A DNA stretch of 64,000 nucleotides from Phreatobacter sp. Its GTDB lineage: Bacteria > Pseudomonadota > Alphaproteobacteria > Rhizobiales > Phreatobacteraceae. Both the position numbers and the translations under genes were made by a program. The notes beneath the pieces were generated by a model, which saw only the letters and a list, made by a program, of their open reading frames with translations, was not told where the DNA came from and did not search any database. Of the stretch, positions 1 through 64,000 are shown piece by piece (the stretch's first letter is position 1; each line of letters starts with the position of its first letter). The stretch is from the NCBI RefSeq assembly GCF_030691135.1, contig NZ_JAUYFA010000087.1, positions 1-64,000 on the forward strand, in the 5' to 3' direction.

Positions 1-487
1 ATTGAGCCACCCCGCGAAACACCTGCGGGCGGACCAGCTGCTCGCTGGCGGCCTTGGCGTTGGCCGGAGCCACCAGGGCGCCGTGAGCCCGCATCTCGTC
101 ATTGCCCCCGGCGCGGGCGGTCTCGGCGGCGATGCGCGCGACAGCCGGGCCATTGTCGGCGGAGGCCGCCTTGGCGGGTGCGGGAGCAGGGGCCGGCGCG
201 GCCTTCGGCGCCTCGGCGGCCTTGGCGGGAGCAGCGGCGGCGGCCGCAGCACCCTCGGCGATCTGGCCGAGCAGGGCGGCGACGCCGACGGTGGTGCCGG
301 ACTCGGCAACGATCTCCGACAGCGTGCCGGAGGCCGGCGCATTGACCTCGAGCGTCACCTTGTCGGTCTCCAGCTCGACCAGCGGCTCGTCCTGCTTCAC
401 CGCTTCGCCGGGCTTCTTGAACCACTTGGCGACGGTGGCCTCGGTGACGGATTCGCCGAGCGTCGGAACGCGGATTTCGGTGGCCAT
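1..487 (-). CDS. odhB: Dihydrolipoyl succinyltransferase (E2 of 2-oxoglutarate dehydrogenase), 5' part only
   Basis: This is the E2 subunit that moves the succinyl group from the E1-bound intermediate to CoA in the 2-oxoglutarate dehydrogenase complex. The first 162 codons are present and the rest runs off the window at base 1. Residues 1-76 form a lipoyl domain, with the lipoylated lysine in the sequence ETDKVTLEV at about residues 40-48. An Ala/Pro/Lys-rich linker follows to about residue 110. A stretch [10 protein letters not shown] then resembles the start of the E3-binding domain, but what follows does not match that domain as I know it. The gene lies last in the mdh-sucCD-sucA-odhB operon, 72 bases after sucA. 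Confidence 0.93.
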
Positions 488-533
488 GTGTTCAGTCCCT
501 CGCGGGCCTCTCTCAGGTCGTGGATGGCGGAAC

Positions 534-555
534 GTCCGGCCCCGGGGGGCCGGAC
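534..555 (-). other. Stem-loop between sucA and odhB
   Basis: Two perfect 10-base arms (GTCCGGCCCC and its complement) surround a two-base loop, just beyond the sucA stop codon. No T-run follows in the direction of transcription. It is therefore more likely an mRNA processing or stability element, or a weak attenuator between E1 and E2, than a full terminator. Confidence 0.5.
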
Positions 556-559
556 CGGA

Positions 560-3520
<2,961 letters not shown>

Positions 3521-3607
3521 GGTCGTTTCCTGCAGCTTCGGGATCGCCCGCGGCAATCCGGTATCCGCGCTGTCGTACGGGCCCTCAACAGGCGCCGCGT
3601 CGATGGC

Positions 3608-3636
3608 GGAAATCGGCCCGCACCGGGCCGATTTCC
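3608..3636 (-). other. Perfect 13-bp stem-loop between sucD and sucA
   Basis: The arms GGAAATCGGCCCG and CGGGCCGATTTCC are exact complements around a CAC loop, 15 bases past the sucD stop. No T-run follows on the transcribed strand. It probably marks an intercistronic processing, stabilising or attenuation site that sets the ratio of SucCD to SucA-OdhB. Confidence 0.55.
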
Positions 3637-3650
3637 AGATTTGATCGGCC

Positions 3651-4538
3651 TCAGCGCTTCTTCAGCACGTCGACCAGGGTCTTGCCGAGGCGGGCCGGGG
3701 AGGGCGACACGCGGATGCCCGCCGCCTCCATGGCCGCGATCTTGTCCTCGGCGCCGCCCTTGCCGCCGGAGATAATGGCGCCGGCATGGCCCATGCGGCG
3801 GCCGGGAGGGGCGGTGCGGCCGGCGATGAAGCCGACCATCGGCTTCTTGCGGCCGCGCTTGGCCTCGTCCCGGATGAACTGGGCGGCGTCCTCCTCGGCG
3901 GAGCCGCCGATCTCGCCGATCATGACGATCGACTCGGTCTTCGGGTCCGCGAGGAACATCTCCAGCATGTCGATGAACTCGGTGCCCTTGACCGGATCGC
4001 CGCCGATGCCGACGGCCGTCGTCTGGCCGAGGCCTTCGCTGGACGTCTGGAACACCGCTTCATAGGTCAGCGTGCCCGAGCGCGAGACGATGCCGACCGA
4101 GCCCTTGCGGAAGATGTTGGCCGGCATGATGCCGATCTTCGATTCGCCGGCGGTGACGACGCCGGGGCAGTTCGGGCCGATGAGCCGCGACTTCGAGCCG
4201 ACGAGCGAGCGCTTGACGCGGATCATGTCCTGCACCGGGATGCCCTCGGTGATGCAGATGATCAGCGGGATCTCTGCGTCGATGGCCTCGCAGATCGCGT
4301 CGGCCGCGCCCGGCGGCGGCACGTAGACGACGGAGGCGTCGGCCCCGGTCGCTTCACGCGCCTCGGCCACCGTGTCGAAGACCGGCAGGCCGAGATGGGT
4401 CGAGCCGCCCTTGCCGGGCGAGGTACCGCCGACGACCTTGGTTCCATAGGCGAGCGCCTGCTCGGAATGGAAGGTGCCGTTCTTGCCGGTGAAGCCCTGG
4501 GTGATGACCTTGGTCTTCTTGGTGATCAGAATGGACAT
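3651..4538 (-). CDS. sucD: Succinyl-CoA synthetase alpha subunit
   Basis: The alpha subunit carries the phosphohistidine and the CoA-binding fold for substrate-level phosphorylation in the TCA cycle. The 295 residues match the usual length. The N-terminal Rossmann region begins [21 protein letters not shown], and GPNCPG lies at 121-126. The active-site His251 is in the motif [15 protein letters not shown] clear AGGAG ribosome site precedes the ATG. The gene follows sucC after 217 bases, unusually far apart for this pair, which overlap or nearly touch in many bacteria. Confidence 0.97.
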
Positions 4539-4755
4539 TCATAGCTCCTGTGCGAGCCGGTTCGGCCGCGCGCGATGAGAATGTGCAGCCGAGGGACCGC
4601 GAATGACGATCCGGTGAAGCGGGCGAGGTCCTGCCGGCCCGCTGTCGCCGGTCTTTGCGGTTGTTCTTCTGCGTCCGCATCCGGACGAAAAAGGATCCCG
4701 GAACCGTATGGATCGACCGGCGCGCAGGCATCGAGCACCGCGCGCCGACCGGGTG

Positions 4756-6225
<1,470 letters not shown>

Positions 6226-6327
6226 CTGAGACCCTCTGTTAGGCGGTCGAGGCCGCTCGCTCAGGTATTTGGGCTGCTGCGGCGGGCGCTGGTGCGTCCG
6301 CCGATGGGCTCACGCCACGCGACGCAC

Positions 6328-7378
<1,051 letters not shown>

Positions 7379-7629
7379 GCTGTACCTCGGACTGATTTAC
7401 CGGAAAAAGCCGAGTCGCGCACGTGTCGGCGCCGGGCGGCCGCAGCGGGAGAAATTTCTGTTGATTTCCAAGGGTATGGCGGGATATCCGGTATCCGGTG
7501 GCCGAAGCCCCGCCGTCGCCGGAATCGACCGCCGAAGCGCTTCCGGCCGCGAAAGTTCCGCAGAATCGCGTGTTTGACGCGAAAACAAATTTCAAAATAT
7601 GTAAATTGTCACATCGCGGATGCGGAGGA
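7379..7629. other. Rest of the gap between tetR and mdh
   Basis: No coding sequence is supported here. The stretch 7580-7612 is strikingly AT-rich for this genome (it includes AAACAAATTTCAAAATATG) and could hold a second upstream promoter element for mdh or the end of the tetR transcript. A short direct repeat TATCCGG lies at about 7484-7497. No RNA gene or clear terminator was recognised. Confidence 0.4.
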
Positions 7630-8265
7630 TCACACCCCGCCGCTGACGAGCGTGCGCACGATCGTCCGCGTCATCGCCGCCAGCCGCTGCTCGATCTGTT
7701 GCCGCGACAGGTCCCGCATTTCCATCACCAGTACCGGGTGGATGAAGCGCTGCATGGCGTCGGCGACGAAGGAGACGGCCCGCTCCTCGTCCTTCACCCG
7801 GAACGGCCCCGGTTCGAGGCCTTCGTCGACGATGGAGGCGAGGAAGGCGCGCAGCCGCGCGCGGTGTGCCATGATCGTGTCCCGGCGGGCCGTCCACAGA
7901 GTGGCGAAGGTCGCATAGATCGGCGGATCGCGGTCCAGCCCCTCGCGCTGCGCCTTGGCCCAGGCGGCGAGGAAGCGTTCCAGCTTGTCGTCGGCCGGAT
8001 CGGGCGCATTGGCGATGTCGCCGAGCTGCAGTTCCACGGTCCGCGCCCAGGCGACGACGACCGCCTCGATGAGCCCGGCCTTCGATGCGAAGAAGCGGTA
8101 GACGTTGGCGTGGCTCATCCCCGCCTCGCGCGCGACCGCGACCACCGTCACGCGTTCGGGACCGAAGCGGCGGATATGGTCGGCGGCGATCGCCACCAGC
8201 CGTGTCTGGACACGGTCCTCGGTCGGCGGCGCGATCGCGCCGATCCGGTCAGGACGCCTCGCCAT
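7630..8265 (-). CDS. TetR/AcrR family transcriptional regulator
   Basis: This is a 211-residue DNA-binding repressor-type protein. The N-terminal helix-turn-helix lies at about 38-62 (VTVVAVAREAGMSHANVYRFF), with the typical TetR ending SKAGLIEAVV. The C-terminal half should bind a ligand that cannot be named from sequence. Its start codon overlaps the end of the upstream DUF1003 gene by 17 bases, so translation of the two is probably coupled. Its targets are unknown; the nearest candidates are its own cluster and mdh. Confidence 0.9.
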   Translation of the reverse strand: MARRPDRIGAIAPPTEDRVQTRLVAIAADHIRRFGPERVTVVAVAREAGMSHANVYRFFASKAGLIEAVVVAWARTVELQLGDIANAPDPADDKLERFLAAWAKAQREGLDRDPPIYATFATLWTARRDTIMAHRARLRAFLASIVDEGLEPGPFRVKDEERAVSFVADAMQRFIHPVLVMEMRDLSRQQIEQRLAAMTRTIVRTLVSGGV

Positions 8266-8986
8266 GCGACGCCCTCAGATCCTGGAGGAGTTCGATCTGC
8301 ATGGCCTGGATTTCCGCAAACCGCTCCCACTGGCGATTGAGCAGATGGTCGATCTTCTCGTGCAGGTGCCGGATTTCCAGCTCCGCCTTCAGGTTGATGC
8401 GATAGTCGTTCTCCGACCTGCGCCGGTCCTTCGCCTCCTGCCGCCTCTGGCTCATCATGATGATCGGCGCCTGGATGGCGGCGATGCAGGACAGGATCAG
8501 GTTCAGGAGGATGAAGGGATAGGGGTCGAACGACTGCATGGCGCTCGCCGTATTCGCCGTCATCCAGACGGCCAGAAGCGCGAAGAAGGCCATGATGAAC
8601 GGCCAGGATCCGCCGAACTGGGCCACTTTGTCGGCGAGCCTCTCGCCGGTCGTGCGCGCCTGCTCGATCTGGTCCTCGACATTGGCCGCCATGATCTCCT
8701 GGCTGCGCAGACTGTCGACGACATCGCGTTCGAGCCCGGTGATCTCGCCGCGCTCGGCCTTCAGCAACTCCTCGACGTAGCGGCCGCGATAGTCCGCGAC
8801 GACCGCGCGGTCGATGACGTCGCTCGGTCCGATCGCGGGGGCCTCCCGGCGGATGATGTCGGCGACGCCGGGGCGGATCGCCGAAAGGCGGATCTCATGG
8901 CCGGGCGGGATGGGCCTGCCCGTCAGCGCGCAGACGAGGGGTGGGCCGTCTTCCGGGACAGTTCCTGATGCCATATCGCTGTCCAT
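8249..8986 (-). CDS. DUF1003 domain membrane protein
   Basis: This is a 245-residue protein of the DUF1003 family, whose function is unknown to me. A soluble N-terminal part of about 100 residues precedes two membrane helices (around WPFIMAFFALLAVWM and FILLNLILSCIAAIQA). A charged C-terminal helix follows (MMSQRRQEAKDRRRSENDY and beyond). The start at 8986 (MDSDMASG) is uncertain; the ATG at 8974 has a slightly better GGA upstream. It lies 26 bases after zapE and overlaps tetR, suggesting a zapE-DUF1003-tetR unit. Confidence 0.85.
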   Translation of the reverse strand: MDSDMASGTVPEDGPPLVCALTGRPIPPGHEIRLSAIRPGVADIIRREAPAIGPSDVIDRAVVADYRGRYVEELLKAERGEITGLERDVVDSLRSQEIMAANVEDQIEQARTTGERLADKVAQFGGSWPFIMAFFALLAVWMTANTASAMQSFDPYPFILLNLILSCIAAIQAPIIMMSQRRQEAKDRRRSENDYRINLKAELEIRHLHEKIDHLLNRQWERFAEIQAMQIELLQDLRASHGEAS

Positions 8987-9012
8987 CCGCTTGGCGGTCG
9001 GTCGGTGCCGCG

Positions 9013-10188
9013 TCACGTCTCGACGATACCACCGGTATCGCCGGCGCGCTCGTTCCGCCGCTCGTGCGGCAGGGCGAGATAATCGTCGGAGCGCATCTCG
9101 ATGAGGCGGGATGCGGTGCGATGGAACTCGAACTCCTCGGTGCCGCTGTCCGACAGGTACAGCCGCTGGGGCTCGTCGCCGGCGCTCGCCACCAGCTTGA
9201 CCTGATTGTCGTAGAGCGCGTCGATCAGGGTGATGAACCGCTTGGCCTCGTTGCGCCGTTCCAGCCCCTTCATCACCGGGATCCGGTCGAGGAGCACGGT
9301 GTGGAAGGCATGGGCTATGGCCAGATAGTCGGAGGCGCCGAGCGGCGTCTCGCACAGTTCGGCGAAGCTGAACCGGGCGACGCCGTGCGCCTGCCGCGCC
9401 ACCGGCACGCGCCGCCCCTTCACCTGCAGCGCCGTCGGCTCACCCTCGACCCCGCCGGTGAGGCGCGACCAGGCCTGATCCATCGCCTGATCCGACGCAG
9501 CGCCGAGCGGCGTCGTCCAGATAGGCTGTCCCGACAGCTTTTCCAGCCGGAAATCGGTGCGCGATTCCAGCTTCAGCACGTCCATCCGCTCCTGCAGCAG
9601 TGCGAGGAACGGCAGGAACAGCGCCCGGTTGAGGCCGTCGCGGTAGAGCAGGTCCGGCACCACGTTGGAGGTGGCGACGATCACCACGCCCTCCTCGAAC
9701 AGCCGGGTGAAGAGCCGCCCGAGGATCATCGCGTCGGCGATGTCCGTCACCGAGAATTCGTCGAAGCACAGCAGCCAGGCCTCTTCGGCGAGTTCCGCCG
9801 CAACGGGGCCGATAGGGTCGTCGCCCTTGACCTGACCGGCCTTCAGCTTCTGCCGGTAGAGGTGGATGCGTTCGTGGACGTCGGCCATGAACTCGTGGAA
9901 ATGTGCCCGGCGCTTGCGCCTGACGGGGCTGCCTTCCATGAACAGGTCCATCAGCATGGTCTTGCCGCGGCCGACATCGCCCCAGATGTAGAGGCCGCGC
10001 ACCGGCTCCGGCTTCTGGCCGCGCGAGAACAGCCAGGCGAGGGCGGAGGACTTGCGGCGCGTCAGCCGGTAGTCGGAAAGCCGCGCATTGAGCGCCGACA
10101 GCCTACCCGCCACCGCAGCCTGGGCGGCATCGAAAGACATCTCGCCGGCATCGACCAGCGCCTGATAGCGGGAGAGCGTGTTTGGCAT
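9013..10188 (-). CDS. zapE: Cell division protein ZapE / AFG1-like ATPase
   Basis: ZapE is a peripheral ATPase that acts on the FtsZ ring in division; the mitochondrial relative AFG1/LACE1 helps membrane protein turnover. The 391 residues show Walker A GDVGRGKT (70-77) and Walker B CFDEF (141-145). The family pattern RAHFHEFMADVH lies between them at about 95-106. The gene is divergent from sdhC, and a perfect 11-bp inverted repeat starts two bases upstream of its start codon. Proximity to mdh, two genes away, is conserved in many Rhizobiales. Confidence 0.94.
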   Translation of the reverse strand: MPNTLSRYQALVDAGEMSFDAAQAAVAGRLSALNARLSDYRLTRRKSSALAWLFSRGQKPEPVRGLYIWGDVGRGKTMLMDLFMEGSPVRRKRRAHFHEFMADVHERIHLYRQKLKAGQVKGDDPIGPVAAELAEEAWLLCFDEFSVTDIADAMILGRLFTRLFEEGVVIVATSNVVPDLLYRDGLNRALFLPFLALLQERMDVLKLESRTDFRLEKLSGQPIWTTPLGAASDQAMDQAWSRLTGGVEGEPTALQVKGRRVPVARQAHGVARFSFAELCETPLGASDYLAIAHAFHTVLLDRIPVMKGLERRNEAKRFITLIDALYDNQVKLVASAGDEPQRLYLSDSGTEEFEFHRTASRLIEMRSDDYLALPHERRNERAGDTGGIVET

Positions 10189-10189
10189 G

Positions 10190-10223
10190 CGAGGTCAGGC
10201 AATAAAGGGCGGGCCTGACCTCG
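10190..10223. promoter_or_regulatory. Perfect 11-bp inverted repeat next to the zapE start
   Basis: CGAGGTCAGGC (10190-10200) is repeated in reverse complement as GCCTGACCTCG (10213-10223) with a 12-base AT-containing spacer. It begins two bases before the zapE start codon. It could be an operator, or a hairpin in the zapE leader that controls ribosome access. Confidence 0.5.
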
Positions 10224-10297
10224 GCAAGTCGCGCACGGCAGAGGCGCACCATGCGCAGGTCAGCGTTTCGTCCCTCCTTTGTCTCATTCCAGACTCG

Positions 10298-10326
10298 TTG
10301 CGTCGGCGCGCCGGCTCCCGTAAACA
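10298..10326 (+). promoter_or_regulatory. Candidate promoter of sdhCDA
   Basis: TTGCGT (10298-10303) is separated by 17 bases from TAAACA (10321-10326), about 62 bases before the sdhC start. Spacing is ideal but both boxes are only partial matches. Confidence 0.35.
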
Positions 10327-10387
10327 GGCCCATGATTTCCGGTGGCACCGCAGCATGCGCCCGAGCCGGACTTGAGGAATGCCCCAG

Positions 10388-10795
10388 ATGGCCGATTCAA
10401 AGCCCGTGAGCGAGCGCCCGCTTTCGCCGCACCTCCAGATTTACCGCCCGATGCTGACGATGATGATGTCGATCGTCCATCGCATCACCGGCGCAGCGCT
10501 GTTTTTCGGCACGCTCCTGATGGCCTGGTGGCTGATCGCCGCCGCCTCCGGTCCAACCGCCTACGCGACGTTCCAGTGGTTCGCCGGGTCCATCATCGGC
10601 CGCCTCGTCCTGTTCGGTTACACCTGGGCGCTCTATCACCACATGCTCGGCGGCATCCGTCACTTCATCTGGGATACCGGCCGCGGCTTCGGGCCGGGCG
10701 AGCGCGAATGGCTGGTCCGAGCCAATCTGATCGGATCCATCGTGCTGGCGGTCCTCACCTGGATCGTCGCCTATGCCGTCCGCGGCGGATTCTGA
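10388..10795 (+). CDS. sdhC: Succinate dehydrogenase cytochrome b556 subunit
   Basis: This membrane anchor binds heme b and quinone in complex II. The 135 residues begin [19 protein letters not shown], with the SdhC hallmark [11 protein letters not shown], then [13 protein letters not shown]. Three membrane helices follow, and [11 protein letters not shown] contains the likely heme histidine. The ATG at 10388 is chosen because GAGGA ends ten bases upstream; an ATG at 10379 is too close to it. The gene starts the sdhCDA unit. Confidence 0.95.
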
Positions 10796-10810
10796 GGAAG
10801 GCCGGGAACC

Positions 10811-11206
10811 ATGTCGCACTCCAAGTCCTCCATGCGCACCCCGCTCGGCCGTGTCCGCGGCCTCGGCTCGGCACGTTCAGGCACCGAGCATTTCTGGATG
10901 CAGCGGGTCACGGCGGTCGCCAACGTGCCGCTGTCGCTCTTCGTCATCGGGCTCATCATCACGACGGCGGGCTCCAACTATGCCGCCGTCAAGGCGACGC
11001 TCGGCTCGCCGCTGGTCGCCATTCCGCTGATTCTCTTCGTCGTCTCGGCCACCTGGCACATGCGCCTCGGCATGCAGATGATCATCGAGGACTATGTGCC
11101 GGCCGAGGGCAGCAAGGTCGTCCTGCTGCTCGCCAACACCTTTTTCTCGGTCGCCGTCGGAATGGGCTGCGTCTTTGCGATCCTGAAACTCTCCTTCGGC
11201 GTATAA
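10811..11206 (+). CDS. sdhD: Succinate dehydrogenase membrane anchor subunit
   Basis: This is the second membrane anchor of complex II, 131 residues with three predicted helices. The family pattern is visible in [18 protein letters not shown] near the N-terminus and in [18 protein letters not shown], which carries the heme and quinone region. It follows sdhC after 15 bases, with GAGGAAGG at the sdhC stop as ribosome site, and precedes sdhA. Confidence 0.95.
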
Positions 11207-11241
11207 CCTCCGAACTGTCTGTCATACCGGGAGCTCGCCCC

Positions 11242-13062
11242 ATGGCTGAAGCCGCCTCACCTGCCGCCAACGGTCGTGCCTACGACATCACCGACCACAC
11301 CTACGACGTGGTCATCGTGGGGGCTGGCGGCGCCGGCCTGCGCGCCGTCGTGGGCTGCGCCCAGGCGGGTCTCAAGACCGCCTGCATCTCCAAGGTGTTC
11401 CCGACGCGGTCGCACACCGTCGCGGCCCAGGGCGGCGTCGCCGCCTCGCTCGGCAATATGGGCGAGGACCAGTGGCAGTGGCACATGTACGACACCGTCA
11501 AGGGCTCCGACTGGCTCGGCGACCAGGACGCGATCGAATATCTCGTGCGCAACGCGCCGGCAGCCGTCTATGAGCTCGAGCACTGGGGCGTGCCCTTCTC
11601 GCGCACCGAAAGCGGCAAGATCTACCAGCGTCCCTTCGGCGGCATGACCACCCATTTCGGCAAGGGCACGGCGCAGCGCACCTGCGCCGCCGCTGACCGA
11701 ACCGGCCACGCCATGCTGCACACGCTCTACGGCCAGGCGCTGAAGAACAACGCCGAGTTCTTCATCGAGTATTTCGCCATCGATCTCATCATGAGCGAGA
11801 GCGGCCGCTGCCTCGGCGTCGTCGCGCTGAAGATGGACGACGGCACGATCCACCGCTTCCGCGGCCGCCAGACCATCCTCGCCACCGGCGGCTACGGCCG
11901 CGCCTATTTCTCGGCGACGTCGGCCCATACCTGCACCGGTGACGGCAACGCCATGGTGCTGCGCGCCGGCCTGCCGCTGCAGGACATGGAGTTCGTGCAG
12001 TTCCACCCGACCGGCATCTACGGCTCGGGCTGCCTCATCACCGAGGGCTCGCGCGGCGAGGGCGGCTATCTCACCAATTCCGAGGGCGAGCGCTTCATGG
12101 AGCGCTATGCCCCCTCGGCCAAGGACCTCGCATCGCGTGACGTCGTCTCACGCTCGATGACCGTCGAGATCCGCGAGGGCCGCGGCGTCGGCAAGAACAA
12201 GGACCACATCTACCTGCACCTCGACCACCTCGACCCGAAGATCCTCCACGAGCGCCTGCCGGGCATCTCCGAGAGCGCCAAGATCTTCGCCGGCGTCGAC
12301 GTCACCAAGGAGCCGATCCCGGTCATCCCGACGGTGCACTACAATATGGGCGGCATCCCGACGAACTATCACGGCGAGGTGCTGACCAAGAAGAACGGGA
12401 ACGCCGATTCCATCGTCCCCGGCCTGATGGCAATCGGCGAGGCGGCCTGCGTCTCCGTGCATGGTGCCAACCGCCTGGGCTCCAACTCGCTGATCGACCT
12501 GGTGGTCTTCGGCCGTGCCGCCGGCCTGCGTGCCGCCGAGACGGTCACCCCCGGCGAGAAGCACGAGGACCTGCCGGCGAACGCCTCGGACCTCGCCCTG
12601 TCGCGCCTCGACGCCTTCCGTCATGCCTCCGGTTCGACCGCGACGTCGGAACTGCGCAACGGGATGCAGCGTGTCATGCAGTCGAACTGCGCCGTGTTCC
12701 GCACCGGCGAGATCCTGGAAGAGGGCTGCAAGCTCATCGGCGACGTCTGGCGCGGCGCGCTCGACATCAAGACGACCGACCGGTCGCTGATCTGGAACTC
12801 CGACCTCATCGAGACGCTGGAATTCGACAACCTGATCGCCCAGGCCGTCGTGACGATGGAATCGGCTGCGAACCGGCAGGAAAGCCGCGGCGCCCATGCG
12901 CGCGAGGATTTCCCCGACCGCAACGACAAGGAGTGGATGAAGCACACGCTTGCCTTCGCCGATACGGCGTCGCGCACCGTGACGCTCGATGACCGTCCGG
13001 TCCACACCTACACCATGACCAACGAGATTCAGTACATCGAGCCCAAGGCCCGCGTGTACTGA
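11242..13062 (+). CDS. sdhA: Succinate dehydrogenase flavoprotein subunit
   Basis: SdhA oxidises succinate to fumarate with covalent FAD. The 606 residues are full length. The dinucleotide motif GAGGAG is at 27-32, and His58 in [10 protein letters not shown] is the covalent FAD attachment site. [10 protein letters not shown] and the substrate-site segment [16 protein letters not shown] follow. The ATG at 11242 has GGGAG upstream. The iron-sulfur subunit gene sdhB, which normally comes next, is absent: a GC-rich hairpin and an unrelated methyltransferase gene follow instead. Confidence 0.97.
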
Positions 13063-13081
13063 CAATGGTACAGGCGCGCCG

Positions 13082-13119
13082 GCACCCTCGGGTTCCGGCC
13101 GCCGCTGCGGCCCGGGTGC
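13082..13119 (+). terminator. GC-rich hairpin after sdhA
   Basis: Outer arms GCACCC and GGGTGC enclose an inner stem GGCCGC/GCGGCC, 20 bases past the sdhA stop. There is no T-run, so intrinsic termination is not certain. It supports the view that the sdh unit ends at sdhA. Confidence 0.45.
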
Positions 13120-13260
13120 TCCTTCGCCTGAACCGCCTCGGACGCCTCGTGCGCGCGGATTGCCGCGGCGGCCGGTTTGCCTTCCCGCCGGCTGTTGCTA
13201 GACAGGACCATGCCTGCCGGCCCCGGCCGCATGGCCTGCCGCTGGAGGGTGGACGTCGCC

Positions 13261-14085
13261 GTGAATGCTGAACCGCCTCCCTTCGGCACCTTCGCGCCGA
13301 CCCCGATGCAGCAGACCATCATCGGCTTGTGCCAGTCGGGGCCGCTCGCCGGCATCCTGCGCCGCGGCACGTTCCGGCGGCCGCTGTCCCGTCTTGTCGC
13401 CCGGCTGCGCTCCGGGCCCGTCGATGTCGAGCGAGGGCCGCTCCGCTACCGGCTCGACGTTGCCGACAATGCCGTCGAGGTCGGCCTGCTCCTTGATCCG
13501 CACTACCAGAGAGCCAGTATCCGTTTCGTCACGGAACGGCTGCCGCAGTGCGGAACCCTGGTCGATTGCGGCGCCAATGTCGGCCAGTTCGCCCTTGCCG
13601 GCCTGATCGCGACAAGCGCCGGCGGCCGCGTGGTCGCGGTGGAGGCCACGGAGAATCCGCTCAACCGGCTGCGCGCCAATGCCGCCCTTTCCGGTCTGGC
13701 CGACCGCCTGACGATCGTTCCCTGCGCGGTCGGCGACAGCGACGGCGAGTTGCGCTTTTCGGTCAATGCCAGAGACACGGCCCTGTCCAAGGCTGATGCG
13801 GCCGGAAATGTGGTGGTGCCGATGAAATCGCTGCTCTCCATCTGCCGTGAGTCCGGTCTGACGCGCATCGACGTCCTGAAGATCGATGTCGAGGGCATGG
13901 AGGACCGGGTGCTCGCAGCCTTCTTCGCCAGTGCGCCCGAGAGCCTCTGGCCCTCGGCCATCTGTCTCGAGGATGAACTCGCCCATCTCTGGGCTGAGGA
14001 CATCCGACCCGTTCTGGCCGGCTGCGGCTATCGCGCCCTTCCCGAACGATCGAAGGGTAATGTTTTCCTCGTCCGTGAGGCCTAG
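13261..14085 (+). CDS. FkbM family SAM-dependent methyltransferase
   Basis: This is a 274-residue methyltransferase of the FkbM type, a family that often methylates sugars, polyketides or other small molecules; the substrate here is unknown. The SAM-binding motif I is LVDCGANVGQFAL, motif II is VVAVEATENPLNRLRAN, and the FkbM signature DVLKIDVEGME lies near the C-terminus. The GTG start at 13261 is preferred because GGAGG lies 12 bases upstream; in-frame ATGs at 13210 and 13231 are alternatives. It occupies the position where sdhB would be expected. Confidence 0.85.
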   Translation: MNAEPPPFGTFAPTPMQQTIIGLCQSGPLAGILRRGTFRRPLSRLVARLRSGPVDVERGPLRYRLDVADNAVEVGLLLDPHYQRASIRFVTERLPQCGTLVDCGANVGQFALAGLIATSAGGRVVAVEATENPLNRLRANAALSGLADRLTIVPCAVGDSDGELRFSVNARDTALSKADAAGNVVVPMKSLLSICRESGLTRIDVLKIDVEGMEDRVLAAFFASAPESLWPSAICLEDELAHLWAEDIRPVLAGCGYRALPERSKGNVFLVREA

Positions 14086-14135
14086 GATCCGGCAGGCCGC
14101 GCCAAGCCTGCTTGCGTGCCACCGGAAGCCCAGCC

Positions 14136-14696
14136 TTGTCCCAGCCCCTCCATCGTCTTGTTCTCCGTCCCGTCATCGTCGCGGCGGCTGTCATCATCCT
14201 AGTTGAAACCTGGCTCTGGGAGCGGCTTGGCCCGCTCATCACGCGCCTGGTGGCGGTGCTGCCGTTCAAGGCGCTCAAGCAGGCGATCCACGACGCCATC
14301 GCGCGGCTGCCGCCCTATGCGACCCTCGCCGTCTTCGCCGTGCCGGCCGGCCTGCTCTTTCCCTTCAAGCTCGCAGCCCTCGGGCTGATCGCGTCCGGCC
14401 ATCTCGTGCTCGGCGCCGGCGTGCTGGTCCTCGCCAAGGTGGTCGGCGTCGGCGTAACCGCCTTTCTCTTCGAGACCTGCAAGCCGAAGCTCCTGCAGAT
14501 CCCGCTCTTCGTCCGCCTCTACGGCATCTGGACCCGGTGGCTCGCCTGGGCCCATGGCCATATCGACCCGATCAAGCGCCGCATCCTCGGCCATCTGCGC
14601 ATCCTGCGCGCTGGCCGGGCTCGCCGCTCGCTGCGCCTGCTCATGCGCTTCCGGCGGCTGCGGCGCGAGCGGGCCGCTCTTCACGCCGCGCGGTGA
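14136..14696 (+). CDS. Small membrane protein of unknown function
   Basis: This is a 186-residue protein with about two to three membrane segments: an N-terminal one around PVIVAAAVIILVETWLW, and a pair around YATLAVFAVPAGLLFPF and LVLGAGVLVLAKVVGVGV. The tail is strongly basic with many Arg residues. I do not recognise a named family, though similar proteins occur in Rhizobiales. The TTG start at 14136 is chosen for GGAAG seven bases upstream; a TTG at 14112 is the other option. It is convergent with xerC. Confidence 0.7.
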   Translation: MSQPLHRLVLRPVIVAAAVIILVETWLWERLGPLITRLVAVLPFKALKQAIHDAIARLPPYATLAVFAVPAGLLFPFKLAALGLIASGHLVLGAGVLVLAKVVGVGVTAFLFETCKPKLLQIPLFVRLYGIWTRWLAWAHGHIDPIKRRILGHLRILRAGRARRSLRLLMRFRRLRRERAALHAAR

Positions 14697-14717
14697 GCCT
14701 CACGCCCGCGGTGAGCC

Positions 14718-15686
14718 TCATGCGCGTGGATGCGTGCTCTCGTAGACGCGCAGCAGGGCGGCGGTGTCGACCTCGGTATAGATCTGCGTCGTCGACAGCG
14801 AGGCATGGCCGAGCAGTTCCTGGATCGAGCGCAGATCGCCTCCGCGTCCCAGCAGATGGGTGGCGAAGGAATGGCGCAGGGCATGGGGCGTCGCCGTCTC
14901 CGGCAGTCCGAGCGCGCCGCGCAGGCGTTCCATGGCGAGCTGGATGATCCGCGGCGACAAGGGCCCGCCCTTGACCCCGACGAAAAGCGGATCGTCCGCC
15001 CCGAGCGTCCAGGGGCAGAGCCGGCGATAGTCCGCGATCGACCGTGCGACGCGCCGGATGACCGGCACCTGCCGCATCTTGCCGCCCTTGCCGAGGACGG
15101 TGATCTGCCCGTCGGCCTCCGGTGGCGGCGCATCCTTCTGGGTCAGGCCGAGGGCTTCGGAAATGCGCAGTCCGGATCCGTAGAGCAGGGCGAGGACGGC
15201 GGTGTCGCGAGCGATGACCCAGTCGGGCACGTCGTCATGGGCTCTCGCCTCGACCGAGGAGACGGCGCGGGCCGCCGCGACGGCGAGCGGGCGCGGCAGG
15301 CGACGGCCGACCTTCGGCGTCCTGACCGCGGCGAAGGCCGCCATCCGGCCGCGTCCCTCGCGTTCGAGAAACCGGGCGAAGGACCGGACGGCGGCGAGAG
15401 CGCGCGCGATCGACCGCCCGTCCAGCCCGTCGCCGCGGCGCTTCGCCATGAAGGCCCTGACGTCGCGCGGCTGCAGGCCGTCCATCGCCCCGAGGCCGAC
15501 GGGTCCGCCAAGATGCCCGGCCATGAAGGCGAGGAAGCCGCGCGCATCGCGGCCATAGGCCTCGAGCGTCTTCGGCGACAGCCCGCGTTCGGCGGAGAGG
15601 TGCAGGAGCCACTGGCCGAGGGCGGCCGCCGTGTCGTCGTCGGCGCCGGGGATCAGGACATTCGCGGAGGTGTCGGGAGGCGCCAT
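14718..15686 (-). CDS. xerC: Tyrosine recombinase XerC
   Basis: XerC works with XerD at dif to resolve chromosome dimers. The 322 residues carry an N-terminal SAM-like core-binding domain (about 20-120) and the catalytic domain. Likely active residues are Arg174 (SGLRISE), Lys200 (LGKGGK), His268 and Arg271 (HALRHSF), His294 (LLGHASL) and nucleophile Tyr303 (TQIYTEVD). Proximity to priA is usual for chromosomal xerC in this order, which argues against a phage integrase. No attachment site or other phage gene is nearby. Confidence 0.92.
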   Translation of the reverse strand: MAPPDTSANVLIPGADDDTAAALGQWLLHLSAERGLSPKTLEAYGRDARGFLAFMAGHLGGPVGLGAMDGLQPRDVRAFMAKRRGDGLDGRSIARALAAVRSFARFLEREGRGRMAAFAAVRTPKVGRRLPRPLAVAAARAVSSVEARAHDDVPDWVIARDTAVLALLYGSGLRISEALGLTQKDAPPPEADGQITVLGKGGKMRQVPVIRRVARSIADYRRLCPWTLGADDPLFVGVKGGPLSPRIIQLAMERLRGALGLPETATPHALRHSFATHLLGRGGDLRSIQELLGHASLSTTQIYTEVDTAALLRVYESTHPRA

Positions 15687-15732
15687 GGCAGTAGCCTGCC
15701 ATGGCGAGCGTTCATGGGCGGTGAACGCCGCC

Positions 15733-16218
15733 TCAGTGGTCGCCGCCGACCGGGCCCATATGCTTCTGGATGTAGAGCTGGACGCCGATGGTCTTGATGA
15801 TTTCCTGCTGCGTCTCGAGGAAGTCGATATGGCCTTCCTCGTCCGTCATCAGCTGGATGAACAGATCGCGGGACGGATAGTCCTTCACCGTCTCGCAATA
15901 GGCGGCAGCCTCCTGGTAGAGCGCGCGGGCGCCGATCTCGGCATTGAGGTCGCTCTGGATGATCTCGCCGACGTCCTGGCCGATCTGCAGCGCGTCGAGC
16001 ACCTGCAGGTTCGGGTGGCCTTCGAGGAACAGGATGCGGTCGATGAACTTGTCGGCATGGACCATTTCCTCGATCGATTCCTTGCGCCAGTACTTGGCGA
16101 GATCGAGGAAGCCCCAATTGTGCAGCATCCGGTAGTGGAGCCAGTACTGGCTGACGGCGGTGAGTTCGCTGCGCAGGCCCCTGTTCAGATAGTCGATGAC
16201 CTTCTTGTCGCCCTTCAT
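15733..16218 (-). CDS. bfr: Bacterioferritin
   Basis: Bacterioferritin forms a 24-subunit heme-containing cage that oxidises and stores iron. The 161 residues match the family. Ferroxidase ligands are at the classical positions Glu18, Glu51, His54, Glu94, Glu127 and His130, and Met52, which binds heme between subunits, is present (EEMVHADKF). A candidate Irr box lies 53 bases upstream of the start, and a hairpin terminator separates the gene from bfd. The pair sits between xerC and priA. Confidence 0.97.
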   Translation of the reverse strand: MKGDKKVIDYLNRGLRSELTAVSQYWLHYRMLHNWGFLDLAKYWRKESIEEMVHADKFIDRILFLEGHPNLQVLDALQIGQDVGEIIQSDLNAEIGARALYQEAAAYCETVKDYPSRDLFIQLMTDEEGHIDFLETQQEIIKTIGVQLYIQKHMGPVGGDH

Positions 16219-16270
16219 GGCCCGGCTCCACCTGTTGCAATGCATCGCTGCCCGCGAGGGCGCGAAGCAG

Positions 16271-16287
16271 TTTGTAATCATTCTAGA
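16271..16287 (-). promoter_or_regulatory. Candidate Irr box (iron control element) of bfr
   Basis: TTTGTAATCATTCTAGA agrees at 14 of 17 positions with a symmetrical Irr element (TTTAGAA-N3-TTCTAAA with an ATC/GAT type centre). It lies 53 bases before the bfr start codon, where a repressor would block the promoter. In Rhizobiales, Irr is known to repress bacterioferritin genes when iron is low. Confidence 0.6.
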
Positions 16288-16315
16288 GTGATGAGGCAAG
16301 AGGTCATACAGAAAG

Positions 16316-16333
16316 GCCCCGCGATGGCGGGGC
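16316..16333 (-). terminator. Terminator-like hairpin after bfd
   Basis: GCCCCGC and GCGGGGC form a perfect 7-bp stem around a four-base loop, 28 bases past the bfd stop. On the transcribed strand CTTTCTGTAT follows, a short imperfect T-run. It would separate bfd from bfr transcription. Confidence 0.55.
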
Positions 16334-16361
16334 TGTGCCGGCGCTCTCCGACGAGGATCGG

Positions 16362-16613
16362 CTACTCGGCGGCGATCAGCACGGGTTCGGCGGAAGCGAC
16401 ATGGCCGCCGCATTCGCCGACAGGGCAGGCGGCACAGCCTCCGATGCCCGCCTCGCGCAGGATGGCGCGGATGGTGCGGGCGCAGCGGCCACATTCGGGG
16501 CTGCAGCCGAGGCAGGCATAGACCTCGCCGACGGCACGCGGGCAGTCCGGTCCGTCGCCGAGGCAGGCCCGGATGTCGTGATCGCTCAGGACGTTGCAGT
16601 GACAGACGATCAC
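16362..16613 (-). CDS. bfd: Bacterioferritin-associated ferredoxin
   Basis: Bfd is a small [2Fe-2S] protein that gives electrons to bacterioferritin so that stored iron is released. The 83 residues start MIVCHCNVLSD from a GTG with GGAGA six bases upstream, the usual Bfd beginning. Cluster ligands are Cys4, Cys6, Cys41 and Cys44 (CSPECGRCA). The C-terminal end adds another cysteine group (GGCAACPVGECGG) beyond the shorter E. coli protein. A candidate RirA box lies 40 bases upstream, different from the Irr-type box at bfr. Confidence 0.92.
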   Translation of the reverse strand: MIVCHCNVLSDHDIRACLGDGPDCPRAVGEVYACLGCSPECGRCARTIRAILREAGIGGCAACPVGECGGHVASAEPVLIAAE

Positions 16614-16652
16614 GGCGGTTCTCCGCTTCAATCCGACGAGGGTGTAAAGTTG

Positions 16653-16667
16653 ACTGAAGCTGTCAGC
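16653..16667. promoter_or_regulatory. Candidate RirA (IRO) box of bfd
   Basis: TGACTGAAGCTGTCA fits the iron-responsive operator pattern TGA-N9-TCA and is also a dyad in its outer four bases (TGAC/GTCA). It lies 40 bases upstream of the bfd start. RirA is known to repress iron-shortage genes in rhizobia when iron is ample. The pattern is short, so chance matches are possible. Confidence 0.45.
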
Positions 16668-16831
16668 TATTTAACCCGAAACGCGTCGGGCGGCAATGTG
16701 TCGGCAAAACATTGGAACAAATCCAAACTGGATAGCCATGCCGCGGCCAACCGCCCGCTGGCTAGCATCGACGGGCCACCTTCGTCCCGGGCGCCATTCC
16801 CTTCGCGCCCGTGGCACGCTAGGCCATCGGG

Positions 16832-19006
16832 ATGACCGCGCCCCGTTTTGCCGATGTGCTGATTCCGGTCGCCGTCGACCGGCCCTACAGCTATCGCATC
16901 CCCGAGGGGATGACGCTCGGGCCGGGCGACGTCGTTGCCGTGCCGCTCGGCAACCGTACCACGCTCGGCGCCGTCTGGGCGCTGCGTGACGAACCCGGCG
17001 GCGTCTCCCATAACCGGCTGAAGGACGTGGCGCAGCGCTTCGACGTGCCGGCTGTGCCGCATGCCGTGCGCCAGCTCTGCGACTGGCTCGCCGACTACAC
17101 GCTCAGCCCGCGCGGCATGGTGTTGCGCATGGCGCTGCGCGATCCCGAGGATCTCGCGCCCCCGAAGCCGCGGGTGGGCATCCGCATCACCGGACAGGCT
17201 CCCGGTCGCCTGACGCCGGCGCGCGGGCGCCTCCTCGGCTACCTCGCCGACGGCCTCGCCCGCGCCAAGGGCGAGGCGGCCCGCGAGGCGGGCGTCTCCG
17301 CCTCCGTGGTCGACGGCCTGGTCGACGACGGCGCGCTGGAAGCCGTCCTGCTGCCGCCCGAGGTGCTGGCCAGGCTCGATCCCGATCACGGCGTCGCCTC
17401 CCTGAACGATGCCCAGCATGCCGCCGCGCTCGCCCTCTGCGACGTGGTCGCTGCCCGTACCTTCGCCGTCCAGTTGCTCGACGGCGTCACCGGCTCCGGC
17501 AAGACCGAGGTCTATCTCGAAGGGGTCGCGGAGGCGCTGCGCCAGGGCCGGCAGGTGCTGATCCTCGTCCCCGAGATCGCGCTCACGACGCAGTTCCTCG
17601 ACCGCTTCGCCGCACGTTTCGGCCACCGTCCCGCCGCCTGGCATTCCGGCGTCGGCACGACGAAGCGCGGCCGCGTCTGGGCCGGTGTCGCTTCCGGCGA
17701 GGTGCAGGTGGTCATCGGCGCCCGTTCCGCCTTGTTCCTGCCCTTCGCCGATCTCGGCCTCATCATCGTCGATGAGGAGCACGAGGGCGCCTACAAGCAG
17801 GATGACGGCGTCCATTATCACGCCCGCGACATGGCGGTGGTGCGCGCCCGGCTGGAGAACATTCCCGTCGTCCTCGCCTCTGCCACGCCCTCGGTGGAGA
17901 GCCGCGTCAATGCCGACCGCGGCCGCTATACCCGCCTCGTCCTGCCCGAGCGCTTCGGCGGCCGCGACATGCCGAAGATCGCCACCGTCGATCTGCGCAG
18001 CGCCGGCCCGCCGCGCACCCGCTGGATCGCCCCGGCGCTGGAGGCGGAGGTCCGCCGGACCCATGAGGCGGGCGAGCAGTCGCTGCTCTTCCTCAACCGG
18101 CGCGGCTATGCCCCGCTCACCCTCTGCCGTACCTGCGGCGAGCGCATCCAGTGTCCGAACTGCTCGGCCTGGCTGGTCGACCACCGCTTCCGCCGCCGGC
18201 TCGTCTGCCACCATTGCGGCTTCAACATGCCGCCGCTCGAGCATTGCCCGAAATGCGAGGCGGTCGACAGTTTCGTCGCCTGCGGTCCGGGGGTCGAGCG
18301 CCTCGCCGAGGAATGCGCCACGCTGTTCCCGGAGGCGCGCCTTCTCGTGCTGTCCTCCGACATGGCCGGCGGCATCGAACGCATCCGCCAGGAGATCGAG
18401 GCGGTGGCGCGCGGCGAGGCCGACATCGTCATCGGCACGCAGCTGGTGGCCAAGGGCCACAACTTCCCCAACCTCGCCCTGGTCGGCGTCATCGACGCCG
18501 ATCTCGGCCTCTCCAACGCCGATCCCAGGGCCGGCGAGCGCACCTTCCAGCTGCTGCAGCAGGTGGTGGGCCGGGCCGGTCGGGCCAAGGACGGCTCGCG
18601 CGCCCTGATCCAGACGCACCAGCCCGAGCACCCGATCATCCAGGCCATCGTCAAGGGCGACCGCGAGGGCTTCTACGAAGCCGAGATCACCATGCGCGAG
18701 GCGGCCATGCTGCCGCCCTTCGGCCGGCTCGCCGCCCTCGTCGTCTCGGCGGAGGCGCTGGGCGATGCGCAGGCCTATGCGCGCACGCTGGTGCGCGCCG
18801 TGCCTCCGACGCCGGAGGTGAAGGTGCTGGGGCCGGCGGAGGCGCCGCTGGCGCTGGTGCGCGGCCGCCATCGCGTCCGCCTGCTCGCGCGGTCTCCGCG
18901 TGCCTTCGACCTCTCCGGCTGGATGCGCCGCTGGCTCTCCTCGGTGGAGGCGCCGCGCGGCAATGTGCGGCTGGAGATCGACGTCGATCCGCAGAGTTTT
19001 CTGTGA
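16832..19006 (+). CDS. priA: Primosomal protein N' (PriA helicase)
   Basis: PriA recognises stalled replication forks and reloads DnaB through the primosome. The 724 residues are full length. An N-terminal DNA-binding domain begins RFADVLIPVAVDRPYSYRI. Walker A GVTGSGKTEVYLEG is near 218 and the DEEH box (IIVDEEHEGAYKQ) near 314. Two zinc-binding knuckles lie at about 432-475 (CRTCGERIQCPNC and LVCHHCGFNMPP with further Cys pairs). It is divergent from bfd and convergent with ygfZ across an intergenic repeat. Confidence 0.97.
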   Translation: MTAPRFADVLIPVAVDRPYSYRIPEGMTLGPGDVVAVPLGNRTTLGAVWALRDEPGGVSHNRLKDVAQRFDVPAVPHAVRQLCDWLADYTLSPRGMVLRMALRDPEDLAPPKPRVGIRITGQAPGRLTPARGRLLGYLADGLARAKGEAAREAGVSASVVDGLVDDGALEAVLLPPEVLARLDPDHGVASLNDAQHAAALALCDVVAARTFAVQLLDGVTGSGKTEVYLEGVAEALRQGRQVLILVPEIALTTQFLDRFAARFGHRPAAWHSGVGTTKRGRVWAGVASGEVQVVIGARSALFLPFADLGLIIVDEEHEGAYKQDDGVHYHARDMAVVRARLENIPVVLASATPSVESRVNADRGRYTRLVLPERFGGRDMPKIATVDLRSAGPPRTRWIAPALEAEVRRTHEAGEQSLLFLNRRGYAPLTLCRTCGERIQCPNCSAWLVDHRFRRRLVCHHCGFNMPPLEHCPKCEAVDSFVACGPGVERLAEECATLFPEARLLVLSSDMAGGIERIRQEIEAVARGEADIVIGTQLVAKGHNFPNLALVGVIDADLGLSNADPRAGERTFQLLQQVVGRAGRAKDGSRALIQTHQPEHPIIQAIVKGDREGFYEAEITMREAAMLPPFGRLAALVVSAEALGDAQAYARTLVRAVPPTPEVKVLGPAEAPLALVRGRHRVRLLARSPRAFDLSGWMRRWLSSVEAPRGNVRLEIDVDPQSFL

Positions 19007-19022
19007 ATTGAGAAGCGAGGGG

Positions 19023-19172
19023 CCCACCCTTTCCCTCCCCGCTGCGCGGAGAGGGGGACTTTGATCGGCTGCCCGTCCGGAAGGATTTGAGCCAGGCTCG
19101 ACGGCTCCATGTGAGCCACGACGCTGAAGTCACCCTCTCCTCGCGTCAGCGAGGGGAGGGTATGGGTGGGGG
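19023..19172. repeat. Family A intergenic palindromic repeat, copy 1
   Basis: The element begins CCCACCCTTTCCCTCCCC and ends with the near-complement GGGGAGGGTATGGGTGGGG. Inner stems CTGCGCGGAGAGGGGGACTT and CACCCTCTCCTCGCGTCAG and a core GAGCCAGGCTCGACGG lie between. It fills the convergent priA/ygfZ gap. Copies 2-4 are at 29932, 34172 and 39373. Confidence 0.8.
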
Positions 19173-19179
19173 CCTTCGT

Positions 19180-20043
19180 TCAGGCTCGCGACGCCGTCTC
19201 CCCCGGCCAGTCGAACCGCGCCCAGTCCGGCTTGACCGGCGACAGCGCGATGCCCCCCGCCGTGATCGCCTCGCCCGCCGCCAGTGCATCGGCGACGCGG
19301 TCGAGGCGGAGCTTGGCGAGCCCGCGGCCTTCCGCCGCCGATCCCATCATGCCGATCGTCTTCTCGCCCGCCATGATGTCGAGGCCCTCCATGGGGGCGA
19401 AGTCGGGGAAGGAGACCGGAACGACGCGGGTGCGGGCGGTGCCGCGGTGCTGCATCCGGCTCACCACCTCCTGGCCGACATAGCAGCCCTTGGCGAAGTC
19501 GACGCCAGCGAGCTGATCCATGTCCGCCTCATGCGGAAAAGTGTCGCCATAGACGAAGTCGCGGCCACCCTCGGGGATGCCGAGGCGGATGCGGTGGGCG
19601 TCGTAGGCGCCGGCCTCCGACGGGTCCACCGGCGGCAGGGGCGAGATCATGCGCCAGCCGAGGGCGGGATGGCGCGGGTCGCGCGCGATGACGGCGCCGT
19701 CCGGCATGCCCGTGTCGCCCCAGACCGCCGCCACCCCGACCTGATCCGACAGGTCCTCGACTGCGACCTTGGCGCGCAGCCGGTAGAAGGCGAGCTTCCT
19801 GGCGAGGTCGGCGGCGAGCGCCCGCGGCACGTCGATGAGAAACCCTCCGCCGTGCTCCTCCGTCGCCGGAATGACGAAGAAATCGACCACGATCTTGCCC
19901 TGCGGCGTCAACAGCGCCCCGAAACGTGCCTCACCCGCCGGAATCGCCGTGACGTCGCAGGTGACGAGGCCCTGCAGGAAGTGCGGGGCGTCGTCGCCGG
20001 TGACGCGGACGACGCGACGGTCGGGCAGGGCGGCGCTGGGCAT
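19180..20043 (-). CDS. ygfZ: YgfZ-type folate-binding protein (iron-sulfur repair, tRNA modification)
   Basis: YgfZ/IBA57 proteins bind tetrahydrofolate and help maintain certain iron-sulfur enzymes such as MiaB. The 287 residues contain the family signature KGCYVGQE at about 183-190, followed by VVSRMQHRG. The N-terminal GcvT-like fold includes FLQGLVTCDV and GALLTPQGKIVVDFFV. The start MPSAALPD is chosen over an upstream in-frame ATG because it fits the family beginning. It is divergent from the dihydroorotase gene, an arrangement I recall from Rhizobiales. Confidence 0.92.
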   Translation of the reverse strand: MPSAALPDRRVVRVTGDDAPHFLQGLVTCDVTAIPAGEARFGALLTPQGKIVVDFFVIPATEEHGGGFLIDVPRALAADLARKLAFYRLRAKVAVEDLSDQVGVAAVWGDTGMPDGAVIARDPRHPALGWRMISPLPPVDPSEAGAYDAHRIRLGIPEGGRDFVYGDTFPHEADMDQLAGVDFAKGCYVGQEVVSRMQHRGTARTRVVPVSFPDFAPMEGLDIMAGEKTIGMMGSAAEGRGLAKLRLDRVADALAAGEAITAGGIALSPVKPDWARFDWPGETASRA

Positions 20044-20136
20044 GGGACTTCTCGTTCGCTTGGCACGGCTATGGTTCTCGGACATAAGCGAAACCACGCC
20101 GGGGACAAGGCCCCGCATCGTTCCGGGAGCCGCGCC

Positions 20137-21465
20137 ATGCCCAATTACGACGTCATCTACAGGAACGGCACGGTGGTCAACCAGGACGGCCGGGCCCTGT
20201 GCGACATCGGCGTCACGGCGGGCCGCGTCGCCTTCATCGGTGACCTGTCACGGGCCTCTGCCGGCGAGGTGGTGGACTGCACCGGCCTGCACATCCTCCC
20301 CGGTGTCATCGACAGCCAGGTGCATTTCCGCGAGCCGGGGCCGACCCACAAGGAGGACCTGCAGACCGGCTCCCTCGCCGCCGTCATGGGCGGCGTTACC
20401 GCCGTCTTCGAAATGCCGAACACCGACCCGCTGACCACGTCCGAGGCGGCGCTCGCCGACAAGGTGCAGCGGGCGACGTCGCGCATGCATTGCGACTTCG
20501 CCTTCTGGGTCGGCGGCACCCATGACAATGCCAAGGACGTCGCCGAACTGGAGCGCCTGCCCGGGGCTGCCGGCATCAAGGTGTTCATGGGATCCTCCAC
20601 CGGCTCGCTGCTGGTCGAGGACGACGCGGGCGTTGCATCCATCCTGCAGAACACCCGCCGCCGCTCCGCCTTCCATTCCGAGGACGAGTTCCGCCTGCGC
20701 GACCGCAAGGGCGAGCGCATCGAGGGCGATCCGCGCTCCCACCCCGTCTGGCGGGACGAGGCCGCGGCGCTCATCTGCACCGAGCGGCTCGTCGGGATCG
20801 CCAGGCGCTTCAACGCCAAGATCCACGTGCTGCACATCTCGACCGCCGAGGAGATCGACTATCTCCAGCACCACAAGGACGTCGCCACCTGCGAGGCGAC
20901 GCCCCATCACCTGACCCTCGTCGCACCCGACTGTTACGAGCGGCTCGGAACCCTCGCCCAGATGAACCCGCCGGTCCGCGACATCAGGGCCCAGACCGGC
21001 ATCTGGAAGGGCATTGAACAGGGCATCGTCGACGTCCTCGGCTCCGACCACGCTCCCCACACGCTGGAGGAGAAGCAGAAGACCTATCCGGCCTCGCCTT
21101 CGGGCATGACCGGCGTGCAGACGCTGGTGCCGACCATGCTCGACCACGTCAATGCCGGGAAGCTGACGCTGGAGCGCTTCGTCGACCTGACCAGCGCCGG
21201 CCCGTGCCGCATCTTCGCCATCGCCGGCAAGGGCCGCATCGCTGCCGGCTACGATGCCGACTTCACCATCGTGGATCTCAAGCGGCGCCAGACCATCACC
21301 AATGGCTGGATCGCCTCGAAGAGCCGGTGGACGCCCTATGACGGCAAGGAGGTCACCGGCTGGGCAGTCGGCACGATCATCCGCGGCCGCCGGGTCATGT
21401 GGGAGGGTGATCTCGTGACACCGTCGGGCGGGCAGGCGGTCCGCTTCCAGGACCAGCAGGCGTGA
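20137..21465 (+). CDS. Dihydroorotase (amidohydrolase family)
   Basis: This is a 442-residue amidohydrolase of the dihydroorotase type, which closes carbamoyl aspartate to dihydroorotate in pyrimidine synthesis. The usual metal motif HxH reads QVHFREPG at 61-68, so the first His is Gln. This variant is known in one dihydroorotase subgroup, including a Bacteroidetes enzyme. FEMPNTDP, a likely carboxylated-lysine segment GIKVFMGSSTG, HVLHIST and SDHAPHTLEEK complete the pattern. The ATG follows GGGAG. No pyrB is nearby, so an allantoinase or hydantoinase-like role is not excluded. Confidence 0.85.
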   Translation: MPNYDVIYRNGTVVNQDGRALCDIGVTAGRVAFIGDLSRASAGEVVDCTGLHILPGVIDSQVHFREPGPTHKEDLQTGSLAAVMGGVTAVFEMPNTDPLTTSEAALADKVQRATSRMHCDFAFWVGGTHDNAKDVAELERLPGAAGIKVFMGSSTGSLLVEDDAGVASILQNTRRRSAFHSEDEFRLRDRKGERIEGDPRSHPVWRDEAAALICTERLVGIARRFNAKIHVLHISTAEEIDYLQHHKDVATCEATPHHLTLVAPDCYERLGTLAQMNPPVRDIRAQTGIWKGIEQGIVDVLGSDHAPHTLEEKQKTYPASPSGMTGVQTLVPTMLDHVNAGKLTLERFVDLTSAGPCRIFAIAGKGRIAAGYDADFTIVDLKRRQTITNGWIASKSRWTPYDGKEVTGWAVGTIIRGRRVMWEGDLVTPSGGQAVRFQDQQA

Positions 21466-21514
21466 CGGCATCGCAGGCCCCGGCCCTGGCCTGAGACCTC
21501 CGGGCCGGCGGCCG

Positions 21515-22282
21515 TCACAGAAAGCGGACGCCGATGTTCCGGCCGTCCTGCCAGACAGGCTCGCAGCTGCGCTTCACGGCGGCACTGGCGAAGCTCAGGA
21601 GTAGCGGCCCCGACGGGCGCTCCATCGTCGCCAGCATCAGCTTTGCGCCTGTCTTGGAGATGTCGATCAGCCGGCACCGGACAGTGCCGCCACCATCCTC
21701 GCGGCTGAGTTCGGCCGGATATTCGACGGCCTTGCGGGGGGTCTTGCGCAGTTCCTCGAACCTGGCGCGTTGACGCTGGTCGAGGAGGGAGCGCGTCTCA
21801 TTGGACAATTGCGCCCCGGCATTGCGGGCCAGCGCGCGGACCACGGCCCGGTTGCCGCGCAGCGCCAGCGTGTCGGCGACGGCAGGAGGGATAGCCCGGC
21901 GGCGGCTGATGGCGAGAAGATGCGACTGGCCCTTGCTGTCGATTACCCTCAGGAGGGTTTCCTCCGAAAGACGCGGCGAACGTGCGAGCACCGGTGCCGC
22001 GACGTCGATCCAGTCGTCCTCGGCCAGTTGCTCCACGACGCGCGGCGGCGCCTTGGGGTCACCCGCCACCCGTTCGGCGATGGCCATCCGCCCCTCGGGT
22101 GTCACGTCGGCGATGAGGCGGGCGATGACTTGGTCGACCGTATCCGCCTGTTCGCTGGTATAGACCTCGGCATTCTCGGCGAACTGGTCGATGAGCCGGG
22201 AGACCTTGTCGGTCAGCCCGGCGCTCGATCGCCGGGCCACCAGTTCGTCGATTGCGATCGTGACGGTCTTGCTGTCCGGCAT
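21515..22282 (-). CDS. DUF2336 protein with a C-terminal PilZ domain
   Basis: This is a 255-residue protein. Residues about 1-170 match the helical-repeat style of DUF2336 (LARSPRLSEETLLRVI, QSHLLAISRRRAIPPAVAD). Residues about 180-255 look like a PilZ domain: RKTPR gives the RxxxR motif and IDISKTGAKL gives DxSxxG, the two parts that bind cyclic-di-GMP. A link between second messenger and an unknown helical partner is inferred. The start MPDSKTV has GGAAG nine bases upstream. Confidence 0.8.
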   Translation of the reverse strand: MPDSKTVTIAIDELVARRSSAGLTDKVSRLIDQFAENAEVYTSEQADTVDQVIARLIADVTPEGRMAIAERVAGDPKAPPRVVEQLAEDDWIDVAAPVLARSPRLSEETLLRVIDSKGQSHLLAISRRRAIPPAVADTLALRGNRAVVRALARNAGAQLSNETRSLLDQRQRARFEELRKTPRKAVEYPAELSREDGGGTVRCRLIDISKTGAKLMLATMERPSGPLLLSFASAAVKRSCEPVWQDGRNIGVRFL

Positions 22283-22420
22283 GCTCGGCGCTTCCGCTGA
22301 GGTCGCCGCCTGCGACCGTGTCGCTTTCGGGAGTAAGGGCTGCAGCCTTAACGAGCACATAAGGCAAGCTTCTAGCCGGCGACGCTCATGCCTCTGCGTC
22401 ACGTCATGATTAACGCGGTC

Positions 22421-23236
22421 CTATTCGCCCGCCAGGAAGAAATGGACCGTGCCGTCAGGGCCGATTCCCAGCCGCCAGAATACCCAGGCGCCGAGCGTGC
22501 GCGTGTCCCGCACGTCCTGTGCGGTCATCAGCCGATAGAGATCGACGGACTGGCGGGGGCTGAGGTCGGTCAGCGGCAGATGGGCGAGATAGGGCCAGAC
22601 ATACATCTCCTGCGGCGTGCCCTTGTTGATGAGGGCTGCTGGCAGGTCGAGGATGTTGAGCAGGACGGCGAGGATCTCGCGCCCCTCGCCGTCGCCTGAG
22701 GCGGTCTTCCAGAAGGCCACGGGGTCGCGTTCCGCTCCGCGGGTGAAGACCGGCATGGTCTCGTTCATCTGGAACACGACGCCGAGACGGGCGATGTCAC
22801 CGGAGCGGGCGGCCAGGATCAGCCTCTCGCGCATCGAGCCGACGCGTTCGCGCAGGTCCTCGTTGTCGGGGAGGATCTCGACCGAGACCGGTGCCCGTAC
22901 CGATCGCCGCGGGCCGGGTGCCGGGACCGGCGTCGTGACAGGAGGCGTCGTGACAGGCGGCGTCGTGACAGGAGGCATCGTGACAGGAGGCATCGTGACA
23001 GGAGCCGCCGCGGGAGCCGGGGCGGGCGCGTTCTGCGCGAGGGGGCGTGCTGCCGGAGGAAGGGTCTCAGTCGCGAGCGGCGTCACGTCCCGGATTGCCG
23101 GGCGCAGAGGGGAACCGGCGCCGACGGCCGGCTCGGCCGGACGCGGCGCCTCCCGCGGCATGATCTGCGCGACGGAGACGCCGAGCACTGCCGTGGTGAT
23201 CAGTCCTGCGAGAAAGGCCAGCTTGCGCGGGTCCAC
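22421..23236 (-). CDS. Conserved alphaproteobacterial protein of unknown function with N-terminal anchor
   Basis: This is a 271-residue protein. A hydrophobic segment at about 5-25 (LAFLAGLITTAVLGVSVAQI) acts as signal anchor or signal peptide. A Pro/Ala/Thr-rich linker follows, with five VTxPP-type repeats. The C-terminal 140 residues are a compact domain that I know from Rhizobiales but which has no named function (DPVAFWKTASGDGEGREIL, YVWPYLAHLPL). The GTG start at 23236 places the hydrophobic segment at the N-terminus; frames further upstream look non-coding. Confidence 0.75.
   Translation of the reverse strand: MDPRKLAFLAGLITTAVLGVSVAQIMPREAPRPAEPAVGAGSPLRPAIRDVTPLATETLPPAARPLAQNAPAPAPAAAPVTMPPVTMPPVTTPPVTTPPVTTPVPAPGPRRSVRAPVSVEILPDNEDLRERVGSMRERLILAARSGDIARLGVVFQMNETMPVFTRGAERDPVAFWKTASGDGEGREILAVLLNILDLPAALINKGTPQEMYVWPYLAHLPLTDLSPRQSVDLYRLMTAQDVRDTRTLGAWVFWRLGIGPDGTVHFFLAGE
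22935..23009 (-). repeat. Five tandem 15-bp units inside the anchor-protein gene
   Basis: The plus-strand unit GTGACAGGAGGCGTC is repeated five times in a row with one to four changes per copy. It encodes the VTMPP/VTTPP linker of the protein. Copy number is likely to vary between strains. Confidence 0.9.
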
Positions 23237-23264
23237 GATGCGCCCCCGGGGGTGGCGGTCCGAA

Positions 23265-23525
23265 TCAATGGGTGGAGCGGTCGACGGTGAACTCACCGCC
23301 CCTGACGCGCTCGGCCAGCCGCTGGGCGAAGGTGGCGGTCGCCTCCTCGCCATAGGTCGCGACCATTTCCACGAACGAGGCGAAGATTGCGGCCTGCGCG
23401 ATGCAGTCGACGTCCAGCCCGTCGAGGCGGGCCTCGGCGAAAGCTTCGGAGACGTAGCCCATGGCCGCATGGCGCTGGTCTTCGGCCTCGGCCGACCGGG
23501 CGGTCGTCTCTGGGGAAAAATGCAT
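23265..23525 (-). CDS. Small conserved protein of unknown function
   Basis: This is an 86-residue acidic, mostly helical protein (MHFSPETTARSAEAEDQRH at the start, then GYVSEAFAEARLDGLD). No signal peptide, membrane segment or metal motif is visible. It lies 28 bases before the anchor-protein gene on the same strand, so the two probably form a transcription unit. I recognise no family. A hairpin GACCGT/ACGGTC lies about 50 bases upstream. Confidence 0.65.
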   Translation of the reverse strand: MHFSPETTARSAEAEDQRHAAMGYVSEAFAEARLDGLDVDCIAQAAIFASFVEMVATYGEEATATFAQRLAERVRGGEFTVDRSTH

Positions 23526-23667
23526 CGTCACGCCCACTGCGGGACCGTTGATCGGCCCTGTCCTAGGGCGAGACCGTAGCACGGTCCTTTCGCCAAGACA
23601 CCCGTTTCTGACCGGAAGGTTAACAGCGTCGAAGAAAATGGAGACGTTCCCCGAACGCCACAAACCG

Positions 23668-24090
23668 TCAGTTGCCGTAGCGGCTGGTGATCTCGGCGAC
23701 GAGCCTCCGCGCCTCGGCGACATAGCGCCGTGTCGCTTGCCGGGCCGCCGGCGCGCAACTGCGATGGGTCTGCTCGAAGCCGCCATAACCGCGGTTGAAG
23801 GCCTGCACGAGCCGTTCCCGCCGCTCCCCGCCGGCAGCCTCGGCATCTAGCAGGGCCTGCATCTCGCGTCGCCAGGCTCCGCCTTCCGGCCCCTCGCAGA
23901 GGGTGCGCAGGTAATGCAGCGCGCCGATGATTTCCGACAGGCGGAGGAGTTGCGGCTCGTAGGGAGCCCTGAGCGCGGCCGGTGGCAGCGGCACGGCCAC
24001 GGGTGTCGCCGCCCGCGGCGCCTGCGCAGCCACGGGACCGACCGGAACCAGCGCCACAAGCAGCGCCAAAGCCTGGACGAGCTTCATCAT
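23668..24090 (-). CDS. TIGR02301 family secreted protein
   Basis: This is a 140-residue protein of the TIGR02301 family, found in Rhizobiales and of unknown function. A signal peptide (MMKLVQALALLVALVPVGPVAAQA) is followed by the family pattern: YLRTLCEG, WRREMQALLDAE, AFNRGYGGFEQTHRSC and a C-terminal SRYGN. The two cysteines (about 65 and 112) could form a disulfide in the periplasm. It follows the NUDIX gene after 63 bases; this neighbourhood is conserved. Two ATGs in a row make the start uncertain by one codon. Confidence 0.88.
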   Translation of the reverse strand: MMKLVQALALLVALVPVGPVAAQAPRAATPVAVPLPPAALRAPYEPQLLRLSEIIGALHYLRTLCEGPEGGAWRREMQALLDAEAAGGERRERLVQAFNRGYGGFEQTHRSCAPAARQATRRYVAEARRLVAEITSRYGN

Positions 24091-24153
24091 GGCCGAGATA
24101 TGAGCGAGGTGGCGGGCCTCCGCAACGGAAAGCTGCGCGGGTGGTTGACGCGC

Positions 24154-24612
24154 TCAGGGCTCGGCGAGGGCGACGGCGGCTGCGAGGACCTTCGCGAGCC
24201 CCTCGGTGGTCGGCAGGCCCGCCGCCTCGTCCGGCCTGATCCACCTGATGTCGGCGGCTTCCGCGGAGACCATGCCCGCGCCGCTGATCCAGCGGGCGGC
24301 GAAGGAGAGCACGACGAAATGGCGCTCCACCCGGCCGTCGCCGTCACGGATGATGATGTCGCGCGCGCTGCACAGGCCGATGGGCGCCGCGGCGACGGCG
24401 ACCTCCTCCATCAGTTCGCGGGCCGCCGCCTCGGCGAGCGTCTCGCCGATCTCGACGAGCCCCCCCGGCAGGCTGAACAGACCGGCGCCGGGGGCGTTGG
24501 CGCGCTGGGCGACCAGAACGCGCCCGTCGCGGATGACGGCCGTCGACACGGCGAGGATGGGGCGGGCGGGATAGAACCGGTCCGCCATCGGGTCTGCGGC
24601 CGCGGTGTTCAC
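24154..24612 (-). CDS. NUDIX hydrolase
   Basis: This is a 152-residue hydrolase of nucleoside diphosphates linked to another group; the substrate cannot be named. The Nudix box runs from GGLVEIGET to ARELMEEVAV at about 50-73 and has the required Glu residues. The GTG start overlaps the stop of the upstream gene (GTGA), so the two are translationally coupled; an ATG nine codons in is an alternative. ADP-ribose- or NADH-type pyrophosphatase activity is possible. Confidence 0.88.
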   Translation of the reverse strand: MNTAAADPMADRFYPARPILAVSTAVIRDGRVLVAQRANAPGAGLFSLPGGLVEIGETLAEAAARELMEEVAVAAAPIGLCSARDIIIRDGDGRVERHFVVLSFAARWISGAGMVSAEAADIRWIRPDEAAGLPTTEGLAKVLAAAVALAEP

Positions 24613-25115
24613 CGTGTCATTAGGGCGTCGATGGCGTCCTGCGCTGAGGCGCCGTCGCCTTCGTCGTCCTCGATCACCGCGTTCATGACGCCGGACGTGC
24701 GGGCGGCGAGGTGCTTCAGCCGGTCCGAGGCCTCCTCGGCGATATAGCCGGCCATCGGGGTTCCGGCATGGGAACTCAGTTGGGCGATCGTGTCGAGCAT
24801 CACCGTGTCCATCTCAGCCACCAGGGCGAGAAAGCGGCGGCGCGAGCCGACGGGGGCTTCGGCGAAGGCCTGGAGCACCAGGTCCTTGTCGCGATAGTGG
24901 GAGCGGATGAAATGCTGCTGGTAGGAGGCCGGCTGCCAGGCGAGGACGTCGTCCACGCAGTCGGGCATGGTCGGCACCAGTTCCAGAAGCATGATGACTT
25001 CGTTGAAATGGTTGAGGTAGTCGGTGGCCAGCCGCGTGTCGGGATGAATATTGGCCGCACGCAGGCGCTCCGGCGTCAGCGCAGTCGTGGAGTCCTGACG
25101 AACGACGTCGAGCAT
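24609..25115 (-). CDS. Conserved protein of unknown function upstream of the NUDIX gene
   Basis: This is a 168-residue soluble protein, largely helical and acidic (NHFNEVIMLLELVPTMPDC, QQHFIRSHYRDKDLVLQAF). No motif for catalysis, metal or membrane was found. It is coupled to the NUDIX gene by a GTGA overlap and is divergent from the SRAP gene, sharing a 108-base promoter gap. Similar proteins occur in Rhizobiales in the same place, as far as I recall. Confidence 0.75.
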   Translation of the reverse strand: MLDVVRQDSTTALTPERLRAANIHPDTRLATDYLNHFNEVIMLLELVPTMPDCVDDVLAWQPASYQQHFIRSHYRDKDLVLQAFAEAPVGSRRRFLALVAEMDTVMLDTIAQLSSHAGTPMAGYIAEEASDRLKHLAARTSGVMNAVIEDDEGDGASAQDAIDALMTR

Positions 25116-25223
25116 GGAATGTGGTCGCCCCCAACTTTACATGTCACTCAGCCACGACTGCAGTGAAAGAAGCCTTAAGTCGTGACCATGAGTTTCCAGG
25201 ACGCAAGGGCAGGTGAGGTTTGA

Positions 25224-25970
25224 ATGTGCGGCCGGTATGCGATCAAGACCATTCCCGAAGTGATGCAGGCCGCCTTCGGTTATGAGGAGCGGCCGAATTT
25301 TCCGCCGCGCTACAACATCGCTCCGACCCAGCCCGTGCCGGTCGTCACCATCGACCAGGGCCGTCGGCGTTTCGTGCTGATGCGCTGGGGCTTCATCCCT
25401 GGCTGGGTGAAGGACCCGAAAGACTTTCCCCTGGTCATCAACGTGCGCAGCGAGACAGCCCGCGAGAAACCCTCGTTTCGCGCCGCCTTCGTACGGCGCC
25501 GGGCGCTGATGCCGGCGGACGCCTTCTACGAATGGCACACGGTCGGCAAGGTGAAGACGCCCTACATGGCCCGCCGCCCCGACGGCGGGCTCTTCGCCTT
25601 TCCCGCGCTCTGGGAGACCTGGATCTCGCCCGACGGCTCCGAGATCGACACCGTGGCGATGCTGACGTCGCCCGCACTGCCGCCGCTCGCGACGATCCAT
25701 CACCGCACGCCGGTGATCCTCGATCCCGCCAACTGGAACGAATGGCTCGACCCGGCCACCGGGGCGGACCGCGCCGCCGCCCTGCTCGAGCCCGCTGTGC
25801 AGAACGAGCTCGAGCTCGTGCCGGTCTCGCCGGCGGTCAACCGTGTCGCCAATGACGGGCCGGAACTGCAGGAGCCTACCGGCGCGCCGACGACCGCTCC
25901 CGCAGGGGCGCCATCACGCCGCCGCTCTGCCGCTGAGCCGCAGAACAGGCAGGGCAGCCTGTTCGACTGA
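25224..25970 (+). CDS. SOS response-associated peptidase-like protein (SRAP, HMCES/YedK family)
   Basis: YedK/HMCES proteins shield abasic sites in single-stranded DNA by forming a thiazolidine link through Cys2. The 248 residues begin MCGRY, so Cys2 becomes N-terminal after Met removal. Other active residues are visible in NVRSETA (Asn73), ADAFYEW (Glu103) and TIHHRTPV (His160). After the domain, a Pro/Arg-rich tail ends in QGSLFD, similar to a sliding-clamp-binding peptide. The start follows AGGTGAGG. Confidence 0.92.
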   Translation: MCGRYAIKTIPEVMQAAFGYEERPNFPPRYNIAPTQPVPVVTIDQGRRRFVLMRWGFIPGWVKDPKDFPLVINVRSETAREKPSFRAAFVRRRALMPADAFYEWHTVGKVKTPYMARRPDGGLFAFPALWETWISPDGSEIDTVAMLTSPALPPLATIHHRTPVILDPANWNEWLDPATGADRAAALLEPAVQNELELVPVSPAVNRVANDGPELQEPTGAPTTAPAGAPSRRRSAAEPQNRQGSLFD

Positions 25971-26044
25971 TCACCCTCGTTCGGGGACCGGCGAACTGCC
26001 GCCAGCGGCGGTTCCACATACTTAAACAAATAACAACAAACTTC

Positions 26045-26067
26045 GCGCAATTTAGCGAAATTCGCGC
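26045..26067. promoter_or_regulatory. Near-perfect palindrome upstream of the small secreted protein gene
   Basis: GCGCAATTT pairs with AAATT-C-GCGC across a four-base loop, with one bulged base. It lies in an AT-rich stretch about 40 bases before the next gene and could be an operator. No regulator can be assigned. Confidence 0.3.
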
Positions 26068-26107
26068 CGGACTATCCCGTCCGGCCCGGGGCTGCCACGG
26101 ATCCTGC

Positions 26108-26431
26108 ATGTCTCCGCGTCCGGCATTGAGCACGCGCCTGCTGCTCCCTCTCACTGTTCTGACCTGCCTCGCGATTCCCATCGTCGCCGCTGCGGCGCCG
26201 CGTGCCGGCCAGCCGGTGGCCGTCTTCGCCTGGTCGACCGATGCCGGCGGAGCCGCCGCCATCGCCGCGCGCTCGGATGGGGAGTTGCGCTCCGCCAGCC
26301 GCAGCAACCGCATCGTCATCGCCTCTTCGACCCATCCCGACTTCGTGACGCGGCTCTATGGCGCCGGTGCGCTTCTCGTCATCGACGCCACCATGGCCGC
26401 AGCCTGTCTTTCACTTTTCGTCTCACTTTGA
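26108..26431 (+). CDS. Small exported protein of unknown function
   Basis: This is a 107-residue protein with an N-terminal signal peptide or anchor ([21 protein letters not shown], cleaved at about residue 29). The mature part carries [18 protein letters not shown] and [24 protein letters not shown], a pattern I recall from short Rhizobiales proteins, and ends in a hydrophobic segment. It lies 16 bases before the chemoreceptor gene and is probably co-transcribed with it, which suggests a shared signal-sensing role. Confidence 0.7.
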
Positions 26432-26447
26432 GAAGGGACGCCACCTC

Positions 26448-27920
26448 ATGAGCCTCCTCTCCCCCACCTCCACCCTCGACCGTCTTCGCGGATCGGTCGC
26501 CGTCGCGATGCAGGGCATTCTCGCCGCCGTCGCCGTGCTGGTCATCGGCATCGCCCTGATGCGTGGCTCCGGCGCCATGGTCCTCACCCTCGCCGGCACC
26601 GTCATCGTCGCGGCGCTCGGCCTCCTCGCTATCGGCAAGGGCCGGACGGATGCGACGGCACGCATCGGCTCGTCCGTCTCCGCCGCGGCGCTGATCGCCA
26701 TGCTGACCTTCGCGCTCGAACGGTCGATCTATCAGATCGACATGCACATGGCTTTTTTCGCCGGCCTCGCCATCGTCGCCCTGTGGTGCTGCTGGCGGTC
26801 AGTCGCCGCCTATACGGCGGTCGTCGCCGTCCACCATCTCGGCCTCAACATGATCTATCCGATGGCGGTGTTCCCTGAGGGCGGCGACTTCGGGCGCGTC
26901 GTCATCCATGCCGTCATCCTGGTCGCACAGGCCGTGGCGCTCGCCTGGCTCTGCAACCGTCTCGCTGCCGCGCTCGCCGCGTCAGACGCCGCCGTGTCGG
27001 AAGCGAACCTTGCCACCGAGCGCATGGAGGCGGCCGCCTCCAGCGAGCGCTCGCTGGCGACAGCCCAGACCGACCGGCAGGCTCGTCTCGAAGCCGCCAT
27101 CGGCGAATTCAAGGGACGCGTCGCCGGCATTCTCGCGGGCATGCGCAACGGCATGACGGCGCTCGGCGATGCCTCCGGGACCGTCCGGAAGGCGGCCCAC
27201 GGCACCGTCGAGATCACCGGTCGCGCGGCCCATTCCTCCCAGGCCGCCGTCACCAATATCGGTGCGGTGGCCGCCGCCAGCGACCAGCTCAGCGCATCCG
27301 TCGGTGAACTGGCCCAGAAGGTCGGCGAGACCGCGACCGTCGTGCGCGAACTGGCCGGCGAGGCGACCCAGGCCAATGACAGCATTTCCGAACTGTCGGC
27401 CGCCGCCGAGAAGATCGGCGCGGTCGTCGCCCTCATCCAGTCGATCGCCGAGCAGACCAACCTTCTCGCCCTCAACGCCACCATCGAGGCGGCGCGTGCG
27501 GGCGATGCCGGCAAGGGCTTCGCGGTGGTCGCTTCCGAGGTGAAGTCGCTTGCCGTCCAGACCTCGAAGGCCACGGGGGAGATCGCCCAGCAGATCTCCG
27601 CCGTGCAGCATCTGACCAAGGGGGCTGTCGGCGCGATCGAGGGGATTTCCAACCGCATGGGGCTGATCGACCACAATGCCGCGGCGCTCGCCTCCGGCAT
27701 CGAGGAGCAGTCGGCGGCGGTGCAGGAGATCAACCGCAGCATCGGTGAGATGCGCGATCTCACCGATCGGATCGAGACGGCCGTCAGCGACATCGCGACC
27801 CAGGCCAGCGCCAGCGCCGCCTCGTCGGAGACCATGGGCGAGACCACCGCCAAGGTCGAGGATGCGGCCGCAGGGCTCGGCGCGGCCGTCGAGGACTTCC
27901 TCGGCCAGGTTGCCGCCTGA
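26448..27920 (+). CDS. Methyl-accepting chemotaxis protein with a multi-helix membrane sensor
   Basis: This is a 490-residue chemoreceptor without the usual periplasmic ligand domain. Residues 1-190 form about six membrane helices that include several histidines ([27 protein letters not shown]). A coiled coil with adaptation regions follows. The kinase-control tip at about 334-352 is the classical [19 protein letters not shown]. It should signal to CheA/CheW, whose genes are not in the window. The start at 26448 follows GAGAAGGGA. Confidence 0.92.
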
Positions 27921-27950
27921 CGCGGGCCCTCTGACGCCCCGGCAGGGGTC

Positions 27951-29396
27951 CTAGAGGACCTTGCCGGGGTTGAGGATGCCCTTGGGGTCGAGCACGGCCT
28001 TCATCTGTCGCATGATGTCCATGGCGACCGGGTCCTTCACTGCCGGCAGCAGGTCGCGCTTCATGCGACCGATCCCGTGCTCGGCGGAGATCGAGCCGCC
28101 GAACGTGCCGACGATATCGTGGACGATGGTCTGGACCGCGTCCCAGTGCTCGAGGAAAGCGGCCTTGTCCATACCGACGGGCTGGCTGATGTTGAAGTGG
28201 ATATTGCCGTCGCCGAGATGGCCGAAGGGCACTGGACGGCAGTCCGGCATATAGGCGAGGCAGGCGGCGACCGCTGCCGCGATGAAGTCGGGGACGGCCG
28301 CGACCGGCACCGAGACATCGTGCTTGATCGAGCCGCCTTCGAGCTTCTGCACCTCGCTCATGCCCTCGCGCAGGCGCCAGAAAGCGTTGCGCTGGTCGAT
28401 CGTGTCGGCGAGGGCCGCGTCGGTGACGATGCCCTCCTCGAAGCCGGCGGCGAGAATCTCCTCCAGCGTCTCGCGCAGGCCCGCCGCGGAGGCGGTGGAG
28501 AGCTCCATCAGGCAGTACCAGGGCGAGGCGTCCGCCAGCGGATCACGCGCGCCGGAAAGGTGCCGGAGCACGAACTCGAACAGGTTGCGCGGCATCAGTT
28601 CGAAGCCGGTGACGGAGGGCCCGGCGCGCTCCTGCGCGGCGTTGAGCAGGGCGAGGCCCGCTTCCGGCGAGGGCACCGCCACCCAGGCCGCCTCGATGGC
28701 GCGCGGCGCCGGATAGAGCTTCAGCACTGCCGCCGTGATGATGCCGAGCGTGCCTTCGGCGCCCATGAACAGGTGCTTCAGGTCGTAGCCCGTATTGTCC
28801 TTCTTCAGCGTCCTCAGGCCGTGCCAGATGCGGCCGTCGGCCAGCACCACCTCAAGCCCGAGGACGAGGTCGCGCGCCATGCCATAGGCTACCGCCTGGG
28901 TGCCGCCGGCATTGGTCGAGAGGTTGCCGCCGATGGTGCAGGAGCCCTTGGAGCCGATGTTCAGCGGGAACAGCCGGCCGACCTCGCTGGCTGCGTCCTG
29001 CGCCTGCTGCAGCGTCACGCCGGCATCGACGGTCATCGTATTGCCGGCGGGATCGACGTCCCGCACGGCCGTCATGCGGTTGAGCGACAGCACGATCTCG
29101 GCGCCGGTCTCATGGGGCACATGGCCGCCGACGAGCCCCGTCGCGCCGCCCTGCGGCACCACCGGCGTGCCGGTCTCATGGGCGAGCGCCATGACCGCGG
29201 CGACCTCCTCCGTCGAGCCCGGCCGCACCACCAGCGAGGTGCGCCCGTGATAGAGGCTGCGGTCGTCGCGCAGATAGGGCGCCTGGTCGCCGGGATCGGT
29301 GATGGCATAGCGGGGGCCGACGATGGTCGCGAACCGTTCGATCAGCGGCGCCGGCATCGGCGGGGCGAGGGCGGTGACGGGCTTCGGCAGCGGCAT
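27951..29396 (-). CDS. FAD-binding oxidase, GlcD / D-2-hydroxyacid dehydrogenase type
   Basis: This is a 481-residue flavoenzyme of the family that contains glycolate oxidase GlcD, D-lactate and D-2-hydroxyglutarate dehydrogenases. The N-terminal FAD domain shows PQGGATGLVGGHVP (about 82-95), NIGSKGSCTIGGNLSTNAGG (146-165) and GLEVVLADG. The C-terminal domain shows HLGDGNIHFNI and SAEHGIGRMK with metal-binding His residues. The exact substrate is not readable. It is convergent with the chemoreceptor gene; no GlcE or GlcF partner is nearby. Confidence 0.9.
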   Translation of the reverse strand: MPLPKPVTALAPPMPAPLIERFATIVGPRYAITDPGDQAPYLRDDRSLYHGRTSLVVRPGSTEEVAAVMALAHETGTPVVPQGGATGLVGGHVPHETGAEIVLSLNRMTAVRDVDPAGNTMTVDAGVTLQQAQDAASEVGRLFPLNIGSKGSCTIGGNLSTNAGGTQAVAYGMARDLVLGLEVVLADGRIWHGLRTLKKDNTGYDLKHLFMGAEGTLGIITAAVLKLYPAPRAIEAAWVAVPSPEAGLALLNAAQERAGPSVTGFELMPRNLFEFVLRHLSGARDPLADASPWYCLMELSTASAAGLRETLEEILAAGFEEGIVTDAALADTIDQRNAFWRLREGMSEVQKLEGGSIKHDVSVPVAAVPDFIAAAVAACLAYMPDCRPVPFGHLGDGNIHFNISQPVGMDKAAFLEHWDAVQTIVHDIVGTFGGSISAEHGIGRMKRDLLPAVKDPVAMDIMRQMKAVLDPKGILNPGKVL

Positions 29397-29551
29397 GGCG
29401 GGCGTGTTCCGGCGGCACTGTTCGGATCGGGGACGCCTATTGGGACCGCGCGGGTGCGAGCGTCAACGGGTTCGAGCGGATGACGGCGGTGAATTCGTCG
29501 CGAGTGGTCCGACGGGTCTTCCGCCGGCGGGCTTTACGACCTATCTGTCAT

Positions 29552-29712
29552 GACGGAGCTGCGACGCGCGTCAGGGCACAAATTCCCCGGGGCCTTATCG
29601 ATCTCACGGGAGCTGTCCCTGTCCTCGACCCTGGTCTTGGGTACACGGCGCCCACCTACTTAGGTAGGTTCCCGGGATCGCTTGTCCAACGGCAGAGTGG
29701 CTCCACTTTCTT
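29552..29712 (+). ncRNA. ssrS: 6S RNA (RNA polymerase-binding regulatory RNA)
   Basis: The segment has the conserved alphaproteobacterial 6S words as I remember them: GGGGCCTTATCGATCTC, GGGAGCTGTCCCTG, and CGCCCACCTACTTAGGTAGG followed by TTCCCGGGATC. A closing stem GGAGC (29555) with GCTCC (29700) is followed by a T-rich run typical of RNA 3' ends. CTATCT at 29541-29546 would be the -10 box. The next gene downstream is 5-formyl-THF cyclo-ligase, the classic 6S neighbour. Ends are estimates; the usual zapA gene is not upstream. Confidence 0.75.
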
Positions 29713-29780
29713 TTCTCCGGCGGGTGCTGAGCGGCAGGTCTGACGGCGAACCATTTCGCCCGGACACAGGAAACTACGCC

Positions 29781-29870
29781 CGTCATGCCCGAGCTTGTCC
29801 CGGGCATCCACGAATTCCTCGAAGGGTGGTGGTCAAGTCGTGGATGCCCGGGACAAGCCCGGGCATGACG
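29781..29870. repeat. Family B palindromic repeat, complete copy
   Basis: Two arms of 33 bases are inverted with a single mismatch, from CGTCATGCCCGAGCTTGTCC to its complement ending GGGCATGACG, around a 24-base centre. This CATGCCCGGG-CTTGTCCCGGG type is common in Rhizobiales genomes. Frames across it translate to the familiar false product HARACPGHP/SWMPGTSPGMT. A second, shortened copy is at 56965. Confidence 0.88.
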
Positions 29871-29931
29871 GAAAGCGCGGCGCATTGTCCCGCTACGCGG
29901 TCTCACTCACCATCGTTCGTTTCCTCTCTGG

Positions 29932-30107
29932 CCCCACCCGCACCCTCCCCGCTGCGCGGAGAGGGTGACTTCGACCTCCCGCATCGTCGGCGATGGAAGA
30001 CCAGGCTCGACCGTCCCGGGCACCGGCTGGGCCTGGCTCCATGGCGGGAACAAGGGCGCGACGCCTTAGTCCCCCTCTCCGCGGAGCGGGGAGGGTGCGG
30101 GTGGGGC
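29932..30107. repeat. Family A intergenic palindromic repeat, copy 2
   Basis: The element starts CCCCACCCGCACCCTCCCC and ends in the complement GGGGAGGGTGCGGGTGGGG. Inside are GAGAGGGTGACTTCGACCTC and a core with CCAGGCTCGACCG. It lies between the family B copy and the cyclo-ligase gene, so this gap holds two unrelated palindromic elements side by side behind the 6S RNA. Confidence 0.85.
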
Positions 30108-30169
30108 CTTCCGCCGTCTGTTTCCCGGCCCGGATGACACCTCCGCCGCCCTCGGCTAAATCCTCCCCC

Positions 30170-30739
30170 ATGACCCAGCCCACCAAGGCCGCCCTGCGCG
30201 CCGCCGCGCTCGCCCGCCGCGACGCCCTCGATCCCGCCAGCCGCATCGAGGCGGCGCTGACGCTGGCCGACACCTTTCCCCTCGACACCATTCCCGTCGC
30301 CGGCAAGACCGTCTCCGGCTTTCTCCCCATCCAGTCCGAGATCGACATCCGCCCGCTGATGGACCGCCTGCGCCGGGCCGGTGCGCGCCTCGCGCTGCCG
30401 GCCTTCCCCGACCGCAAGGGCCCGATGATCTTCCGCGAACTCGTTCGCGGCGCCGAACTCGTGCCCATGGGCTTCGGCACCTATGGCCCGGGACCCGAGG
30501 CGGCCGAGGTGCAGCCCGACATCCTCCTGACCCCGCTCGCCGCCTTTGACCGCGCCGGCCATCGTATCGGCTACGGCAAGGGCCACTACGACATGGCGCT
30601 CGCCCGCCTCGACGCGCTGGTGCCGCGCATCGCCATCGGCATCGCCTTCGCCTGCCAGGAGGTTGACGCCGTGCCCCACGAGCCCCATGACCGCAGGCTG
30701 GATTTCGTGCTCACCGATACCGGTTTCAGGACCTTCTGA
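30170..30739 (+). CDS. 5-formyltetrahydrofolate cyclo-ligase
   Basis: The enzyme turns 5-formyl-THF into 5,10-methenyl-THF with ATP (the YgfA/FAU1 family). The 189 residues begin MTQPTKAALRAAALARRDAL. Features are SGFLPIQSEIDIRPL for folate binding, LTPLAAFDRAGHRIGYGKGHYD with the glycine-rich ATP loop, and VPHEPHDRRLDFVLTD near the end. No clear ribosome site precedes the start; an ATG at 30134 is an alternative. Its stop overlaps the next start as TGATG. The 6S RNA lies upstream. Confidence 0.93.
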   Translation: MTQPTKAALRAAALARRDALDPASRIEAALTLADTFPLDTIPVAGKTVSGFLPIQSEIDIRPLMDRLRRAGARLALPAFPDRKGPMIFRELVRGAELVPMGFGTYGPGPEAAEVQPDILLTPLAAFDRAGHRIGYGKGHYDMALARLDALVPRIAIGIAFACQEVDAVPHEPHDRRLDFVLTDTGFRTF

Positions 30740-31539
30740 TGCGCCTCCTCTTCCTCGGCGACGTGGTCGGCAAGGCCGGCCGCACCGCCGTCACCGAAAA
30801 GCTGCCCGGCCTGATCGCGGAGCTGAAGCTCGACTGCGTGGTGATCAACGGCGAGAACGCCGCCCACGGCTTTGGCATCACCGAGGCGATCTATGAGGAG
30901 CTGCTGGATGCCGGCGCCGATTGCGTCACCCTCGGTAACCATTCCTGGGACCAGCGCGAGGCCCTGGTCTTTATCGACCGCGCGCCCCGCCTCGTCCGCC
31001 CGGTGAACTATCCCACCGGCACGCCCGGCCGCGGCGCTGCCCTGATCGAGGCCAAGAACGGCGCGCAGGTCCTCGTCGTCAACGTCATGGGCCGCGTCTT
31101 CATGGACGCCATGGACGATCCTTTCGCCGCCGTCGAACGCGAGGTGGAGGCCGCCCCGCTCGGCCGCGTTGCGGACGCCATCGTCGTCGACATCCATGCC
31201 GAGGCGACCAGCGAGAAGCAGGTCATGGGGCACATCCTCGACGGCCGCGTCTCGCTCGTCGTGGGCACCCATACCCACGTGCCGACCGCCGACCACCGCG
31301 TGCTCTCCGGCGGCACCGCCTTCCAGACCGATGTCGGCATGTGCGGCGACTATGACGGTGTCATCGGCATGGACAGGGCCGAGCCGCTGCGCCGCATGCG
31401 CGAGAAGACGCCGGGCGGCAAGTTCGAGCCGGCGGGCGGTGTCGCCACACTCTCCGGCATCGTCGTCGACCTCGGCGCGAACGGGCTCGCGACTGCAGTG
31501 ACGCCGCTGCGCGTTGGCGGAGTGCTCGCGCCGACCTGA
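30739..31539 (+). CDS. YmdB-like metallophosphoesterase (TIGR00282 family)
   Basis: This is a 266-residue calcineurin-like phosphoesterase of the YmdB/DR1281 group; the Bacillus relative has 2',3'-cyclic nucleotide phosphodiesterase activity. Metal ligands are Asp8 (FLGDVVGKAGR), Glu39 and Asn40 (INGENAAHG), and Asn67 and His68 (LGNHSWD). Further histidines lie in VVDIHAEATSEK and GTHTHVPTAD. Its start overlaps the cyclo-ligase stop, so translation is coupled. This pairing is common in alphaproteobacteria. Confidence 0.92.
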   Translation: MRLLFLGDVVGKAGRTAVTEKLPGLIAELKLDCVVINGENAAHGFGITEAIYEELLDAGADCVTLGNHSWDQREALVFIDRAPRLVRPVNYPTGTPGRGAALIEAKNGAQVLVVNVMGRVFMDAMDDPFAAVEREVEAAPLGRVADAIVVDIHAEATSEKQVMGHILDGRVSLVVGTHTHVPTADHRVLSGGTAFQTDVGMCGDYDGVIGMDRAEPLRRMREKTPGGKFEPAGGVATLSGIVVDLGANGLATAVTPLRVGGVLAPT

Positions 31540-31587
31540 GCCGCGGGCGGCTTGCCGAGCGCCGCGCGCCGCTGTAATCCGCAGCCC

Positions 31588-32673
31588 ATGTCGCACAACA
31601 CCTTCGGCCACCTGTTCCGTGTCACCACCTTCGGCGAGAGCCACGGCGTGGCGCTCGGCTGCGTGGTGGACGGCTGCCCGCCGCTGATACCGCTGACATC
31701 AGAGGACATCCAGGCCGACCTCGACCGCCGCCGGCCCGGAACCTCGCGTTTCACCACCCAGCGCCGCGAGGCGGACGCGGTGAAGATCCTCTCCGGCGTG
31801 ATGATCGGCGACGACGGCGTCCAGGTGACGACCGGCACGCCCATCGCGCTGCTGATCGAGAACACCGACCAGCGCTCGAAGGACTATTCCGACATCAAGG
31901 ACAAGTTCCGCCCCGGTCATGCCGACTTCACCTATGAGGCGAAATATGGCATCCGCGACTATCGCGGCGGCGGGCGCTCCTCCGCGCGCGAGACGGCGGC
32001 CCGCGTCGCCGCCGGCGCCATCGCCCGCAAGGTCGTGCCTGGGCTGGTGGTGCGCGGCGCCCTCGTGCAGATGGGCCCGCATGCCATCGACCGCGACAAG
32101 TGGGACTGGGACGTGGTTGGCGCCAACCCCTTCTTCTGCCCGGACGCCGACAAGGCCGCCTTCTACGAGACCTATCTCGACGGCATCCGCAAGTCCGGCT
32201 CCTCCATCGGCGCGGTGCTGGAAGTGGTCGCCGAGGGCGTGCCCGCCGGCCTCGGCGCGCCGATCTACGGCAAACTCGACGCCGAGATCGCCAGCGCCCT
32301 CATGGGCATCAACGCGGTGAAGGGCGTCGAAATCGGCTCGGGCTTCGCCTCCGCGGCGCTGACCGGCGAGGAGAATGCCGACGAGATCCGTATGGGCAAT
32401 GACGGCAAGCCGCTGTTCCTCTCCAACCATGCCGGCGGCATCCTCGGCGGCATTTCGACCGGGCAGGCCGTCGTCGCCCGCTTCGCCGTCAAGCCGACCT
32501 CGTCGATCCTCACGCCGCGCCTGACCATCGACAACAAGGGCGGTGAGACCGACATCCTCACCAAGGGCCGCCACGACCCCTGCGTCGGCATCCGCGCCGT
32601 GCCGGTCGGCGAGGCCATGGTCGCCTGCGTCATCGCCGACCACTATCTGCGGAACCGCGGGCAGAACGGCTAG
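31588..32673 (+). CDS. aroC: Chorismate synthase
   Basis: The enzyme makes chorismate from EPSP with reduced FMN, the last step of the shikimate pathway. The 361 residues begin [20 protein letters not shown], which holds the conserved active-site His. Other signatures are [50 protein letters not shown] and [18 protein letters not shown] leading in-frame TTG 12 codons earlier is not needed. Its need for FMN gives a loose link with the riboflavin gene downstream. Confidence 0.97.
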
Positions 32674-32723
32674 GGCGGGACGCGAGCCTTGAAGGACGCA
32701 CGCCTTACTGTGATTCGTTCAGT

Positions 32724-32743
32724 CTGGCCAAAACGCAGGCCAG
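32724..32743. promoter_or_regulatory. Inverted repeat upstream of ribBX
   Basis: CTGGCC and GGCCAG form a perfect 6-bp inverted repeat with an 8-base spacer, 54 bases before the gene. A half site TTCAGT just upstream (32718-32723) is shared with the palindrome at 32754. Its role is unknown. Confidence 0.35.
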
Positions 32744-32753
32744 CATCGGCAAA

Positions 32754-32772
32754 AATTCAGTTTGACTGAATT
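32754..32772. promoter_or_regulatory. Perfect palindrome, candidate operator of the HTH-ribBX gene
   Basis: AATTCAG and CTGAATT are exact complements around the spacer TTTGA, ending 24 bases before the first start codon of a gene whose product begins with a helix-turn-helix. The AT-rich symmetry stands out in this GC-rich genome. Autoregulation by the gene product is the simplest reading, but is inferred. Confidence 0.55.
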
Positions 32773-32796
32773 GGCCTCGATGTCCATCTTCCGCCC

Positions 32797-34122
32797 ATGA
32801 AGCTCGACATCTGGCTCGCACGTGCCGGCATGACCAGGCTGGCCTTCGCCCGCCAGCTCGGTGTTTCGCCGGCCACCGTCACGGCACTGTGCAATGGCGA
32901 TGCGCCGTGGATGTCGCGCGATACCGCGCAGCGCATCGCTGAACTCACAGCGGGTGCCGTGACCCCAAATGACTTTATCGGCCTTGCCGGGCCGCGTGAT
33001 GAGGAGAGATCCATGCTGCAAGCCGCTGAACGCGTGAAGGCCGCTCTCGACGCCTTCGCCAAGGGGCAGATGGTTGTGGTCACCGACGACGACGACCGCG
33101 AGAACGAGGGCGACCTGATCGTCGCGGCATCCCTCTGCACGCCGGAGCAGATGGCCTTCATCGTCCGCCACACGTCCGGCATCGTCTGCACGCCGCTGAC
33201 CCTGCAGGAGGCGCAGCGCCTGCGTCTCGATCCCATGGTCTCGTCCAACGATTCACCCCACGGCACGGCCTTCACCGTCTCCGTCGACTATCGCCACGGC
33301 ACGACGACCGGCATTTCCGCCGACGACCGCACGGCCACGGTCCGGGCGCTGGCCAATCCCAATGTCGGGGCCGTCGATTTCGTCCGCCCGGGCCACATCT
33401 TCCCGCTCATCGCCAGGGAGGGCGGCGTGCTCATGCGCTCCGGCCATACCGAAGCGGCGGTGGATCTCTGCAAGCTCGCCGGGTTGCCGCCGATCGGCGT
33501 CATCTGCGAACTCGTCAATGACGACGGCACGGTCACCCGCGGGCCGCAGGTGACCGCCTTCGCCGAGAAGCACGGTCTTCTGATGGTCTCGGTCGCCGAT
33601 CTGATCAAGTACCGCCAGGCCCGCGACAAGCTGGTGGAGCGCGCCGGCGAATTCCCGATCGAGACGCCCTACGGGCCCGCCCGGGGCATCGCCTACCGCA
33701 CGCCCTATGACCGGGTCGAGCATCTCGCCGTCGTCTTCGGCGAGGTCGACGAGGCCGGCGCGACGCTCGTCCGCCTCCACCGCGAGACGGTGCTGCGCGA
33801 CGTCTTCGGCAAGAACCGCTCCTGCGATGCGGCGATGAAGATTCTGGCGCAGAAGGGCGGGGTGCTGGTCTATCTGCGCGACGGCACGGCCGGCGTTCCT
33901 GCCCAGTCGCTGGCGGCGACCGCCCCCGCTACCGACATCCACGAGAGCCACGGCTCGGCGAAGATGCGTGACGACCAGTGGCGCGAGATCGGCCTCGGCG
34001 CCCAGATCCTCCGGGATCTCGGCGCCAACCGCATCCGGCTGCTGGCCTCCAAGACCCGCCACTACGTCGGGCTCGGCGGCTTCGGCATCGAGATCGTCTC
34101 GACCGAGATGCTGGACGGTTAG
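32797..34122 (+). CDS. ribB: HTH-RibB-RibX fusion: 3,4-dihydroxy-2-butanone-4-phosphate synthase with N-terminal HTH
   Basis: RibB makes the four-carbon unit of riboflavin from ribulose 5-phosphate. The 441-residue frame has three parts. Residues 1-72 resemble an XRE/Cro helix-turn-helix (LAFARQLGVSPATVTALCNG, then SRDTAQRIAEL). Residues 73-275 are a complete RibB with the acidic loop DDDDRENEGDL (97-107) and SGHTEAAVDL (215-224). Residues 285-441 resemble GTP cyclohydrolase II but lack its zinc cysteines (HRET at 328-331 and SCDAA at 342-346), as in known RibBX proteins. A strong ribosome site inside the frame could start a shorter RibBX at 33013. Confidence 0.9.
   Translation: MKLDIWLARAGMTRLAFARQLGVSPATVTALCNGDAPWMSRDTAQRIAELTAGAVTPNDFIGLAGPRDEERSMLQAAERVKAALDAFAKGQMVVVTDDDDRENEGDLIVAASLCTPEQMAFIVRHTSGIVCTPLTLQEAQRLRLDPMVSSNDSPHGTAFTVSVDYRHGTTTGISADDRTATVRALANPNVGAVDFVRPGHIFPLIAREGGVLMRSGHTEAAVDLCKLAGLPPIGVICELVNDDGTVTRGPQVTAFAEKHGLLMVSVADLIKYRQARDKLVERAGEFPIETPYGPARGIAYRTPYDRVEHLAVVFGEVDEAGATLVRLHRETVLRDVFGKNRSCDAAMKILAQKGGVLVYLRDGTAGVPAQSLAATAPATDIHESHGSAKMRDDQWREIGLGAQILRDLGANRIRLLASKTRHYVGLGGFGIEIVSTEMLDG
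33001..33006 (+). promoter_or_regulatory. Strong internal ribosome site before codon 73 of ribBX
   Basis: GAGGAG lies six bases before the in-frame ATG at 33013, where the catalytic RibB domain begins. The upstream ATG at 32797 has no clear ribosome site. This decides between one long product, one short product, or both. Confidence 0.6.
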
Positions 34123-34171
34123 GCGGCTGGCAGCGCGCCGCTCTTGCGGGCCTGCGGCCTGCAAGGGCATT

Positions 34172-34341
34172 CCCCACCCGCACCCGCACCCGCACCCGTA
34201 CCCTCCCCTCGCTCACGCGAGGAGAGGGGACTTCGGCCTCCCGTTTCACCTTGACGGGTTGAGCCAGGCTCGACGGCCGACATGAGGCGCGACGTCATAG
34301 TCCCCTCTCCTCGCGTGAGCGAGGGGAGGGTGCGGGTGGGG
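34172..34341. repeat. Family A intergenic palindromic repeat, copy 3
   Basis: The element runs from CCCCACCCGCACCCGCACCC to GGGGAGGGTGCGGGTGGGG, with inner stems CTCACGCGAGGAGAGGGGAC and GTCCCCTCTCCTCGCGTGAG and the core GAGCCAGGCTCGACGGCC. The left end carries extra CACCCG units. It lies between convergent genes and would fold into a long hairpin in transcripts from either side. Confidence 0.87.
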
Positions 34342-34388
34342 CTCTTTAGGTCTTTCCGGCAGAATGATGTGGGCGATCCACGTCGCCC

Positions 34389-35162
34389 CTACTTCCGCGT
34401 CATGAAGGCCGTGAAGGCCTGCCTGGCCTCGTCGCCCTTGAGGAGTTCGGCGAACAGCGCGCCTTCCTCGTCCATCCTGGCGCGCACCTCGTCCGCCCCC
34501 TTGCGCATGAGACGGCGCGTATGGGCGAGGGCGATCGGCGGCTTGGAGGCCAGCTTCGTCGCAACCGCGAGGGCCTTCGCCTCGATCTCCGCCGACGGCA
34601 CCACGGCATTGACGAGGCCCATGGCCTCGGCCTCGTGCGCCCCGAAGGGCTCGGCCAGCATGAGATATTCGGTTGCCTTCTTGAGGCCCGCGAGGCGCGG
34701 CAGCAGCAGTGAGGAGGCCGCTTCCGGCACGAGGCCGAGATCGACGAAAGGCATGCGGAACATCGCTGCCGGGCTGGCATAGGCAAGGTCCATGTGCAGC
34801 ACCATGGTGGTGCCGATGCCGATGGCGAGACCGTCCACCGCGGCGATCATCGGCACTTCGACGGTGGCCAGCGCCTTGATGAAATCCCCCGCCGGCGATC
34901 CGGCGGAAGCCCCTCCCGCCGAGCGCTGCATGAAGTCGGCGATGTCGTTGCCGGAGGTGAAGACGCCGGGGCCGCCGGCGAAGACGACGGCGCGCGTGCC
35001 CTCGGCCGCCGCATTCTCGATGACGCCCCGCATCGTGTCGTACATGGCGCCGGTCAGTGCGTTTTTCTTGTCGAACCGGTTCATGCGCACCAGCACCACG
35101 CCCGTGTCGTGACGGGTGATCGTCACATGGTCGGTGTCGGCCTGCGGGGTGATGCCGTCCAT
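34389..35162 (-). CDS. Enoyl-CoA hydratase/isomerase family protein
   Basis: This is a 257-residue crotonase-fold enzyme of CoA-ester breakdown. Family marks are VVLVRMNRFDKKNALT near the N-terminus, AVVFAGGPGVFTSGNDIADF (first oxyanion-hole segment), MIAAVDGLAIGIGTTM (second) and FVDLGLVPEAASS, where the Glu lies at the catalytic region. The exact substrate is not readable. The ATG has GAGGA seven bases upstream. It follows the acyl-CoA dehydrogenase gene after 10 bases, so the two act in one beta-oxidation-like path. Confidence 0.9.
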   Translation of the reverse strand: MDGITPQADTDHVTITRHDTGVVLVRMNRFDKKNALTGAMYDTMRGVIENAAAEGTRAVVFAGGPGVFTSGNDIADFMQRSAGGASAGSPAGDFIKALATVEVPMIAAVDGLAIGIGTTMVLHMDLAYASPAAMFRMPFVDLGLVPEAASSLLLPRLAGLKKATEYLMLAEPFGAHEAEAMGLVNAVVPSAEIEAKALAVATKLASKPPIALAHTRRLMRKGADEVRARMDEEGALFAELLKGDEARQAFTAFMTRK

Positions 35163-35172
35163 GGCGTGGTCC

Positions 35173-36957
35173 TCAGCTCGCGAGCGGAATGTCGAGATCG
35201 GTGACCGAATGGCCGCCGGTGACGATGGATGCGCCGAGCCCGGGCGCCGCCGTGGCGAGATTCTCGGCGAAGAAGCGGGCGAGGCCCAGGGCCTCGGCGC
35301 GTTCGGTATCCGAGGCGCCGTTGCCGCGCAACCGCAGGGCCTTCTCGGCGAGCGACGTGCCGCCCAGCGCCAGGCCGAACAGCCGCGCATAGGGGGTCGC
35401 GCCCGCCTGCGCATCGGCGGGGTCGGAGGCCAGCGCCGCCAGCAGGTGCTGCGTCGAAGTCTCCAGTGCATCGACCGCTGCACCGAGCCGCGCCGCAGTC
35501 TGGCCGAAACCGGTGGCGTTGGAGCCCTTCACCTCGGCGATGACACGGCGCATGCGGGCGATCTCGGCCGCCACGAGCCCGCCGCCGTCGATGCCGATCT
35601 TGCGGGTGACGAGGTCGATCGCCTGGATGCCGTTGGTGCCCTCGTAGATGGCGTAGATGCGGGCATCGCGCATGTGCTGGGCGGCGCCCGTCTCCTCGAC
35701 GAAGCCCATGCCGCCATGCACCTGCACGCCGAGCGAGGCGACCTCGTTGCCGATGTCGGTGGCATAGGCCTTGGCGATCGGGGTGAGCAGCGAGGCGCGG
35801 GCGTTCCCCGCCTTGCGTTCCTCCTCGCTCTTGCCGAGATGGGCGCGGTCGATCTCCGACGCCAGCATGTAGCAGATGGCCCTTGCCGCCCGCGTCGAGG
35901 CGCGCATGGTCGCCAGCATGCGCTTGACGTCCGGGTGTTCGATGATCGCGCTGATGCCCTCGCCCTTCGACCCCGGCGCCTTGCCCTGACGGCGCTCCAT
36001 TGCATAGGCGACCGCCTGCTGCGTCGCGCGCTCGGCGATGGAGACGCCCTGCAGGGCGACGGCGAGGCGGGCATTGTTCATCATCGTGAACATCGCCATC
36101 AGGCCGCGGTTCTCCTCGCCCACCAGCCAGCCGATGGCGCCGCCCGCATCGCCATAGACCATGGTGCAGGTCGGCGAGCCGTGGACGCCGAGCTTGTGCT
36201 CGATGGAATGGCAGCGCACGTCGTTGCGCGCCCCGAGCGTGCCGTCGTCGTTGACGAGGATTTTCGGCACGAGGAACAGCGAGATGCCCTTGGTGCCGGG
36301 CGGCGCGTCGGGAAGGCGGGCCAGCACGAGGTGGATGATGTTCTCGGTCAGGTCGTGCTCGCCATAGGTGATGTAGATCTTCGAGCCGGTGATGCGGTAG
36401 GTGCCGTCAGCGGCGCGCGCGGCGCGGGTCCTGAGGCCCGACAGGTCGGAGCCGGCCGAGGGCTCGGTCAGGTTCATCGTGCCGGTCCATTCGCCCGACA
36501 CCATCTTCGGCAGGTATTTCGCCTTCAGCGCGTCGGACGCATGGGCCGTGATCGCCTCGATGGCGCCCTGGGTGAGCAGCGGGCCGAGTCCGAAGGCGCC
36601 GGACGCGGCGTTCCACATCTCGATACAGGCCGAGTTGATGACGCAGGGCAGACCCTGCCCGCCATAGGCATCGGCGGCCATCAGCCCGTTCCAGCCGGCG
36701 GCGGCCCAGTCGGTATAGACCTCCTTCCAGCCGGGCGGCATGGTCACGACGCCGTCCTTGAACGGGGTCCCGTGGCGGTCGCCGAGCTTGTTCAGCGGGG
36801 CGATGCGCTCGGTGGCGAATTTTCCGGCCTCCTCGAGGATGGCCGCGATGTCGGCGACGGTGAGATCCCCGTAGAGGCCGCCCGCCAGGGCTTGTTCGAG
36901 GCCGACCACGTGCTTCAGCGTGGCGAGCATGTCGGTCACGGGCGCGCGATAGGTCAT
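35173..36957 (-). CDS. Acyl-CoA dehydrogenase (long form with extra C-terminal domain)
   Basis: This is a 594-residue FAD enzyme that oxidises acyl-CoA esters. It belongs to the longer type with an extra C-terminal domain, which includes DmdC. Signs are TGTMNLTEPSAGSDLSGLRTRA, GTKGISLFLVPK, QVHGGMGFVEETGAAQHMRDARI, and YEGTNGIQAIDL with the catalytic Glu near residue 435. The start MTYRAPVTD fits the family. A role in dimethylsulfoniopropionate breakdown cannot be claimed without the other genes; a general fatty acid or amino acid derived substrate is equally likely. Confidence 0.92.
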   Translation of the reverse strand: MTYRAPVTDMLATLKHVVGLEQALAGGLYGDLTVADIAAILEEAGKFATERIAPLNKLGDRHGTPFKDGVVTMPPGWKEVYTDWAAAGWNGLMAADAYGGQGLPCVINSACIEMWNAASGAFGLGPLLTQGAIEAITAHASDALKAKYLPKMVSGEWTGTMNLTEPSAGSDLSGLRTRAARAADGTYRITGSKIYITYGEHDLTENIIHLVLARLPDAPPGTKGISLFLVPKILVNDDGTLGARNDVRCHSIEHKLGVHGSPTCTMVYGDAGGAIGWLVGEENRGLMAMFTMMNNARLAVALQGVSIAERATQQAVAYAMERRQGKAPGSKGEGISAIIEHPDVKRMLATMRASTRAARAICYMLASEIDRAHLGKSEEERKAGNARASLLTPIAKAYATDIGNEVASLGVQVHGGMGFVEETGAAQHMRDARIYAIYEGTNGIQAIDLVTRKIGIDGGGLVAAEIARMRRVIAEVKGSNATGFGQTAARLGAAVDALETSTQHLLAALASDPADAQAGATPYARLFGLALGGTSLAEKALRLRGNGASDTERAEALGLARFFAENLATAAPGLGASIVTGGHSVTDLDIPLAS

Positions 36958-37147
36958 GGGCAATCTCCGTACGACTTTGGTTCTAGGTCTGACATGGCCC
37001 AGCGACAAGGACGCCAAACGCATGATTGATCGGCGCCTCGCAGACAGTCCGGAGGGTGCGTCCCCGATCGCCCTGAATGAGGGAGCCGTTGCCGGCGGCG
37101 GGATCGGGGGAGATGAGTTTCCGCGGCCGCCGTGCTAAGCGCCGCCC

Positions 37148-38113
37148 ATGCCACCCCGCTCCACCCTCCGCCTCGCGCCCGACGCCGCCGGCCTCGCCGA
37201 AGCCGGCCGCCTCCTGCGTGCCGGGCGGCTCGTCGCCTTCCCGACCGAAACCGTCTACGGCCTCGGGGCCGACGCCACCGACGGCCGCGCGGTCGCCGCC
37301 ATCTACGAGGCCAAGGGGCGGCCGAGCTTCAACCCCCTCATCGCCCATGTGGCGACGACCGAGGCGGCGCTCGCCCTTGGCCAGTTCAACGCCGACGCGC
37401 TGGCGCTCGCCCGCGCCTTCTGGCCAGGTCCGCTGACCCTGGTCGTGCCGGTCGCGCCGGGCGAGGCGATCGCGGATCTCGCCCGCGCCGGCCTGGACAC
37501 GCTCGGCCTGCGCGTGCCGAGCCACCCGGTGGCGATGGCGCTGCTTGCCGCCTGTGGCAGGCCCGTCGCTGCGCCCTCGGCCAATCTTTCAGGCCATGTC
37601 AGTCCGACCACCGCCGCCCATGTGCTCGCCGATCTCGACGGCCGGATCGACGCCGTGGTGGATGGCGGCGCGACCGATGTCGGCGTCGAATCGACGATCA
37701 TTGCCTGCCTCGACGGCCCGCCGGTCCTGCTGCGGCCCGGCGGCGTGCCGCGCGACGCGGTGGAGGCGGTGATTGGTCGGCCTCTCGCATCCGCCGCGGG
37801 GGAGGCGACCATCGCGCCGGGCATGCTGGCCTCCCACTATGCCCCCAAGGCGGCCATCCGGCTCGACGCCACCGGCATCGAGCCCGGGGAGGCGCTGCTT
37901 GCCTTCGGGCCCGAGGCCCCGGCCGTCGCGGCTGATGTCCTCAACCTGTCGCCGACGGGCGATCTCGCCGAGGCCGCCGCCAACCTTTTCCGCCACCTGC
38001 GCAAGCTCGACGCGTCGGGCACCCGGCGCATCGCCGTCATGCCGATCCCGGCGGAAGGGCTCGGCGAGGCGATCCGCGACCGTCTCGCCCGGGCCGCCGC
38101 GCCGCGCGGCTGA
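37148..38113 (+). CDS. tsaC: L-threonylcarbamoyladenylate synthase (Sua5 type)
   Basis: The enzyme makes threonylcarbamoyl-AMP for the t6A modification at position 37 of ANN-reading tRNAs. The 321 residues include the YrdC domain (AGRLVAFPTETVYGLGADA, AKGRPSFNPLIAHV, PVAAPSANLSGHVSPT, STIIACLDGPPVLLRPGG). A C-terminal Sua5 domain follows (from about 215, APGMLASHYAPKA), so it is the longer Sua5 form. It is convergent with the rRNA methyltransferase gene, with a 3-base gap. Confidence 0.94.
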   Translation: MPPRSTLRLAPDAAGLAEAGRLLRAGRLVAFPTETVYGLGADATDGRAVAAIYEAKGRPSFNPLIAHVATTEAALALGQFNADALALARAFWPGPLTLVVPVAPGEAIADLARAGLDTLGLRVPSHPVAMALLAACGRPVAAPSANLSGHVSPTTAAHVLADLDGRIDAVVDGGATDVGVESTIIACLDGPPVLLRPGGVPRDAVEAVIGRPLASAAGEATIAPGMLASHYAPKAAIRLDATGIEPGEALLAFGPEAPAVAADVLNLSPTGDLAEAAANLFRHLRKLDASGTRRIAVMPIPAEGLGEAIRDRLARAAAPRG

Positions 38114-38116
38114 CGC

Positions 38117-39334
38117 TTAGCGCTGGAACGTCGCCACCAGTTCCACATGCGCCGACCAGGTGAACTGGTCGACCGGGGTCACCGTCCCGAGTTTCCAGCC
38201 GCCTGCGGCGAGGAGGCAGGCGTCGCGCGCGAAGCTCGCCACATTGCACGAGACCGCGACGATCCGGCCGATATCGGCCTTGGCGAGGATGGCGGCCTGC
38301 GTCTCCGCGCCGGCCCGCGGCGGGTCGAAGACGACCGCGTCGAGACCCTTGAGGTCGGAGGCCATCAGCGGCCGGCGGAACAGGTCGCGCGTCTCGGCCT
38401 GGATCGGCTTCAGCCCTGAGGCCATGCGCACGGCCTGGGCGAGGGCGGTGATGGCACCCGCGTCGGCATCCACCGCCCGCACCTTGGCCTGCCGCGCCAG
38501 TCTGAGGGCGAAGGGACCGACGCCGCAGAAGAGATCGGCCACGGATTTCGCCTTGCCGACCCCCGCTAGCACCAGCTGAACCAGCTCCTCTTCCCCGGCT
38601 TCCGTCGCCTGCAGGAAAGCGGCGGGCGGCAGCGGCACCCGGTGGCCGTCGATCATGATGCTCGGCGGCTCGCGCTGCATCACGAGGTCACCGTGATTGG
38701 TGAGGCGGGCGAGGGGGACGGCATTGGCCGCTTCGATCAGGCGCAGCCGATCCTTCTCGCCGAGCTTTCCGGGGCCTCGCATATCCATGTCGAGTCCCTG
38801 CAGCGTCGCGGTGACCTGCAGGTCGATCGGCTTGCCGACGCCCTCCAGCGCGCGCGCCACGAGCCGCGCCGCGGGAAGAGCCTTGTCCAGTGAAGAGGCG
38901 AGGAGCGGGCAGGCCTCGATGGCGACGATGGCGTGGCTGCGGGCGGCGGCGAAGCCGACATCGAGCCGTGTTCCCGAGCCGCGCCGGGCGTGAAACGTGA
39001 CGCGCCGGCGTCCCGCGCCCCGGGCGTCGATGGGGGGCGCGATCTCGGGATGCAAACCGTGTTGGGCGAGGGTCGCGACGACGAGATCGCGTTTCCAGGA
39101 AAGATACGGCGCCCGCGCCCAATGCTGCAGGGCGCAGCCGCCGCAGGTGCCGAAATGGGGGCAGGGCGGAACGACCCTGTCCGGGCTCGCCGTGACGATG
39201 CGCGACGGTGCGACGCGTTCCTCGACGCCCTCCACCTCCACCACCTCGCCCGGCAGGGTGAAGGGGACGAAGCGTCCATCGGCGACGCCGTCGCCGCGAT
39301 GGCCGACATGGGAGATGGTCAGGCGGGTGGTCAT
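38117..39334 (-). CDS. 23S rRNA (uracil-5-)-methyltransferase, RumA/RlmD family
   Basis: This is a 405-residue RNA methyltransferase that makes 5-methyluridine with SAM. An N-terminal TRAM-like part precedes the iron-sulfur cysteines Cys58, Cys64 and Cys67 (CPHFGTCGGCALQHW), with the fourth near 142. The methyltransferase domain shows VADLFCGVGPFALRLA and VVFDPPRAG, and the catalytic Cys is in VAVSCNVASFARD near 365. Which uridine is modified cannot be told. It follows dxs and tlyA in the same direction, a usual order in Rhizobiales. Confidence 0.92.
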   Translation of the reverse strand: MTTRLTISHVGHRGDGVADGRFVPFTLPGEVVEVEGVEERVAPSRIVTASPDRVVPPCPHFGTCGGCALQHWARAPYLSWKRDLVVATLAQHGLHPEIAPPIDARGAGRRRVTFHARRGSGTRLDVGFAAARSHAIVAIEACPLLASSLDKALPAARLVARALEGVGKPIDLQVTATLQGLDMDMRGPGKLGEKDRLRLIEAANAVPLARLTNHGDLVMQREPPSIMIDGHRVPLPPAAFLQATEAGEEELVQLVLAGVGKAKSVADLFCGVGPFALRLARQAKVRAVDADAGAITALAQAVRMASGLKPIQAETRDLFRRPLMASDLKGLDAVVFDPPRAGAETQAAILAKADIGRIVAVSCNVASFARDACLLAAGGWKLGTVTPVDQFTWSAHVELVATFQR

Positions 39335-39372
39335 GTCATCGTCCGATCCGTTGGGAAGGCGGACGGGGAAGG

Positions 39373-39531
39373 CCCCACCCGCACCCTCCCCTCACTGCGC
39401 GAGGAAAGGGGGACTACCGCGTCTGCCTGTTTCACACCCGTCGCGCCAGGCACCAAGGGAAAAGAACCGGGCGCGGCGTGGAAGTCCCCCTCTCCTTGGC
39501 GCGGAGCGACAAGGGGAGGGTGCGGGTGGGG
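39373..39531. repeat. Family A intergenic palindromic repeat, copy 4
   Basis: The element runs from CCCCACCCGCACCCTCCCCT to AGGGGAGGGTGCGGGTGGGG, with inner stems around CTGCGCGAGGAAAGGGGGAC and GTCCCCCTCTCCTTGGCGCG. The centre is diverged from copies 1-3 and lacks the GAGCCAGGCTCGACGG core. It lies between tlyA and the rRNA methyltransferase gene. Confidence 0.82.
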
Positions 39532-39542
39532 TTTGTCAGCCT

Positions 39543-40280
39543 TCATGGCCGCATGCCATGCATCAGGAACTCGCGGTTGCCGTCGCCGCCGGCGATGGGG
39601 CTGTCGATGAGGCCGCCGATGCGCCAGCCGAGGCGTTCGGCTTCAGCCCGGACACCCGCCACGGCGGCCTCACGGGCCGAAACATCCGTCACGATGCCGT
39701 TCTTGCCGACATGGCCGCGGCCGACCTCGAACTGCGGCTTCACCAGCGCGATGAGGTCCGCTTCCGCCGCGAGCAGCGCCGTCACGGCCGGCAGGACGAG
39801 CCGCAGCGAGATGAAGCTGACGTCGATGACGGCGAGGTCGGGCACAGCCGGCAGATCGGCGGAAGTCAGCTTGCGGATGTCGGTCGCTTCCATCAGCGTG
39901 ATGCACGGATCGCCGCGCAGGCTCGCATGGAACTGCTCGCGCCCCGTATCCACCGCGATGACCCGGGAAGCGCCCTCGGTCAGCAGAACGTGGCTGAAAC
40001 CGCCGGTGGACGAGCCGACGTCGAGACAGGTCCGGTCCGTCGGCCGGACGGAAAAGGCTGCGAGCGCCGCGGCGAGTTTCATCCCGCCGCGCGATACCCA
40101 GGGGTGCGGCGCTTGGGCGGTGATGATGGCGGTCGACGTGATCTCTTCGGAGGCCTTCCGCACGGGACGGCCCTCGACACTGACGAGCCCCGCCGCGATC
40201 GCCGCCTGCGCCTTGGCGCGGCTGTCGAAAAAGCCGCGTTCCACCAGCAGCAGATCGGCCCGCAGCCGGCGCGGGCTCAA
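39543..40280 (-). CDS. tlyA: TlyA family rRNA (cytidine-2'-O-)methyltransferase
   Basis: TlyA proteins 2'-O-methylate cytidines of 16S and sometimes 23S rRNA; the hemolysin name is historical. The 245 residues start with an S4 RNA-binding domain ([21 protein letters not shown]) and continue with an FtsJ-like domain ([43 protein letters not shown]). The TTG start overlaps the dxs stop (TTGA), so translation is coupled to dxs. Confidence 0.93.
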
Positions 40281-42205
40281 GCCCTCAGCGCCCCGGTTCC
40301 GGCCTGGATGAGTTCACGCCCCAGGGCTTCGAAGACCTTGGCGACGATGCCGCGCGCGTCGAGCCCGCAGCGCGCATACATGGCCTCGGGCTTGTCGTGG
40401 TCGAGATAGACGTCCGGCAGCACCATGGCACGCACCCGGCAGGCGCCGTCGAGGAGGCCGCGATCGGCGAGCGCATGGAGCACGAAGGAGCCGAAGCCGC
40501 CGATGGAGCCTTCCTCCACCGTGATCAACACCTCATGCTCGCGGGCGAGCCGGGTGACGAGATCGATGTCGAGGGGCTTGGCGAAGCGCGCATCCGCGAC
40601 CGTCGTCGACAGGCCGAGCGCGCCGAGATCCTCGGCCGCCTTCAGGCATTCGGCGAGGCGGGTGCCGAAGGACAGCAGCGCGATGCGCGAGCCCTCACGC
40701 ACGATGCGGCCCTTGCCGATGGCGAGCGGAACACCCTCCACCGGGAGGTCGACGCCGACGCCCTCGCCGCGCGGATAGCGGAAGGCGATCGGCCCGGCGT
40801 CATGGACGGCGGCGGTCGCCACCATATGGACGAGTTCGGCCTCGTCGGCGGCGGCCATGATCGTCATGTTCGGCAGGCAGCCGAGATAGGCCACGTCGAA
40901 GGAGCCCGCATGGGTCGCCCCGTCGGCACCGACCAGCCCGGCGCGGTCGATGGGGAAGCGGACCGGCAGGTTCTGGATGGCGACGTCGTGCACGACCTGG
41001 TCGTAGGCGCGCTGCAGGAAGGTCGAATAGATGGCGCAGAAGGGCTTGTAGCCCTCCGTGGCGAGCCCGGCCGCGAAGGTCACCGCATGCTGCTCGGCGA
41101 TGCCGACATCGAAGGTGCGGGCGGGATAGACCTTCTCGAAGATGTCGATGCCGGTGCCCGAGGGCATCGCCGCGGTGATGGCGACGATCCGGTCGTCCTT
41201 GGCGGCCTCCTTGACGAGGCTCTCGCCGAAGACCTTGGTGTAGCTCGGCGCGTTTGCCTTGGCCTTCACCTGCGTGCCCGTGACAACGTCGAACTTGGCG
41301 ACGGCATGCAGCTTGTCGTCGGTCTCCTCGGCGGGGCCATAGCCCTTGCCCTTCTGGGTGACGACATGGACGAGGATCGGGCCGAAATCGGCGTCCCGGA
41401 CGTTCTTCAGCACGGGCAACAGGTGGTCGAGATTGTGGCCGTCGATGGGGCCGACATAGTAGAAGCCGAGCTCTTCGAACAGCGTTCCGCCGGTGACGAA
41501 GCCGCGGGCATGTTCCACCGCGCGGGTCACGGTCCGGTCGATGGTCGGACCGAGCCGCTTGGTCAGCTGTTTGCCGATATCGCGCAGCCTCAGATAGGTC
41601 TTGCCCGAGGCGAGACGGGCGAGATAGGCCGACATGGCCCCGACCGGCGGGGCGATGGACATGTCGTTGTCGTTGAGGATGACGATCAGCCGCTCTTGCC
41701 GGGCCCCCGCATTGTTCATCGCCTCATAGGCCATGCCCGCCGACATGGCGCCGTCGCCGATCACGGCGATGACCGCGTTCTTCGCGCCCGAAAGGTCGCG
41801 CGCCACCGCCATGCCGAGCCCGGCCGAGATGGAGGTGGAGGAATGGGCCGCGCCGAACGGGTCGTACTCGCTCTCGGATCTGCGGGTGAAGCCGGAGAGG
41901 CCGCCGCCCTGGCGCAGGGTGCGGATCCGGTCGCGGCGGCCGGTGAGGATCTTGTGCGGATAGGCCTGGTGCCCGACGTCCCAGATGATGCGGTCACGCG
42001 GCGTGTCGAAGACATAATGCAGCGCCGTGGTCAGCTCGATGACGCCGAGGCCGGCACCCAGATGGCCACCGGTGACCGAGACGGCCGAAATGGTTTCGGC
42101 GCGCAGCTCTGCGGCGACCTGCCGGATCTGATGTTCGGTGAGCTTGCGGAGATCGGCGGGGATGCGGATCGTGTCGAGCAGAGGCGTGGCAGGGCGTTCA
42201 GTCAC
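40277..42205 (-). CDS. dxs: 1-deoxy-D-xylulose-5-phosphate synthase
   Basis: Dxs condenses pyruvate and glyceraldehyde 3-phosphate with thiamine diphosphate, the entry step of the MEP isoprenoid pathway. The 642 residues are full length. Motifs are [34 protein letters not shown], the cofactor-binding [39 protein letters not shown] and [15 protein letters not shown]. The GTG at 42205 ([13 protein letters not shown]) is chosen; a second GTG three codons earlier is possible. xseB, often next to dxs, lies 6 kb away here. Confidence 0.96.
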
Positions 42206-42339
42206 TCGTGTCACCGGCTTGTGGCGGGACGGATCAATGCGGATCGCAGGGTTCCGAGGGGTACACCACCGGACATGGCGGCGCAATGCAGCCGGGGTAG
42301 GGCGGCCGAATGGCGCAGCCGTGATCTGCAGTCGCGGCG

Positions 42340-42368
42340 TTGTCCGAAACGACGCGCCCCATTATATG
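42340..42368 (+). promoter_or_regulatory. Candidate promoter of the AhpD-like gene
   Basis: TTGTCC (42340-42345) and TATATG (42363-42368) are separated by exactly 17 bases, 33 bases before the start codon, in a local AT-rich stretch. This is one of the best promoter matches in the window. Confidence 0.5.
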
Positions 42369-42400
42369 CAAAAACAGGAATATCAAAAGGAACCTCAGTC

Positions 42401-42760
42401 ATGACCAAGGTCTATCCGGAGATCACCAGGGACCTCTCGGCCGGATTGCGCGAGTTGCGCAAGGAGGCCGGCGACACCATGGCCGGCTTCTCGACCCTGA
42501 CCCAGGCCGCCATGAAGGACGGCGCCGTCTCGAAGAAGACCAAGGAGTTCATCGCCCTGGCTCTGGGCGTCGCATCGCGCTGCGACGGCTGCCTCGGCTA
42601 TCATGCCGAGGCGCTGGTGAAGCTCGGCGCCACCCGCCAGGAGGTCGCCGAGGTTCTCGGTGTCGCGATCCAGATGGGTGGAGGTCCTTCGCTCATGTAT
42701 GCGGCGGACGCCTACACCGCTTTCCTGCAGTTCGAGGAGAAGGCGCAGGCATCCGGCTGA
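42401..42760 (+). CDS. Carboxymuconolactone decarboxylase / AhpD-like protein
   Basis: This is a 119-residue single-domain protein of the CMD/AhpD family. The redox motif Cys61-x-x-Cys64 with His68 (SRCDGCLGYHAE) is the AhpD alkylhydroperoxidase type rather than the true decarboxylase. KTKEFIALALGVA precedes it, as is usual. A peroxide- or thiol-related role is likely; the partner is unknown. AAGGAA precedes the ATG. It is divergent from dxs and convergent with the pirin gene four bases away. Confidence 0.92.
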   Translation: MTKVYPEITRDLSAGLRELRKEAGDTMAGFSTLTQAAMKDGAVSKKTKEFIALALGVASRCDGCLGYHAEALVKLGATRQEVAEVLGVAIQMGGGPSLMYAADAYTAFLQFEEKAQASG

Positions 42761-42764
42761 AGCC

Positions 42765-43682
42765 TCATTCCGGAAGCGGAATGAATTCTTCCTCGTCGCC
42801 CGGCACCGTGTCGAAGCGCTTCTGCTTCCAGTCCTCCTTGGCCTGGTCGAGCCGCTCCTTCGACGAGGAGACGAAGTTCCACCAGATGAGGCGGGGCCCG
42901 TCCATGGTGGCGCCGCCGCACAGGATCAGCCGCGCCGGCGTCACCGCCGACAGGGTGATGCGGTCGCCGGGACGCAGCACCAGAAGCTGCCCTTCCCGGA
43001 AGATGTCGCCCTGCAGGTCGATCTCGCCGGAGACGACATAGAGGCAGCGCTCCTCGGTCTCGGCGTCGACAGGCAGCTTCGCGCCGGCCTCCAGCGCGAT
43101 GTCGCCGTAGATGGTCGGCCAGTTCTGCGTCGCCGGAGAGGTCGCGCCATAGAGCGTGCCCATGACGACCCGGACGGTCGTGCCGTCACCGGTGATGACG
43201 GGCAGGTCGCGCTGCGCGACATGTTCGAAGCCGGGCGCCGTTTCCTCGTGCGTCTTCGGCAAGGCAACCCAGCTCTGGATACCGTGCAGCCTGTGGCCGC
43301 TCGCCTTCAGGGCCGGGTCGGTGCGCTCGGAATGGACGATGCCGCGCCCGGCGGTCATCAGGTTCACCTCGCCAGGTCGCACCGGCAGATAGGTGCCGAG
43401 CGAATCGCGGTGCTGGATCTCGCCCTCGAACAGATAGGTCACGGTCGAGAGCCCGATATGGGGGTGGGGGCGCACGTCGATGCCGCCGCCGTCCTTGAAC
43501 TCGGCGGGACCCATATGGTCGAAGAAGATGAAGGGCCCGACCATCCGCCGCTTCACGAAGGGCAGGGCGCGACGCACCGTGAACCCACCGATGTCATGGG
43601 TGCGCGGCACGATGACCATGTCGATGGCGTCGCAGGCGAACCTGTCGCCGGGGGCTGGATCGGGGGTCGGGGCGAAGGACAT
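42765..43682 (-). CDS. Pirin family protein
   Basis: This is a 305-residue bicupin. The iron-binding residues are at His73, His75, His117 and Glu119 (RPHPHIGL and GRGIVHSE), matching the human pirin spacing, so metal is probably bound. Bacterial pirins include quercetin dioxygenases and regulators of metabolism; this one cannot be placed further. It lies 186 bases downstream of the SDR gene, past a strong hairpin, so it probably has its own promoter. Confidence 0.92.
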   Translation of the reverse strand: MSFAPTPDPAPGDRFACDAIDMVIVPRTHDIGGFTVRRALPFVKRRMVGPFIFFDHMGPAEFKDGGGIDVRPHPHIGLSTVTYLFEGEIQHRDSLGTYLPVRPGEVNLMTAGRGIVHSERTDPALKASGHRLHGIQSWVALPKTHEETAPGFEHVAQRDLPVITGDGTTVRVVMGTLYGATSPATQNWPTIYGDIALEAGAKLPVDAETEERCLYVVSGEIDLQGDIFREGQLLVLRPGDRITLSAVTPARLILCGGATMDGPRLIWWNFVSSSKERLDQAKEDWKQKRFDTVPGDEEEFIPLPE

Positions 43683-43822
43683 CGCGGGGCTCCTCGGGGA
43701 TGGGAGAGACGATGCCCCGGAGGCTAGCCGAGGATGGACGGCAAGGCCACGACGGCTGCCGCGATCGGAGTTTGCGCCGCTGCAAGCGCGCTGAGGGATG
43801 GAGGCGGCGGGCGCCGCTGCCT

Positions 43823-43847
43823 CACCTCTCCCCGCCGGGGAGAGGTG
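43823..43847 (-). terminator. Strong hairpin after the SDR gene
   Basis: CACCTCTCCCC and GGGGAGAGGTG are perfect 11-bp complements around a GCC loop, 21 bases past the SDR stop. There is no T-run. The sequence resembles the ends of the family A repeats, so it may be a solo repeat arm now acting as terminator. Confidence 0.5.
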
Positions 43848-43868
43848 AAGGTGGTGCGGGCGCGCGCT

Positions 43869-44657
43869 TCAGACGTTCTTCGTCGCGCCGCCGTCGACGC
43901 GGATCTTCGAGCCGGTGATATAGGCGGCCTGGTCCGAGCAGAGGAAGGCGGCGGTGGCGCCGAACTCGGCGGCGGTGCCGAGGCGTCCGGCCGGGATCGT
44001 GGCGATCGAGGCGGCCTGGATGTCCTCCATCGACTTGCCGGAGCGCTTGGAATTGGCCTCGTCCAGTTCCTTGATCCGGTCGGTGGCGATACGGCCCGGC
44101 AGGATCATGTTGACCGTGACGTTGTCCTTGGCAACTTCGTTCGACAGCGTCTTTGACCAGCCGACGATCGCCGAGCGGAGGGCGTTCGACAGGGCGAGGT
44201 TCGGGATCGGGTTCTCGACGCCCGACGAGGCGACGGTGAGGATGCGGCCCCACTTGCGGGCGCGCATGCCCGGCAGGACCTTGGCGGTGATCTGGAAGAC
44301 CGGCTCCACCATGACCTTGAACAGCTTGGCCCACTCGTCCGGGGCGACCTCGGTCGCAGGCTTGGCCGGCGGGCCGCCGGTGTTGTTCACGAGGATGTCG
44401 ATCTGGCCGAGGGTCTTCTCGGCGAGCGCCACGATCTCGTCCACGGCGCCCTCGGCGCCGAGATCGGCGGCGATACCGTAGGCCTTGCCCTTGCCGCGGG
44501 CGGTGATCGCCTCGGCATGGGCCTTGATGCGGTCGGCGGTGCGGCCGACCAGCATGACGGTCGCGCCCTCGGCCGCCAGCGCTTCGGCAATGCCGAGACC
44601 GAGGCCGCGGCTCGACGCCAGAACGAGGGCTTTCTTGTCGGACAGGCCGAAATCCAT
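43869..44657 (-). CDS. SDR family oxidoreductase lacking the usual catalytic tyrosine
   Basis: This is a 262-residue Rossmann-fold protein of the short-chain dehydrogenase type. The cofactor site SSRGLGLG lies at 15-22, the NNAG motif is NNTGG (91-95), and RVDGG stands near the end. Where YxxxK should stand, the sequence reads NLALSNALRSAI at 153-164, so the catalytic Tyr is absent. I recall a subgroup of FabG-like proteins with this change. The start follows AAGGAG six bases upstream. Substrate and even enzyme activity are open. Confidence 0.88.
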   Translation of the reverse strand: MDFGLSDKKALVLASSRGLGLGIAEALAAEGATVMLVGRTADRIKAHAEAITARGKGKAYGIAADLGAEGAVDEIVALAEKTLGQIDILVNNTGGPPAKPATEVAPDEWAKLFKVMVEPVFQITAKVLPGMRARKWGRILTVASSGVENPIPNLALSNALRSAIVGWSKTLSNEVAKDNVTVNMILPGRIATDRIKELDEANSKRSGKSMEDIQAASIATIPAGRLGTAAEFGATAAFLCSDQAAYITGSKIRVDGGATKNV

Positions 44658-44848
44658 GTCATTCTCCTTGGGAAAGTGGCGCGCAGACAAACCCGAAGTG
44701 CGCGCCGATGCAAGAGGACGGGTCGCGGGACAGCCCAGCGCATCGGTCGACGATTCCGTGACCGGCCCTGACGCGGACGTGAAATGCGCGCCAGCCTCGC
44801 GCCATGCTACCGCCCATTCGGCATTTCGGACAGGCAGGAGATAAGACG

Positions 44849-45835
44849 ATGGCGTTCAACGCGGGGATGACACGCCGTGCGCTTCTGGACATGGCGGGCG
44901 CCGCCAGCCTTTCCGTCGCGGCGATGGCGGCGGCGAAGGCCGAGGGTATAGCGACCGGCCCGCGGTCGGAGCCCGCCCCGGTTCTCTTTGCCCACCAGAC
45001 GCCGATGCGCGTCGGACAGGTGTCCCTCGTCGTCCGCGACCTTGCCCTCGTCTCCGGCTTCTATCGCGACGTGCTAGGCCTTTCGGTGATCGAGACCGCG
45101 CCCGGCCGCGCCAGCCTCGGCGCCGGCGGCAACGTGCTGCTGGTTCTCGAACAGCGGCCGGCGGCTCCCTTCGAGCGCCAGGGCACGGCGGGCCTGTTCC
45201 ACACCGCCTTCCTGATGCCGACGCGCAAGGACCTTGCCCGCTGGCTGGTCCATGTCGCGCGCAACCGCGTGCGGCTCACCGGCTTTGCCGACCATGCCGT
45301 CAGCGAGGCGGTCTATCTCGACGATCCCGAGGGCAATGGCATCGAGGTCTACAGCGACCGCGCCCCCGAGCTCTGGCGCTGGGATGGCGGGACCGTCACC
45401 ATGACCTCCGACCAGCTCAATGTCGATGAACTCCTCGGCCTCACGAACATCCAGGTCAGCGATTATGCGACCGCACCGGCAGGCCTGCGCATCGGCCACA
45501 TGCACCTGCGCGTCGGGGATGTCGCCCGCGGCCAGGCCTTCTACAGCACGGCGATCGGCCTCGACACGACGCGCCAGCGCAGCGGCGCGGCCTTCCTCTC
45601 CTCGGGCCGCTACCACCACCATCTCGGCATCAATGCCTGGCGCAGCCAGGGGGCCGGCGCGCGCGATGCGAACGCCACGGGCATCGCCTGGTTCTCGCTG
45701 GAGGTGAAGGACCGCGCCGTCCTCGACGCCCAGCGCGCGCGGCTCGCGACGGCGGGCGCAGGGGTCACGGAGATGACCGGTGGCTTCGCGACAGCCGATC
45801 CCTGGGGCACGGCGATCCGGCTCGTCAGCCGCTGA
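44849..45835 (+). CDS. Two-domain VOC (CatE/glyoxalase-like) protein with a Tat-like leader
   Basis: This is a 328-residue protein. The leader has TRRALLDMAGAASL, which fits a twin-arginine signal, then a hydrophobic run to about residue 32. Two vicinal-oxygen-chelate domains follow. The first has VSLVVRDLALVSGFYRDVLGL and AVYLDDPEGNGIEVYSDR, the second IGHMHLRVGDVARGQAFY. This is the pattern of CatE-type catechol 2,3-dioxygenase relatives, which are normally cytoplasmic. The ATG has AGGAG nine bases upstream. The substrate is unknown. Confidence 0.87.
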   Translation: MAFNAGMTRRALLDMAGAASLSVAAMAAAKAEGIATGPRSEPAPVLFAHQTPMRVGQVSLVVRDLALVSGFYRDVLGLSVIETAPGRASLGAGGNVLLVLEQRPAAPFERQGTAGLFHTAFLMPTRKDLARWLVHVARNRVRLTGFADHAVSEAVYLDDPEGNGIEVYSDRAPELWRWDGGTVTMTSDQLNVDELLGLTNIQVSDYATAPAGLRIGHMHLRVGDVARGQAFYSTAIGLDTTRQRSGAAFLSSGRYHHHLGINAWRSQGAGARDANATGIAWFSLEVKDRAVLDAQRARLATAGAGVTEMTGGFATADPWGTAIRLVSR

Positions 45836-45892
45836 TCGCCAGACCCCTGCCAGTATCGCCCTTCCAAGACGACCGAGACCGGTGCGCGTCGC

Positions 45893-46711
45893 TCAGTTGC
45901 GCTCCCAGCGCTCGCGCCAGATCCGCTCGCCGACCAGGCAGTCGACCTTCGGGGCCTGGACCGGGACCACGAAGGGCCCTCCCGGCAGCGGCCAGACCGG
46001 TGTGATGCCGGCCACTTCGAGGATCAGCTTGCGCCGCGTCGCCGTGACGAACTCTTCCGGGCTGGTGATGGGGATCACGAAGGAGCCGGGACCGCCGACC
46101 ACGCAGTCCTGATAGTAGGCGTCGAGATTGGGGATATCGACGAAGCGGGAATTCTGCCGCGGGATCACGATGGGCAGGCCGTTGATGACGATGCCCTTGG
46201 CGAGGGCGTCGTCCCGGGCGATCTCCACATGGGGGCCGTTGTTGTTGGACCCGTCGCCCGAGACGTCGATGACCCTTCGCAGCGAGCGCAGGCCCGATTT
46301 CTCCAGCAGGTCGACGCTCGCCTGGATGGCGCCGGAGATCGAGGTGCGGAAAGCCCGGCGATAGGGCTTCGACTGCAGTTCGGCCGCGAAGGCCTGGGCG
46401 CTTTCCGCCCCGTCGATGATCCGCCAGTCGATGACGACCTGCCTCTCCTGATGGCCGGCCCATTCCAGATAGCTCACCGCGATCTTGCCGATCAGGCCCC
46501 GGCGGATCGCATCGAGCACCTCCGGCGAGGTGATCGCCTTGATGTAGCCCTCGCGCTGAAGGCGCTGCTCCTCGGGGTCCATCGAATAGGAAATGTCGAC
46601 CGCCAGCACGATCTGGACGTCGACCTCGCTGGCCGCCGACCGGCTCTGGGCATGCGCTGCGAGGGGCCCGGCGAGCGACAGGAACACGACAAGGATCAAT
46701 GCACGGATCAT
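45893..46711 (-). CDS. DUF1194 exported protein with a VWA-like fold
   Basis: This is a 272-residue protein of the DUF1194 family. A signal peptide (MIRALILVVFLSLAGPLAAHA) precedes a von Willebrand A-like domain whose metal site starts with Asp39-x-Ser41-x-Ser43 (AVDISYS). VIDVSGDGSNNNGP supplies a second metal-site segment. Such domains bind partner proteins through a divalent metal. It would act in the periplasm; no partner gene is visible. It is divergent from the deacetylase gene. Confidence 0.9.
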   Translation of the reverse strand: MIRALILVVFLSLAGPLAAHAQSRSAASEVDVQIVLAVDISYSMDPEEQRLQREGYIKAITSPEVLDAIRRGLIGKIAVSYLEWAGHQERQVVIDWRIIDGAESAQAFAAELQSKPYRRAFRTSISGAIQASVDLLEKSGLRSLRRVIDVSGDGSNNNGPHVEIARDDALAKGIVINGLPIVIPRQNSRFVDIPNLDAYYQDCVVGGPGSFVIPITSPEEFVTATRRKLILEVAGITPVWPLPGGPFVVPVQAPKVDCLVGERIWRERWERN

Positions 46712-46930
46712 GAAAAACCCCGAGCAATAGGCCGAACGTCATCAGCCTGACACAGGCGGCACCGGGGGGGGAACCATGTTTCGCGATGCACCAACAGGGA
46801 AAACGGCACGCGCCATCACGATTGCGTGGGGCACCCCGGTTGCACCGGCCGCCCCATGCTTTAATCATGCCGGGATGGGCGGCGGCGAGGCCTATGCGCC
46901 CCGTGACAGTGCATGGAAGGGCCGGCCGCT

Positions 46931-47860
46931 GTGACCACACTCGTCATTTCCCATGCCAAGTGCCTGGAGCACCAGACGCCCTTCGGCCATCCCGAGCGCG
47001 CCGACCGCCTGCGCATGATCACCCATGTCCTCGAGCACGAGCGCTTCGCCGACCTCGCCCGCGACGAGGCGCCGGAAGCCTCCGTCGAGGCCATCTTGCG
47101 GGTCCATCCGCCCGAATTCATCGAAAAGCTGGTCAATGCCACGCCCTTCGTCGGCCTCGTCCACGTCGATGGCGATACGACCCTTTCGCCCGGGTCCTAT
47201 GAGGCGGCACTGCGCTCCGCCGGCGGAGCGGTCTTCGCCGTCGACGAGGTGATGACCTCGAAAGTGAGCAACGCCTTCGTCGCCACCCGCCCGCCCGGCC
47301 ACCATGCCGAGACGGCGACCGCGATGGGCTTCTGCCTGTTCAACAATGTCGCCATCGCCGCCCGTCACGCCCAGGCGAAATATGGCGCGACGCGTGTCGC
47401 CATCATGGATTTCGACGTCCACCATGGCAACGGCACCCAGGACATCTTCTGGTCCGACCCCTCGGTCATGTATCTGTCGACCCACGAGATGCCGCTCTAT
47501 CCCGGCACCGGCGCGCTGAACGAGACCGGCGCCCACAACCAGATCGTCAATGCGCCGCTGCGCGCCGGCGACGGCGGCGACGCCTTCCGCGAGGCCTTCG
47601 ACACGGTCATCCTGCCGCGCATGCGTGGCTTCCGTCCCGACCTCGTGCTGATCTCGGCCGGCTTCGATGCCCATGAGCGCGACCCGCTCGCCAACATCAA
47701 CCTTACGGAAGCCGATTTCGCCTGGGCGACCAAGCGGATGATGGAGGTGGCGGACGAGACCTGCTCCGGCCGCGTCGTCTCTGTGCTGGAGGGTGGTTAC
47801 GACCTCGAGGGCCTCGGCCGTTCCGTCGGCGCCCATGTCATGGCATTGATGCGCGGCTGA
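46931..47860 (+). CDS. Histone deacetylase family (acetylpolyamine-type) amidohydrolase
   Basis: This is a 309-residue zinc hydrolase of the arginase-deacetylase fold. Zinc ligands and catalysis are visible in [20 protein letters not shown], in [16 protein letters not shown] and in [13 protein letters not shown]. Bacterial members deacetylate polyamines, acetoin-like compounds or proteins. The GTG start at 46931 gives the usual beginning [11 protein letters not shown]; an ATG at 46913 is possible. It precedes xseB by 26 bases, an order I know from other Rhizobiales. Confidence 0.92.
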
Positions 47861-47886
47861 CCCCAGCCGATTCCCCCGGAGTGCCC

Positions 47887-48147
47887 ATGAGCGACAAGAG
47901 CGCCGCCCCCCATGCCGATGTCGCGGCCCTCTCCTTCGAGAAGGCGCTCGGCGAACTCGAGCAGATTGTCCAGAAGCTCGAGGGCGGCAACGTGCCGCTT
48001 GAGGACTCCATCGCCATCTACGAGCGCGGCGAGGCCTTGAAGAAGCGTTGCGAGGCTCTGCTGCGCGACGCCGAGGCGCGGGTGCAGAAGATCACGCTGG
48101 CTGCCGACGGTTCTCCGACGGGCACGACGCCGCTGGATGCGGGTTGA
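47887..48147 (+). CDS. xseB: Exodeoxyribonuclease VII small subunit
   Basis: XseB is the small helical subunit that, with XseA, degrades single-stranded DNA. The 86 residues show the family pattern [20 protein letters not shown] and [20 protein letters not shown]. The ATG at 47887 follows GGAG. It probably shares a transcript with the deacetylase gene. xseA is not in the window. Confidence 0.95.
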
Positions 48148-48192
48148 CGGGGCGATCGCGGATTTGCCCCGCCCCGCCCGGATCGCCGCCGC

Positions 48193-48564
48193 TCAGCGTG
48201 CGGCCGTCCAGGTTACTTCCCGGCACAGCAGGCGCCCGAGGATGCAGCCGCGTGTGCTGAGACGATCACCGCTGGTGGTGATGATGATGTTGTAGTTCCG
48301 GCCACGCTTGACGTCGAAGGCGGTGCCTTCGAACTTGCCCTGGCCTTCCCGCGTCAGCGTCATGACGAGACGGTCTCCAACCTCCTCGCCGGAGCTGGTG
48401 TCGCCGATCCACAGGTTCGTCGCGCAGACCTTGTCGCCACAGGGCGCGATACGAACCCGGGCGTTGCCGTCACCGCGCAGCCAGTTGCCTTCCAGGGCCT
48501 GGGCGCCCGTGAGGGCCGCTGCCAGCAGAACTCCGGACGCGAAAGCCGTCTTCAAAAACCGCAT
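48193..48564 (-). CDS. DUF2147 family exported protein
   Basis: This is a 123-residue protein with a signal peptide (MRFLKTAFASGVLLAAALTGAQA). The mature domain begins LEGNWLRGDGNARVRIAPCGDKVCATNLWIGD, the DUF2147 pattern, with cysteines that may pair in the periplasm. It resembles small lipocalin-like beta proteins. The function is unknown. It is convergent with xseB. Confidence 0.88.
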   Translation of the reverse strand: MRFLKTAFASGVLLAAALTGAQALEGNWLRGDGNARVRIAPCGDKVCATNLWIGDTSSGEEVGDRLVMTLTREGQGKFEGTAFDVKRGRNYNIIITTSGDRLSTRGCILGRLLCREVTWTAAR

Positions 48565-48720
48565 GGATCATCTCCGCCGATGGTCGCAATCTCAAGCTTA
48601 CGCCAGAATTCCGTATCTGGTTCCGCATGGGCGTCGACAGATCACGCGATTGTGACAGCGTTTTCGCCCCCTTAACGGCTCTCCGTGAACCCGCTATAGC
48701 TCCGGTCACCGGAGTCCCTG

Positions 48721-50121
48721 ATGAGCAAACCCGCCGAAAAGCCCCCGTCCAAGGCCGTCTACGTCAAATCCTACGGCTGCCAGATGAACGTCTACGACAG
48801 CCAGCGCATGGCCGACGTCATGGGCGCCGAGGGCTATCGCGAGGTGGCGACGCCGGAGGAGGCCGATCTCATCCTCCTCAACACCTGCCACATTCGCGAG
48901 CGGGCCGCCGAGAAGGTCTATTCCGAACTCGGCCGCATCCGCATCATCAAGGACGAGGCGCGGGCGAACGGCCGCAAGGTCATGGTCGGCGTCACCGGTT
49001 GTGTCGCCCAGGCGGAAGGCGAGGAGATCGTCAGGCGGACGAAGACCGTCGATCTCGTCGTCGGCCCGCAGAGCTATCACCGTCTGCCCGGCCTCGTGGC
49101 CCGCGCCGGCGTCGCGCCCGGCGTCGTCGACACCGAATTTCCCGTCGAGGACAAGTTCAAGGTGCTGCCGGCGGCGAGCGAAGCCAGGACGCGCGCCCGC
49201 GGCCTCAGCGCCTTCGTCACGGTGCAGGAGGGCTGCGACAAGTTCTGCACCTTCTGCGTCGTCCCCTATACCCGCGGCGCCGAGGTCTCGCGCCCGATCG
49301 CGCAGATCCTCGCCGAGGTCGAGAAACTGGCGGCGGCCGGCGTGCGCGAGGTGACGCTGCTCGGCCAGAACGTCAACGCCTATCACGGCATGGCGCCGGA
49401 CGGGTCCGAATGGACGCTGGCCCGGTTACTCCACCGGCTCGCGGAGGTGCCCGGCATCGCCCGGCTGCGCCACACCACCAGCCATCCGCGCGAGATGAGC
49501 GACGATCTCGTCGCGGCGCACCGCGACCTGGCGAGCCTCATGCCTTCCCTGCACCTGCCGGTGCAGTCGGGCTCGACGGCCGTGCTGAAGCGAATGAACC
49601 GCAAGCACACCCGCGACGACTACCTGCGCCTCGTCGACCGCATCCGCCAGGCGCGGCCCGACATCGCGCTCACCTCGGACTTCATCGTCGGCTTTCCCGG
49701 CGAGAGCGATGCCGACTTCGCCGATACGATGGACCTGGTGCGCCAGGTCGGCTTCGCCGCCGCCTATTCCTTCACCTATTCCGCCCGGCCCGGCACCCCC
49801 GGCGCCGCAATGGACGGCCACGTTGCGGAAGCTTTGCAGACCGAGCGGCTTCATGCGCTGCAGGCGCTGGTGACGGCTCAGCAGCAGGCTTTCCAGGAGA
49901 GCCTCGTCGGCCGCACCGTCGACGTCCTCTTCGAGAAGGCCGGCCGCAAGCCGGGGCAGGTCGTCGGACGCTCGCCCTATCTCTCGCCGGTCCAGGTCAT
50001 CGGACCGTCGTCTGTGATCGGCAGCATCGTCCCTGTCCGAATCACGGGAGCCAAGACAAACTCCCTCGATGGTGTTCTCGCTGCGGACGACCATATGATG
50101 GCAGTGCATGCGGCAGAGTGA
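48721..50121 (+). CDS. miaB: tRNA-2-methylthio-N6-isopentenyladenosine-37 methylthiotransferase
   Basis: MiaB adds the methylthio group to i6A37 in tRNA using two [4Fe-4S] clusters and radical SAM chemistry. The 466 residues begin with the UPF0004 domain ([35 protein letters not shown]). The radical SAM motif is CDKFCTFC, and the C-terminal TRAM domain ends the protein. It begins the miaB-phoH-ybeY-corC-lnt cluster and lies 33 bases before phoH. YgfZ, encoded at 19 kb, helps this enzyme in E. coli. Confidence 0.97.
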
Positions 50122-50154
50122 GCGGTTTCAGCCCAGGACAAGAGGACGGCACGG

Positions 50155-51240
50155 TTGACAAATCCCAGCGGGGGCGGCTTCAGCCCGGACAGCGGACGCA
50201 ACATTCCCTGGCTTGCGACGCATGACGACACGGCCGAGGCCGAGATCACCCTCTCCTTCGACGACAACCGTCTCGCGAGCCGCCTGTTCGGCCAGTACGA
50301 CCAGAACCTCGCCTTCCTGGAAAAGCGGCTCGGCATCCGCGCCACGGCCCGCGGCAACCTGGTCAACCTCGTCGGTCTGGCCGACCCCTGCGAGCAGGGC
50401 AAGGTCGTCCTGGAAAATCTCTATGCGCGGCTGAAGAGCGGCCAGGACGTCACGCTCGGCGACGTCGACGGCGCCATCCGCATGACCACATCGCAGGGCT
50501 CCCTGTTCGAGGCTGACGGGGCGCCGCGCCTCGGCCACGAGGAGATCGTCACGCGCAAGCGGACCGTGCGGGCGCGCACCCCGGCCCAGGACACCTATAT
50601 CCGCGCGCTGAAGCGCCACGAACTCGCCTTCGGCATCGGGCCTGCCGGCACCGGCAAGACCTGGCTCGCCGTGGCGCAGGCCGTGGCACTGCTCGACAAG
50701 GGCATGGTCGACCGGCTGATCCTGACGCGCCCCGCCGTCGAGGCCGGCGAGCGCCTCGGCTTCCTGCCCGGCGACCTCAAGGAGAAGGTCGATCCCTATC
50801 TGCGGCCGATCTACGATGCGCTCTACGACCTTATGGACGCCCCCCGGGTCGAGCGCGCCATGCAGTCGGGCATGATCGAGATCGCCCCGCTCGCCTTCAT
50901 GCGCGGCCGCACCCTCACCAACGCGGGGGTGATCCTCGACGAGGCGCAGAACACGACGTCCATGCAGATGAAGATGTTCCTCACCCGCCTCGGTGAGAAC
51001 TCGCGCATGATCATCACCGGCGACCCGACCCAGGTCGACCTGCCGCCGGGCATGAAGTCGGGCCTTTCGGAGGCCCTCGACCTGCTCGAGAACGTCGATG
51101 GCATCGCCCAGTGCTATTTCACCGAGGACGACGTGGTGCGCCACGAACTCGTGGGCCGCATCGTCAGGGCCTACGAGGCGGCGACGCGGGCGGGCGAGCA
51201 TGCGGCGCCGCACCAGACGCGACGCATGCGCCAGACATGA
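50155..51240 (+). CDS. PhoH-like ATPase
   Basis: This is a 361-residue PhoH/YbeZ family ATPase, linked to RNA metabolism together with YbeY. Walker A GPAGTGKT lies at about 162-169 and Walker [11 protein letters not shown] near 262. The TTG start is supported by GAGGA eight bases upstream. Its stop overlaps the ybeY start (ATGA). The clustering with ybeY and corC is deeply conserved in bacteria. Confidence 0.94.
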
Positions 51241-51752
51241 GCCGGGCCGGCGGCGACGCGGCCGCGATCCAGACGGACATCGCGATTCTCTCCGACCTGT
51301 GGGATGGCCTTCCCGCGGCTGAGGATATCGTCCGCAGGGCCGTGTCCGCCGTGTCGGACCGGCGGGACGTGAAGATTCCCCCAGATGCGGAACTGTCGTT
51401 GGCGCTCGCCGACGACGCCATGGTCCAGCGGCTGAACCGCGAGTATCGCTCCAAGGACAAGCCCACGAACGTGCTGTCTTTTCCGGCGCCGCGGGGGCCT
51501 CTCCTCGGCGACGTGATCGTCGCCTACCAGACCCTCGTCAGGGAGGCCGGCGAGGAGGCCCTGACCCCGTCCGATCACCTGACCCACTTGACGATCCATG
51601 GCCTCCTGCATCTTCTAGGCTATGATCACGAGTCTGAGGCGGACGCCGTGGCGATGGAGGCGATGGAAACCTCCATTCTCGCGGATCTCGGAATCAGCGA
51701 TCCCCACGCGACCGGGCGTATGATGCCCGACGGAACCCATGCCCGACCCTAG
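51237..51752 (+). CDS. ybeY: Endoribonuclease YbeY (rRNA maturation factor)
   Basis: YbeY is a zinc ribonuclease needed for 16S rRNA 3' end maturation and ribosome quality control. The 171 residues contain the zinc motif HLTIHGLLHLLGYDHE (HxxxHxxxxxH) near 120. RSKDKPTNVLSFP precedes it, as in the family. Translation starts within the phoH stop and its end overlaps the corC start by 14 bases, so the three are tightly coupled. Confidence 0.95.
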   Translation: MSRAGGDAAAIQTDIAILSDLWDGLPAAEDIVRRAVSAVSDRRDVKIPPDAELSLALADDAMVQRLNREYRSKDKPTNVLSFPAPRGPLLGDVIVAYQTLVREAGEEALTPSDHLTHLTIHGLLHLLGYDHESEADAVAMEAMETSILADLGISDPHATGRMMPDGTHARP

Positions 51753-53016
51753 CGACAGTCGATACCGAACCACCGCGGCCGAGGCCGCTTCCACGTCGAC
51801 CCCTGCGAACGGACAGCCTGCGGACGGTCCAAGACCCGCGCCCGAGCGCGCCGCCGACAAGCACGACCGCTGGATCGACAGGCTGATGTCGCGGCTGCGC
51901 CTGAGGACACAGACCTCGGCGCGCCAGAATCTCGAAGACGTTCTCGAGGAAAATGCGCCTGCCGCCGCCGGCTTCTCGCCGGAAGAGCGTTCGATGCTGC
52001 GCAACATCCTCGATCTGCGCGAGAGCCGGGTCAACGATCTCGCCCAGCCGCGCGCCGACATCATGGCGGTCCAGAAGGACGTCTCGCTGGCCGACCTGAT
52101 GCAGGCCTTCGAGGATGCCGGCCATACCCGTCTCGTGGTCTTCGACGACACGCTCGACGATCCCGTCGGCATGGTCCACATCAAGGATCTCGTGAAACAT
52201 CTCTTCGCCGAGGCGAAGAAGGCGACGCGCAAGCGCCGCACGCGAGCGGGCGAGGCCGAGCCCGGCGCGCCAGCGGAAAAGCCGGCCGCCGCAAAAATGG
52301 CCGCTGGCCTCGACCTCGGCGCCGTCGACCTCAAGGTGTCGCTGTCCGGGACGCGGCTGATCAGGCCCATCCTCTTCGTCCCGCCGTCCATGCCCGCCAT
52401 CGACCTGCTGGCCCGCATGCAGGCGACCCGCATCCAGCTGGCGCTCGTCGTCGACGAATATGGCGGCACCGACGGCCTCATCGCCATGGAGGACATCGTC
52501 GAGAGCATCGTCGGCGACATCGAGGACGAGCACGACGTCGACGACGGCAAGACCATCGCGCAGCTCGCCGACGGCGCCTATATCGCCGACGCCCGGGCGA
52601 CCCTCGACGAGGTCCGCGAGGTTCTCGGCCCCGATTTCGATCCCGGCGAGGACATGACCGAGGACGTCGACACCATCGGCGGCTACCTGACGGTGGTCGC
52701 CGGCCATGTGCCGGTGCGCGGCGAACTCGTCGCCGGCCCCGGCGAACTCGAGTTCGAGATCGTCGATGCCGACCCCCGCCGCGTGAAGCGCGTCAAGATC
52801 ACCCGCGGCCGCGGCCTGATCAGCCGGCCTCCGGCGCGCGGTCGGCGCAAGGACGAGGAGGAGCAGTCCGCGGTGGCGGCCGTGGCCTCCACTCCGTCCG
52901 CCAAACCTGTGTCTGCGACGGGACCCGCCGCAGCTGCACAGATGTTGCCGCCACCCGCTGTCCAGACCGAAGCGGGGACGTCGCCGCCGCCTGCCGGCCC
53001 GGTCGACAAGACCTGA
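51739..53016 (+). CDS. CorC/HlyC family protein with paired CBS domains
   Basis: This is a 425-residue cytosolic protein of the CorC type. A disordered Pro/Ala-rich start precedes two CBS domains (about 105-285, with QPRADIMAVQKDVSLADLM and VDEYGGTDGLIAMEDIVESIVGDIEDEHD) and a C-terminal CorC_HlyC domain (DTIGGYLTVVAGHVPVRGE). The hemolysin label TlyC seen in databases is doubtful; a role in cation export or membrane upkeep fits better. The tail after 370 is again Pro/Ala-rich. It overlaps ybeY. Confidence 0.93.
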   Translation: MPDPSDSRYRTTAAEAASTSTPANGQPADGPRPAPERAADKHDRWIDRLMSRLRLRTQTSARQNLEDVLEENAPAAAGFSPEERSMLRNILDLRESRVNDLAQPRADIMAVQKDVSLADLMQAFEDAGHTRLVVFDDTLDDPVGMVHIKDLVKHLFAEAKKATRKRRTRAGEAEPGAPAEKPAAAKMAAGLDLGAVDLKVSLSGTRLIRPILFVPPSMPAIDLLARMQATRIQLALVVDEYGGTDGLIAMEDIVESIVGDIEDEHDVDDGKTIAQLADGAYIADARATLDEVREVLGPDFDPGEDMTEDVDTIGGYLTVVAGHVPVRGELVAGPGELEFEIVDADPRRVKRVKITRGRGLISRPPARGRRKDEEEQSAVAAVASTPSAKPVSATGPAAAAQMLPPPAVQTEAGTSPPPAGPVDKT

Positions 53017-53092
53017 CCGGCCCCCCGCTTGACCCCGTTGCCACGCTGTCGGACACGGGGTCCATGAGCCAGACGCTGCCCGATTCGTCCGG

Positions 53093-54727
53093 ATGCCAAG
53101 CGGGCGCCGCACCGTGACGGTCGGCGGTCTGGCGCGCTCGGTCATCCTCGCCTGGGGGTGGAAGCGGACGGGACTGGCCTTCGGCGCCGGCGCCCTCGCG
53201 GCCTTCGCCATGCCGCCCTTCGGCGTCTTCCCGGTGCTCGCGGTGAGCTTCCCCGTTCTCGTATGGCTGCTCGACGGCGCTTCGGCCGCGGGCGGCGGAT
53301 GGCGCACGCTTCTCGCCGCCGCCCGCACGGGCTGGTGGTTCGGCTTCGGCTACCACCTCGCCGGGCTCTGGTGGGTGGGCGCGGCCTTCCTCGTCGAGGC
53401 CGACCGCTTCGCCTGGCTCCTGCCGGCGGCCGTCACGCTGCTGCCGGCCGGCCTGGCGCTGTTCACGGCCCTCGGAGCGATGGTGGCGCGCCTCCTGTGG
53501 CGACCGGGCGCCAGGCGCATCCTGGCGCTCGCCCTCGGCCTGACGCTCGCCGAGTTTCTCCGTGGCACGGTCCTGACCGGCTTTCCCTGGAACCTCTACG
53601 GCTATGCGCTGACCCAATATGTCTGGCTCGCCCAGGGTGCGGCCGTCGTCGGGGTCTATGGTCTGACGCTGATCACGGTCCTCGTCTTCGCCGCGCCCAC
53701 CGTGCTGGGGGACGAGGAAACGACGCCCACGGTGCGTTTCGCCGTGCCGACCGGGGCCGTCCTGTCGCTTATGTGCCTTGCGCTGTTCGGCGGCTGGCGC
53801 GTCTCGGCAACCGACATCGCCTTCGTGCCCGGCGTGAAGCTCAGGATCGTCCAGCCGGCCATCCCCCAGGACCAGCGCTTCCGTCCGGAGGCCCGCGACG
53901 AGATCCTCGCCGGCTATGCCGAACTCTCCGACAGGGCGACCTCGCCGGAGCGCTCCGGCCTGCGCGACGTCACCCACCTGATCTGGCCCGAATCGGCCTT
54001 CCCCTTCTTCCTGATCTGGGATCGCGAGGCCCTGTCGAAGATCGCCGACCTGATCCCGCCTGGCGTGACGCTGATCACCGGCGCGGCCCGTCCGGATGAG
54101 CCCCTGCCGGGCCGACGCGAACCGCGGGTCTTCAATTCGGCCTATGTGATCGACGACCAGGGGGTCATCAACCAGACCTACGACAAGGTTCATCTGGTCC
54201 CCTTCGGCGAATACCTGCCATTTCAGGAACGCATGGAGGCGCTGGGCCTCGAGGCTATCACACGCCAGCGCGGCGGGTTTTCGGCCGGTGACCGCCGGCG
54301 CACGCTCATTGTGCCCGGCATCCCGCCGGTCGGCATCCTCATCTGCTACGAGGTGATCTTCCCGGGGGCGGCCACCGCCGCCGACCTCAGGCCGCAATGG
54401 CTTCTCAACCTCACCAACGACGCCTGGTTCGGTTTCACGCCGGGCCCCTTCCAGCACATGCACCAGACGGCCGTCCGCGCCATCGAAGAAGGTTTGCCGG
54501 TTGTTCGGGCGGCAAACAGTGGTATTTCGGCACTGGTCGATCCGCTGGGCCGGACGCTTCGTGCGCTCCCGCTCGGTACCCGTGACGTTCTCGACGCCGA
54601 GCTGCCGAAAGCCCTGCCTCCGACCGTTTTCGCGCAGGCCGGACATGTGCCCCTGGCCGTCGCTGCTCTCGGAATGTTTCTGATCCTGCTGCGGCGCAGC
54701 CGGCGGAACGGTGTCCGTCCGAGTTGA
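53093..54727 (+). CDS. lnt: Apolipoprotein N-acyltransferase
   Basis: Lnt adds the third acyl chain to lipoproteins at the inner membrane. The 544 residues start with about six membrane helices and continue with a nitrilase-like periplasmic domain. The catalytic triad Glu-Lys-Cys is visible in WPESAF (about 300), YDKVHLVPFGEY (about 365) and ILICYEV (about 418). A final helix ends the protein. The start is weakly supported; a GTG at 53114 is an alternative. Confidence 0.95.
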   Translation: MPSGRRTVTVGGLARSVILAWGWKRTGLAFGAGALAAFAMPPFGVFPVLAVSFPVLVWLLDGASAAGGGWRTLLAAARTGWWFGFGYHLAGLWWVGAAFLVEADRFAWLLPAAVTLLPAGLALFTALGAMVARLLWRPGARRILALALGLTLAEFLRGTVLTGFPWNLYGYALTQYVWLAQGAAVVGVYGLTLITVLVFAAPTVLGDEETTPTVRFAVPTGAVLSLMCLALFGGWRVSATDIAFVPGVKLRIVQPAIPQDQRFRPEARDEILAGYAELSDRATSPERSGLRDVTHLIWPESAFPFFLIWDREALSKIADLIPPGVTLITGAARPDEPLPGRREPRVFNSAYVIDDQGVINQTYDKVHLVPFGEYLPFQERMEALGLEAITRQRGGFSAGDRRRTLIVPGIPPVGILICYEVIFPGAATAADLRPQWLLNLTNDAWFGFTPGPFQHMHQTAVRAIEEGLPVVRAANSGISALVDPLGRTLRALPLGTRDVLDAELPKALPPTVFAQAGHVPLAVAALGMFLILLRRSRRNGVRPS

Positions 54728-54751
54728 CGCTGAGGCCGATCGTCAATTTAC

Positions 54752-54780
54752 TTGTAACGATCTGCACAATTAGCCATAAG
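54752..54780 (+). promoter_or_regulatory. Candidate promoter of the XRE regulator
   Basis: TTGTAA (54752-54757) and CATAAG (54775-54780) are 17 bases apart in an AT-rich stretch about 160 bases before the gene. An inverted repeat GATCGT/ACGATC (54739-54763) overlaps the -35 region and could be an operator. The long leader that follows shows nothing recognisable. Confidence 0.4.
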
Positions 54781-54942
54781 CGAATCTATGAAGCCACATC
54801 GGCACCCCGGTCGGTATTTGGTGACGCGTGATGCGGATGTTATGGTTGCACTGCGGCGTGTGACCATTCAGTTGGCGTCGCGAAGCCGGGGGGCTTCTCG
54901 GGTGGGTTTACTGAAGGCGTGCGGAGGCACGGAGAGTATTTG

Positions 54943-55362
54943 ATGGTAGTGAAGAAGTCCCCAAACCCGATCGACAAGCACGTCGGAAGCCGTGTGCGTA
55001 TGCGTCGCATGATGCTGGGAATGAGCCAGGAAAAACTCGGTGAGCGCCTGGGCCTGACCTTCCAGCAGGTGCAGAAATACGAGAAGGGCACCAACCGGAT
55101 TGGCGCCAGCCGGCTCCAGCAGATCGGTGCCATCCTCTCGGTCCCCGTCGCCTTCTTCTTCGAGGGGGCACCGTCGGGTGAGCCGGCCCCGGAAGGCGGC
55201 TTCTCGGATGTCGCCGCAGCGTCCTATGTCTCGGACTTCCTGTCGACGAGCGAAGGCCTGGCGCTGAACCGGGCGTTCATCCGGATCAAGAACCCCAAGG
55301 TCCGCCGCAAGATCGTCGATCTTGTCAGCGCCGTCGCCGGCGACGAGGAAGAATCCGTCTGA
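54943..55362 (+). CDS. XRE family helix-turn-helix regulator
   Basis: This is a 139-residue regulator of a type very conserved in alphaproteobacteria. The helix-turn-helix lies at about 17-66 (MRRMMLGMSQEKLGERLGL, then FQQVQKYEKGTNRIGASRL). The second half (FLSTSEGLALNRAFIRIKNP and VRRKIVDLVSAVAG) resembles the C-terminal region of Caulobacter and Brucella cell-cycle-related HTH proteins. The start follows GGAG nine bases upstream. The order lnt-XRE-metK-trmB is usual. Confidence 0.92.
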   Translation: MVVKKSPNPIDKHVGSRVRMRRMMLGMSQEKLGERLGLTFQQVQKYEKGTNRIGASRLQQIGAILSVPVAFFFEGAPSGEPAPEGGFSDVAAASYVSDFLSTSEGLALNRAFIRIKNPKVRRKIVDLVSAVAGDEEESV

Positions 55363-55375
55363 GGTCGGATTCTTC
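55348..55375 (+). other. Hairpin across the stop codon of the XRE gene
   Basis: GAAGAATCCG and CGGATTCTTC are perfect 10-bp complements around an 8-base loop that contains the TGA stop. It is followed at once by a second hairpin with a T-run, so it may protect the mRNA 3' end or form part of a tandem terminator. Confidence 0.55.
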
Positions 55376-55380
55376 CGGGG

Positions 55381-55425
55381 AAAAAGGTCACGTTCGTTCT
55401 TTTTTGCGAACGAACCGGCCTTTTT
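55381..55425 (+). terminator. Intrinsic terminator after the XRE gene
   Basis: An inner perfect 8-bp stem GTTCGTTC/GAACGAAC with outer pairs AAAAAGGTC/GGCCTTTTT ends in five T residues. It is the clearest intrinsic terminator in the window and separates the XRE gene from metK. Confidence 0.8.
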
Positions 55426-55622
55426 GCCATATTCGGACTTGACCGCCGAACAAGCTGTTGCCAGAACCACGCCCGGCTTGGGCGCCGGACGACGCGTGCG
55501 TCCCCGGCAGCCGCGTGGTTCTTCTCGACGCGCGGATGTTCAAATCCGGTTCATGGTGCCACCGATATCGACGGCGCCTCGCCCCGCGACAACCGCGGGC
55601 CCTTGCTTCTGGAGGACGTTTC

Positions 55623-56885
55623 GTGTCCCGCAGTTCCTACCTCTTCACCTCGGAATCCGTGTCCGAAGGCCATCCTGACAAGGTCTGCGACCGGATCTCC
55701 GACGAGATCGTCGATCTGGTCTTCAAGGAAGCGGCGAAGGCCGGCGTGCCCGCCTCCTCCGTCCGTATCGCCTGTGAGACGCTCGCCACGACCAACCGCG
55801 TCGTCATCGCCGGCGAGGTCCGCGTTCCGGATTCGCTGCTGAAGAAGGGCAAGGACGGCAAGGTTCTGAAGGACGCGCACGGCAACCCCGTCGTCAATCC
55901 GTCCAAGTTCAAGTCGGCGGCTCGCAAGGCGATCAAGGCGATCGGCTACGAGCAGGACGGCTTCCACTGGAAGAAGGCGAAGATCGACGTCCTCCTGCAT
56001 CCGCAGTCGGCCGACATCGCCCAGGGCGTTGACGAGACCGGCAACAAGGACGTGGGTGCCGGCGACCAGGGCATCATGTTCGGCTACGCCTGCCGCGAGA
56101 CCCCGGACCTTATGCCGGCCCCGATCTACTACGCCCACAAGATCCTCGAGAACCTGACCAAGTACCGCAAGGCCGGCGAGCGCAATTGCGGCAAGCTCGG
56201 CCCGGACGCCAAGAGCCAGGTCACCATCCGCTACGAGAACGGCAAGCCGGCCGCCGTCACCCAGATCGTGCTGTCGACCCAGCATCTCGACGAGAAGCTG
56301 ACGTCGAAGGATGTCCAGAAGATCGTCGAGCCGGTGATCCGCGAGACGCTCGACGGCATCGAGATCGCCAAGGACTGCAAGTGGTGGATCAACCCCACCG
56401 GCAAGTTCGTCATCGGCGGTCCCGACGGCGACGCCGGCCTCACCGGCCGCAAGATCATCGTCGACACCTACGGCGGCGCTGCCCCCCATGGCGGCGGTGC
56501 CTTCTCCGGCAAGGACCCGACCAAGGTCGACCGCTCGGCCGCCTATGCCGCGCGCTACCTCGCCAAGAACGTCGTCGCCGCCAAGCTGGCCGATCGCTGC
56601 ACCATCCAGCTCGCCTATGCCATCGGCGTCGCCAAGCCGCTGTCGATCTACGTCGACCTGCACGGCACGGCGAAGGCCGGCGTCGACGAGGCCAAGATCG
56701 AGAAGGCCCTGGCAGAGGTCATGGACCTCTCGCCGCGCGGCATTCGCGAGCACCTCGGCCTGAACAAGGCCATCTATGCCCGCACCTCCGCCTACGGTCA
56801 CTTCGGCCGCAAGGCCTCCCGCGACGGCGGCTTCTCCTGGGAGAAGACCGACCTCGTCGCCAAGCTGAAGGACGCCGTCGCCTGA
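55623..56885 (+). CDS. metK: S-adenosylmethionine synthetase
   Basis: MetK makes SAM from methionine and ATP. The 420 residues are full length with [30 protein letters not shown] and [19 protein letters not shown]. The GTG start has GGAGG seven bases upstream. The 197-base stretch between the preceding terminator and the start should carry the promoter and a long leader; I looked for SAM-II and SAM/SAH riboswitch cores there and saw neither. An intrinsic terminator follows the gene. Confidence 0.97.
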
Positions 56886-56913
56886 GGCGACGCGCTCTGG
56901 ACGGAATAGGGAA

Positions 56914-56935
56914 GGGGGCCTCGGGCCCCCTTTTC
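56914..56935 (+). terminator. Intrinsic terminator of metK
   Basis: GGGGGCC and GGCCCCC form a perfect stem around TCG and are followed by TTTTC, 29 bases past the metK stop. It should prevent metK transcripts from reaching trmB. Confidence 0.8.
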
Positions 56936-56964
56936 TGTTGTGATGGCCTGCGCCGGCCACCTTG

Positions 56965-57040
56965 CGTCATGCCCGGGCTTGTCCCGGGCATCCACGACTT
57001 GTAACCGGATGCGCCAGCAGAATTCGTGGATGCCCGGGAC
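56965..57040. repeat. Family B palindromic repeat, right arm truncated
   Basis: The left arm CGTCATGCCCGGGCTTGTCC and following bases match the copy at 29781. The right arm (TCGTGGATGCCCGGGAC) breaks off after GGGAC and lacks the last 15 or so bases. It ends 13 bases before the trmB start, where a promoter and ribosome site would be expected. Confidence 0.85.
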
Positions 57041-57053
57041 ACCGCATTCGACC

Positions 57054-57746
57054 ATGACCGACGACAAGCGCCTCGCGGGGCAGGGCTCCTTCTTCGGGCG
57101 GCGCAAGGGCAAGACCCTGCGCGCTCATCAGGCCGACCTGTTCGAGACCCTGCTGCCGCGCCTGCGCGTCGATCCGTCGAAGCCCTGCGATCTCGCCGGG
57201 CTCTTCCCCCGCCCGGTCGACGGCTATGTGCTGGAAATCGGCTTCGGCGGCGGCGAGCACCTGGTCCGCGAGGCGACGGCCTTTTCCAACCTCGGCTTCG
57301 TCGGCGTCGAACCCTTCGTCAACGGCATGGCCAAGATGCTCGCCGCCATCGAGGGGCAGGGAATCGACAATGTCCGCCTGCATACCGAGGATGCAGGGCT
57401 CCTGCTGCCCTGGTTCCCGGACGTCTCGCTGGACATCGTCTATCTGCTCTATCCCGATCCCTGGCCGAAGACGCGGCATCACAAGCGCCGCTTCGTCTCG
57501 GACCGTACCGTCGCCGAGTTCGCCCGCATGCTGAAGCCGGGCGGCGAGTTCCGCTTCGCCACCGACATCGATCATTACGCAGCCTGGACGCTGGAGCATG
57601 TCCTTAAGGCACCCGGCTTCACCTTCGCCGCCCGCTCGGCGAGCGACTGGAAGACGCCCTGGCCGAACTGGCAGTCGACCCGCTACGAGGCCAAGGCGCT
57701 GCGCGAGGGCCGCACGCCGTGCTATCTGACCTTCCGGCGCAACTGA
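57054..57746 (+). CDS. trmB: tRNA (guanine-N7-)-methyltransferase
   Basis: TrmB makes m7G46 in tRNA. The 230 residues contain the SAM site VLEIGFGGGEHLV (about 58-70), VGVEPFVNGMAKML, and the family hallmark YPDPWPKTRHHKRRF. The start MTDDKRLAGQG is the only one that fits the family, but the repeat element reaches to 13 bases upstream and no ribosome site remains. The gene is cut off from metK by a terminator. Confidence 0.95.
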   Translation: MTDDKRLAGQGSFFGRRKGKTLRAHQADLFETLLPRLRVDPSKPCDLAGLFPRPVDGYVLEIGFGGGEHLVREATAFSNLGFVGVEPFVNGMAKMLAAIEGQGIDNVRLHTEDAGLLLPWFPDVSLDIVYLLYPDPWPKTRHHKRRFVSDRTVAEFARMLKPGGEFRFATDIDHYAAWTLEHVLKAPGFTFAARSASDWKTPWPNWQSTRYEAKALREGRTPCYLTFRRN

Positions 57747-57762
57747 CCGCCCGGGAGACGAC

Positions 57763-58740
57763 GTGACGGCGGCGCTGGCCCTTCTGTGCATTCTCCTCGC
57801 CGGCATGTCGCTGATGGCGGGCCCGGTCTGGCTGCCGCCGGCGGAAGTCCTCCGGGGGCTCGCGGGCGGCGAGAGCACCGCCGGCATCATCGTCACCGAC
57901 ATCCGCCTGCCGCGCACCCTCCTCGCCCTCGGCATCGGGGCGACGCTCGGCCTCGCCGGTGCCGCGTTGCAGGGGCTGGTGCGCAACCCGCTGGCCGAGC
58001 CGACGCTGTTCGGCGCGCCCTCGGCGGCCGCCTTCGCCTCCGCCGTCGTGCTGGCTTTCGGCGGTGCTTCGGCCCTCTCGCTGTGGCTGCCCGTGGCCGG
58101 CATGGCCGGCGCCTTCGTCTCCGTGGCGCTGCTCTTCCTTGTCGCCGGCCAGCGCGCCGGCATCACCGTCCTGCTGCTGGCGGGCCTCGCCCTCAACGCC
58201 TTCTTCGGCGCCGCCACGGCACTCGTCCTGAACCTTGCGCCCAATCCCTTCGCCGCGCTTGAAATCGCCTTCTGGCTGCTCGGCTCGCTCGAGGACCGCT
58301 CTTTCGTCCACCTGGCGCTCGCCGGTCCCTTCATGGCGCTCGGCGCGCTCCTGCTCGTCTCGCAGGCGAAGGCCTACCGCGCCCTGACGCTCGGCGAGGA
58401 GGTCGCGGCGAGCCTCGGGACTCATGTCGCCCGCAGCCGCCTCGTCGTCGCCGGCGGGCTGGCGCTGGGCGTCGGCGCCGCGGTCTCCGTCACCGGGGCG
58501 ATCGGCTTCGTCGGGCTGGTGGCGCCGCATCTGGTACGCCGGGCGGCGGGAGCCGATCCCGCCCGCATCCTCTTGCCGTCGGCACTCGCCGGCGCGGCCC
58601 TTCTCACGGCGGCCGACACGCTGGTCCGCCTCGTTCCGGCGACGACCGAGATCAAGACCGGCGTCGTCACGGCGCTCGTCGGCGTGCCCTTCTTCCTCTG
58701 GCGCATCCTGCGCATCCGGCGGGCGGAGGAGGGGGCATGA
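57763..58740 (+). CDS. FecCD-type ABC transporter permease
   Basis: This is a 325-residue permease of the iron-siderophore/heme/B12 importer group with about nine to ten membrane helices. The family pattern RLPRTLLALGIGATLGLAGAALQGLVRNPLAEP lies in the first third (about 48-80), and TGAIGFVGLVAPHLVRR is the ATPase contact loop. The GTG start has GGGAG nearby. It is coupled to the ATPase gene by an ATGA overlap. No binding protein or TonB receptor gene is next to it, so the substrate is open. Confidence 0.92.
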   Translation: MTAALALLCILLAGMSLMAGPVWLPPAEVLRGLAGGESTAGIIVTDIRLPRTLLALGIGATLGLAGAALQGLVRNPLAEPTLFGAPSAAAFASAVVLAFGGASALSLWLPVAGMAGAFVSVALLFLVAGQRAGITVLLLAGLALNAFFGAATALVLNLAPNPFAALEIAFWLLGSLEDRSFVHLALAGPFMALGALLLVSQAKAYRALTLGEEVAASLGTHVARSRLVVAGGLALGVGAAVSVTGAIGFVGLVAPHLVRRAAGADPARILLPSALAGAALLTAADTLVRLVPATTEIKTGVVTALVGVPFFLWRILRIRRAEEGA

Positions 58741-59507
58741 GCGGCCTCGTCCTCGAGCGGGTCTCGGTTTCCCTTGGCGGGCGGCCGGTGTTGCAGGACG
58801 TGACGCTCGCCGTCGAACCGCGGGCGCTGCTCGCCGTCGTCGGCCCCAACGGCGCCGGCAAGACGAGCCTGCTGCGGGCGGTCGCCGGCCTGGCGCCCTT
58901 TACCGGCACCATGCGTCTCGGCGGCGAGACCCTCGGCGGGGGAACCTCGCCGGCGCGGGCGCGCCGCATCGCCTATCTGCCGCAGCGCTCCGAACTCGCC
59001 TGGGCCCTGAGCGTCCGCGACGCGGTCATGCTCGGCCGGCTCCCCCATGGCGATCCCTTCTCCGGCGCGACGCCGCAGGACGTCCGCGCCGTCGCCGCCG
59101 CCCTCGACCGGCTCGGTCTCGCCGGCTTTGCCGCGCGGCCCGTCACCGAACTCTCCGGCGGCGAGCGGGCCCGGGTCATGCTCGCCCGCGTGCTGGCGAC
59201 GGAAGCGTCGCTCCTCCTCGCCGACGAGCCGACCGCCGCCCTCGATCCCGCCCACCAACTCGCCGTCCTCGGCCTGCTGCGGCAGGTGGCGGCGGAGGGC
59301 CGGATCGTCGTTGCCGTCCTGCACGATCTGGCGCTCGCCGCCCGCTTCGCCGATCAGGTCGCGGTGCTGCACGACGGCCGTCTGGCGGCGATCGGCCCGC
59401 CCGACGCGGCGCTGTCGGACGGGGTGCTCGGTGCGGTCTTCGGCCTCGCCTTCGCCCACGCGACCGTGGACGGTCGCCGCGTGCCGATCCCGCTCGGGCC
59501 CCGCTAG
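58737..59507 (+). CDS. ABC transporter ATP-binding protein (FecE type)
   Basis: This is a 256-residue ATPase partner of the upstream permease. Walker A GPNGAGKTS is near 36-44, the signature LSGGERARVMLARVL near 139, Walker B LLLADEPTAALDP near 159 and the switch His in VLHDLALAARFAD near 191. The last base triplet TAG shares CTAG with the stop of the convergent EamA gene. With the permease it forms the whole visible transporter. Confidence 0.92.
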   Translation: MSGLVLERVSVSLGGRPVLQDVTLAVEPRALLAVVGPNGAGKTSLLRAVAGLAPFTGTMRLGGETLGGGTSPARARRIAYLPQRSELAWALSVRDAVMLGRLPHGDPFSGATPQDVRAVAAALDRLGLAGFAARPVTELSGGERARVMLARVLATEASLLLADEPTAALDPAHQLAVLGLLRQVAAEGRIVVAVLHDLALAARFADQVAVLHDGRLAAIGPPDAALSDGVLGAVFGLAFAHATVDGRRVPIPLGPR

Positions 59508-60454
59508 CGGAGCCGGCGAAGGCGCAGCACGCCGATGGCGATCAGGAGGCCCGCCGACACGGTGACGAGACCGGCGATCTGCAGCGCGGTGGGCCACTCG
59601 CCGGCGACCGGGATCCCCACGAGGATCGCCGAGGCGGGTACCAGCGCCGGAAAGATCGCCGCCCGCGCCGGGCCGATGAGGCGGACGGCGCTCGTATAGG
59701 CGATCACCGAGACGACGCCGGTCAGCACACCCTGGACGGGGATCTGGATGGCGAGCGTCGAGGCCGGCAGCGCCACGTAGTGATCCAGGCCCTGGGTGAG
59801 AAGAGCGACTGGTGCCATTACCGCCCCGGCCAGGATCGAGACAACGGCCGTTCCGGCGACGGGCGGCACCTGCCAGCGTCGCGACTGAAGCGTGAACACC
59901 GCCCAGAGCGCGCCCGCCGCGGCGAACATGGCGTCGCCGATCGGGGCGAGCGAGCCGCCTGCGAAGAGCCCCGGTCCGGCGATGACGACGATGCCGGCGA
60001 TGATGACCGTCACCCCGACGATCCTTGCCGGCGTCGGCCGCTCGCCGAGGACCAGCGCCGCCAGCACCATGCTGAGCACGGTCACCACAGCAGGCTGGAT
60101 GACCGCGCCGTGGGCGAGCGGCGCGTAGAGATAGCCGCCGACCCCGAACAGGATGAAGGGCGGCCCGGCGAGTGCGGTGAGCACCAGCGAACGCCAGAGG
60201 CCGATGGCCCGCACCTGCCGCCAGCCGAACCAGAGCCAGGGCAGCATGACGAGGCCCGCGGTCACATAGCGGAAGGCGGCGATGTCGACGGGCGACAGGC
60301 CCGCGCTCACCCCCTGGCGCGCAAGCGCCAGATAGAGCCCCCAGATGAGGGCGGCGGAGGCACCGAGCGCGAGGCCCCGCCACTCCGGCGTGACGCCGCC
60401 GACGGCGCTGCGGATGAAGCCGCTGCACGGCGGCTGCTGCATGAGGAGGGTCAT
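59504..60454 (-). CDS. EamA/DMT family transporter
   Basis: This is a 316-residue inner-membrane protein with about ten helices in two EamA repeats (ALGASAALIWGLYLALARQG in the first, GDAMFAAAGALWAVFTLQS starting the second). Such exporters move amino acids, metabolites or drugs; the substrate cannot be named. It overlaps the end of the ABC ATPase gene by four bases on the opposite strand and lies 36 bases after the AhpD-like gene, so it may be co-transcribed with that gene. Confidence 0.92.
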   Translation of the reverse strand: MTLLMQQPPCSGFIRSAVGGVTPEWRGLALGASAALIWGLYLALARQGVSAGLSPVDIAAFRYVTAGLVMLPWLWFGWRQVRAIGLWRSLVLTALAGPPFILFGVGGYLYAPLAHGAVIQPAVVTVLSMVLAALVLGERPTPARIVGVTVIIAGIVVIAGPGLFAGGSLAPIGDAMFAAAGALWAVFTLQSRRWQVPPVAGTAVVSILAGAVMAPVALLTQGLDHYVALPASTLAIQIPVQGVLTGVVSVIAYTSAVRLIGPARAAIFPALVPASAILVGIPVAGEWPTALQIAGLVTVSAGLLIAIGVLRLRRLR

Positions 60455-60490
60455 CGGGGCGTCCGGTGTGAGGGTGGGAGAGGGGGTGGC

Positions 60491-61045
60491 TCAGGCGGCG
60501 GCCTTGGTCCGCGGCAGGGGCGGCGCGGCGGGGAAATCCACGGGCACCCTGGTCGTCCCGTGCAGGTAGTTGGTGACGGTCTTGTCACCGATGACGACGA
60601 TGACATCGACCAGGTTTTCCCGCGTCCAGCCGGCGGCGAGGAAAGCGTCCACGATGGCCGGATCGGCATGGCCGCGGCGGAGTGCGATGTCGCCGACGAG
60701 CCGCGCCAGCGCGTCGAGCTTCGCGTCGAACGAGGCGCGGCCGGTGCGGATCTCCAGGATCTGCTTGGGGGTGAAGCCGACCATGCCGCCGATCACCGTG
60801 TGGGCGGCCAGGCAATAGGAGCAGTCGTTTACCTGGCTGACGACGAGGTTGACGACCTCCCGGGCCTTAGCACTGAGCGAGGAGCGGGCGTTCTGGAAGG
60901 CGAGGTAGCTGGCGAGCGCGTTCTCGGAGTGGGCGAGCGTCGCGTAGAGGTTCGGCACCATGCCGAGCTTGCCTTCGAGCTGGTGGAAGATCGCCTGGTT
61001 CGGCGCGCTGACGTCGTTGCGGGAGGGAACGGGGAACATCGTCAT
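60491..61045 (-). CDS. AhpD-like carboxymuconolactone decarboxylase family protein
   Basis: This is a 184-residue protein of the peroxidase-related CMD type. The motif DCSYCLAAH (about 74-82) gives CxxC with His, as in AhpD-like hydroperoxide reductases. VVNLVVSQVN precedes it. AGGAGA precedes the ATG. It is divergent from a LysR gene, with a perfect palindrome in the shared gap, so it is the likely target of that regulator. A role in peroxide or reactive aldehyde defence is inferred. Confidence 0.9.
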   Translation of the reverse strand: MTMFPVPSRNDVSAPNQAIFHQLEGKLGMVPNLYATLAHSENALASYLAFQNARSSLSAKAREVVNLVVSQVNDCSYCLAAHTVIGGMVGFTPKQILEIRTGRASFDAKLDALARLVGDIALRRGHADPAIVDAFLAAGWTRENLVDVIVVIGDKTVTNYLHGTTRVPVDFPAAPPLPRTKAAA

Positions 61046-61141
61046 GGCAGGTCTCCTGTGAGGGTGTCGTGACGGAGGTCCGTCCTACGGGCAGAAGACT
61101 GAGGTATTTGTTGCCCCTCGATAACGGGGCTTGATTGCAGA

Positions 61142-61168
61142 ACATTCATCCGCATGATGGATGAATGT
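61142..61168. promoter_or_regulatory. Perfect 10-bp inverted repeat over the lysR start codon
   Basis: ACATTCATCC and GGATGAATGT are exact complements with a 7-base spacer. The right arm contains the lysR start codon. It lies in the gap shared with the AhpD-like gene and is a candidate site for the LysR protein itself. A weaker stem GCCCC/GGGGC lies about 25 bases to the left. Confidence 0.55.
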
Positions 61169-62082
61169 CAGGCATCCTCGCGCTGTTTCGAACCTTTGCC
61201 CGCACCGCCGAGGCAGGGTCGTTCACCGCCGTCGCCCGCGAGATGAACAGTTCGCAGCCGACCGTGTCGCGCCAGATCGCCCAGCTCGAGGATCACCTCG
61301 GCTGCCTCCTGTTCCAGCGCACGACCCGCGCCCTGACGCTCACCGACGACGGCCGGCTGTTCTATGACCACGCGCTCAGGACACTGGAGGCGGCCGCGGA
61401 GGCGGAGAGTGCCGTCGGTCGTCGCCGCGGCAAGCCTTCCGGCCTGCTCAGGCTCGCCTGTGCCGGTGTCTTCGGCCGGCTGCACGTCATCCCGCAACTG
61501 CCGCGCTTCCGCACCCGTTATCCCGACATCGAGATCGCGCTGACCATGAACGACGGCTTTTCCGACCTCGTCGAGGAGGGCATCGACCTCGCCATCCGGG
61601 TCGGCGAGGGGCGTGACAGCGGCCTGATCGCCCGACGCCTCGGCACCTCGCGGCGCGTCGTCGCTGCCGCGCCCTCCTACATCGCGGCGCGCGGCCAGCC
61701 CGCCCATCCTCGCGACCTCGCCGGCCACGACTGCATCGTCTACGACCGGCTTCTCACCGGGGCGTCATGGGGCTTCGCCACACCCGAGGGGCCGCTGTCG
61801 GTGCCGGTCGCGGGTCCCGTGCACGTCAACAACACGGAGGCGGTGCGCGCCTGCGTGCTGGAAGGACTGGGGATCGGCTACGTGCCGAGCTGGCACTTCG
61901 TCGACGGCGAGATCGAGGACGGCCGGCTGGTGGCGCTGCTGCGGGATTTTGCGCTGCCCTCCCAGCCGATCAGCGGCGTTTATCCCTCGCGCCGCTACCT
62001 GCCCGGCAAGGTGAGGGTGGCGCTGGAGTTCTTCGCCTCCGAGTTCGAGGCCGATCCCCGCCTGCGCATCGGCGAACTCTGA
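61165..62082 (+). CDS. LysR family transcriptional regulator
   Basis: This is a 305-residue regulator. The winged helix-turn-helix is at about 3-62 (FRTFARTAEAGSFTAVAREM, SQPTVSRQIAQLEDHLGCLLF). The ligand domain begins near 90 (GLLRLACAGVFGRLHVIPQL) and is of the CrgA-like group. It probably controls the divergent AhpD-like and EamA genes. The ATG at 61165 is inside the palindrome; an overlapping out-of-frame ATG at 61161 is not used. Confidence 0.92.
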   Translation: MSGILALFRTFARTAEAGSFTAVAREMNSSQPTVSRQIAQLEDHLGCLLFQRTTRALTLTDDGRLFYDHALRTLEAAAEAESAVGRRRGKPSGLLRLACAGVFGRLHVIPQLPRFRTRYPDIEIALTMNDGFSDLVEEGIDLAIRVGEGRDSGLIARRLGTSRRVVAAAPSYIAARGQPAHPRDLAGHDCIVYDRLLTGASWGFATPEGPLSVPVAGPVHVNNTEAVRACVLEGLGIGYVPSWHFVDGEIEDGRLVALLRDFALPSQPISGVYPSRRYLPGKVRVALEFFASEFEADPRLRIGEL

Positions 62083-62176
62083 GCGGTTCCGCAGGGCTGC
62101 GCTGCACCCCGGGGATTGCCTTCCCGCCAGCGCGGGCTAGCCTTCCCGCGTCGCTTCGTCACCCGGGACACCCGCC

Positions 62177-63352
62177 ATGGCCGTCATCGACCGCATCGCC
62201 GCCTTCCACCCCGAGATGACGGCATGGCGCCGCGATTTCCATGCCCATCCCGAGATCGGCTTCGAGGAGGTCCGCACCTCCGGCATCGTCGCCGAGAAGC
62301 TGGAATCCTGGGGCATCGAGGTGCATCGCGGCTTCGGCAAGACCGGGATCATGGGCGTCATCCACGGCCGGCCGGGCAACCGCAAGATCGGCCTGCGCGC
62401 CGACATGGACGCGCTCCCCATGCCGGAGCTCAACGACCATCTGCCGTACAAGAGCACCTATGAGAACCGCATGCATGCCTGCGGCCATGACGGCCACACC
62501 ACCATGCTGCTGGGCGCCGCGAAATATCTCGCTGAGACGCGCAACTTCTCCGGCAGCGTCCATCTGATCTTCCAGCCGGCGGAAGAGGGCCTCACCGGTG
62601 CCGCCGAGATGCTGCGCGACGGGCTGTTCGAGAAATTCCCCTGCGACCAGGTCTACGGCATCCACAATGCCTGGGACCTGCCGCTCGGCACCGCCGCTAT
62701 CCGCCCCGGCACGGTGCTCGCTGCGGTCGACTATTTCACCATCACCGTGAAGGGCCGTTCCAGCCATGCCGCCCAGCCGCATCGCGGCCTCGATCCGCTG
62801 CCCTGCGCCGTGCAGATCTACGGCGCGCTGCAGAACCTCGTCAGCCGCCGCATGGATCCGCACGACACGGTGGTGCTCTCCATCGGCATGTTCCATGCGG
62901 GCACCTCGCAGATCGTCATCCCCGAGACGGTCACCATGGCCGGGACGATCCGCACGCTGAAACCCGCGACGCGGGTGGCGATGGACGAGCTCTTCCACCA
63001 GACCGTCAACGGCCTCTGCGCCGCCCACGGCGTCGAGCTCATCCTCGACTACAAGCGCTCCTATCCGCCGACCATCAACACGGTGGAGGAAGCCTCCGCC
63101 TTCGCGGCGGCGGCGCGCGACGTGGTGGGCGACGATCTCATCAAGACCGACCTGCCCTCGCTCACCGCCGGCGAGGACTTCGCCTATTACCTCGAGAAGG
63201 CGCCCGGCGCCTTCATGCTGCTGGGCCAGGTGACCGAGACGCACAAGGCGGTGCCGGTCCACAACGGCCACTACGACTTCAACGACGACCTGCTGCCGAT
63301 CGGCGCCAGCTGCTTCGCCCGGCTGGTCGAGCAGCAACTGGCGGGGGTGTGA
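62177..63352 (+). CDS. M20 family metallo-amidohydrolase (hippurate hydrolase-like)
   Basis: This is a 391-residue di-metal amidohydrolase. Metal ligands are in HACGHDGHTTM (about 100-110), FQPAEEG (133-139) and LTAGEDFAYY near 334, and the second-domain His is in SSHAAQPHRG. Members cleave N-acyl amino acids such as hippurate or N-acetyl-diaminopimelate. It follows lysR after 94 bases in the same direction; a functional link is possible but not shown. Confidence 0.92.
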   Translation: MAVIDRIAAFHPEMTAWRRDFHAHPEIGFEEVRTSGIVAEKLESWGIEVHRGFGKTGIMGVIHGRPGNRKIGLRADMDALPMPELNDHLPYKSTYENRMHACGHDGHTTMLLGAAKYLAETRNFSGSVHLIFQPAEEGLTGAAEMLRDGLFEKFPCDQVYGIHNAWDLPLGTAAIRPGTVLAAVDYFTITVKGRSSHAAQPHRGLDPLPCAVQIYGALQNLVSRRMDPHDTVVLSIGMFHAGTSQIVIPETVTMAGTIRTLKPATRVAMDELFHQTVNGLCAAHGVELILDYKRSYPPTINTVEEASAFAAAARDVVGDDLIKTDLPSLTAGEDFAYYLEKAPGAFMLLGQVTETHKAVPVHNGHYDFNDDLLPIGASCFARLVEQQLAGV

Positions 63353-63360
63353 GGGGGCGG

Positions 63361-64000
63361 TCAGACCAGCCGGTCGGGCAATTCCTCAAGCGTGGATTCG
63401 CGGCTTGCAGGCCGGGGCTGCCTCTGGTGCCGGTCCTGTGGATCGGGGCGAAAGTGCTTCGACAGCTTCAACCCCTGTCCCTGATAGTTGGAACCCGTTT
63501 CGCCGTAGAGCTTCTCGGGAATTTCGGCCATCGGCTCGTAGATTAGACGGGCCACGTCTTGCCCGTCCTCTAGGATGAACGGCACCTCGCGCGAGCGCAC
63601 TTCCAGCACCGCCCGCGATCCTCGCCCGCCAGCCGCATTGTGGCCGAAACCAGGGTCGAAAAAACCAGCATAGTGCACGCGGAACTCGCCCACGAGCGGA
63701 TCGAAAGGCATCATCTCGGCCGCGAACTCAGGGGGAATCTCCACCGGATCCTTTGTCGCGAGGATGTAGAACTCGCCAGGGTCTAGGATTAGATGCCGTT
63801 TGCCGAAGCTGTAGATGGGCTCCCAGAATTCGTGGACGTCGCAGGCGTTCTTCAGATCGACGTCGATGACGGCGGTGTGGTGCTTGCCGCGGTAGCCGAT
63901 GAGCTCGTTGCGGCCTTTCTGACCGAGGTGGATTGTCACGGCCTTGGACCTGCCGCCCCGTTCGAAAAGGCCGCGGCGCAGGCGGATTTGCGACAGTCGC
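63361..64000 (-). CDS. dcd: 2'-deoxycytidine 5'-triphosphate deaminase, 3' part only
   Basis: The frame is open from the window end to the stop at 63361, about 213 codons; the 5' part lies outside. The sequence resembles the longer dCTP deaminase of alphaproteobacteria, with ILDPGEFYILATKDPVEIP, FFDPGFGHN and SREVPFILEDGQDVARLIYEPMA. The enzyme gives dUTP for dTTP synthesis. A GTG at 63939 is not taken as the start, because the reading frame upstream (LRRGLFERGGRSKA) continues the protein. Confidence 0.88.
   Translation of the reverse strand, partial: RLSQIRLRRGLFERGGRSKAVTIHLGQKGRNELIGYRGKHHTAVIDVDLKNACDVHEFWEPIYSFGKRHLILDPGEFYILATKDPVEIPPEFAAEMMPFDPLVGEFRVHYAGFFDPGFGHNAAGGRGSRAVLEVRSREVPFILEDGQDVARLIYEPMAEIPEKLYGETGSNYQGQGLKLSKHFRPDPQDRHQRQPRPASRESTLEELPDRLV

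What the first reader, a model, noticed from the sequence alone, without database searches (positions are those of the whole stretch)
32797..34122. Riboflavin enzyme fused to an N-terminal helix-turn-helix and a degenerate cyclohydrolase domain
One open frame joins an XRE/Cro-like HTH (1-72), a full RibB with its acidic loop, and a RibX-type domain that lacks the zinc cysteines of GTP cyclohydrolase II. RibBX is known; the added HTH suggests a trigger enzyme that senses its own pathway and controls transcription.
Basis: partly seen in the sequence, partly recalled or inferred. Interest (0 to 1): 0.7.

Follow-up and report, generated by a model that had tools for sequence, protein, structure and literature searches.

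The report
Vitamin B2 enzyme doubling as repressor
A vitamin B2 (riboflavin) biosynthesis enzyme in many Hyphomicrobiales bacteria carries its own DNA-reading domain, a matching DNA target sits on its own promoter, and the gene appears to make both a regulator form and an enzyme-only form, which would be a vitamin B2 control circuit for which our searches found no published description.

Summary
The fusion is real: one 441-aa frame (32797-34122) joins a Cro-like HTH (aa 1-61), a complete RibB and a RibX domain without zinc cysteines. At least 57 of 297 sampled genomes of the order carry it.

A perfect palindrome (AATTCAGTTTGACTGAATT, 32754-32772) covers the predicted -35 box; its 12-base core occurs once in the 4.2-Mb genome even allowing one mismatch. 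Related palindromes precede the gene across families. The variable operator base follows residue 30 of the recognition helix: C on both arms in 43/43 representatives with A/G/S, 2/20 with Q/H/L. In five relatives of Stappia and Roseibium the operator also lies beside the FMN riboswitch of a RibN-like transporter gene.

The promoter layout predicts a leaderless mRNA beginning at the HTH start codon. A second start codon in the linker (33013 here) is present in 62/63 representatives, 45 of them with a clear Shine-Dalgarno.

Best reading: an autoregulatory enzyme made in two forms, with and without HTH. DNA binding, the second product and the effector are inferred. Repression is likelier than activation here; upstream sites in other lineages leave this open.

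The parts
32754..32772 (.). Palindromic operator AATTCAGTTTGACTGAATT (8-3-8 perfect inverted repeat)
   Evidence: core TTCAGTNNNACTGAA is the only site in the own genome at <=1 mismatch; conserved upstream of relatives
32762..32767 (+). Predicted -35 element TTGACT, inside the operator
   Evidence: Positional counts in 63 representatives: T 56, T 50, G 44 at -35, -34, -33 from the start codon
32785..32790 (+). Predicted -10 element CATCTT; transcription would start at or next to the ATG (leaderless)
   Evidence: T 44 at -12, A 52 at -11, T 37 at -7, C 55 at -1, of 63
32797..34122 (+). HTH-RibBX, full-length product, 441 aa
32797..32979 (+). Cro/XRE-like HTH domain (aa 1-61); recognition helix aa 25-33 (32869-32895)
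   Evidence: Pfam, AF2, profile match to YdaS/Cro structures
32980..33012 (+). Linker, poorly conserved in sequence (aa 62-72)
   Evidence: pLDDT <50 at aa 62-66; alignments
33001..33009 (+). Internal Shine-Dalgarno GAGGAGAGA (codons 69-71)
   Evidence: Duplex energy -7.2; all 11 AGA codons among 425 Arg codons of 12 same-genus copies lie at codon 71
33013..34122 (+). Predicted second product: RibBX without HTH, from the internal ATG
   Evidence: Start codon in the linker window in 62 of 63 representatives, against 56% of control windows
33040..33612 (+). RibB (DHBP synthase) domain, aa 82-272, with DDDDRENEGD and RSGHTEA
33640..34101 (+). RibX: degenerate GTP cyclohydrolase II domain, aa 282-435
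31588..32673 (+). Chorismate synthase gene (aroC) directly upstream (context, not part of the system)
   Evidence: Pfam PF01264

Best explanation
HTH-RibBX is a riboflavin enzyme that is also its own transcriptional regulator. RibB is a dimer (established knowledge), so two HTH domains are presented together and bind a palindrome that overlaps the -35 box of the gene's own promoter, shutting that promoter off (inferred). The RibX domain, which lacks the zinc site of GTP cyclohydrolase II, is the likeliest place for a ligand that tunes binding (inferred, no direct evidence). Transcripts from this promoter would start at the HTH start codon and be translated as leaderless mRNA into the full-length regulator-enzyme; a ribosome-binding site in the linker gives a second product, RibBX without the HTH, which supplies enzyme and, in mixed dimers, would weaken binding to a two-armed operator (the second start is supported by conservation, its product and effects are inferred). 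In relatives of Stappia and Roseibium the same operator is also used at the promoter of a RibN-like riboflavin transporter that carries an FMN riboswitch.
For: (1) Domain make-up and conservation. (2) Operator: palindrome upstream of most fused loci; perfect 7-3-7 palindrome in the last 85 nt of 30 of 63 representatives against 0.8% of Markov-resampled sequences, >=6 of 7 pairs in 56 of 63 against 12%. Exact TTTCAGTNNNACTGAAA in 40 fused genomes (10, 30): 21 sites, of which 17 at this gene (8 of 10 and 9 of 30 genomes), 3 at riboswitch-ribN, 1 elsewhere; 20 unfused genomes (5, 15): 0 sites. Own genome: one site at <=1 mismatch of the 12-base core. (3) Covariation: residue 30 A/G/S with C on both arms 43 of 43; Q/H/L 2 of 20, Fisher 7e-14, not corrected for relatedness; the 20 include 4 with no good site of this type and 1 (L016) with a spurious best site. 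A different helix type (TQGRVSQ..) pairs with TATTAGCNNNGCTAATA: exact in 5 of 7 such genomes, each time directly before this gene, 0 of 9 other genomes. (4) A different XRE HTH is fused to RibBX in G039, with another palindrome, GTTGCCAAAATGGCAAC, over the same -35 position (one genome, seen by eye, chance not computed). (5) Riboflavin link: operator (>=13 of 14 bases) within 90 bp of the FMN riboswitch of all 5 RibN-type loci of fused genomes, 0 of 4 whose riboswitch precedes a RibH-like ORF, 0 of 17 loci of other genomes. (6) Second start: linker Shine-Dalgarno <= -6 kcal/mol in 45 of 63 against 8.7% of control windows; first start 1 of 63.
Against: No binding, transcript or protein data exist here. 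In many lineages the best operator is centred near -60, a position used by activators as well as by cooperative repressors. In 21 of 30 fused genomes the exact motif is absent at this gene, where only variants stand. Operator fits are imperfect in several representatives (L077 and L155 have Q with a C operator; L152, L016 and the TQGR type do not fit the main pattern). The internal start is missing in L158 and has no Shine-Dalgarno in L077; 18 of 63 do not reach -6. In the window's own genome no second target was found at <=1 mismatch, so a regulon beyond itself is seen only in one other family group. Relatives are not independent, and the fused genes are not one clade on the RibBX tree (8 changes, at least 5 forced). 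The ligand is unknown.
Confidence: 0.75

Rival explanations
1. The same protein is an activator rather than a repressor: it binds upstream of RNA polymerase and recruits it when flavin is short.
For: In Roseibium, Ancylobacter, Bosea and Labrys loci the best operator is centred near -60 from the predicted start, and in G118/G277 the ribN operator stands 17 nt before a TTG, as at ribBX of Roseibium (L066, L080), counted by eye.
Against: In the window's genus and Microvirga the operator covers the -35, and in family f22 it reaches the -10; in G252 and G265 the ribN operator lies close to the riboswitch, at the likely -10/start region, where binding should block.
Confidence: 0.2
2. The HTH is fused but the operator belongs to another repressor in trans; the fused HTH is structural or a relic.
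For: A free-standing 91-aa HTH relative with similar palindromes in front of it exists in G055 (L165), so such regulators occur in the order.
Against: Operator and fused HTH covary; exact sites are nearly confined to the fused gene; the 20 unfused genomes searched have no site; another fusion has its own different palindrome; purifying selection on aa 1-61.
Confidence: 0.08
3. Single product: the linker Shine-Dalgarno is a left-over of the unfused gene or a by-product of Lys-Glu/Arg codons, and only the full-length protein is made.
For: The unfused gene must have had a start here, and the linker often encodes KE or EER, which read as AAGGAG or GAGGAGAG.
Against: 45 of 63 against 8.7% of control windows at the same threshold; the rare AGA codon appears nowhere else in 12 same-genus copies but stands at codon 71 in 11 of them, although synonymous sites have diverged (median dS about 0.5).
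Confidence: 0.17
4. Only RibBX from 33013 is translated and the upstream HTH reading is not expressed.
For: The first start has no Shine-Dalgarno (1 of 63 at <= -6).
Against: dN/dS 0.15 for aa 1-61, promoter elements ending at the HTH start codon, no in-frame stop in the 138 fused loci examined.
Confidence: 0.03

Closest known systems
RbkR, archaeal CTP-dependent riboflavin kinase with N-terminal HTH
   Same: A riboflavin-pathway enzyme with an N-terminal HTH, 'bifunctional as gene regulator and enzyme' in the passages seen of PMC8305020, which cite Rodionova et al. 2017 (that paper is not held).
   Different: Different enzyme (kinase, not RibB) and archaeal. I did not examine its gene for operators or a second start.
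RibBX (RibB with a RibA-like domain, proteobacterial variant; recalled: Brutinel, Dean and Gralnick 2013, nothing seen)
   Same: The C-terminal 365 aa: complete RibB plus a RibX domain without zinc cysteines. PDB 6mnz is a solved two-domain relative by sequence.
   Different: RibBX as I recall it has no HTH; here it has an added Cro-like HTH, an operator and a second start.
YdaS/Cro-like prophage regulators
   Same: The HTH by profile (8co2, 8c7k, E 5e-4 and 8e-4) and Pfam YdaS_toxin matches below cut-off.
   Different: Those are separate phage proteins; this one is fused to an enzyme.
Wolbachia wBmxR1/wBmxR2
   Same: Transcription factors shown to bind a ribA promoter in an alphaproteobacterium (PMC3518464, abstract and passages).
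   Different: Separate proteins, activating in a lacZ test, and reported not to bind their own promoters.
FMN riboswitch
   Same: Controls riboflavin genes, including ribN in alphaproteobacteria (PMC4418817, passages).
   Different: RNA-based; none found in the window's genome (run with stricter filters). In five relatives it is combined with this operator.

Membership tests
[quoted passage not shown]
   TIGR00506 249.7 bits, cut-off 177.45; PF00926 285.3 bits
[quoted passage not shown]
   D97 D98 D100 R101 E102 E104 and G216 H217 T218 E219 A220 invariant in 54 of 54 aligned; that they are catalytic is recalled
[quoted passage not shown]
   No assay; it is the only RibB found in the genome
GTP cyclohydrolase II (RibA) | Curated family score | tested here: not met
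   TIGR00505 40.4 bits against 205.85; the broader PF00925 is passed
GTP cyclohydrolase II (RibA) | Three zinc cysteines | tested here: not met
   No conserved Cys at columns 326-347 in 63 representatives; own-genome RibA has the C..CxC pattern. The role of the cysteines is recalled.
XRE/Cro HTH | Curated family score and helix pattern | tested here: met
   HTH_26 24.9 bits, cut-off 22; AF2 helices. HTH_3 and HTH_31 fall below their cut-offs in this protein.
YdaS | Curated family score | tested here: not met
   14.4 bits against 30
Trigger enzyme (enzyme that also regulates gene expression) | Specific DNA target for the protein's DNA-binding domain | tested here: inconclusive
   Strong by sequence but no binding experiment
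Trigger enzyme (enzyme that also regulates gene expression) | Regulation responds to substrate, product or pathway state | not testable with these tools
   No ligand data
RbkR | CTP-dependent riboflavin kinase domain | tested here: not met
   Besides the HTH only RibB and GTP_cyclohydro2 domains were found; analogy, not membership

The most novel reading that the evidence does not exclude
One gene encodes both a regulator-enzyme and an enzyme: a leaderless mRNA favours the HTH-bearing form, an internal ribosome-binding site gives the HTH-less form, and their ratio in mixed RibB dimers sets operator occupancy. RibBX appears to have acquired an HTH more than once, with different HTH types, each with its own palindrome on the same promoter frame, and in relatives of Stappia and Roseibium this DNA-level control is layered onto FMN-riboswitch control of the riboflavin transporter.
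Probability: 0.45. Interest if true: 0.82.

Novelty: new variant of a known kind. Interest (0 to 1): 0.72.

Why it matters
FMN riboswitches are the textbook control of bacterial riboflavin genes (general knowledge), yet none was found in this genome or in 10 of the 11 other genus genomes searched. A dedicated, testable regulator with a defined operator, a residue-base specificity rule and a second target (ribN) in some relatives would help fill that gap for part of an order in which Xanthobacter, Methylobacterium, Bosea, Roseibium and Microvirga species carry the fusion. It would also be a natural case of one gene making a regulatory and a non-regulatory form of one enzyme through leaderless and internal initiation. 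Literature searches that showed no such fusion in their listings: (open-licence PMC library only).

Tried and rejected
Rejected: chance ORF or annotation slip (conserved across the order, dN/dS 0.15). Rejected: HTH as a separate upstream gene in unfused relatives: in 17 of 20 unfused loci chorismate synthase ends within about 190 bp of the aligned ribBX start, and no HTH was seen by eye in the three forward frames printed for the 12 unfused loci L018, L019 and L021-L030. Rejected: FMN riboswitch in front of this gene: the six matches listed for 32000-35000 are other families, all below their gathering scores, and none was found in the genome. Rejected: RibX as an active GTP cyclohydrolase II.

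Led nowhere or weak: column-by-column codon statistics in the linker, because the linker does not align. A first table of operator base against residue used column 31 by mistake and was redone with column 30. FMN riboswitch presence by fusion status was not tested formally; by my count it is 2 of 18 fused and 15 of 43 other genomes, confounded by kinship. A first scan for operators at riboswitches used a pattern that matched only 5 of the loci and was replaced by coordinates. In one search the L209 site was cut by the riboswitch boundary and scored 8; I count it (13 of 14) and from the sequence printed. The 17 other riboswitch loci are 17 of the 19 that one search lists outside fused genomes (one not fetched, one with too little upstream DNA); one of the 17 (L198) is below the family cut-off, and G050 and G020, which they include, had no or only a fragmentary RibB match. 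Fold search of the HTH gave XRE-type folds with no match at E <= 0.001. In the tree L017 (the different HTH) is labelled unfused.

Selection effects: one search chose loci with patterns that include HTH peptides and kept the best 80, so fusion frequency is taken only; its listing was cut, so 57 (+1 with another HTH) of 297 is a lower bound. The 63 representatives come from 138 loci (129 distinct coding sequences) clustered at 90% identity. Left out: 10 loci with a full-length hit that repeat the same places, L017, and loci whose match does not start at residue 1. One search was given 30 of the fused genomes and 40 of the 62 known. Of the 9 comparison genomes, 4 are shown unfused, 2 lie below its listing and 3 had no hit.

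Full report
WHAT IS THERE. The frame 32797-34122 (+) encodes 441 aa without interruption. Pfam finds a Cro/C1 HTH (aa 2-49), DHBP synthase (82-272) and a GTP cyclohydrolase II-like domain (282-435). The RibB part passes the NCBIfam ribB cut-off and the last domain is far below the ribA cut-off. The zinc cysteines are not conserved at the aligned columns of 63 representatives, whereas the genome has a separate GTP cyclohydrolase II with the cysteine pattern. It is the only RibB found in the genome. An AlphaFold2 model built on 54 sequences (mean pLDDT 81) shows a four-helix HTH, a low-confidence linker and the two enzyme domains; the HTH alone gives 84. By profile its best solved matches are YdaS/Cro prophage proteins. 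The nearest named relatives at 90-96% identity are MAGs, one named Phreatobacter.

HOW WIDESPREAD. The 11 other genus genomes all carry the fusion (in G009 it is split by a contig end). Of 297 sampled genomes of the order at least 57 have it, in eight family groups, and one more (G039) has a different XRE HTH at the same place. Named carriers include Xanthobacter, Ancylobacter, Microvirga, Methylobacterium, Bosea, Labrys, Stappia, Roseibium, Methylocella and Rhodoblastus. In 289 genomes spread over the class, the fusion outside the order appeared among the listed matches only in G337 and G524 (one genus), which also have a second RibB-type gene. On a tree of the RibBX part the fused genes need 8 changes, at least 5 of them forced, so gains, losses or transfer have occurred. 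In 17 of 20 unfused loci ribBX sits close behind chorismate synthase; among 63 fused representatives 29 have chorismate synthase within 600 bp upstream, its aligned end 72-474 bp before the HTH start.

THE OPERATOR. In the window AATTCAGTTTGACTGAATT lies at 32754-32772. Palindromes of the form TTTCAGTNNNACTGAAA, or with one changed base per arm, stand upstream of most fused loci. A perfect 7-3-7 palindrome occurs in the last 85 nt of 30 of 63 representatives against 0.8% of Markov-resampled sequences, and >=6 of 7 pairs in 56 of 63 against 12%. In whole genomes the exact motif is nearly private to this gene. In 10 genus genomes there are 8 sites, all here; the other two, the window's genome and G002, have variants differing at two bases and one base. 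In 30 further fused genomes there are 13 sites in 11 genomes: 9 here, 3 at a transporter (below), 1 elsewhere, inside an ORF in a region that looks phage-like by eye; in 21 of the 30 only variants stand at this gene. In 20 unfused genomes of the same two calls there is none. By base composition 0.001-0.004 sites per 5 Mb are expected. The window's genome has one site at up to one mismatch of the 12-base core.

SPECIFICITY. Residue 30, in the recognition helix, predicts the third base of the half-site: A, G or S go with TTCAG on both arms in 43 of 43 representatives; Q, H or L in 2 of 20, TTTAG being commonest (8 of 20); Fisher 7e-14 without correction for kinship. Of those 20, four have no good site of this type and one a spurious one. 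Exceptions are L077 and L155. Family f22, with a different helix (TQGRVSQ), has TATTAGCNNNGCTAATA instead: exact in 5 of 7 genomes, each time directly before the gene, 0 of 9 other genomes. G039, with its different HTH, has the perfect palindrome GTTGCCAAAATGGCAAC over the same -35 position (one genome, seen by eye). A free-standing HTH relative in G055 has similar half-sites in front of it.

A LINK TO RIBOFLAVIN. The three extra exact sites in G118, G277 and G302 begin about 70 bp before an FMN riboswitch (RF00050, 111-114 bits) that precedes an EamA transporter gene, called RibN-like here by family and riboswitch (RibN genes of alphaproteobacteria carry the FMN riboswitch, PMC4418817, passages). 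Among 40 fused genomes 9 have an FMN riboswitch. The 5 before such a transporter all have an operator with >=13 of 14 matching bases nearby. The other 4 have none; there the first ORF is lumazine-synthase-like (Pfam on one; the others by eye). The 17 riboswitch loci examined from other genomes have none (best 10 of 14), and 2,700 resampled sequences reach at most 11. The five genomes are of three genera, all of family group f41, which groups with Stappia on the tree, so they are not independent.

TWO STARTS. Aligned at the HTH start codon, 63 representatives show TTG at -35..-33 (56, 50, 44 of 63), T at -12 (44), A at -11 (52), T at -7 (37) and C at -1 (55), a promoter whose transcript would begin on the start codon. 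The HTH start has a Shine-Dalgarno (<= -6 kcal/mol) in 1 of 63. In the linker, where amino acids are hardly conserved, a start codon is found in 62 of 63 against 56% of equal-sized windows elsewhere in the same genes, and a Shine-Dalgarno of that strength in 45 of 63 against 8.7%. In 12 genus copies all 11 AGA codons among 425 arginine codons are at residue 71, inside GAGGAGAGA; the twelfth copy differs there. This points to selection on the nucleotides, so to a second, HTH-less RibBX. Leaderless genes were put at roughly 6% in Sinorhizobium meliloti (PMC5756330, passages).

MECHANISM. Supported by sequence: fusion, operator, covariation, promoter layout, second start. Inferred: binding, repression in the window's genus because the operator covers the -35, mixed dimers, and RibX as sensor. 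Against a simple repressor: in many lineages the best site is near -60. I put repression well above activation but not beyond doubt.

NOVELTY. Enzyme-regulator fusions are known, and RbkR is one in archaeal riboflavin metabolism (PMC8305020, passages). Separate factors that bind a Wolbachia ribA promoter are known (PMC3518464, abstract and passages). I found no paper on an HTH-RibB fusion, its operator or its two starts in the listings, which cover open-licence PMC papers only.

Noticed in passing
34202-34231 (+) and 34300-34329 (-): A 30-base exact inverted repeat lies downstream of the gene, before an ORF on the other strand that looks enoyl-CoA hydratase-like by eye; the weak miRNA-family matches overlap it. 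Possibly a dispersed palindromic element or terminator.
   Followed up: partly
L165 (G055:C4, about 477132-477311): Free-standing 91-aa HTH relative with tandem TTTCAG-type palindromes in front of it, in a genome with unfused RibBX; possible source type of the fused HTH.
   Followed up: partly
L017 (G039:C15:12527-13882): Apparently separate fusion of a different XRE HTH to RibBX, with palindrome GTTGCCAAAATGGCAAC over the -35 position; the only other genome of its family held (G081) has no match over the HTH part.
   Followed up: partly
L181, L182 (G337, G524): Fusion outside the order in one genus, next to a second RibB-type gene elsewhere in the genome; may be transferred. The palindrome in L181 reads TTTTAAGTTTGACTTAAAA.
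   Followed up: partly
G000:C63:21120-21527 (L033): A third, weaker GTP_cyclohydro2 match (52.6 bits) in a 447-aa frame of the window's genome.
   Followed up: no
29682-30137: ORF reading KSWMPGTSPGMTE, which looks like a translated dispersed repeat of this order (recalled, not tested).
   Followed up: no
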